From assembly GCA_001779095.1 (NCBI GenBank), contig MFJD01000001.1, positions 202,456 to 234,819 of the forward strand: a stretch of DNA of 32,364 nt, in the 5' to 3' direction. Position numbers and translations under genes: made by a program. Positions 1 to 32,364 of this stretch are shown here, piece by piece. Numbering within the stretch: the stretch's first letter is position 1; every line of letters begins with the position of its first letter. Source of the DNA: Candidatus Gottesmanbacteria bacterium RBG_16_52_11. GTDB taxonomy: Bacteria > Patescibacteriota > Microgenomatia > UBA10105 > UBA927. The notes beneath the pieces are model-generated. The model saw only the letters and a list, made by a program, of their open reading frames with translations, did not search any database and was not told the DNA's origin.

Positions 1-44
1 GAAATAAACGGCAGGTACGTTTCGGTAACCAGCAGTATCCGCAT
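1..44 (-). CDS. 5' end of a probable glycosyltransferase (cut by window edge)
   Basis: Only the first 14 codons lie in the window, starting from the ATG at 44-42 on the minus strand and reading MRILLVTETYLPFI. This is the classic opening beta-strand and loop of GT-B glycosyltransferases of family GT4 (a hydrophobic strand, then a T/D-x-Y-x-P motif). No stop is seen before the edge. It would lie downstream of tatD on the same strand, 116 bp away. The function rests on a very short match, so it is a suggestion only. Confidence 0.45.
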   Translation of the reverse strand, partial: MRILLVTETYLPFI

Positions 45-138
45 ACTGTAATTCGGTTGTTTTGGCTTCCCTACCATAGTATCAGATACCCCGCAGCCGG
101 CGTAGTGTTTTATCGGTCTGCTGAATCCGGATGGCGTT

Positions 139-155
139 CCGGTTTTTGTAACCGG
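139..155 (-). terminator. Weak hairpin downstream of tatD
   Basis: CCGGTT and AACCGG form a 6-bp stem with a 5-nt loop just after the tatD stop. There is no clear T-tract behind it on the minus strand, so it may be an RNA 3'-end stabiliser rather than a working intrinsic terminator. Confidence 0.25.
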
Positions 156-160
156 GGGAG

Positions 161-949
161 TTAACCGTAATATGCGAAAAACATTGAGCGGGAGTTGTGT
201 CCGGTAATTTCCGCAACTTCGGGTAAGGGAACTCCTTTGATTGCCGCAACCGCCCGGGCCACCAGGCGCAGGTTTTTCGGTTCATTGCGCCGGCCTCTCA
301 GGGGTACCGGAGTCAAAAGCGGTGAATCGGTTTCCAGAAGCAGGTTGGATAGCGGTATGGACCGGACGTTGGCTGCAAGCTGCTTTGAATAAGTCACGTT
401 TCCGTCCACACCCATCAGGAGTTTTCGTTCTTCGGCCTGCCGGACCTGCCTCATGCCACCGGAAAAACAGTGGAGGACTGCTTTGGGCAGCCGGGGCAAA
501 CTGTCGATTAGATCAAATAAATCATCAAACGCATCCCGGCAATGGATCGTCGCCGTCCGCCCGTAACGGATTGCCAGCCGCAGGTGGGTTTCCAGGAGGA
601 ATTTCTGGGCGTCTTTTTTGCCCGTCGCCTCATGTCCTTTATATATATGATAATCCAGTCCGCATTCACCGACTGCAGCATAAGGGCATTTCTTCAGCAT
701 GCTTTCGAGGTGCCTTGCGGCTCCGGACGGATCTGTCCGCTGCGCTTCGTACGGGTGGAAGCCAACAGCCGGGATAATGTCACCGGGGTATTTCTGGGAT
801 AGTTTTACCGCGGTTTCGGATGTAACTGCATCCACGCCGGGGACGACGAATTTCCGGACCCCGGCTTTCCTGGCGCTGGTGATAACCGAGGACAAATCAT
901 CCCGGAATTGGCCGAAATTAATATGGCAATGGGTGTCGATAAACTCCAT
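161..949 (-). CDS. tatD: TatD family metal-dependent deoxyribonuclease
   Basis: TatD-family TIM-barrel hydrolase of 262 residues, the normal family length. These enzymes are Mg-dependent 3'-5' exonucleases acting on DNA or RNA. Visible ligands include the N-terminal HxH in DTHCH (H7, H9), the Glu of VGECGLDY (E95), His residues in TIHCRD (H136) and VLHCFSGG (H160), and the Asp of LETDSPLL (D208). An upstream ATG at 955 is in frame, but a -10 box (TATACT, 963-958) lies 8 nt before the ATG at 949. A leaderless start at 949 therefore fits better, and it also places the DTHCH motif where the family has it. It appears to be its own transcription unit, 82 bp after the NUDIX gene on the same strand. 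Confidence 0.93.
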   Translation of the reverse strand: MEFIDTHCHINFGQFRDDLSSVITSARKAGVRKFVVPGVDAVTSETAVKLSQKYPGDIIPAVGFHPYEAQRTDPSGAARHLESMLKKCPYAAVGECGLDYHIYKGHEATGKKDAQKFLLETHLRLAIRYGRTATIHCRDAFDDLFDLIDSLPRLPKAVLHCFSGGMRQVRQAEERKLLMGVDGNVTYSKQLAANVRSIPLSNLLLETDSPLLTPVPLRGRRNEPKNLRLVARAVAAIKGVPLPEVAEITGHNSRSMFFAYYG

Positions 950-957
950 CCGCATAC

Positions 958-986
958 AGTATATTTCCGGATCATTATGCAGTTAA
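958..986 (-). promoter_or_regulatory. Putative promoter of tatD (leaderless)
   Basis: On the minus strand, TTAACT (986-981), a 17-nt spacer and TATACT (963-958). The -10 box ends 8 nt before the ATG at 949, so the transcript would start at or next to the start codon. Confidence 0.5.
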
Positions 987-1037
987 AATATCCGATAGCC
1001 GGAATGTATATCAGGCAAGCGTATTTTCGAATGTAAC

Positions 1038-1460
1038 CTATATTAAATCCCTGAAACGGGGTGTCCTTGGTTTGCGGGTCATGTCAATGGCAGCCCGGTG
1101 CCCCGGTAACAGGTTTGTTGGGAGACTGTCCGACTCAAGCCATTCCCAGTTCCGGCATTTGTCAGGTTCTTTTAGGACAGGATTTCCCTTATATAACCGG
1201 CATACAAAGGCAAAATGTATAAAAGTATAAGTCTTCTGGAATTCCCTGACTACGCCGGTAAAATCCATACTCAGTGCGGTTAAACCGGTCTCTTCGAAGA
1301 GTTCACGCTTTGCCGCATCCACCAGTAATTCAGAACTGTTTACCCGACCACCCGGACATCCGTACTGACCTGACTCATAAGCATTTAGCCGGATACCTAA
1401 GAGATAGCTGCCGGTTGGATTAATCACTGTAACCACTACACCGATCGGCTCGGATTTCAT
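1038..1460 (-). CDS. NUDIX hydrolase
   Basis: A 140-residue single-domain NUDIX protein. The Nudix box is complete: G38-x5-E44-x7-R52-E53-L-F-E56-E57-T-G59-L60, the metal-binding signature for hydrolysing nucleoside diphosphates linked to another moiety X. The substrate cannot be read from the sequence; MutT/ADP-ribose-type activities are possible. It starts 8 nt after the metG stop codon on the same strand and probably shares the metG transcript. There is no obvious Shine-Dalgarno sequence. A TATACT hexamer sits almost against the ATG, too close to be this gene's own promoter. Confidence 0.88.
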   Translation of the reverse strand: MKSEPIGVVVTVINPTGSYLLGIRLNAYESGQYGCPGGRVNSSELLVDAAKRELFEETGLTALSMDFTGVVREFQKTYTFIHFAFVCRLYKGNPVLKEPDKCRNWEWLESDSLPTNLLPGHRAAIDMTRKPRTPRFRDLI

Positions 1461-1468
1461 AAGTATAT

Positions 1469-2905
1469 TTACCCAATCCGCGGGAACAGGGGATCCCGTT
1501 TGGGTATGTCGCTGCCTTTGAACTGATCCGTAATGATTCCGGCCGTCCGGGGCAGGAAGGGAGTCAGGTTATACGAGATATTCCTGATATCCCGGATAAT
1601 ATCATCAAGCGCCGCGGATTTTTCCCCGCCGCTTAAAGTCCAGATCCTGCGTTCATTGATACGGACATCACATTCCTTAATTACCTTCCAGATGGTCTCC
1701 AGTGCCAAATTGAACTGATACTGGTCGCCGAAACTTTTGAGAAGTAGCGTCCGTTTTCCGTCGTCGGGGGTGATTTTTAACCTTTGAGCCAGTGCGGCCA
1801 CCCGGGAAACCAGGTTGCCTAAACCGTTTGCCAGGTCGGAATTATATGTTTTCGTAAACTCCGGTTCGGAAAAGTCACCGTCGGCGAAAGGGGAGAATTT
1901 TGCCAGAAGGTAATACCTGACGGCTTCAGAGCCGAATTTACTTATGATCTGGTTCGGATCTATGACATTGCCCAGGGTTTTGCTCATTTTCTGACCGTTT
2001 ACGGTAAAATACTCATGGACAAAGATGGATTTCGGCAGCGGCAGTTTTGCCGACAGCAGGAATGCCGGCCAGTAGACGGCATGGAACCTGAGTATGCCTT
2101 TGCCGATGACATGGATGTCGGCGGGCCACCATTTGCGATACAGACTGTCGTTCCATCCGAAACCGGCTCCGCTCTGGTAAATATTCAGGGCATCAAACCA
2201 GACATAAATCCGCTGCGTCGGATCACCCGGAACGGGTACGCCCCAGTTTTTTGCCCGCTCGTTTGACCGGGATATGCTGATATCAGTCAGTCCCCGCGCC
2301 AGAAATGCCAGGATTTCATTTTCCCGTTTTTCGGGAATGATCCGGAGCCGGCCGTACCCGGAATGTGTTCCGCGGATGATATCGGTCAGGGTTTCCCGGT
2401 ACCTGGACAGCCGGAAAAAGTAATTCTTTTCCCTGACCGTGTCCAGTTTTTTCCCCGGATGTTCAAAGCATTCACCGTTTTCGTCCAGTTCATCGGGGGT
2501 GTAGAATGCTTCGCAGCCTACGCAGTAGAGGCCTTCGTACTCCTTTTCGTAGATGTCGCCGCTCCCGGCGCAGAGCTGCCAGAGTTTCTGGCTGGCCGGG
2601 TAATGTTTTTCCCGGTCGCTGCCCTTCTGGAACACGTCGAACTGTACGTCCAGATTTTCCGCAAGCGTCCGGAATAATCCGGAGTTCCTGTCAACGAACT
2701 GCTGAACCGGCGTTTGCGCGTCCTGTGCTGCCTGGACATTTTTCAGTGCGTTTTCATCGCCGCCGGACAAGAATAAAACTTGCCTGCCGCGTAATTTCTG
2801 GTATCTGGCAATGGCGTCACCCTGCACGAATTCCAGGGCATGCCCGATATGCGGTCTGGCATTAACGTAGGGTATGGCACAGGTTACATAGAATTTATTT
2901 GTCAT
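1469..2905 (-). CDS. metG: Methionyl-tRNA synthetase
   Basis: Charges tRNA-Met with methionine in the cytoplasm, and is therefore needed for both initiation and elongation. Class I signatures are clear: PYVNARPHIGHA with the HIGH motif at residues 19-22, and KMSKT at 306-310. A zinc knuckle of C128, C131, C146 and H149 lies in the connective-peptide region, as in the single-knuckle MetRS group. At 478 residues it has the catalytic and anticodon-binding domains but lacks the C-terminal EMAP/Trbp111-like tRNA-binding extension found in longer homologues. The gene is preceded by an attenuator-like leader (3045-2914) that ends in an intrinsic terminator only 8 nt before this ATG. There is no convincing Shine-Dalgarno sequence. 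A NUDIX gene follows closely. Confidence 0.97.
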   Translation of the reverse strand: MTNKFYVTCAIPYVNARPHIGHALEFVQGDAIARYQKLRGRQVLFLSGGDENALKNVQAAQDAQTPVQQFVDRNSGLFRTLAENLDVQFDVFQKGSDREKHYPASQKLWQLCAGSGDIYEKEYEGLYCVGCEAFYTPDELDENGECFEHPGKKLDTVREKNYFFRLSRYRETLTDIIRGTHSGYGRLRIIPEKRENEILAFLARGLTDISISRSNERAKNWGVPVPGDPTQRIYVWFDALNIYQSGAGFGWNDSLYRKWWPADIHVIGKGILRFHAVYWPAFLLSAKLPLPKSIFVHEYFTVNGQKMSKTLGNVIDPNQIISKFGSEAVRYYLLAKFSPFADGDFSEPEFTKTYNSDLANGLGNLVSRVAALAQRLKITPDDGKRTLLLKSFGDQYQFNLALETIWKVIKECDVRINERRIWTLSGGEKSAALDDIIRDIRNISYNLTPFLPRTAGIITDQFKGSDIPKRDPLFPRIG

Positions 2906-2913
2906 AAGGTAAG

Positions 2914-2938
2914 AAAAAAGCCTCCCTTAATCGGAGGC
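2914..2938 (-). terminator. Intrinsic terminator in the metG leader (attenuator 3:4 hairpin)
   Basis: On the minus strand, GCCTCC (2938-2933), a 7-nt loop and GGAGGC (2925-2920), then six T (2919-2914). It lies between a promoter and the metG start codon, so it can only act as a conditional terminator. Its 5' arm can instead pair with an upstream segment, CGGAGG at 2965-2960, which would block the terminator. Confidence 0.75.
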
Positions 2939-2957
2939 CGCCTCGGAAACTTCCTTA

Positions 2958-3007
2958 AACCTCCGTAATTAAACGGCCGGCATTTCCATTAATGCCGCAC
3001 GGAGGTT
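2958..3007 (-). promoter_or_regulatory. metG leader pairing segments 1 and 2 (antiterminator logic)
   Basis: Segment 1, AACCTCCGT (3007-2999), is perfectly complementary over 9 nt to segment 2, ACGGAGGTT (2966-2958). Inside lies a second 7-bp hairpin (CGGCATT/AATGCCG). Segment 2 also contains CGGAGG, which can pair with CCTCCG (2937-2932), the 5' arm of the terminator. The 1:2, 2:3 and 3:4 alternatives are therefore mutually exclusive, as in amino-acid operon attenuators. Confidence 0.65.
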
Positions 3008-3010
3008 CAT
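2972..3010 (-). CDS. Putative Met-containing leader peptide of metG (12 aa)
   Basis: A short ORF, ATG at 3010-3008 to TAA at 2974-2972, encoding MNLRALMEMPAV. Beyond the initiator it has two Met codons close together at positions 7 and 9. The promoter -10 box ends 6 nt before this ATG, so it would be translated as a leaderless mRNA from the first nucleotides. Codons 2-4 form segment 1 of the attenuator. A ribosome stalled at Met7 or Met9 would cover segment 1, while one at the stop codon would cover segment 2. This is the geometry of trp-type attenuation and matches the gene controlled. Expression of the peptide is inferred. Confidence 0.55.
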
Positions 3011-3016
3011 ACGTAA

Positions 3017-3045
3017 ATAATATCATAGCTGTGAACCTCAGACAA
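3017..3045 (-). promoter_or_regulatory. Promoter of the metG leader
   Basis: On the minus strand, TTGTCT (3045-3040), a 17-nt spacer and TATTAT (3022-3017). It sits immediately after the stop of the small membrane-protein gene and 6 nt before the leader-peptide ATG. Confidence 0.65.
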
Positions 3046-3049
3046 CCTG

Positions 3050-3358
3050 TTACAGGTGTTTCAGATACCACCACACTGATCCGGCAGCAGCTGTGAGAAG
3101 CAGCGGATAGTACCAGTCATGCAGTCCGAGGTACCTTAATGTCAGAAACAACACCGTATAACCGGTCAGTGCGAGGGCGGTTAAGGATTTACGGGACAGG
3201 TACAGGACGGAAAAATATATCGATATGCCGGTAACCGTTAGAAACACAACTACCTGCCATGTCGCAACCGGAGGGAAAGTATTGCCGAACCAGCCTAAGA
3301 AAGACAGTGCGGCGATGCTTAAGAAAAGGTGCCAGAAATTTCTGCCTGAACGCTGCAT
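3050..3358 (-). CDS. Small integral membrane protein of unknown function
   Basis: A 102-residue protein made almost entirely of hydrophobic segments. Three to four membrane helices are likely: around residues 9-27, 34-53, 60-77 and 82-98. There are few charged residues and no catalytic motif, and I do not recognise a family. It is divergent from rmuC. Its -10 box (TACAAT, 3370-3365) ends 6 nt before the ATG, again indicating a leaderless transcript. The metG leader promoter starts right after its stop codon. It is kept as a real gene because of the promoter, the consistent helix pattern and the absence of a competing ORF. Confidence 0.7.
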   Translation of the reverse strand: MQRSGRNFWHLFLSIAALSFLGWFGNTFPPVATWQVVVFLTVTGISIYFSVLYLSRKSLTALALTGYTVLFLTLRYLGLHDWYYPLLLTAAAGSVWWYLKHL

Positions 3359-3364
3359 ACTGAT

Positions 3365-3396
3365 ATTGTAGACAAAAACATCCCCGGTGGTACAAT
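3365..3396. promoter_or_regulatory. Fully overlapping divergent promoters (membrane protein / rmuC)
   Basis: Plus strand: TACAAT at 3391-3396 with -35 candidates TAGACA (3369-3374, 16-nt spacer) or TTGTAG (3366-3371, 19-nt spacer). Minus strand: TACAAT at 3370-3365 with TTGTAC (3395-3390, 19-nt spacer). The -10 of each promoter occupies the -35 region of the other, so two polymerases could not bind together. Confidence 0.55.
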
Positions 3397-3405
3397 GTGG
3401 CGCGT

Positions 3406-4440
3406 ATGGGCATAGAAGTTTTACTTCTTACCGTTACCGTGATTGCCGGATTCGTCATCGGTTTTGCACTGCTTCGGAAAGAACTCACAGGACTCGCCGC
3501 GAAACCTCAGGATCAGGCGCTTCTGGAATGGCTCAGATCCTTGCAGGCGTCTATCGAGAAAACCAACCGGGATCTGAATGCCGCCATGCGGGGCTCGACC
3601 GCCGATGTGGCTCAGGCACTTTCGGCTAATACAAAACAGCTGAACCTGCGTCTTGATGCCGCAGCCCACGTTATCGGTGACCTGAAAAAGAATCTGGGGG
3701 AGATGAGTGAAGTAGGGCGGGGGATAAAAAGTCTCCAGGAATTCCTGCAGTCACCCAAGCTCCGGGGAAACATCGGTGAACAGGTGCTGTCTGATATGAT
3801 CGGACAGGCCTTCCCGAAAAATTCCTTCCATCTGCAGTACCAGTTCAAATCCGGTGTTAAAGTTGATGCGGTACTGAAAACCGATGCGGGACTTCTATGT
3901 ATTGATGCCAAGTTTCCCATGGAGAACTTTACACTCATGCATAACGGACAAACAGATACGGTCAGAAGCACCGCAAAACGCGGATTCATTTCCGACGTGA
4001 AGAAACATGTCAGCGATATCAGCCGGAAATATATCCTGCCTGAAGAAGGTACGATGGATTTCGCCCTGATGTATATCCCGTCAGAGGCAGTATATTACGA
4101 AATCGCCATGCTGACGGAGCTTCTGGATTATGCCCGCAAGTTGCGGGTATACCCGGTATCACCCAATACCCTGTATGCGCACCTGCAGGTGCTGTTATTA
4201 AGTTACCAGGGAAAGGAACTGGAACTTAAGTCCCGGGAAGTATTCAGATTGCTCCGGGCGATACACCGGGATTACACCAAAGTTGAAGAAAATCTTTCGG
4301 TACTTGGTAAACATGTTACTAATGCGTTCAATACGATGAGTACAGTAACTCAGTCATACACACTGCTTGGACAGAAATTAGAGAAGACTCACACATTCAG
4401 TTCGGACGAGGCGGAAAAGCAGCTGCCTGATGCCGGGTAG
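3406..4440 (+). CDS. rmuC: DNA recombination protein RmuC
   Basis: RmuC-family protein of 344 residues. The family has a PD-(D/E)XK-type nuclease fold and is implicated in limiting DNA rearrangements; its exact biochemical role is unsettled. An N-terminal membrane anchor (about residues 3-22) is followed by a coiled-coil stretch. The core then contains GNIGEQVLSDMI and KVDAVLK...CIDAKFP, which supply the D/D-x-K-type residues typical of RmuC. A GTG at 3397 is in frame but touches the -10 box (3391-3396). The ATG at 3406, 9 nt beyond the box, is therefore preferred and implies a leaderless mRNA. The next gene overlaps the 3' end by up to 11 nt. Confidence 0.92.
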   Translation: MGIEVLLLTVTVIAGFVIGFALLRKELTGLAAKPQDQALLEWLRSLQASIEKTNRDLNAAMRGSTADVAQALSANTKQLNLRLDAAAHVIGDLKKNLGEMSEVGRGIKSLQEFLQSPKLRGNIGEQVLSDMIGQAFPKNSFHLQYQFKSGVKVDAVLKTDAGLLCIDAKFPMENFTLMHNGQTDTVRSTAKRGFISDVKKHVSDISRKYILPEEGTMDFALMYIPSEAVYYEIAMLTELLDYARKLRVYPVSPNTLYAHLQVLLLSYQGKELELKSREVFRLLRAIHRDYTKVEENLSVLGKHVTNAFNTMSTVTQSYTLLGQKLEKTHTFSSDEAEKQLPDAG

Positions 4441-4963
4441 TATGGATACAGGGGACGAACCCGTGGATATTATAAATGAAATGCGGGAGTTTCAGTTCAG
4501 TTGTCCGAAACGTGAAGCTCATGCCAGGGGGCTGCTGCATCCCACTATACTGGCGGAAGTGATTGATTCCGAAGGCAACTGGACGCTGGTTAAGCAGGCA
4601 CATGACCGGCAGGATGCCGGCCGGTACGTCTCACCCGTCGGAGGACACATCCGGTCCGGCGAATCTGATGCAGCTTCCCTTAAGCGGGAAGCTTATGAAG
4701 AGATGGGGCTGAAAAAGTTTAAATACCAGCATATCGGTTCCGCCGTGTATTACCGGGAAATTATTGGCCGGAAAGAAAACCATCTGTTTGTCCTCTTCGA
4801 GATATATACTGATCAGGAACCGGCCTTAAACCACGAATCGGTTTCACTCCGGGTTTTTCCGCAGGCTGTGCTGAAGCAGCAGATGAAAGAGCATCCGGAA
4901 CTGTTCGGCGATGCCTGGCACTTTGTCGCGAATACTTTTTACCGGCAGTTGTTTTATGACTGA
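4430..4963 (+). CDS. NUDIX hydrolase
   Basis: Second NUDIX protein of the window, 177 residues from the ATG at 4430, or 173 if the ATG at 4442 is used. The Nudix box is intact: G72-x5-E78-x7-R86-E87-A-Y-E90-E91-M-G93-L. The N-terminal stretch of about 35 residues carries no recognised domain. Substrate is unknown. The 4430 start overlaps the end of rmuC by 11 nt, so the two genes are almost certainly co-transcribed and possibly translationally coupled; the 4442 start would follow the rmuC stop by 1 nt. It is unlike the first NUDIX gene beyond the box itself. Confidence 0.87.
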   Translation: MPGSMDTGDEPVDIINEMREFQFSCPKREAHARGLLHPTILAEVIDSEGNWTLVKQAHDRQDAGRYVSPVGGHIRSGESDAASLKREAYEEMGLKKFKYQHIGSAVYYREIIGRKENHLFVLFEIYTDQEPALNHESVSLRVFPQAVLKQQMKEHPELFGDAWHFVANTFYRQLFYD

Positions 4964-4981
4964 CAGGGGAGCGTCCGACCC

Positions 4982-5053
4982 GGACACCGATGCAGTATAT
5001 TGCGCCGGCGCCCGGTTCTGACTGCCGACCGGACTGCTATCCGGCCGGTGTCT
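4982..5053. other. Structured non-coding stretch before alaS
   Basis: GGACACCG (4982-4989) can pair with CGGTGTCT (5046-5053) across a GC-rich interior that contains the palindrome GCGCCGGCGC. No ORF with plausible composition is present. Function is unknown; it could be part of an mRNA 3' end or an RNA element. Confidence 0.35.
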
Positions 5054-5072
5054 GCCGATAATCCCCTTCCTA

Positions 5073-5110
5073 TTATCACAGAAATTCGCATATGCGAAAT
5101 TCTGTGATAA
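5073..5110. repeat. Near-perfect 38-bp palindrome upstream of alaS
   Basis: Two 19-bp arms meet with no spacer. 18 of 19 pairs match (the exception is 5084/5099), centred on CGCATATGCG. No T-tract follows on either strand, so it is a poor terminator. The dyad length suits either an operator for a dimeric regulator or a cruciform/hairpin element. It ends 50 bp before the first recognisable -35 position of alaS. Confidence 0.8.
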
Positions 5111-5159
5111 CCCGGAAAAGCTCCACCGAACTGGGACAATTCCGAATCGTCCGGATGAC

Positions 5160-5188
5160 CTGAATTACGGATTATCCCGTGCTATAAT
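5160..5188 (+). promoter_or_regulatory. alaS: Promoter of alaS (leaderless)
   Basis: A perfect -10 box, TATAAT (5183-5188), exactly 7 nt before the alaS ATG, with a weak -35 (CTGAAT, 5160-5165) at 17 nt. The transcript would begin at the start codon. Confidence 0.65.
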
Positions 5189-5195
5189 CCGATTT

Positions 5196-7019
5196 ATGAA
5201 ATCATCCGAAATCCGCAGCCGGTTTATCGACTTCTACAGACAGCGGCAGCATGCGGTAATTCCCTCAGCCCCGCTGGTCCCCCAGAACGATCCGTCAACT
5301 CTGTTTACCTCAAGCGGTATGCAGCCGCTGATCCCGTACTTGTTGGGTGAAAAGCATCCCCAGGGCAGGCGGTTGGTCAGCAGTCAGAAATCATTCCGGA
5401 CTCAGGATATCGATGAAGTCGGTGATAACCGGCATACTACTTTTTTTGAAATGCTCGGCAACTGGTCGCTGGGCGATTATTTCAAAAAGGAGCAGCTCCC
5501 CTGGATATTTGAATTCCTGACCCGAATTCTGGGTCTGCCCCCGGAAAGACTTTATGTTTCAGTGTTCGCAGGTGAAGGTGCGGTACCGAAGGATGATGAT
5601 TCGATAAATATCTGGAAAGAAATATTCCGCGGCGTGGGCATTGATGCCAGGGAGGGTGAACGTATCGTTGCCTACCCGGCTGCAAAGAACTGGTGGAGCC
5701 GGTCAGGAGTTCCGGCAGGTATGCCGCCCGGAGAACCCGGAGGCCCTGACAGTGAAGTATTTTATGACTTCGGTGCCGACCTCCGACTCCACGAGCGGTC
5801 CGTCTACAAGCGTCAAGCCTGTCATCCGAACTGTGACTGCGGCCGGTTCCTGGAAATCGCCAATTCGGTATTCATGGAGTATCAGAAGCAGGCCGACGGT
5901 ACTATCCGGGAGCTGCCGCAGAAGAATGTTGATTTCGGCGGCGGACTGGAGCGCCTGACGGCAGCCGAAAACAGAATGCCGGATATTTTCCGGACGGACA
6001 TGTTTCTGCCGGTCATTGAAGTGCTGGAGAAGCTGTCGAAGAGGGAATACGGCCGGAAGGATGAAGAAACCAGGGCCATGCGCGTCATTGCCGACCATAT
6101 CCGCGGATCGGTCATTATGATGGCTGATGGTGTGCTGCCTTCGAATAAACAGCAGGGATACGTATTGCGGCGCCTGGTCAGGAGGTCGCTTTTATACGGC
6201 AGGACCCTTGGCCTGACAACTGATTGGAAATACGTAGGTTTATTGGTCGAACCGGTTGCCGGGTTTTACAGCCGGGCTTATCCGGAAGTCCTGCGTGATG
6301 CCGGCCGGATCACCCTGGTCCTCGTGGAAGAAGCGGCACGGTTCGGCAAAACCCTGGAAAAAGGACTCAGGGAAATTGAAAAACTACCGCTTATTACCGG
6401 TGAGACCGCATTCCGGCTGTACGAAACATACGGTTTCCCGTGGGAAATGACGGAAGAAATTGCCCGCCGGAAAAATCAAAGGCCGGACCGTGAGGCTTTC
6501 GAGCAGGAGTTCAAAAAACACCAGGAACTGTCGCGGACTGCCGCTGCCGGTATGTTTAAAGGGGGACTGGCGGATCACAGTCGGCAAGTGACTAAGCTGC
6601 ATACGGCAACACACCTGGTCCACCAGGCGCTGCGGCAGGTACTCGGGGACCATGTAGCGCAGAAGGGCAGTAATATCACTGCCGACCGTTTACGTTTTGA
6701 TTTTTCGCATACCGGGAAAATTTCTGACAGCCAGCTGCGTCTGGTTGAGTCGGTGGTGAATGAACAGATTGGCAGAGCCCTGCCGGTAGCTTTTCGGATC
6801 ATGACGTACCGGGAAGCCATGGAGGCGGGGGCGCTGGCATTTTTCGGTGAGCGTTATCCGGAAAAGGTAAAGGTTTATTCCATAGGGTCTTTTTCCAAGG
6901 AAATCTGCGGCGGTCCGCATGCGGAAAATACGGCGGATCTCGGCAAATTTACCATTACCAGGGAAGAATCCGCCGGAGGAGGAATCCGCCGGATTTATGC
7001 CGCTTTATCCCGGAAATAA
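5196..7019 (+). CDS. alaS: Alanyl-tRNA synthetase, short form
   Basis: Charges tRNA-Ala and edits misacylated Ser/Gly-tRNA-Ala. The N-terminal class II catalytic domain is recognisable (PLVPQNDPSTLFTSSGM near residues 27-42, then GDNRHTTFFEMLGNWSLGDYF). The editing domain has its zinc-site motifs: HTATH at about 469-473 and CGGPH at about 570-574. At 607 residues it ends after the editing domain, so the C-terminal C-Ala/oligomerisation region of the usual ~870-residue enzyme is missing. Since the gene ends cleanly with a stop and is followed by a new promoter region, this is a natural short form, not a break. Short AlaRS proteins of this sort are common in Microgenomates-type CPR genomes (general knowledge). 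Confidence 0.96.
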   Translation: MKSSEIRSRFIDFYRQRQHAVIPSAPLVPQNDPSTLFTSSGMQPLIPYLLGEKHPQGRRLVSSQKSFRTQDIDEVGDNRHTTFFEMLGNWSLGDYFKKEQLPWIFEFLTRILGLPPERLYVSVFAGEGAVPKDDDSINIWKEIFRGVGIDAREGERIVAYPAAKNWWSRSGVPAGMPPGEPGGPDSEVFYDFGADLRLHERSVYKRQACHPNCDCGRFLEIANSVFMEYQKQADGTIRELPQKNVDFGGGLERLTAAENRMPDIFRTDMFLPVIEVLEKLSKREYGRKDEETRAMRVIADHIRGSVIMMADGVLPSNKQQGYVLRRLVRRSLLYGRTLGLTTDWKYVGLLVEPVAGFYSRAYPEVLRDAGRITLVLVEEAARFGKTLEKGLREIEKLPLITGETAFRLYETYGFPWEMTEEIARRKNQRPDREAFEQEFKKHQELSRTAAAGMFKGGLADHSRQVTKLHTATHLVHQALRQVLGDHVAQKGSNITADRLRFDFSHTGKISDSQLRLVESVVNEQIGRALPVAFRIMTYREAMEAGALAFFGERYPEKVKVYSIGSFSKEICGGPHAENTADLGKFTITREESAGGGIRRIYAALSRK

Positions 7020-7068
7020 CCGGTCACGGAGTACCCGGAACTTGCGTGTAAATTCAATATCCTGTTAG

Positions 7069-7111
7069 TATACAAGTGATAGGCATGCCAATGGAGAAAC
7101 CCGCTATATGA
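7069..7111 (+). other. Possible promoter and 8-codon upstream ORF overlapping the next gene
   Basis: TATACA (7069-7074) lies 10 nt before an ATG at 7085 that opens MPMEKPAI and stops at TGA 7109-7111. The stop overlaps the next gene's ATG (7108) in an ATGA arrangement. The pattern suits a tiny translated upstream ORF that couples translation into the 783-residue protein, but chance cannot be excluded. Confidence 0.3.
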
Positions 7112-9459
7112 AGCTACCCGGCTGGATAGCTCAGATGTCCCGCAGGAATCAGATAACCAGTGAGTACTACCTGTCACTCATCGTTGACATATCATACGTT
7201 GCCGGCGCCTGCTGGCAGATTACATCCCGGACAAAACCCGATCTCAGCCATGCCGTAGCCCGGCGTATCCGCACCGATGGCTGGGACGAACGGATACAGG
7301 CAGCCGATCAGGTTATCACGGCACTGGAAGAACGCCTGGGATCAGAAGATATCCACAAAGTCATCCTCGGATTGCCGACGGAATATCTGACCGAAAACGG
7401 TGACATTGATCCGAAAGTCCGCTCCCATCTCAAACGGATGACGACTGAACTGGATCTGACCCCGATCGGATATGTTTCCGTGCCGCAGGCAATTATGTAT
7501 AAGCTGAAACAGGACGAAGGCGTTCCTCCGACGGCAATCCTGGTGGGTGTTTCTTCCCGGACGGTCACGGTTTCACTTTATAAGGTCGGTACGCTGTCGG
7601 GCGTAAGAAGCATCCCGCTTGATGCAAATGTGCTGGCGCATATCGAATCCGTTTTCCGCGATTTCAAACAGGCTGAAGTACTTCCCTCGCGGATGCTTCT
7701 TTATGGGGGCGACCGGGAGCAGTTGGATCTTTTCAAGTCACAGCTGACTACATACCCCTGGCCGACCAGGGCAAATTTCCTCCATTTTCCGAAAATATCA
7801 GTGTTGCCTCCGGATTTCGGCATTACCAGCGTATCCATCGCCGGAGCCGGTGAACTTACCAGTTCCATGCCGGATGTTCCGGCCGAACCGGATACCGGGC
7901 ACCCTGCTGATGATGCCGGCGCGTCCGGTGTTGTTTCCGATGCGGTAACGGGCCGGCCAGCCGGAAAGACGGTAGTTGACGAAGTAGTTTCCGGTGAGCC
8001 TGATGATAAGGAAGATGAAGCAGGTGCTGTGGGTGTTAGTGCAGCCGGCAAACCCACCGCCGGCACGGAGGAAGAGGACACCGATACGGAGTCAAATGTC
8101 AGTTTTGTGCCGCCTGAGGAACTTGGATTTACCGGAGGCGATAAACCTAAACCGGATTCAGGGGGCGTGCCCAAAACGGTTCAGTCCGAAACTCCCGCCG
8201 GAGGGGATAAGGATAAGCCGACCCGCAGGCCTGCACGTCTTTCATTTACGGCGGGAATTCTCGGTAAAAGCCCGTTATTGCCCCGGCTCAGGTCTCTTGG
8301 GACGAGTGTAGGGAAGAACATATCCGGTAACAAAAAAATGCTGGCAGTGTCCGCAGCTGGTGTTGCCATGATTCTTCTGGCCGGATGGTTTTTCGTCTGG
8401 GTGTCACCGAAAGCCGTCGTCCGTATCCGGATTAATCCGGAACAACTCCAGGAAAACATGCTGGTTTCGATTGATCCCGCTTCTGCCGCCTTCGATGCGG
8501 CTTCAATGACAGTTCCCGGCAAAACTGTTGAACAGACGGTATCCGGGGGTAAAACCATACCGGTCAGCGGAAAGAAGAAGATCGGCGATCCGGCCGTCGG
8601 CAAGGTTACGGTCTATAATAAATCAATTCAATCCCGGACCGTGAAAAAAGGATCGATACTTACAAGCGGTTCTGTTCAATTTTCCATCGATTCCGATGTT
8701 CAGATTGCATCTGCCAGCGAAAGTGTCGGTTCGATTACCTTCGGCAAAGCCGGCGCGGCAGTTACCGCCCGTTCCATCGGTACTCAGGGGAATCTACCGG
8801 CCGGAAGTGAGTTTACGTTCGCGGATTACGCATCCTCACAGATGATAGCCAGAAACGATAATGCCTTTACCGGCGGAACCAGCCGTGATGTGACAGTCGT
8901 TTCCCGCGAAGACTATAACACCCTGGTATCACAGCTGTCCAAGGAACTTCAGGACCAGGCCACAAAAGACCTGGCGTCCAGCATCTCCGGGTCGCTGCGT
9001 CTGATTGATCAGACAGTCAAAGCCACTGTCAGTGACAAATCTTTTTCTCAGGAGATCGACCAGGAAGCCAAGGAGCTGTCGGGTACGATCGCCCTATCAG
9101 TGACCGGCATTGCATATGACGAAAACGATGTCAGCGGTTTAGCGGGATCCGTATTGGGGGCTAAAGTCCGTGCTGGATACGAACTGGAAAGTCAAAAGCA
9201 GGTATCAGTCGACCAGGTAACCGTGAAAAAAGACGGTGTCATTACTGCCGATCTGAAGGTAGCAGGCCAGGCTAATCCCCAGGTATTAGAACAGATCAGG
9301 GTACCTGATCTGACCGGCAAACCGGTTTCCGCTGTGGAGTCGACTATCCGCCAGATTCCGGGTGTGGCCGATGTCGGAATTACCGTTTCGTCTGTTTTCG
9401 GCAAAGACCGTATGCCCCGCCGTACTTCCGCCATCAGCATCGAAATCATCAGCCAGTAA
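7108..9459 (+). CDS. Actin-like/baseplate-J-like fusion membrane protein
   Basis: A 783-residue protein with three parts. Residues about 15-250 resemble the actin-like fold of PilM/FtsA-type proteins, with strands such as VILGLPTEYL, ILVGVSSRTVTVSLYKVG and RMLLYGGDREQLDLF, but the usual acidic phosphate-binding residues are not evident. Residues about 250-400 are an acidic Pro/Gly/Asp-rich linker. A single membrane helix (about 412-433) leads to an exported region with the VGKVTVYNKS...VKKGSILTSG pattern seen in CPR proteins annotated as 'baseplate J/gp47-like'. The topology is thus cytoplasmic actin-like domain, linker, membrane, external beta-rich domain. Function is unproven; a role in the cell envelope or a pilus/secretion apparatus is inferred. 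The nearby sortase and mltG genes support an envelope role. Confidence 0.7.
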   Translation: MKLPGWIAQMSRRNQITSEYYLSLIVDISYVAGACWQITSRTKPDLSHAVARRIRTDGWDERIQAADQVITALEERLGSEDIHKVILGLPTEYLTENGDIDPKVRSHLKRMTTELDLTPIGYVSVPQAIMYKLKQDEGVPPTAILVGVSSRTVTVSLYKVGTLSGVRSIPLDANVLAHIESVFRDFKQAEVLPSRMLLYGGDREQLDLFKSQLTTYPWPTRANFLHFPKISVLPPDFGITSVSIAGAGELTSSMPDVPAEPDTGHPADDAGASGVVSDAVTGRPAGKTVVDEVVSGEPDDKEDEAGAVGVSAAGKPTAGTEEEDTDTESNVSFVPPEELGFTGGDKPKPDSGGVPKTVQSETPAGGDKDKPTRRPARLSFTAGILGKSPLLPRLRSLGTSVGKNISGNKKMLAVSAAGVAMILLAGWFFVWVSPKAVVRIRINPEQLQENMLVSIDPASAAFDAASMTVPGKTVEQTVSGGKTIPVSGKKKIGDPAVGKVTVYNKSIQSRTVKKGSILTSGSVQFSIDSDVQIASASESVGSITFGKAGAAVTARSIGTQGNLPAGSEFTFADYASSQMIARNDNAFTGGTSRDVTVVSREDYNTLVSQLSKELQDQATKDLASSISGSLRLIDQTVKATVSDKSFSQEIDQEAKELSGTIALSVTGIAYDENDVSGLAGSVLGAKVRAGYELESQKQVSVDQVTVKKDGVITADLKVAGQANPQVLEQIRVPDLTGKPVSAVESTIRQIPGVADVGITVSSVFGKDRMPRRTSAISIEIISQ

Positions 9460-9489
9460 TCCGGTCCTTAGATGCTTTACCGCCGTTTC

Positions 9490-9518
9490 TGGACTTTTTA
9501 TTACGTATGCGGAATACT
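9490..9518 (+). promoter_or_regulatory. Possible weak promoter before the sortase gene
   Basis: TGGACT (9490-9495), a 17-nt spacer and AATACT (9513-9518), each matching 4 of 6 consensus bases, in the 100-bp gap before the sortase ATG. The gap shows no Shine-Dalgarno sequence. Confidence 0.25.
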
Positions 9519-9559
9519 TGATAGTACGGGATACGTTCAGTCCGGAATTACCGATAGCC

Positions 9560-10309
9560 ATGGCTTTATACAAATACATTAAAACATACCCCAAACAATC
9601 CCGGCGCCGTGGGCCTAAAGGAAGGCTGGTTTCAGGAGTTCTCATCCTGGCCGGATTCGGTCTTCTGATATGGGCGCTGGGTCCGATCCTGACTTTCCAG
9701 ATTCTGTCCGAAGAATTATTCTCCGGGACGGTGTCTCCGTTGTCCCGGCAGGATCGGGCACCGAACGCATCCCGGGTGCTGGCAGCAGCGGAGGGTCCGG
9801 ATGATTCTTTCCAGAATTACCTGAATCCCAATGTATGGTTCCCGTCGGCACCGCAGCTTAAAGTAGCCCAGAACGTGAAGGAATACACGCTCTCGATTCC
9901 GAAACTGAAAATTGTCGACGCCCGGGTCATTATCGGCGGTGATTCGCTGGAGAAGGGTCTGATTCATTACGGCGGAACGGCCATGCCCGGGACATCGGGA
10001 AATTCAGTCGTGTTCGGCCATTCAACATTGCCCCAGCTGTACGACCCGAGAAATTACCGGACGATTTTTTCGCTCCTGCCGTCGCTCAAACCGGCCGGAA
10101 AGGGATATGACGGAGATCTGATTTATGTTACATTCGACGGCTTAACCTATAAATACGTTATCACCGAAATGACCGTCACCAGGCCGAGCGATATCAGTCC
10201 GCTGGAACAGACATACGATAATTCCTATCTGACTCTGATAACCTGTGTTCCGCCGGGAACGTATTGGGAGCGGCTCAATGTCAAAGCCAAGCTGGTTCCG
10301 ATCCTATGA
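9560..10309 (+). CDS. Sortase (class D/E-like) transpeptidase
   Basis: A 249-residue membrane-anchored cysteine transpeptidase. One N-terminal helix (about residues 26-46) follows a basic leader, a type II signal-anchor pattern that places the catalytic domain outside. The catalytic triad is visible: His154 in VVFGHST, Cys229 in LTLITC and Arg238 in WERL. Sortases join surface proteins with an LPxTG-like signal to the cell wall or to pilin subunits; I see no obvious substrate signal in neighbouring proteins. The open frame extends upstream to 9362, but that part is the antisense of the preceding gene's end, and MALYKYIK is the natural N-terminus. The stop overlaps the AMP phosphorylase start (ATGA at 10306-10309). 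Confidence 0.88.
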   Translation: MALYKYIKTYPKQSRRRGPKGRLVSGVLILAGFGLLIWALGPILTFQILSEELFSGTVSPLSRQDRAPNASRVLAAAEGPDDSFQNYLNPNVWFPSAPQLKVAQNVKEYTLSIPKLKIVDARVIIGGDSLEKGLIHYGGTAMPGTSGNSVVFGHSTLPQLYDPRNYRTIFSLLPSLKPAGKGYDGDLIYVTFDGLTYKYVITEMTVTRPSDISPLEQTYDNSYLTLITCVPPGTYWERLNVKAKLVPIL

Positions 10310-11592
10310 CACGGACATCTGCGTCTCAGGCGGATGCCGATAAGGAACTGGCGATAGCCGCCATCAAAAAAAAGCTGGTCGGAAAACCGCTCTCTTACAA
10401 CGAGATTCTCGCCATAATGGATCAGATCAGCCGGGAACGATTGGGACCGGTCCTGACCACCTATTTCGCAGCTGCGGGATTCAAGGAAGGCTTCAGCGAC
10501 GAGGAGCTCTTTTACCTGACCAAAGCCATGGTCGCAACCGGTCCGAAACTCAAATTCCGCGGCATTATTGCCGGGAAGCATTCCATGGGGGGTGTCGCCG
10601 GGACCAGAACGACCATGATCGTTGTGCCGATAGTTGCTGCCGCCGGTTTCAAAATTCCTAAAAATTCCACAAGGGCTATCACCTCACCGGCCGGAACTGC
10701 CGATACCATGGAAGTATTGGCTCCGGTAGTATTTACCGCAAGGGAAATTGAGCGGATGGTGAAGAAAGTCGGCGCCTGCATCGTTTGGGGCGGATTTCTG
10801 GGTCTGGCTCCGGCTGACGACGTCATCATTCAGATCGAACAGCCGATTGCCTTCGAATCTTTCGATAAGATTATCGTTTCCGTCATGGCTAAACAGATAG
10901 CTTCGGGCGTCACCCATCTGGTACTTGATATTCCCGTCGGAGCGACTATGAAGATACAGCATTTCCAGGATGCCGAAATGATATCAAGGAAATTCAGATA
11001 CCTTGCCAGAAGATTCCGGATAAACGTCATACCGGACATCAGTGAAATCCGGCAGAATGCCGGAAGAGGAGTCGGACCGCTTCTGGAAGCACGGGACGTC
11101 ATGGCGGTTCTGGAACAACTTCCGGAGCGTCCTCTGGCCCTGGAAGCTAGGGCGCTCAGGCTGGCCGGGAAACTATTGAGCAAATGCTACGCGGATTCGA
11201 AGATACACTCGAGGCGTTTGCTCGACGGTGAGCAGGTAGCCAGGGAAATGCTGGAAAACGGTAAGGCACTTGCGAAGATGCGGGATATTATTAAAATCCA
11301 GGGTGGGAATCCGGATATCTCATCCGGAGACCTCAAACCCGGTAAGGAAAAATATTTGATGCGGTCGGCCCGGGGCGGCCGGGTCACGGCCATCAATAAC
11401 CAGCAGGTGTCCGCAATTTGCCGCGTCCTCGGCTGTCCTTCAGACAGAAAAGCGGGCATGTATTTCAACCGGAAACTGGAGGAAAACGTGGACAAAGGTG
11501 ATATACTATGTACGCTTTACTCATCCGATAAATGGCGTCTGAAAGAAGCGGTTGAAACGCTGAAAAATATGCCTGTTTATTCCGTCGGGTGA
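10306..11592 (+). CDS. deoA: AMP phosphorylase (thymidine phosphorylase family)
   Basis: A 428-residue protein. The family phosphorolyses a nucleoside or nucleotide. The AMP-phosphorylase branch converts AMP and phosphate to ribose-1,5-bisphosphate and adenine, feeding the type III RuBisCO nucleotide salvage route of archaea and many CPR bacteria. Signature stretches are GKHSMGG (K91, H92, S93), SRAITSPAGTADTMEVL (about 120-137, reading TRAITSPAGTAD here) and GACIVWGGFLGLAPADD, all closer to archaeal AMP phosphorylases than to bacterial DeoA. It lacks the N-terminal ~80-residue multimerisation extension of the ~500-residue archaeal enzymes. The start at 10306 overlaps the sortase stop (ATGA), so the two genes are coupled. 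No RuBisCO or isomerase gene is in the window. Strict substrate preference is inferred from motifs. Confidence 0.85.
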   Translation: MTRTSASQADADKELAIAAIKKKLVGKPLSYNEILAIMDQISRERLGPVLTTYFAAAGFKEGFSDEELFYLTKAMVATGPKLKFRGIIAGKHSMGGVAGTRTTMIVVPIVAAAGFKIPKNSTRAITSPAGTADTMEVLAPVVFTAREIERMVKKVGACIVWGGFLGLAPADDVIIQIEQPIAFESFDKIIVSVMAKQIASGVTHLVLDIPVGATMKIQHFQDAEMISRKFRYLARRFRINVIPDISEIRQNAGRGVGPLLEARDVMAVLEQLPERPLALEARALRLAGKLLSKCYADSKIHSRRLLDGEQVAREMLENGKALAKMRDIIKIQGGNPDISSGDLKPGKEKYLMRSARGGRVTAINNQQVSAICRVLGCPSDRKAGMYFNRKLEENVDKGDILCTLYSSDKWRLKEAVETLKNMPVYSVG

Positions 11593-11792
11593 GTTACCTG
11601 ATGCTGAAGAATATTATTGCACCCGTTCAGGCATGGTTACTGGCTCAGGGCAAATGCGTCGGATGCGGCAAAGTGCTCGAAAAACGCAGTGGAAAAGGCT
11701 TGGTCAGGGTGACATGCGCGTGCGGCAGGATTTACATGTTTGATCCGGCCGGCACAAAATACAGAAGGGCTACATTCGATGAAGTCAGATAA
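11589..11792 (+). CDS. Small Cys-motif (zinc-ribbon-like) protein
   Basis: A 67-residue protein with CVGCGK and, 17 residues on, CACG, a four-cysteine pattern that could bind one zinc ion as a rubredoxin-like knuckle. I do not recognise the family. It is wedged between two genes: its GTG start overlaps the AMP phosphorylase stop (GTGA), with an alternative ATG at 11601, and its 3' end overlaps the mltG start by 14 nt. This tight packing, plus a sensible basic, Cys-containing composition, argues that it is a real gene translated by coupling. Its role is unknown; an RNA-binding or partner function is possible. Confidence 0.65.
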   Translation: MSYLMLKNIIAPVQAWLLAQGKCVGCGKVLEKRSGKGLVRVTCACGRIYMFDPAGTKYRRATFDEVR

Positions 11793-12759
11793 AACTTATC
11801 TTCTCCGTTATATCGTACTGCTTGGTGTAATTTGTGTCCTGGGAATACTGGGCTTTCTATGGTGGAAAGACGGTATTTCTGCCGTAAATCCGCAAGATTC
11901 AACGCCGGTGAATTTCGTCATCCGCAAGGGTGAAGGTATCAAAAGCATTGCCACCCGCCTGTCACAGGAAAACCTGATCAGATCTCCGACGGCATTTTTC
12001 GTTCTGATTAAACTCGAGGGAATTGAAAAGCAGATACAGGCAGGAGATTTCCGGCTTAACAGGTCTCTGGATGCCCGGTCGGTAGCCAGGGAACTGACGC
12101 ACGGTTTTGTTGACGTCTGGGTTACTATTCCCGAAGGCTGGCGAAGGGAAGAAATTGCCATGAAATTATCCAGGGAACTGGATATTCCGGAAACTGAATT
12201 CCTGAAAGTCGCGGTAGAAGGCTATATGTTTCCCGATACGTATCTCATCCCGCGGGATGCTTCAGCCAGTGCCGTGGTCGATATTTTCAAGCGGAATTTC
12301 GACACCAAAGTCACTTCCGAAATCCGCCGGGAAATCGAGGGACAGGGAATTTCATTTGCCGATGCGGTTGTGCTGGCATCACTGATTGAGCGTGAAGGTA
12401 AGACGGATGACGACAGGCCGGTGATCGCCGGAATCCTCCTGAACCGATTGCGGCTGAAAATGCCGCTCCAGGTTGATGCGACGCTGCAGTATGCTCTCGG
12501 TTATCAGGCGGATTCAAAATCCTGGTGGAAAAAAACACTATCGGCAGACGATAAGTCCAATCCCTCGCCCTATAATACCTATATTAATACCGGTCTGCCT
12601 CCCGAACCCATAGCCAATCCGGGTCTGTCGGCGATACGGGCAGTCGGTAAACCGGCGGTTTCGGATTACCTTTACTATATCCATGATGAAAACGGGACTA
12701 TTCACTACGCCAGGACACTGGAAGAGCATAACGCAAATGTTGCATCGTATCTCAGGTAA
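11779..12759 (+). CDS. mltG: Endolytic murein transglycosylase MltG (YceG-like)
   Basis: A 326-residue inner-membrane protein that cleaves nascent peptidoglycan strands and sets glycan chain length. One membrane helix (about residues 10-28) precedes a LysM-like region (NFVIRKGEGIKSIATRLSQ) and the YceG catalytic domain. The catalytic Glu is in SLIEREG (E204), followed by the conserved RPVIAGILLNRL and PLQVDATLQYALG motifs and YNTYINTGLPPEPIANPG. The start MKSDKTYLL at 11779 is chosen because the longer frame begins inside the previous gene and has no membrane-protein N-terminus. It is the last gene of the envelope cluster; a new promoter for rpoB follows within 40 bp. Confidence 0.95.
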   Translation: MKSDKTYLLRYIVLLGVICVLGILGFLWWKDGISAVNPQDSTPVNFVIRKGEGIKSIATRLSQENLIRSPTAFFVLIKLEGIEKQIQAGDFRLNRSLDARSVARELTHGFVDVWVTIPEGWRREEIAMKLSRELDIPETEFLKVAVEGYMFPDTYLIPRDASASAVVDIFKRNFDTKVTSEIRREIEGQGISFADAVVLASLIEREGKTDDDRPVIAGILLNRLRLKMPLQVDATLQYALGYQADSKSWWKKTLSADDKSNPSPYNTYINTGLPPEPIANPGLSAIRAVGKPAVSDYLYYIHDENGTIHYARTLEEHNANVASYLR

Positions 12760-12795
12760 CGGTCAGCCGATACCGGCTGGTGGTGATACGGCTTA

Positions 12796-12823
12796 TTGAC
12801 AAAACCGTATTGCGCGTTATAAT
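12796..12823 (+). promoter_or_regulatory. Strong promoter of the rpoB operon
   Basis: Consensus boxes TTGACA (12796-12801) and TATAAT (12818-12823) with a 16-nt spacer. The predicted start is near 12830, about 75 nt before rpoB, leaving a leader that contains an intrinsic terminator. Confidence 0.88.
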
Positions 12824-12842
12824 CACAATATCTCAATAGCCT

Positions 12843-12877
12843 GAAGGGGCGAACGTTCATTGTTCGCTTCTTTTTTT
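12843..12877 (+). terminator. Terminator-like hairpin in the rpoB leader
   Basis: GCGAAC (12849-12854), a 7-nt loop and GTTCGC (12862-12867), extendable through G-T and A-T pairs, then TTC and seven T. It sits between the promoter and rpoB, so it should act as a conditional or partial terminator. Confidence 0.75.
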
Positions 12878-12904
12878 CGTTGTTTAGACTCGTTCTGATC
12901 GGCA

Positions 12905-15900
12905 ATGGCCAAAACCCAAACTCGCCAGTACTGGGGCAGTGAGTACGCAAACCTTCCGGAAATTGACTTGACGCTGGTTCAGCGGGAGTCATATCAGTGG
13001 TTTCTCGAACAGGCTATCAAGGAACTACTTTCCGACGTATCTCCGATAACTGATTTTACCGGAAAAAACTGGGAACTGGCTTTCGGGGATTATTTTTTCG
13101 GAAAGCCGAGACTGACTCCGAATCAGGCCCGGGAAAAGGGTCTGACTTATGATATGCCGCTGCGGGTTACCGCAACCCTCACTAACAAACAGAACGGTCA
13201 TCATGTCACCCAGGAAGTTTTCCTCGGGGATATTCCCGCAATGACTAAAAACGGGACGTTCATTATAAACGGTATTGAGCGGTGTGTAGTGAACCAGCTG
13301 GTACGGTCACCGGGAATCTACTTTACCGGAACCATTGATAATACTACCGGACGAACCCTTTATAGCGCTGAAATCAGGCCGATGCACGGCAGCTGGCTTG
13401 AATTTATCATTACCAGAAACGACGTTCTGATGGTCCGGATTGACCGCCGGCGCAAATTTGTCGCTTCGACATTTCTGCGCGCCATCGGACTTTCTTCCAA
13501 TGAGGACATTACGAATGCATTCGCTGATACTGATACGGACAGCGAACACAGGTATATCGAAGCAACCCTCGGGAAGGATCCGACCGCCAGCCAGTCGGAA
13601 GCAGTACTCGAGTTATACCGCAAACTCAGACCGGGAGAACCGATAGTTCTGGAAAATGCCCAGGAGTTACTGCGGACCATGTTCTTCGATTACCGGAGGT
13701 ATTCGCTGGAGCGGGTAGGTCGTTACAAGATGAACAAAAAGCTGGGCATCAGTGTTCCTAACACCCGGGAAAACTGGGTCCTGACCCGCGAGGATATTAT
13801 CGGTAGTATCAGATACCTGATATCGCTGGCACGCGGCACCGGGGATGTTGATGATATCGACCATTTAGGAAACCGCCGTGTCCGCCGGGTCGGCGAACTG
13901 GTTGCCACGAACGCTTTCCGGGTCGGACTGTTGCGTCTGGAGCGTTCCGTACGGGAAAAAATGAGCCTTGCCGGTCCGACCGCCATCGAACTGACACCGA
14001 TGCAGCTGGTGAATGCCCGGCCGATTATCGCAGCAATTAATGACTTTTTCCGGACCAGTCAGTTATCGACAATTCTCGATCAGACCAATCCCCTGTCAGA
14101 AGTCGATAACCTGAGACGGCTGACGGTCATGGGTATCGGCGGAATTTCCCGGGAGCGGGCTTCATTCTCAATCCGTGACATCAATGCGTCCCAGTACGGA
14201 AGGATTGATCCGGTCAGGAGCCCGGAGGGACCGAATATCGGACTGGTTACCTACATGGCCTTATTTGCGAAAGTTAATGAATACGGTTTCCTGGAATCCC
14301 CGTACCGCCGGGTGGAGAAAGTTCAGAAAGGAAATACTGTGCGGATGCGGGTGACCGATACCGTAGAATACCTGGATGCCAGTGATGAGCAATACCATTA
14401 TATTACCCACGCCACCATCGGGAAGGACGCTGATAACTTCCTTACCGAAGAACGCGTCCCGGTCAGGTACAAAGGAGAGTTCCTGGAAACTGACGTAACG
14501 CACGTAGAATACGTTGATATCGTACCCCGTCAGGTTGTCGGTGGTCCGGCATCCCTGATACCATTTCTGGCTCATGATGAAGCAAACCGGGCGCTGATGG
14601 GTACGCACATGCAGTGCCAGTCAGTACCGCTACTGCGTCCGGAGGCGCCGGTTGTCGGTACCGGTATGGAATCTCCGATCGCCGGGGCAATGGAACGGGT
14701 GGTCAGGGCAAAGGATGACGGTATCGTCACCTTTTCCGATGCAGCATCGGTGGTATTCCAGACTAAAAACGGTGAAGCCGATACATATACGGTAGAGAAA
14801 TTTAAGCGTTCAGCACAGTCCACCAGTTATAACCAGAAAGTACTGGTGACCACCGGTGAAAAAGTGAAAAAAGGAACCGTACTCGTTGACGGTCCGGCCT
14901 GTGAGGGCGGAGAACTGGCGCTCGGGGCGAATATGGTAATTGCCTACATGAGCTTTGACGGGCTGGGGTATGAAGATGCGATCGTCATATCCGACAGACT
15001 AGTCAGAAGTGATGTTTTAACCAGCGTGAATATCGAAGAATATGAAGCTAGTGTGGTTGATACCAAACTCGGGCCGGAGGAGACGACACGGGATATCCCC
15101 AATGTCGGAGAGGAAGCCCTGCGAAACCTCGACGCGGACGGCATTGTAGTTGTCGGAGCCGAAGTCGGTCCGAACGATATACTGGTCGGCAAAATTGCCC
15201 CGAAAGGCGAGACGGAGCTGACCGCGGAAGAACGGTTGCTGCGTGCCATTTTCGGAGAGAAAGCACGGGAAGTCCGTGACACCAGTCTGCGGATGCCGCA
15301 TGGCGAGCGCGGGACGGTTATAGACGTTAAAATTCTCGACAAGGAAAAAGGAGACGAACTGGAACCGGGTACAAACCGGAAAATAATCGTCAAAGTCGCC
15401 CAGATCCGGAAAGTCGTGGTCGGTGATAAGCTCGCAGGCAGGCACGGCAACAAAGGTGTAATTTCGAAAATTGTCCCGACAGCCGACATGCCCTACCTAC
15501 CGGACGGTACGGTAGTGGATATCATCATTTCACCGTTGTCGGTACTGTCACGTATGAATTTGGGTCAGCTGCTTGAGGCGCATCTAGGTTTTGCGGCTGC
15601 TAAGCTCAACACCAAAGTCGCACTTCCGGTATTTGAACCCGCCAGCGAAGACAGAATTGTCACAATGCTTAATGATGCCGGTCTGCCCATAAGCGGTAAA
15701 GTCACACTTTATGACGGCCGCAGCGGTCAGCCGTTCCGCGAACCGGTGGTTGTCGGCATAGGTTATATCATGAAGCTGATTCATATGGTTGAAGATAAAA
15801 CCCATGCCCGTTCCACCGGTCCGTATTCATTGGTTACGCAGCAGCCCCTGGGAGGTAAAGCCCAGATGGGCGGACAGCGGTTGGGAGAGATGGAAGTCTG

Positions 15901-16291
15901 GGCGCTTGAAGCGCACCGGGCTTCACACATACTGCAGGAAATGCTGACCATCAAGTCTGACGATGTTGTCGGTAGGGCAAAAGCATTTGAGGCAATAGTA
16001 AAAGGTACCGATATCCCTGCCTCCACCATACCCGAATCGTTCAAGGTGCTGGTAAAGGAGCTGCAGGCGTTGGGACTTAACGTTGTTCCCACCGGGGTAG
16101 TTACTGCCAAACCAATGCCGCATCTGATGGATGATTCAGGGGTACCAATTTCTCAGGTTCCGCCGGTTACGGCTGCGCCCCCGGCAGTCGGAACACCGGT
16201 TGCAGATGCACCCCCAACGGAGGCTGGAGCCGCTAAAACACTACCGGAACAGCAGAATATAAAGGAAGGGAAAGAGGTACAGAAGGACTGA
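12905..16291 (+). CDS. rpoB: RNA polymerase beta subunit
   Basis: Catalytic beta subunit of RNA polymerase, 1128 residues, collinear with the bacterial family throughout. Diagnostic stretches include [12 protein letters not shown], the rifampicin-pocket region around [22 protein letters not shown] and [16 protein letters not shown], the KPxGETE/[27 protein letters not shown] segment, and the C-terminal [24 protein letters not shown]. The last ~50 residues form a Pro/Ala-rich tail after MDDSG that is not part of the conserved fold. No Shine-Dalgarno sequence precedes the ATG. The gene is the first of rpoB-rpoC-rpsL-rpsG; the usual rplKAJL ribosomal protein genes are not upstream, mltG is. rpoC starts 4 nt after the stop. 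Confidence 0.98.
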   Translation: [1128 protein letters not shown]

Positions 16292-16295
16292 CACT

Positions 16296-19200
16296 ATGGA
16301 TAGGAAGGGAAATTTTGCCAATATCGTCGATTTTTCCGGCCTGAAGATTACGCTGGCATCCCCTGATGAGATCAAACTCTGGTCTTACGGTGAAGTCACG
16401 AAACCGGAAACCATTAATTACCGGACGCTCAAACCTGAGAAGGACGGATTGTTCGACGAGCGGATTTTCGGACCCACAAAGGACTGGGAATGTTACTGCG
16501 GCAAATACAAACGCATCAGATACCGCGGCATTATTTGTGATAAGTGCGGTGTCGAAGTTACCCAGAGTAAAGTCAGGCGTGAACGGATGGGACACATCTC
16601 ACTGGCCGCGCCTGTCGTGCATGTCTGGTTTTTCAAAGGGGCTCCCTCCAAGCTGTCCCTGCTTCTGGACATAAGTCCCAGGGCTCTGGAAGGGGTTATT
16701 TATTTTGCACAGTACCTGGTTACCAAAGTGGACGACGTGAAAAAGAAAGAGGTATTGGCCAGCATCGCTAAAATCGGAGAGGACAGGGAGGCGGAAGTGG
16801 ATAACCGCATATCCGGCGAAAGGGAGAGAATTTCTGAGCAGTACAAGAAAGAGCGGGCCGGGATTAAGGATAAAATCAAGGGCGGTGAAGCCAAGGAACT
16901 TGCGGTATCGGAACTCGAACTGAAGGAAAAACAGGAACTTAACCTACTGGATGATCAGAAAGCCAAGGAAAAGAGCAAAATCAAGGAAGTCGTCGACTCC
17001 CTGACCTCAATCGTTAAAAGCATCAAGATTTATACGACCGTAACTGAGGACGAATACCTGAGGTTGCTCGATTATGATGCAACATCATGCTTCAGCGTCA
17101 GCATGGGCGCGGAAGCCGTACATGAAGTAATCAAGCATATCGACCTGGACAAAGCTGCCGCCGACCTGAGGGAAGAAATCCAGAGCACATCAGGCCAAAG
17201 GCATATCAAGGCGACAAAACGTCTGCGTGTCGTTGACGGACTCCGGAGGTCAGGCATTAAACCTTCCTGGATGATCCTCTCGATCCTTCCGGTGATTCCC
17301 CCGGATCTGCGGCCGATGGTGCAGCTGACCGGAGGCAGATTTGCAACCAGTGACCTGAATGACCTTTACCGCAGGGTGATTAACCGGAACAACCGGCTCA
17401 AGCACCTGATGGACCTGGGCGCGCCGGAAATCATTCTCAGAAATGAAAAGCGGATGCTGCAGGAAGCGGTTGACAGTCTGATTGCCGCGACGCAGCGGCC
17501 TTCCTCACGAGCCGTGATCCAGCCTCTCCGGTCCCTGTCGGACATGCTCCGGGGTAAACAGGGGCGTTTCCGGCAGAATCTGCTGGGTAAGAGGGTGGAC
17601 TATTCCGGTCGTTCCGTAATTGTCGTCGGCCCCGAACTGTCGCTTATCCAGTGCGGCATTCCCAAGGAAATGGCACTGGAGATGTTCAAGCCTTTCGTAC
17701 TGCGGGAGCTGATTGTCCGCGGCATTGCCCCCAACGTCAAGAACGCCAAGAACGTACTGGAAAGGCGGACGCCGGAGGTTTTCGATATCCTGGAGGAAAT
17801 CACCCGGAATCATCCGGTGTTACTGAACCGCGCCCCGACACTGCATAAACTTGGCATCCAGGCGTTTTATCCGATTCTGATCGAGGGGTCCGCAATCCGG
17901 ATTCATCCGTGCGTCTGTGCGGGATACAATGCAGATTTTGACGGGGATCAGATGGCAGTTCACATACCGTTATCCCGGGAAAGCCAGGAAGAATCCGTAC
18001 ACCTGATGCTGCCGACGCATAATCTGCTCAAGCCGGCGGATGGCTCGCCGATAACCGTGCCGAATAAGGAAATGGTACTCGGCTGCTACTATATAACGAC
18101 CATCGATCCTAAATATGAGGAAAGGTCGGATGCCGAACTTAAAGTATTCAGCAGCGTTACCGATGCGGTTTATGCATATCAGGTAAGTTCCGTTGATCTC
18201 CGGGAGCCGGTCAAACTTTACCGTAACCGCGAGCTGATTGTCACTTCGGTCGGCAGGATACTCTTTAACGAAATTCTGCCTGAGAAGCTCCAGTATCATA
18301 ATACCCCGGTGAAAGCGGCTACGGTAAAAACCATTATTACCAGGGCGCTGACACAGTATCCCAAAGAGGATGTCGTCAAACTGATCGATGCGATCAAGGA
18401 TATCGGTTTCCTGGGCGCGACGCTCTGCGGCGGTCTGTCGGTATCAGTATTCGACAACCAGTCCATCCCGGAGAAGGACTCGCTCATAAACGAGGCGGAG
18501 GATAAGGTTAAAACCGTTGATCAGAATTACCAGCAGGGTCTGATCACGCTGGATGAGAAACGCCGCCTTTCCAATGAAATCTGGATTGAAATCACTGAGC
18601 GGATAGCTGATAAAACCTGGCAGAACCTGAAATCGGATAATCCGGTTAAAATGATCATCGATTCGGGCGGTGCCCGGGCGTCCAAGGATCAGCTGAAACA
18701 GCTCTGTGCCATTAAGGGTTTGGTAGTTGATCCGCTGGGTAAAATCGTGGAACTGCCGACTAAAAGTAATTACCGCGAAGGACTGTCAATATTCGAATAC
18801 GTCACCAGTACCCGCGGTTCGAGGAAGGGTCTGACTGATTCAGCCCTTAAAACCGCCGATGCCGGTTACCTGACCCGGAGGCTGGTCGATGTCGCCCACG
18901 ATATGATTATCAGAATGGATGACTGCGGTACTACGGAAAGCTTTACGATCGGAAGGCATGAAGACCGTCAGACACCGTTTACCACCCGGGTTGTCGGCCG
19001 GGTAGCCGCAGAGGATATAACGGTTCCTTCAGGTAAGCGGGTACTTATTCCCAAGGGCGAAATGATTACGGAAGATAACGTCCGGGTTCTTGATGAGCAT
19101 GCAGTTGAAACCGTTCAGGTCAGGTCACCCATCACCTGCCAGGCCTTAGTCGGACTGTGTGCCCAGTGTTACGGCCGGGATTTCTCGACTACGCAGATGG

Positions 19201-20027
19201 TTGAAGTCGGCATGCCCGTCGGAGTCGTCGCTGCACAGTCGATCGGGGAACCGGGGACACAGCTGACTATGCGGGTCAGGCATGCCGGCGGCATTGTCGG
19301 TTTGGACGTAACCCAGGGTTTGCCGCGGGTTGAGGAACTTTTCGAGGTCAGAACTCCGCGCAATCTGTCTCCTATTTCGGAAATTGCCGGTAAGGTCGAA
19401 GTAACGGAAACGGAACAGGGCTATAAAGTCCGGATCAGAAATACCGCCTTAAAACCGGTCGAGGAGCGGGAGTACACGGTTCCTTTAACCAGTGAGCTTA
19501 AAGTACAGGACGGCGATACGGTTTCCGCCGGTGACCAGCTGGCTTCCGGGAATCTCGATATCAAGGAAGTTCTCCAGGTACGGGGGATGCGCGGCGCACA
19601 GAAGTATCTGATATCCGAAATCCAGAGGGTGTATGAAATGCAGGGCATTATGATCCATGACAAGCATTTTGAGGTGATAGTCAGGAAAATGAGTGACAAA
19701 GTCCGCATTGACAGTCCGGGGGACACCCTGCTTCTGCCGGGGGAGCTGGTCGACAGGGCTAAGTTTCAGGAGGAAAATTCCCGGGTACTGGCGGAAGGGG
19801 GAGAGCCCGCAACAGCCCAGATCGTCGTCCTCGGCATTACCCGGGCGTCCCTTTATACCGAGTCGTGGCTGTCCGCGTCTTCATTCCAGGAGACTACCAA
19901 TGTCCTGACTGATGCGGCAATCGCCGGTAAGGAAGACCGGTTGCTGGGGTTAAAAGAAAACGTTATAATCGGACGGTTGATTCCGGTCACGCCGGAACGC
20001 GCAAAAATGCAGACGTCACCGTCCTGA
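16296..20027 (+). CDS. rpoC: RNA polymerase beta' subunit
   Basis: Largest RNA polymerase subunit, 1243 residues. The N-terminal zinc site is C66, C68, C81 and C84. The active-site Mg loop is NADFDGDQM (residues 545-553). The second zinc site is C877 with C948, C955 and C958 ([15 protein letters not shown]). A charged, Glu/Lys-rich coiled-coil segment of roughly 80 residues (about 155-235) is inserted between the zinc finger region and the [17 protein letters not shown] motif; most bacterial beta' proteins have only a short link there. The C-terminal trigger-loop and jaw regions are complete ([17 protein letters not shown] present with a normal end). AAGGA about 10 nt before the ATG is a modest ribosome site. 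The gene is followed by rpsL after 8 nt. Confidence 0.98.
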
Positions 20028-20035
20028 AATGTACT

Positions 20036-20473
20036 ATGCCGACAATAAACCAGTTAATCAGGAAAGGCAGAAAGTCGAAATCCAAAAAGATTAAGGCAAC
20101 TGCGCTCCGGAAATTTTTCAATGCCAAAGACAGGCGAACAAGCCAGATTCCGTCCCCGTTCAAACGCGGCGTGGTCACGGTGGTCAAAACCATGACTCCG
20201 AAAAAGCCTAATTCGGCTCTGCGTAAAGTAGCCAGGGTAAGACTTTCAAACAAGCAGGAAGTGACCGCATATATTCCCGGCATCGGGCACGAACTGACCG
20301 AACATGCGATTGTGATGGTCCGGGGCGGACGCGTTCCGGATCTGCCCGGCGTCAAGTACCATATTGTCCGGGGAAAATATGACGCGGCCGGTGTGGTCAA
20401 CCGGAAGAAAGGCAGAAGCAGGTACGGCACGAAATCCGGAATTCCGGGTCCGGCAGCCGCTCCGGCTGGTTAA
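20036..20473 (+). CDS. rpsL: 30S ribosomal protein S12 (uS12)
   Basis: Decoding-centre protein of the small subunit, 145 residues. N-terminal [12 protein letters not shown], the central [29 protein letters not shown] and the [14 protein letters not shown] region are all present. Streptomycin-related positions in the KPNS and [10 protein letters not shown] loops look wild type. It is about 20 residues longer than the E. coli protein, mostly in the N-terminal linker and the C-terminal [11 protein letters not shown] tail. It lies 8 nt after rpoC with no Shine-Dalgarno sequence, and 3 nt before rpsG. Confidence 0.97.
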
Positions 20474-20476
20474 CAT

Positions 20477-20950
20477 ATGCGTACCGGCAGGATTTCCAAA
20501 CCATTGCCCGAACCGGATCCGGTATACGGAAACCGTCTGGTTTCACGCCTCACTAACCGGATTATGGAGCGGGGAAAGAAACAGGTAGCCATGAAACTGG
20601 TATACGGGGCGATGGACCGTATCAAAGAGCAGGGAGAGGATCCGGTCAAGGTGCTGGAAACGGCAATTGCGAACGTCGGACCGAAAGTCGAAGTCAGGCC
20701 CCGCCGCGTCGGCGGTGCTTCTTATCAGGTGCCGATTGAGGTCAGGGGAGACCGGCGGGTATCCCTCGCGATCAGGTGGATCGTAAGTTTTGCCCACAAA
20801 CGCCCGAACCGTGAATTCAAAACTTACGATGCCAAACTCGCTGTCGAGCTGATGGATGCTTCAAAGGGAGTCGGAGAGGCGATTAAAAAGCGAGATACGG
20901 TATTCCGGATGGCCGAAGCAAATAAGGCTTTTGCCCATTTCCGCTGGTAA
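20477..20950 (+). CDS. rpsG: 30S ribosomal protein S7 (uS7)
   Basis: Primary 16S rRNA-binding protein of the 30S head, 157 residues. Typical features are PDPVYGNRLVSRLTNRIMERGKK, the VEVRPRRVGGASYQVP segment and the C-terminal KRDTVFRMAEANKAFAHFRW. It ends the rpoB-rpoC-rpsL-rpsG run: fusA, normally the next gene in the str operon, lies about 6 kb further on behind seven unrelated genes. The 186-bp gap that follows holds no recognisable gene and only the promoter for the next one. Confidence 0.97.
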   Translation: MRTGRISKPLPEPDPVYGNRLVSRLTNRIMERGKKQVAMKLVYGAMDRIKEQGEDPVKVLETAIANVGPKVEVRPRRVGGASYQVPIEVRGDRRVSLAIRWIVSFAHKRPNREFKTYDAKLAVELMDASKGVGEAIKKRDTVFRMAEANKAFAHFRW

Positions 20951-21121
20951 TTCCTGTACCCGTAGAATTAAGCTCCCGGATTATGACTTTTCAGTTAGAC
21001 CGTTTTATCGTCGTCGGCAGAAGGTTTCTGGGTGTATCGCTGGACGTTATGCTGTCATTTCTGTCAATATTGTCCAGGCACTACTGACGAAAAATCCGTA
21101 TCCCCACAACGGCCCGCCTGA

Positions 21122-21127
21122 TATAAT
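21122..21127 (+). promoter_or_regulatory. -10 box of the RecB-like nuclease gene
   Basis: Perfect TATAAT, 9 nt before the ATG at 21137; the -35 region is poor. It fits a leaderless or near-leaderless transcript. Confidence 0.5.
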
Positions 21128-21136
21128 CCGTTGTGC

Positions 21137-21988
21137 ATGCCGCACTTCCGGCCACAGAATATGATAAGGGATAAATTTTCAGCGGTCTGGGTTTCATACT
21201 CCTCAATCAGCGATTATCTCAAGTGTCCGCGGGCTTACTTTCTGAGTAACGTCTACCGCAATCCCGAAACAAACAAAAAAATTGCCCTGATGTCACCTGC
21301 GCTGGCATTGGGACAGTCTGTACATGACGTCATTGAGACACTGTCGAAGCTGCCCGTTGAAGATCGGTTTGCCAAACCCCTGTCGGAAGTCTTTGAAAAA
21401 TCCTGGGAAAACGTAAGGGGAACCAGGGGAGGTTTCCGTGATGATACCGAAGAGCACAACCACAGACAGCGCGGGCTGGATATGGTCGCGCGGATCATGA
21501 AACACCCCGGTCCGCTGTCGCGCAAAGCGGTCAAGATCCGTCAGGACCTGCCTTACTTCTGGTTATCGGAGGAAGAGAATATCATTCTCTGCGGGAAGAT
21601 TGACTGGCTGGAATACCTGCCCGATTCTGACAGTGTCCGGATTATCGATTTCAAAACCGGAAAATTTGATGAAGACCGGCAGTCACTGCAGCTTCCGATA
21701 TATGTAATGCTGGCCGGTAACACCCAGACGAAACCGGTTACGGGAATATCTTACTGGTATCTTGACCGTGATGATGAACCGGTGGACCTGCCGATGCCCG
21801 ATCTGGATGCCGCGGCCAAGTCAATATTCGATATCTCCAGAAAAATCGCCCTGGCACGCAAACTCGACCATTTCAAATGTCACTTGAAGGACGGTTGCCG
21901 CGCCTGCAGGCCGCTTGAGGCAGTCGTTGCCGGCCGGGCTCAGAAAGTGGGAGTCGATTCCTTCGGCCGGGAGGTATATATTCTGTAG
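21137..21988 (+). CDS. RecB/Cas4-type PD-(D/E)XK nuclease with probable Fe-S cluster
   Basis: A 283-residue nuclease of the RecB/Cas4 superfamily. The motifs occur in the standard order: SISDYLKCPRAYFL near the start, GQSVH (metal His), CGKIDWLE (Asp), IIDFKTGK (D-x-K) and QSLQLPIYVM (Q-x3-Y). C30 plus C248, C254 and C257 (C-x5-C-x2-C) match the one-N-terminal/three-C-terminal cysteine layout of the 4Fe-4S nucleases Cas4 and AddB. No cas genes, CRISPR array or helicase are nearby, so a general DNA-repair role is likelier than CRISPR adaptation. Starts at TTG 21131 and ATG 21161 are also possible; 21137 is chosen by its distance to the -10 box. Confidence 0.88.
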   Translation: MPHFRPQNMIRDKFSAVWVSYSSISDYLKCPRAYFLSNVYRNPETNKKIALMSPALALGQSVHDVIETLSKLPVEDRFAKPLSEVFEKSWENVRGTRGGFRDDTEEHNHRQRGLDMVARIMKHPGPLSRKAVKIRQDLPYFWLSEEENIILCGKIDWLEYLPDSDSVRIIDFKTGKFDEDRQSLQLPIYVMLAGNTQTKPVTGISYWYLDRDDEPVDLPMPDLDAAAKSIFDISRKIALARKLDHFKCHLKDGCRACRPLEAVVAGRAQKVGVDSFGREVYIL

Positions 21989-21998
21989 GAAATGACTC

Positions 21999-22853
21999 AT
22001 GCACTGGGTATACTTTGCAGCCATCAGCGTTATTTCCATTTCAGTTGCCAATGTCCTGCAGCGCATTCTCGCTCGGGAAGAAAAGAATGATCCGATCGCC
22101 AACTCCATTGTTTTTCAGTTCTTGGTGGCCTTATTTACCGGTATCTACGCAGTCAGCAAGGGATTCGTCCCGCCGCCGATTCACCTGTTCCCGGTCCAGT
22201 TCGCAGTCAGTACCGTCTTTTACGGATTGGGGACACTCAGCCTTTTTACCGCACTGAAACGTCTCGGATCATCTGAGGTGACGATATTATCTTCTTTTGG
22301 TGCTCTGGTGACTATTGCCGGTTCCCTGGTATTCCTTGATGAGAAATTATCACCGCTTCTGATTCTGGGAACATTCCTTATTCTTCTGTCGGTATTTCTG
22401 GTAACCCGTTTCGACAGCGTAAAAATCAGATCGTCCCGCACTGCTGTTTTTTATGCCCTGGCCGGAACATCATTGTACGGCCTGGCAGTAGTCAGTGACA
22501 CTTTCATACTGCGCCGTTATGATGCAGTATCCTACACGCCGGTAATATCACTGCTTCCCGGAATATTTCTGACGATAATACATCCGAGGGCGGTCGGGAA
22601 TATTGTCCGGATTATGCATCGGGATTTCCTGAAACCTATGGTATTGTTTTCCTGCTTTTACGGTATACAGGCGGTGACATATTATCTGGCTATTGAAAAC
22701 GGCGCCAATGCATCACAGATGGGGCCGTTTGCGAAATCCCAGATTGTGCTGACGGTAATGCTGGCGGCAGTTTTTTTAAAAGAACGCTCCGGCTTGCTCA
22801 AAAAAATCATTGCAACAGTACTCGTAACAGCCGGTGCCGTATTAATTTCCTAG
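21999..22853 (+). CDS. EamA/DMT-family transporter
   Basis: A 284-residue integral membrane protein with about ten predicted helices in two repeated halves, the EamA layout of the drug/metabolite transporter superfamily. The repeated motif is visible as SVANVLQRILAR...FYGLGTLSLFTALKRLGSSEVTILSSFGALVTIAGSLVFLDEKLS in the first half and FYGIQAVTYYLAIENGANASQMGPFAKSQIVLTVMLAAVFLKERSG in the second. The substrate cannot be predicted; family members export amino acids, sugars or metabolites. It starts 10 nt after the nuclease stop, with GGA in a fair Shine-Dalgarno position, so it is probably in the same transcript. Confidence 0.88.
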   Translation: MHWVYFAAISVISISVANVLQRILAREEKNDPIANSIVFQFLVALFTGIYAVSKGFVPPPIHLFPVQFAVSTVFYGLGTLSLFTALKRLGSSEVTILSSFGALVTIAGSLVFLDEKLSPLLILGTFLILLSVFLVTRFDSVKIRSSRTAVFYALAGTSLYGLAVVSDTFILRRYDAVSYTPVISLLPGIFLTIIHPRAVGNIVRIMHRDFLKPMVLFSCFYGIQAVTYYLAIENGANASQMGPFAKSQIVLTVMLAAVFLKERSGLLKKIIATVLVTAGAVLIS

Positions 22854-22879
22854 CTTCATTCTGCCTGTCGAAACCGTGA

Positions 22880-22885
22880 TACAAT
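22880..22885 (+). promoter_or_regulatory. -10 box of the DUF2130 gene (leaderless)
   Basis: TACAAT 8 nt before the ATG at 22894; no good -35 is seen. Confidence 0.4.
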
Positions 22886-22893
22886 GATTCTCC

Positions 22894-24063
22894 ATGAATA
22901 CCATTATCCGATGTCCCCACTGCGGTCTGGAAGTTGAGGTAACTGAAGCGCTGGCTGCCCAAATTGAAAAGCAGCTGATGCACGCAGTTACCGAAAAACA
23001 CGCACGCGAAATTGAGGAAATCAGGAAATCAACTGAGAGTAAAATGCGCAAACAGCTGCTGGAAGAGTCGGCAAAAGAAATCGCCGGACTGGAAAAACAA
23101 CTGGAGGAGAAAAACCGTAAAGTCGGTGAGATGCGCGACCAGGAACTGGCACTGCGGGAAGCGAAACGCAAACTGGAAGACCGGGAGAAAGAATTGAAGC
23201 TTGAAGTCGCCCGGACAATTGACGCGGAAAAGAAAAAGCTGGAAGAAGCGGTGCTGAAACAAGCAGCCGAAGAACACCGGTTGCGGGATATGGAAAAAGA
23301 CAAGCTTATCAGAGATCTGCAGCAATCGCTGGAAGACGCCCGGCGCAAAGCCCATCAAGGCTCACAACAGCTGCAGGGCGAGGTACAGGAACTTGACCTC
23401 GAGGAGACACTGCGGAATGCCTTCCCGATGGATATCATTGAGCCGGTCGAAAAGGGTATCCGCGGTGCCGATTTGCGGCAGATTGTCCGGACGCCCCGGG
23501 GAAGCATATGCGGCGTCATACTCTGGGAAGCGAAAAGGACAAAACTCTGGTCGGATGACTGGTTGGTGAAACTGAAGGATGACCTGAGGCACGCCAAGGC
23601 AAACATTCCGATTATTGTGTCTGCCCAGTTGCCTCAGGAAGCCGTATCCGGTTTCGGATTCAAAAACGGCGTGTATGTCGTGTCATTTGCCCTGGCCGTG
23701 CCGGTGGCGGAAGTATTCCGTCAGAAACTCACTGAGATTGCCCGGGAAAAATTCATTTCGGCTAACCGGGGCACTAAGGGTGAAGAGCTGTATGCATACA
23801 TTACCAGCCACCAGTTCCGGCAGCAGGTAGAATCTCTGGTCGAAGTATACCAGGACATTCACTCACAGATTCAGAAAGAGCGGGCGGCGCTTGAAAAAAT
23901 CTGGAAATCCCGGGAATCCCAGGTTGTCCGCCTGATGCATGCTACCGCCGGCATGATCGGCAGCATGGAGGGCTTAGTCGGGCAGTCATTCCTGCAGATA
24001 AAAGGACTGGATTTGGATACCGATAATCCGGAATTGTCAGAATCTCCCAAACTGATTGAATAA
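22894..24063 (+). CDS. DUF2130 family coiled-coil, nuclease-like protein
   Basis: A 389-residue DUF2130 protein. An N-terminal CPHCG half-knuckle is followed by a long Glu/Lys-rich coiled coil (about residues 25-165). The conserved C-terminal domain then opens with QGEVQELDLEETLRNAFP and carries GADLRQIV and CGVILWEAKRTK. The E...D...E-x-K order looks like a restriction-endonuclease-type fold, so DNA cleavage or binding is plausible but not shown. RmuC, elsewhere in the window, has the same architecture of coiled coil plus PD-(D/E)XK-like domain. It has its own -10 box and probably a leaderless mRNA. Confidence 0.85.
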   Translation: MNTIIRCPHCGLEVEVTEALAAQIEKQLMHAVTEKHAREIEEIRKSTESKMRKQLLEESAKEIAGLEKQLEEKNRKVGEMRDQELALREAKRKLEDREKELKLEVARTIDAEKKKLEEAVLKQAAEEHRLRDMEKDKLIRDLQQSLEDARRKAHQGSQQLQGEVQELDLEETLRNAFPMDIIEPVEKGIRGADLRQIVRTPRGSICGVILWEAKRTKLWSDDWLVKLKDDLRHAKANIPIIVSAQLPQEAVSGFGFKNGVYVVSFALAVPVAEVFRQKLTEIAREKFISANRGTKGEELYAYITSHQFRQQVESLVEVYQDIHSQIQKERAALEKIWKSRESQVVRLMHATAGMIGSMEGLVGQSFLQIKGLDLDTDNPELSESPKLIE

Positions 24064-24095
24064 TTAAATGTCCCCGGAAATAATGCTCCGGACGA

Positions 24096-24124
24096 TTGAT
24101 ACGAAAATTCTCAAAGAGTATAGT
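24096..24124 (+). promoter_or_regulatory. Promoter of the 128-aa hypothetical gene (leaderless)
   Basis: TTGATA (24096-24101), a 17-nt spacer and TATAGT (24119-24124), both 5/6 matches, ending 7 nt before the ATG. It is the clearest leaderless promoter in the window. Confidence 0.75.
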
Positions 24125-24131
24125 ATAGTTA

Positions 24132-24518
24132 ATGCCGAAACCGGGAACTCTGATATTTTTGGTACTGCTTATCATATTCGTTGCGGCCGCATGGTATGTC
24201 GTTCAGGATGGTATCCGCATTACATCCTGCTTCGAAACCAATACTCAGACATTTGATGATATTGAGTACGGTTCGAGGAACCAGGGTTGGAGTCAGCGCC
24301 GTATCTGCGAACTCAAGTTCCAAGCGGTGACAGCGACCGAGAGTTGTCTGCGTGATGTTGCCTCAGGCAGCATGCTACCGGACGGGTCAACGGACAGGAT
24401 TGTCCGGGCCATGCACCTGTATCGGGCTGATATTGATGAAACGGAAAACTTGAAAGACAGGCACGATGAGGAGTGTTTCCAGTATCCTGAGTCGATGTTT
24501 TATCCGCCCGATTATTAA
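24132..24518 (+). CDS. Hypothetical secreted or membrane-anchored protein
   Basis: A 128-residue protein with one hydrophobic helix at the N-terminus (about residues 7-23), and no obvious lipobox or signal peptidase site. The rest is a polar, probably external domain with four cysteines (in SCFET, RICEL, ESCLRD and EECFQ) that could form two disulfide bonds. I do not recognise the family. It is supported as a gene by a near-consensus promoter whose -10 box lies exactly 7 nt before the ATG, and by ordinary codon use. It is followed by the 2H phosphodiesterase gene after 57 nt. Confidence 0.65.
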   Translation: MPKPGTLIFLVLLIIFVAAAWYVVQDGIRITSCFETNTQTFDDIEYGSRNQGWSQRRICELKFQAVTATESCLRDVASGSMLPDGSTDRIVRAMHLYRADIDETENLKDRHDEECFQYPESMFYPPDY

Positions 24519-24575
24519 GTGGCTTTTTACCGACCCCGAAAAAATTAACGGACGCCTGCCGTGAGAGCCGACCCG

Positions 24576-25133
24576 ATGAAAAAACGTATATTTGTATGCC
24601 TGACTCCTCCTTCCGTTATCAGCCGGAAAATCCTGGATATTGCCCGTGCCGGTATACCCCGGGGTATCGGCCGGATCCGTTTTACCCCGGCGGATCAGCT
24701 GCATATAACGGTATTGTTTCTGGGTGCGGTTGAAAGGGGCATCTCGGAAGCCGTCAGCCGGCAGTTAGGACAAGTCGCCGAAACGAATGCTCCCGTCAAA
24801 CTGAAACTGCGTGATATCATTACGGCTCCGCCGGGCAGGCCACCGACTATGCTGTGGGCGGTATTTAACGACAGTGACGGTTTTATTAAGCTGGCTCAAC
24901 AGGCGCGGAAGGCACTGCAGCCTTTGGTCCCTGCGCCTGCTGCCGGCAGACCTCAGTATGCCCATATTACCGTGGCCAGAAGCAGGCAACTGTTGCCGGA
25001 GCTCTTACCAATCCGGATTCCGGAAGTCATTGGTGACTTCCGGTTTGACGACCTCTGGCTTTATGAATCGGAATTGTCGCCCCGGGGAGCCGTCTACACT
25101 CCGCTGGCGGGCTATCCCCTGAAAGGAAAATGA
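24576..25133 (+). CDS. thpR: RNA 2',3'-cyclic phosphodiesterase (2H family)
   Basis: A 185-residue member of the LigT/ThpR branch of the 2H phosphoesterases, which open 2',3'-cyclic phosphates on RNA ends and can ligate tRNA halves in vitro. The two catalytic HxT motifs are present: LHITVLF (H43, T45) and YAHITVARS (H130, T132), spaced as in the family. A GTG at 24561 is an alternative in-frame start; MKKRIFVCL is the usual family N-terminus and is preferred. The next gene begins 1 nt after the stop codon, so the two are probably coupled. Confidence 0.88.
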   Translation: MKKRIFVCLTPPSVISRKILDIARAGIPRGIGRIRFTPADQLHITVLFLGAVERGISEAVSRQLGQVAETNAPVKLKLRDIITAPPGRPPTMLWAVFNDSDGFIKLAQQARKALQPLVPAPAAGRPQYAHITVARSRQLLPELLPIRIPEVIGDFRFDDLWLYESELSPRGAVYTPLAGYPLKGK

Positions 25134-25134
25134 T

Positions 25135-26265
25135 ATGGCAACAAAAGTAGCCGGCAGAAGACTCATACAGGCGCTGACCGCGGCGGCGGCAACCGTATTT
25201 ATCAGTGCCGGAATCGTTACCGCGGTTAAACTGATAGGTCCGGTATCGCCCGGGCTAACCGGCAGTGAATCCGTTTCCGTTGCCCCCACCGGAGTTAAGA
25301 CTGAATTACGTGAAAGCTCCATGGCTTCGCCCCCGGATATCGGACGGGTCTTTTCCGAGGTCCGCAGTCCGGTGGATGAAACAGATCCGGGTATCCGGAC
25401 CGTTATCGCAACCGGGGATATTTTGCCGGCACGGACTGTAAATACCCAGACACTGAAATACGGTGATTTTACCTGGGCTTACCGGGAAATTGCCGGATTC
25501 ACGGCGTCAGCCGATATCACGCTGGTTAACCTGGAGACGCCGTTGGTCAGCGGTTGTCCCGCTACGGACTCAGGGATGATTTTTTGCGGTGTACCGGATC
25601 ATATTTACGGGCTTAAGTTTGCGGGCATTGATGTCGTGAATATCGCCAATAACCATATCGGAAATTTCGGTGCGGACGGAATTTCCCAGACAAAACAGCT
25701 GCTGGCAGCTTCGGATTTTTCAGTCAGCGGTGTGACCGGTGAGCCGGTAGTGCTGGATATTGACGGGGTCAGATTCGGTTTCGCGGGATTTAACGATATC
25801 GGTGAAGTTCCGGATGGTATCAATCCGGCTTCCCCGGAGACAGTCACTGCGGTGATCTCCCGGACCCGGGGGAAATCCGATGTAGTCATCGCTTCCTTCC
25901 ACTGGGGGCAGGAATATACCCGGATGCCATCCCAGCGTCAGATAAGCCTGGCCAGACAGGCTGTCGATGCCGGAGCAACGCTGGTCATCGGGAATCACCC
26001 ACACTGGATTCAGCCTGTCGAAAAGTATGCCGGCGGTTTCATCGCATATTCCCACGGTAATACGGTATTTGACCAGATGTGGAGTGAGGAGACGAGACTG
26101 GGAGTCCTGGGTAAATATACGTTTCATGGCAGCCGGCTGATTGATGTCGAGTACTTTCCGGTCCGGATCGAGTCCTTTGGTCAGCCGCAATTTCTCAAAG
26201 GATCACAGAAAAATCATGTTCTTGAGATGATGGCTTCGGCAAGTGCGGTACTTTTAAAACCGTAA
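25135..26265 (+). CDS. CapA-like (poly-gamma-glutamate synthesis) metallophosphatase-fold protein
   Basis: A 376-residue protein of the CapA/PgsA family, a calcineurin-like metallophosphoesterase fold. An N-terminal signal anchor (about residues 10-30) and a Ser/Pro-rich linker precede the domain. Motifs in order are ATGDILPAR, NLETPL, NIANNHIGNFG, ASFHWGQEY, GNHPHWIQPVE and YSHGNTVFDQ. In Bacillus, CapA is needed for poly-gamma-glutamate export; in lineages without capBC, as appears here, the role is unknown and an envelope polymer function is only inferred. AGGA 7 nt before the ATG is one of the few convincing Shine-Dalgarno sites in the window. Confidence 0.88.
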   Translation: MATKVAGRRLIQALTAAAATVFISAGIVTAVKLIGPVSPGLTGSESVSVAPTGVKTELRESSMASPPDIGRVFSEVRSPVDETDPGIRTVIATGDILPARTVNTQTLKYGDFTWAYREIAGFTASADITLVNLETPLVSGCPATDSGMIFCGVPDHIYGLKFAGIDVVNIANNHIGNFGADGISQTKQLLAASDFSVSGVTGEPVVLDIDGVRFGFAGFNDIGEVPDGINPASPETVTAVISRTRGKSDVVIASFHWGQEYTRMPSQRQISLARQAVDAGATLVIGNHPHWIQPVEKYAGGFIAYSHGNTVFDQMWSEETRLGVLGKYTFHGSRLIDVEYFPVRIESFGQPQFLKGSQKNHVLEMMASASAVLLKP

Positions 26266-26324
26266 CTGAGGACGGGACCTGATAGTCTGCACCCGGTCTG
26301 GTATGATGGTGGTAAGTTATAGTT

Positions 26325-26951
26325 ATGGAAGTATTTAAGCCTTGGTCAGAATCATCTTCCCGGACAGCCGGTAATTATTACCATACAGTCAATGCGCTGA
26401 CTTCGGTCCGGGAGTCAAGCGTTTCAAGTGTAAATGCGACGGCATCCGCTCCCGTGCTGCCTCCGGGCATATATTCGTACGGGCCGCTGGCGCTGTTTCT
26501 GCTTCTTTTTATCGCGGGTATCGGACTTCAGGTGGTCCACCGCATCAGGAGCCTGAAGCAGGTCATAACTGCGGTTTTACTGTCGTTTGCAGTCGCATCC
26601 ATACCGCTTCTTATCCCTCTGATTAACGAATCAACCGGCATGCAGGCGCATGCCCGGCGGGACCGGGTTCCCCGTAACGTGTCCATAAGGCAGATATCTG
26701 ATACCTCAGCTCTCGTTACCTGGGAAACCTCCGCCGAAACCATCGGAGCGGTAAGAATTAGGAGTTATGCCGGGGTTGTCAGGCCCGGGACAATCATATT
26801 TGCAGATCAGGGAGTTGCAGTCCGCCAACATACAGCCGTCATTAAGAGCCTGAATCCGCAGACGGATTATGAAATTGACATTTACTCCGGTTCCGACTGG
26901 TATGATGACAGCGGAAGTCCGCTGAAGCTGAAAATGGGCAGTCATAAATGA
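26325..26951 (+). CDS. Membrane protein with FN3-like external domain
   Basis: A 208-residue protein. Two membrane helices (about 47-67 and 77-99) are followed by a ~100-residue region, VPRNVSIRQISDTSALVTWETS...HTAVIKSLNPQTDYEIDIYS, whose V-x-W and L-x-P-x-T-x-Y motifs match fibronectin type III or purple-acid-phosphatase N-terminal folds. Such folds mediate surface binding; no enzyme motif is seen. The N-terminal ~45 residues are Ser/Thr-rich. A TATGAT box (26302-26307) and a GGTGG purine stretch precede the ATG. It is the last of the block inserted between rpsG and fusA. Confidence 0.65.
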   Translation: MEVFKPWSESSSRTAGNYYHTVNALTSVRESSVSSVNATASAPVLPPGIYSYGPLALFLLLFIAGIGLQVVHRIRSLKQVITAVLLSFAVASIPLLIPLINESTGMQAHARRDRVPRNVSIRQISDTSALVTWETSAETIGAVRIRSYAGVVRPGTIIFADQGVAVRQHTAVIKSLNPQTDYEIDIYSGSDWYDDSGSPLKLKMGSHK

Positions 26952-26962
26952 CCGACGGACAC

Positions 26963-26991
26963 TGGACATAGACTGCTGCTTCAGGTAAAAT
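26963..26991 (+). promoter_or_regulatory. fusA: Promoter of fusA
   Basis: TGGACA (26963-26968), a 17-nt spacer and TAAAAT (26986-26991), each 5/6 to consensus, giving a leader of about 60 nt. Confidence 0.7.
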
Positions 26992-27013
26992 GTGTCTAAT
27001 CAGGAAGCATAAC

Positions 27014-27045
27014 AGGACTGCTTCGAAATGAGGCAGTTCTTTTTC
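27014..27045 (+). terminator. Terminator-like hairpin in the fusA leader
   Basis: AGGACTGCTT (27014-27023) pairs with AGGCAGTTCT (27031-27040) as a 10-bp stem with two G-T pairs and a 7-nt loop, then TTTTC. It lies between the fusA promoter and the ATG at 27058. Confidence 0.65.
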
Positions 27046-27057
27046 TGTTTGCAGCAT

Positions 27058-29163
27058 ATGGCATCACCTCAGACCCAGGTTACTCTGAACCGCGACGTAC
27101 CGCTCGATAAAGTACGCAATATCGGCATAATTGCACATATCGATGCCGGTAAAACGACGACCACGGAACGTATTCTGTATTACACGGGACGGTCGTACAA
27201 AATCGGCGACATCGACGAGGGTACGACGGTCATGGACTGGATGGCACAGGAAAGGGAAAGGGGAATTACCATCGTCTCTGCGGCAACGACAACCTTCTGG
27301 AACGGATACCGTTTCAACATCATCGATACCCCCGGACACGTGGATTTTACGGCAGAAGTTGAACGGTCTCTCCGGGTTTTGGACGGCGGCATAACCGTGC
27401 TGGATGCAGAAGAAGGAGTTCAGTCACAGTCGGAGACTGTCTGGCATCAGGCGGATAAATACCGTGTTCCCCGGATTTGTTTCATCAACAAGATGGACAA
27501 GATCGGGGCTGATTTCCGGGCCACCATCAGATCAATTGAGGATCGGCTGGGCGCCCGGACGGCGGTTATGGTCGTTCCCATCGGCAGCGAGCATAATTTC
27601 CGGGGTGTTATTGATATTTTAAGCCGGAAGTCCCTGGTTTGGGGAAGTGATGAGCTCGGTGCCAAATTCGATGTCCTTGAAGAAATCGCCCCGGATCTGC
27701 GTGATGAAGTCGAAAAGTCAAGACATGCACTGATTGAAAAAATTGCCGAAACCGATGATACACTGCTTGAGAAGTACCTGGGCGGACAGGAATTGGGAAC
27801 CGACGAATTGAAACAGGCGCTGCGGCGTGCGGTCATAGCATACAAACTGGTTCCCATCTACGCCGGATCAAGCCTAAGAAACAAGGGCGTACAACCGGTG
27901 CTTGATGCTGTGGTTGATTACCTTCCCAGTCCGCTGGACCTGCCGCCGGTCGAAGGGAAGAATCCGAAAACCGGGGAAAATGAAACCCGGAAACGGATCA
28001 ATGAGGAACATTTTTCCGGTCTGGCCTTCAAGATTCAGATCGATCCCCATGTCGGGAAACTGACATATGTCCGGATTTATTCAGGTGTCCTCAAGTCAGG
28101 TTCATACATTTACAACTCAAACAAAAATGCCTCCGAACGCATCGGCAGACTGCTTCTCATGCATGCCAATCAGCGCGAGGAGATTAAGGAGGCATACGCT
28201 GGTGAGATCGTAGCGGTCGTTGGTTTTAAGGCTACGGTAACCGGCGATACGGTATGCACGCAGGAAAAACCGATTGTTCTCGAGGAGATCAGTTTTCCCG
28301 ACCCGGTCATTTCCCTGGCCATCGAACCGAAAACCAAGAACGATCAGGAGAGAATGGGTTACGCGCTCCAGCGTCTGAGTGAAGAAGATCCGACATTCAA
28401 AATCAAGTCAAATCTGGAAACCAACCAGACGATTATCTGGGGCATGGGTGAACTGCATCTGGAGATTCTGGTTGACCGGATGAAACGTGAGTTTAAGGTT
28501 GAAGCGAATGTCGGAGCTCCGCAGGTAGCTTACAAGGAAACCGTAAAAACGAAAGCCCAGGCAGAAGGTAAATATATCCGTCAGTCAGGTGGCCGGGGAC
28601 AGTACGGTCATTGTTACCTCCGGATCGAACCGAAAAGCCGTGGTGAGGGATATGAGTTCGTGGATGAAATCAAGGGCGGTGCAATACCCCGGGAATTCAT
28701 TCCGGCCATTGAAAAGGGGATCCGTGAAGCAATGGAAAACGGCGTACTGGCAGGATATCCGTTGGTCGACATGCAGGTCTCGCTATATGACGGTACCTAC
28801 CATGAGGTCGACAGTTCGGAAATCGCTTTTAAGATCGCCGGGTCCATGGCACTTCAGAACGCCGTTAAGCAGGCCAGCCCGACACTCCTGGAGCCGGTTA
28901 TGAAGGTTGAGGTGACGACTCCTGATGAGTTCATGGGAGATATAATCGGAGACCTCGGGTCCAAACGCGCCCAGATCATGGGAACGCAGAAACGCGGCAT
29001 GATTACGGTAATACTGGCAATGGTTCCGCTGGCGGAGCTCGCCGGATACGCAACGACACTGCGGAGCATGTCAAAGGGAAGGGCGACATATTACATGGAA
29101 CCGTCTCATTACGAAGAAGTTCCGCGTAATATCGCCGAAAAAATCATTGCCAAACAATCGTAG
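27058..29163 (+). CDS. fusA: Elongation factor G
   Basis: Ribosomal translocase, 701 residues, a GTPase. P-loop [19 protein letters not shown], switch I region with RERGITI, switch [10 protein letters not shown] and the G4 motif NKMDKIG are all intact, and domains II-V continue to a normal C-terminus. The open frame continues upstream to an ATG at 27028, but those ten codons run through the 3' arm and T-tract of the leader hairpin, and [10 protein letters not shown] is the sensible start. It is separated from rpsG by about 6 kb, with its own promoter; tuf follows with another promoter inside the end of fusA. Confidence 0.98.
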
Positions 29164-29176
29164 CGTATGGTACAAT
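29147..29176 (+). promoter_or_regulatory. tuf: Promoter of tuf, overlapping the end of fusA
   Basis: TTGCCA (29147-29152), an 18-nt spacer and TACAAT (29171-29176), both 5/6 matches. The -35 lies within the last fusA codons. Confidence 0.65.
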
Positions 29177-29180
29177 TCCA

Positions 29181-29211
29181 CCGCGCTCAAATATCTGAGT
29201 GACGGTTTTTT
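29181..29211 (+). terminator. Terminator hairpin at the 5' end of the tuf leader
   Basis: CCGCGCTCA (29181-29189) pairs with TGAGTGACGG (29196-29205), with one bulged A and one G-T pair, followed by six T. It can terminate transcripts from fusA. It also starts at or next to the predicted tuf +1, so it would form at the extreme 5' end of the tuf transcript. Confidence 0.8.
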
Positions 29212-29244
29212 ATTCCATGAAAGGAATTATTAGTTTAGAACTAC

Positions 29245-29250
29245 AGGAGG
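29245..29250 (+). promoter_or_regulatory. tuf: Strong Shine-Dalgarno site of tuf
   Basis: AGGAGG, 6 nt before the tuf ATG. It is the only full consensus ribosome-binding site seen in the window, consistent with very high translation of EF-Tu. Confidence 0.9.
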
Positions 29251-29256
29251 TTATGT

Positions 29257-30444
29257 ATGGCTGACCAGCAAAAATTCCAGAGAACGAAACCGCATCTTAA
29301 TATCGGAACTATCGGACACGTTGACCATGGTAAAACAACTCTAACTTCAGCGATTACGCATGTCCTTGCAAAATCGGGCATGGCCAAAGCACTTAAATAT
29401 GAAGAAATCGATAACGCCCCGGAAGAAAAAGCCCGCGGAGTTACGATTAATATCCACCATTCCGAATACGAGACGGCAAAACGTCACTATGCGCATATAG
29501 ATGCTCCGGGACACGCCGATTACATCAAAAACATGATAACCGGCGCGGCTCAGATGGACGGCGCAATTCTGGTAGTCTCGGCACCGGACGGTCCGATGCC
29601 TCAGACCCGGGAACACATACTTCTGGCCCGTCAGGTAAACGTGCCGGCTATCGTTGTGTATATGAATAAAACCGACATGGTACAGGACAAGGAACTTCTT
29701 GACCTGGTTGAAATGGAAGTACGCGAACTGTTAACCAAATATAAGTTCCCCGGGGACAAACTCCCGGTCATCCGCGGCAGTGCCCTGAAGGCGCTGGAAG
29801 GTGATCCGGAGGCAGAAAAAAGTATCCAGGAACTCATGAATACGGTTGATTCCTATATACCGGATCCGGTACGTGACCTGGATAAACCGTTCCTGATGGC
29901 GATTGAAGACGTTTTTTCGATTAAAGGCCGGGGTACGGTAGTTACCGGACGTGTGGACCGCGGCAAAGTGAAGGTGAATGAGACCGTCGAAATAGTCGGA
30001 ATCAGGCCGACACAGTCCACGGTCGTGACCGGTGTAGAGATGTTCCGGAAAATGCTCGATGAAGGCATGGCAGGTGACAACATCGGACTACTTCTGCGCG
30101 GTATCGAAAAAAATCAGGTTGAAAGAGGCCAGGTAGTTGCTGCTCCCGGAACCGTTAAACCGCACACTGAGTTTGAGGCCGAAGCGTATATCCTGACGAA
30201 AGAGGAAGGCGGACGCCATACGCCTTTCTTTACCGGTTACCGGCCGCAGTTTTATATCAGAACTACGGATGTTACCGGTGAGGTTGCATTGCCCAAGGGT
30301 GTGGAAATGGTCATGCCGGGTGACAGCACCAACATGACTGTTAAACTGATAGCTCCGGTTGCACTTGAAGAGGGAGTCCGTTTTGCCATCCGAGAAGGAG
30401 GCCATACGGTAGGAGCCGGCGTAGTGACTAAGGTTATTTCATAA
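29257..30444 (+). CDS. tuf: Elongation factor Tu
   Basis: Delivers aminoacyl-tRNA to the ribosome as a GTPase, 395 residues, full length. GTP-binding motifs are GHVDHGKT (residues 20-27), DAPGHADY (82-89) and NKTD (137-140), where most bacteria have NKCD or NKVD. The switch I motif reads RGVTIN. Domains 2 and 3 are complete to a normal C-terminal [11 protein letters not shown]. Upstream are a promoter, a 5' hairpin with a T-tract and a consensus Shine-Dalgarno sequence. rpsJ follows 36 nt downstream, giving the fused str/S10 order. Confidence 0.99.
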
Positions 30445-30448
30445 AAAT

Positions 30449-30472
30449 CCCCCACAATCTTGCCGGGTGGGG
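30449..30472 (+). other. Stem-loop between tuf and rpsJ
   Basis: CCCCAC (30450-30455) pairs with GTGGGG (30467-30472) around an 11-nt loop. The 3' arm is the only G-rich stretch in front of rpsJ, so the hairpin could mask the ribosome-binding region. Confidence 0.4.
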
Positions 30473-30480
30473 TAATAAGG

Positions 30481-30789
30481 ATGCCGAAGGGAAGAATCCG
30501 TGTACGTTTAAAAGCGTACGACAGCCGTATCATAGACGATTGCTGTCAGAAGATATTGGACGTCGCCGTGCGAACGGGAGCCAAGGTTGTGGGACCTGTA
30601 CCGCTACCGACTGACCGGGAACATTATAACGTGGCCAGAAGTACGTTTATTGACCGCAACAGCCGCGAAGATTTCATGATCAAAACACATAAGCGGCTGA
30701 TTGATATTGTCGAACCGACGGATAAAACCATCGATCAGCTGATGCATCTGGACCTGCCGGCCGGAGTTGACGTCGAATTAAAATTATAA
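30481..30789 (+). CDS. rpsJ: 30S ribosomal protein S10 (uS10)
   Basis: A 102-residue head protein of the 30S subunit, also the NusE antitermination partner. IRVRLKAYDSRIID, GPVPLPTDREHYNVARSTFIDRNSREDF and KTHKRLIDIVEPTDKTIDQLMHLDLPAGVDVELKL are diagnostic. An upstream in-frame ATG at 30460 would fall within the tuf-rpsJ stem-loop; MPKGRIRV at 30481 is the family start. It is separated from rplC by an unusually long 440-nt gap. Confidence 0.98.
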   Translation: MPKGRIRVRLKAYDSRIIDDCCQKILDVAVRTGAKVVGPVPLPTDREHYNVARSTFIDRNSREDFMIKTHKRLIDIVEPTDKTIDQLMHLDLPAGVDVELKL

Positions 30790-30810
30790 TACCTGAACTG
30801 ATATTGGTTC

Positions 30811-30876
30811 TCGTCAAACCTGAGATACTTTGGTATACTTAAGTACTTGTAATGATCCGGAATCTACAGATACGAT
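30811..30876 (+). promoter_or_regulatory. Two candidate promoters after rpsJ
   Basis: P1: TCGTCA (30811-30816), 17 nt, TATACT (30834-30839). P2: TTGTAA (30847-30852), 18 nt, TACGAT (30871-30876). Both would feed a short RNA that ends at the terminator at 30937-30963. Confidence 0.45.
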
Positions 30877-30963
30877 ACTGACCGGTCATACCATACGTCT
30901 CGGATGAGCTAAAAATTTCCGGCAACGGAAAGATAAACGGCCTCACCCGGGGTCGTTTTTTTT
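30846..30963 (+). ncRNA. Candidate short structured leader or small RNA upstream of rplC
   Basis: The stretch after P1/P2 contains a 6-bp hairpin closed by a GCAA (GNRA) tetraloop (TTTCCG 30916-30921, CGGAAA 30926-30931), then a strong intrinsic terminator. The layout is that of a riboswitch, a ribosomal-protein autoregulatory leader or an independent small RNA of 80-120 nt. It matches no class I recognise. Confidence 0.4.
30937..30963 (+). terminator. Intrinsic terminator in the rpsJ-rplC gap
   Basis: ACGGCCTC (30937-30944), a 4-nt loop ACCC and GGGGTCGT (30949-30956) with two G-T pairs, running into eight T. It is one of the strongest terminator-like signals in the window, placed between rpsJ and rplC, which are normally co-transcribed. 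Confidence 0.85.
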
Positions 30964-31013
30964 GATGGTTAGTTGGCGAGCGAATTCGGATTCGCGAGCT
31001 TACTAACCATCAA
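30962..31013. repeat. Long interrupted palindrome (52 nt) in the rpsJ-rplC gap
   Basis: Outer arms TTGATGGTTAGT (30962-30973) and ACTAACCATCAA (31002-31013) match perfectly over 12 bp. Inside are GC/GC pairs, a tandem G-A mismatch, and a 6-bp GCGAAT/ATTCGC stem with a TCGG loop. It could be a REP-like intergenic unit or an RNA hairpin. Confidence 0.8.
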
Positions 31014-31028
31014 TCCGCCACGAGCGCT

Positions 31029-31067
31029 CCTCACGCCGTGTACGAACAGTACTGAAAAGGCGTGAGG
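31029..31067. repeat. Second hairpin (9-bp perfect arms) in the rpsJ-rplC gap
   Basis: CCTCACGCC (31029-31037) and GGCGTGAGG (31059-31067) are perfectly complementary. The 21-nt loop contains a nested GTAC/GTAC pair. No T-tract follows. The remaining gap sequence (31068-31216) shows a short T6 run near 31098-31103 but no gene. Confidence 0.7.
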
Positions 31068-31216
31068 CAAGAGGGGGAGGATGACGGAGCGATATAAATG
31101 CCAGCCGTTTTTTGACCGTTGAACTGATATTACATCAATACGGATTGTCAAAGAGAGGCAGCTACTGATGGGGAAATTTTCAGTCGGTGAGCATTTTCCG
31201 GCCGTGCAGAAGGTAA

Positions 31217-31222
31217 TATAAC
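31217..31222 (+). promoter_or_regulatory. rplC: -10 box of rplC (leaderless)
   Basis: TATAAC, 5/6 to consensus, exactly 7 nt before the rplC ATG; the -35 is weak. It suggests that rplC restarts transcription after the rpsJ-rplC terminator. Confidence 0.45.
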
Positions 31223-31229
31223 ATAAAAT

Positions 31230-31853
31230 ATGCTGCGTGCATTGATAGGCACTAAACTAGGACAGACGCAGACGTTTACGCCCGAAGGAAAGCGGATACC
31301 TGTGACAATGATACAGGCGGGTCCGTGTTTTATTACGGCTATCGATGACCGTCCGGGCCAGCACAGCGTCCAACTCGGCTTCGGAACGGTCAGGAATATC
31401 AGCAAACCGCGCATCGGTCACCTGAAGAAAACGGGGCTCACACAAAAGCTCCGTTTTTTACGGGAATTTCCGGTCGAAGAAATTTCTGCGGATATGAAAC
31501 CGGGTGACCAGGTTCAGGTTGATGCTGTTTTCCACCCCGGTGACCGCGTCAGGGTAACCGGAACCAGCATCGGTAAGGGATTTGCCGGCGTGGTGAAACG
31601 CCACGGATTTAAGGGAGGACCCCGGACCCACGGTCAGTCAGACCGTGAGCGCGCTCCGGGATCAATCGGCCAGACTACTACGCCCGGCCGGGTATATAAA
31701 GGCAAACGGATGGCAGGCAGGATGGGTGGAGAAAGGGTAACTGTGCGCGGATTACGGATTGTCGGGATTAATCCCCAATCCGGTCTGATCACCGTGTCAG
31801 GAGTCGTACCGGGACCGAAACAGGGTTTTGTCGTCATTACGAAAGAAGCTTGA
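31230..31853 (+). CDS. rplC: 50S ribosomal protein L3 (uL3)
   Basis: A 207-residue early-assembly protein near the peptidyl transferase centre. LIGTKLGQTQTFTPEGKRIPVTMIQAGPC at the N-terminus and the long central loop GFAGVVKRHGFKGGPRTHGQSDRERAPGSIGQTTTPGRVYKGKRMAGRMGGERVTVRGL are unmistakable. Gene order (rpsJ, rplC, rplD) is that of the S10 operon, but the 440-nt gap with a terminator ahead of it is abnormal. rplD follows after 4 nt. Confidence 0.98.
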   Translation: MLRALIGTKLGQTQTFTPEGKRIPVTMIQAGPCFITAIDDRPGQHSVQLGFGTVRNISKPRIGHLKKTGLTQKLRFLREFPVEEISADMKPGDQVQVDAVFHPGDRVRVTGTSIGKGFAGVVKRHGFKGGPRTHGQSDRERAPGSIGQTTTPGRVYKGKRMAGRMGGERVTVRGLRIVGINPQSGLITVSGVVPGPKQGFVVITKEA

Positions 31854-31857
31854 TTCT

Positions 31858-32364
31858 ATGGCAGTAGCCAAAAAAACAGTTATCAAAAAGATGCAGCCGC
31901 GGACATCACATCCGAAGGCTGTCAAGCTGCGTCCGGAAACTAAAGCCCGGACCGGCCGGACGAATCTCGCCGCCACAGCGGTCATACGTGGAAAATCCGC
32001 TGCAACTCAGGCGCCGGAAAAACCGGGCGCCGCAGGCGGAGACAGCCTGTCGCTTAAAGTGCTCGATACTGCCGGAAAATCCGCAGGAACGGTATCTGTA
32101 CCGAAGTCATTATTCGACGCATCAGTCAACAGCCAGCTGATTGCCCAGGCGGTCAGGGTATACCGGATGAATCAGAGATCCGGACAAGCCGCCACAAAAA
32201 CCCGCGGAGAAGTAGAAGGATCCACCAGAAAAATATTCCGTCAGAAGGGTACGGGACGGGCACGGCACGGGAGCATCAGGTCTCCGATATTTGTCGGCGG
32301 GGGCATCGTATTCGGCCCGCGACCCAGAACGTATGCCGTATCCATGCCCAAAACCATGCGCCGC
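31858..32364 (+). CDS. rplD: 50S ribosomal protein L4 (uL4), 3' part beyond window
   Basis: 169 codons are seen without a stop; the gene continues past the right edge. The conserved core starts at about residue 65 (SLKVLDTAGKSAG) and includes AVRVYRMNQRSGQAATKTRGEV and TRKIFRQKGTGRARHGSIRSPIFVGGGIVFGP. The first ~62 residues are a basic Lys/Ala/Pro-rich extension absent from typical uL4. The ATG lies 4 nt after rplC with no obvious ribosome-binding site; a later in-frame ATG at codon 12 would shorten the extension only slightly. In E. coli, L4 represses its own operon, which is relevant to the odd leader upstream of rplC. Confidence 0.95.
   Translation, partial: MAVAKKTVIKKMQPRTSHPKAVKLRPETKARTGRTNLAATAVIRGKSAATQAPEKPGAAGGDSLSLKVLDTAGKSAGTVSVPKSLFDASVNSQLIAQAVRVYRMNQRSGQAATKTRGEVEGSTRKIFRQKGTGRARHGSIRSPIFVGGGIVFGPRPRTYAVSMPKTMRR

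Follow-up and report, generated by a model that had tools for sequence, protein, structure and literature searches.

In E. coli, the S10 operon is controlled by L4-responsive attenuation, in which a leader located before rpsJ acts via a terminator, and L4 is the classical regulator of this operon. The locus described here is alike in that a leader with a terminator lies on the S10 operon and L4 is encoded just downstream, but this leader (leader A) is located past rpsJ, its regulator is a candidate, and the window (the whole 32,364-nt stretch of DNA analyzed, from Candidatus Gottesmanbacteria bacterium RBG_16_52_11) has no Rfam match to any leader. According to the accessible part of PMC7247131, conditional terminators are already known from ribosomal protein (r-protein) leaders, which are usually confined to a single lineage and in many cases do not mimic rRNA. 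The leaders predicted in that part of the source resemble leader A as lineage-restricted, structured 5' leaders with covariation, for which terminator formation is a known mechanism, whereas leader A differs by a promoter embedded in the putative regulatory stem and by having no Rfam 15 match. As far as the accessible main text goes, PMC7247131 mentions neither uL3 nor CPR nor Patescibacteria. We therefore regard leader A as a previously uncatalogued form of a known kind of element. Gene regulation in Patescibacteria is little known; our literature search found no paper joining "candidate phyla radiation" with "structured noncoding RNA", and "Patescibacteria" and "riboswitch" co-occur in a review. 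A conserved leader on the main r-protein operon would offer a handle on how ribosome production is tuned in reduced cells.

The gap between rpsJ and rplC

The open reading frames of the window follow the order rpoB, rpoC, rpsL, rpsG, fusA, tuf, rpsJ, rplC, and rplD, with names assigned mostly by reading the translations; this also applies below wherever a gene name is given without a family search. Judged by rpsJ, the closest named relatives are Candidatus Gottesmanbacteria, along with a few genomes labelled Woesebacteria or Patescibacteria. The genomes compared are mostly metagenome-assembled, and all evidence is sequence-based. The features of the locus are collected in Table 1.

The 440-nt gap pointed out in the initial annotation was confirmed, since rpsJ ends at 30789 and rplC starts at 31230. 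The two genes had been described as nearly always contiguous; in this class, a gap is instead the rule. It measures 73-440 nt in 23/23 family members that have rpsJ, and where rplC adjoins rpsJ in representatives from outside the family, it is no shorter than 69 nt. In six outside-family representatives, rplC was absent within 1.5 kb of rpsJ. The window gap is the longest among the 23 family genomes with rpsJ, and its unusual length is explained by element B, which is present at the rplC leader in only 4/26 genomes. The gap is a composite of leader A (30811-30963) and an unrelated, terminator-attached repeat, element B (30957-31082), and not the single structure that had been assumed. Conservation across relatives, on which the initial annotation had made its reading depend, was found for leader A and not for the rest of the gap. 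Between element B and rplC, about 150 nt (31083-31229) are matched in no relative's gap. The leaderless-type -10 proposed before rplC lies in this stretch without counterparts, and the promoter scan was negative there. Overall, the gap, the terminator, and the hairpins proved to be real, while the contiguity claim, a second promoter, and the leaderless -10 were not confirmed.

Table 1. Features of the rpsJ-rplC region, in window positions
Feature	Position	Strand	Evidence
tuf (EF-Tu), closes str-type cluster	29257..30444	+	ORF; name by reading
rpsJ (uS10)	30481..30789	+	ORF; 83-93% identity to family rpsJ
Embedded promoter: -35 TCGTCA, 17 nt, extended -10 TGgTATACT	30811..30839	+	Conservation, scan
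P1 5' strand GAGAU-ac-UUUGGU; overlaps promoter spacer	30822..30834	+	Alignment A2
P1 3' strand ACCAUA-c-GUCUC; family consensus ACCAAA-a-GUCUC	30890..30901	+	Alignment
Candidate antiterminator 5' strand CUCGGAUGAG; CUC common with P1 3' strand	30899..30908	+	Complementarity, folding
GCAA-capped hairpin in variable insert	30916..30931	+	Alignment, scan
Intrinsic terminator aaacGGCCUC-ACCC-GGGGUCguuu with T8	30935..30963	+	Conservation, terminator scan
Candidate antiterminator 3' strand CUCACCCGGG, within terminator	30942..30951	+	Complementarity
Element B hairpin 1: U.U mismatch and tandem purine.A internal loops; begins in terminator T-run	30957..31016	+	Covariance model, alignment
Element B hairpin 2: three-tier stem AUCC...GGAU	31012..31082	+	Folding, copies compared
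Rest of gap, without conserved feature; holds proposed leaderless -10	31083..31229	+	Without counterpart in relatives' gaps
rplC (uL3), first gene past leader; rplD (uL4) next	31230..31853	+	ORF; NCBIfam L3_bact

Conservation, pairing and promoter of leader A

Leader A combines a promoter of the extended -10 type with the long-range stem P1, an intrinsic terminator, and an alternative strand that is a candidate antiterminator. Family-wide, the gap contains GAGATACTYTGGTATACT, a variable middle, ACCAAAAGTCTCGGATGAG, and the terminator CGACCTCAACCGAGGTCG-T(n), which in most family members lies within about 15 nt of the rplC start. Using covariance model R2, we found leader A as a single copy per genome in 26/280 class genomes, scored with strict filters by which weak matches can be lost. 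These were 23/24 family genomes, whose 23 copies built the model and match by construction, and 3/3 sister-family genomes, whose copies are independent; none of the 254 other class genomes matched. The only family genome without leader A (G016) also lacks an rpsJ match. All 26 copies sit between rpsJ and rplC, directly upstream of the r-protein operon, and the sister-family copies likewise precede genes that are L3-like by reading. As judged from these matches, leader A is conserved across one order-level group of Microgenomatia.

The initial annotation had stated that the gap matches no known class, and the covariance-model search agreed, as no Rfam family matched it. Against Rfam 15, leader A gave nothing at gathering, and the best permissive match (E 0.47) was to an unrelated lncRNA; T-box and cobalamin riboswitch matches were also absent from the rplC leader in Rfam. 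The suggested riboswitch-like element, in the sense of a metabolite riboswitch, was unsupported. In other Microgenomatia families (L074 in G053, L077 in G068, L081 in G029, and L084 in G070), a different candidate leader was observed in the rpsJ-rplC gaps, with a hairpin around GTTAGT...CCTAAACTC-ACTAAC followed by GTAG..GGA(T/A)GTAGGGA, also near rplC; this element is likely another r-protein leader.

In the family alignment, 97.3% of the cells of P1 and the terminator pair, and this fell to 36-53% when the partners were slid against each other. De novo covariation analysis across relatives bore out a structured element: the two stems show 9 double-sided changes compared to 1.2 in shuffles, and 0/500 shuffles reached as high, a control that does not remove relatedness among the sequences. 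RNAalifold recovered both stems unaided. Pair 13-84, for example, is GC, AU, or UA within the family and CG in the sister-family genome G026. P1 itself is largely invariant, with its covariation confined to a few pairs; it contains a 2x1 internal loop, and the window copy departs from the consensus (ACCATAC compared to ACCAAAA elsewhere), which results in one U.U mismatch. The strong terminator with T8 was confirmed at 30935-30963, and three terminator-like sites were found in the region compared to 0.3 expected by chance. The GNRA-capped hairpin is also present, in the form of a GCAA-capped hairpin at 30916-30931, though its variable insert is missing from most relatives.

Relatives carry the embedded promoter as TTGANT-17-TATACT/TATAAT. 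TATACT or TATAAT is located at the inner end of the P1 5' strand in 23/26 copies, nearly all with the extended TG, and the hexamer exactly 17 nt upstream of the -10 starts with TTG in 20 of the 23 promoter-bearing copies. The mean best match of the -35 box to TTGACA was 3.65, compared to 2.62 (sd 0.18) in shuffles. Since the window-only scan was at chance level (one promoter found, 1.1 expected), the case for the promoter rests on conservation in relatives. Of the two candidate promoters proposed initially, the scan returned one (TCGTCA-17-TATACT), which this conservation backs, and the second was not found. Because the P1 5' strand overlaps the promoter spacer, transcripts starting at the embedded promoter would not contain this strand. 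P1 is kept without an embedded promoter in two copies (L054 and L055), and it is preceded by a promoter (TTGAGA-17-TATACT, by eye) in G026; P1 therefore cannot serve solely against read-through.

The overlap of the P1 5' arm with the promoter spacer would also be expected if P1 were a DNA operator dyad over the promoter and not an RNA stem. This explanation appears very improbable: the arms are unequal (GAGATACTTTGG and GAGACTTTTGG), the distance between them varies, and G.U and U.G pairs are kept. With an invariant U.G pair and frequent G.U pairs, P1 fits RNA better than a DNA dyad, and the operator was disfavoured on these three grounds.

Competing folds and possible control of the rplC operon

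The sequence CUCGGAUGAG is complementary to CUCAACCGAG within the terminator. In the leader A alignment, 86% of the antiterminator cells pair, and the pairing is re-made after two-sided changes in L064 (CUUGG/CCAAG) and L068 (CUCAAGG/CCUUGAG). P1 and the candidate antiterminator share bases. By partition function, which treats folding as thermodynamic and not co-transcriptional, the window copy had a terminator probability of 0.92 and an antiterminator probability of 0.07 when the P1 5' strand was included; for RNA starting at the promoter, the values were 0.26 and 0.70. Read-through RNA from tuf-rpsJ carries the P1 5' strand and is thus predicted to favour termination, whereas for RNA from the embedded promoter, which lacks this strand, a shift toward the antiterminator is predicted. 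Scrambling the P1 5' strand raised the antiterminator in 16/23 members and lowered it in 1/23 (p = 7e-5), whereas scrambling a neighbouring stretch as a control changed it little (mean +0.015). The effect of scrambling P1 is small or absent in many members and smaller at 20 C, and in more than half of the family the terminator is still the favoured fold even for promoter-started RNA. In tests of individual sequences, the antiterminator often does not outperform shuffles (median p 0.09), because the CUC...GAG at its ends mirrors the terminator; in G002 and G009, an altered terminator goes with a weak antiterminator. These results indicate that the complementary strand, which would form a mutually exclusive antiterminator, is conserved and partly covarying, and that the energetics favour switching in some members, not all. 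Among other families of the class, with unrelated leader sequences, a terminator near rplC and an upstream complement tend to recur (combined p = 3e-4, obtained with a crude terminator finder).

An intrinsic terminator in a 5' leader behind a promoter, the defining arrangement of a transcription attenuator, was found at the level of sequence, with the promoter in 23/26 copies. We consider it somewhat more probable than the contrary that the gap holds an attenuator that controls transcription of the rplC (S10) operon in cis, together with a later insert. In such an attenuator, transcription would halt before rplC when P1 is formed, and would go on into rplC when P1 is unable to form or is held open. 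Leader A probably sets the output of the large r-protein operon, and what drives it may be the choice of promoter, a protein of the operon (L4 or L3, for instance), or the two together.

A plain operon boundary, at which a fixed terminator ends the tuf-rpsJ transcripts and a promoter starts the rplC operon without regulated switching, would agree with the conservation of both promoter and terminator and with the terminator being the favoured fold in most full-length transcripts. However, the promoter is located upstream of the terminator, so that its transcripts must cross the terminator to reach rplC. In addition, the P1 strands are nearly invariant although the terminator does not need P1, and the antiterminator is conserved and partly covarying. 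We regard such a boundary as unlikely.

A more specific form of the attenuator explanation, and not exclusive of it, is an autogenous leader, comparable to L4 control in E. coli: P1 would be bound by L4, L3, or some other product of the operon, and termination would be forced by this binding. The position before rplC and rplD fits this possibility, as do the near-invariant P1 with its 2x1 internal loop and invariant U.G pair, as expected for a protein site, and the presence of P1 even where the embedded promoter is lost. On the other side, neither the P1 strands nor the conserved 3' strand resembles 23S rRNA above chance, as tested on the 23S locus of G011, and since mimicry was not found, no ligand is implied. 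Many known r-protein leaders are likewise without clear rRNA mimicry according to the accessible part of PMC7247131, and mimicry is not required of such a leader. We give the autogenous leader a substantial chance, somewhat below even, and feedback on leader A by an operon protein, e.g., L4 or L3 (the nearest gene product), appears plausible. An L4- or L3-responsive leader was the best of the three ideas in the initial annotation: rplC and rplD are indeed preceded by a conserved leader that covaries, resembles an attenuator, and has a promoter of its own, with L4 and L3 as candidate ligands. As to the 23S genes, the match in G011 (L203, G011:C1:391605-395777) spans about 4.2 kb, and the gene probably has insertions; in the window's own genome, the match at G000:C4:110919-111999 is broken into pieces.

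Another of the three ideas was a discrete small RNA ending near 30963. A terminated leader would be such an RNA, and nothing indicates one acting in trans. A short peptide encoded in the gap, or a gap given over mainly to a small RNA that acts in trans, is hardly credible: a few genomes of genus g8 have an ORF ending at the conserved GGATGAG, but no reading frame is common to the family, for which a conserved leader peptide was rejected, and the element is always directly upstream of rplC.

Element B and its sites

The two further hairpins reported past the terminator are present at 30957-31082 (fold z = -5.2), but belong to the dispersed element B, related copies of which were found by DNA search elsewhere in the same genome and in relatives. 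A covariance model of hairpin 1 (R1) detected 1-9 copies per genome in 20/24 family genomes and a few copies in families f21, f23, and f24. Hairpin 1 shows 97% pairing, with 58 double-sided changes compared to 16.2 in shuffles and a covariation score of 0.389 compared to 0.147. For hairpin 2, the end could be placed in 35/56 copies, most of which have a multi-tier stem closed by AUCC/GGAU. Element B bears what we take to be a passing resemblance to twister-sister loop sequences; a ribozyme was dropped as a candidate, since the base that should follow the cleavage position is missing.

At rplC, element B was found directly past the T-run in G000, G006, G003, and G024 (a diverged copy). Being dispersed and present at rplC in these four genomes only, it was rejected as a part of the rplC leader. 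The hairpin 1 likeness among rplC copies was 0.60-0.73, compared to a mean of 0.72 across different loci (permutation over all loci, p 0.25). The rplC copies are thus no more alike than copies from different loci, so that vertical inheritance at rplC is unsupported and separate gains fit.

A total of 43/56 copies begin in a T-run, a figure biased by the T-run belonging to model R1, and 35 of these 43 have a hairpin of at least -6 kcal/mol, outside the model, directly upstream. The terminators before element B include those of T-boxes (L118, L123, and L202; below gathering score, E 4e-6 or better) and of an AdoCbl-II riboswitch (L120, just below gathering). The rplC leader would share terminator-based control with these attenuators, past which element B sits in relatives, but matches neither class. 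Element B also precedes 16S rRNA past a terminator-like hairpin at six loci (L121, L131, L140, L143, L180, and L182) and follows 5S at two (L145 and L133). Family searches identified rplC, rpsB, greA, thrS, trpS, and argH as genes past element B, and alaS weakly; the searches used N-terminal fragments, and most matches are therefore below the curated cut-off. A further gene past element B, trpE, was named by reading only.

Element B may be mobile and seek out terminators, or it may be an RNA module that acts behind attenuators. The sporadic, apparently separate gain favours the former, while the latter is favoured by the strong covariation and by the types of gene that follow. A functional element B would represent a new class of RNA associated with terminators, and a mobile one a compact repeat that targets them. 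Group IIC introns insert next to intrinsic terminators, and element B, of about 125 nt, is likened to them by targeting alone. It is also similar to REP sequences as a dispersed hairpin repeat in genomes with RAYT genes, but here the RAYT genes are flanked by their own, different palindromes, and element B was rejected as the REP of the resident RAYT transposases. R1 gave no convincing match in 12 RAYT loci (best E 0.8). Many Y1/RAYT transposase genes, up to 13 per genome, were seen among the relatives searched (L206-L217), and the loci examined carry REP-type palindromes of their own.

Taken jointly, a promoter inside an arm of the regulatory stem would let the RNA start decide the fold, and element B would be an undescribed two-hairpin class behind attenuator and rRNA-leader terminators across Gottesmanbacteria-type genomes, a combination that we put forward tentatively and hold to be rather doubtful. 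Read-through RNA would then terminate and locally started RNA continue, with element B as a terminator-seeking mobile element or a transcription-stage RNA module. Such a layout, if true, would be an unusual separation of read-through from local transcription.

Several single copies were also observed. At L118, L123, L181, L201, and L202, element B lies directly past T-box-like or attenuator terminators, before tRNA-Tyr, trpS, trpE-like, and alaS-like genes; a T-box upstream of a tRNA gene is itself odd. In the window's own genome, a copy near G000:C9 138285 (L174) is directly upstream of rpsB (S2). At L185, element B is located upstream of a 23S gene, in a stretch that includes the boxA-like TGCTCTTTAACA. 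Some copies in genus g8, examined by eye, lie beside tRNA genes and show short repeats of tRNA sequence. At L135, L189, and L190 (in G022, G020, and G021), the neighbours are tRNA-Leu and tRNA-Cys genes, and repeated tRNA 5' sequence flanks the copies, with a tandem arrangement in one case; this looks like insertion into the D-loop region of a tRNA 5' portion that had been duplicated.
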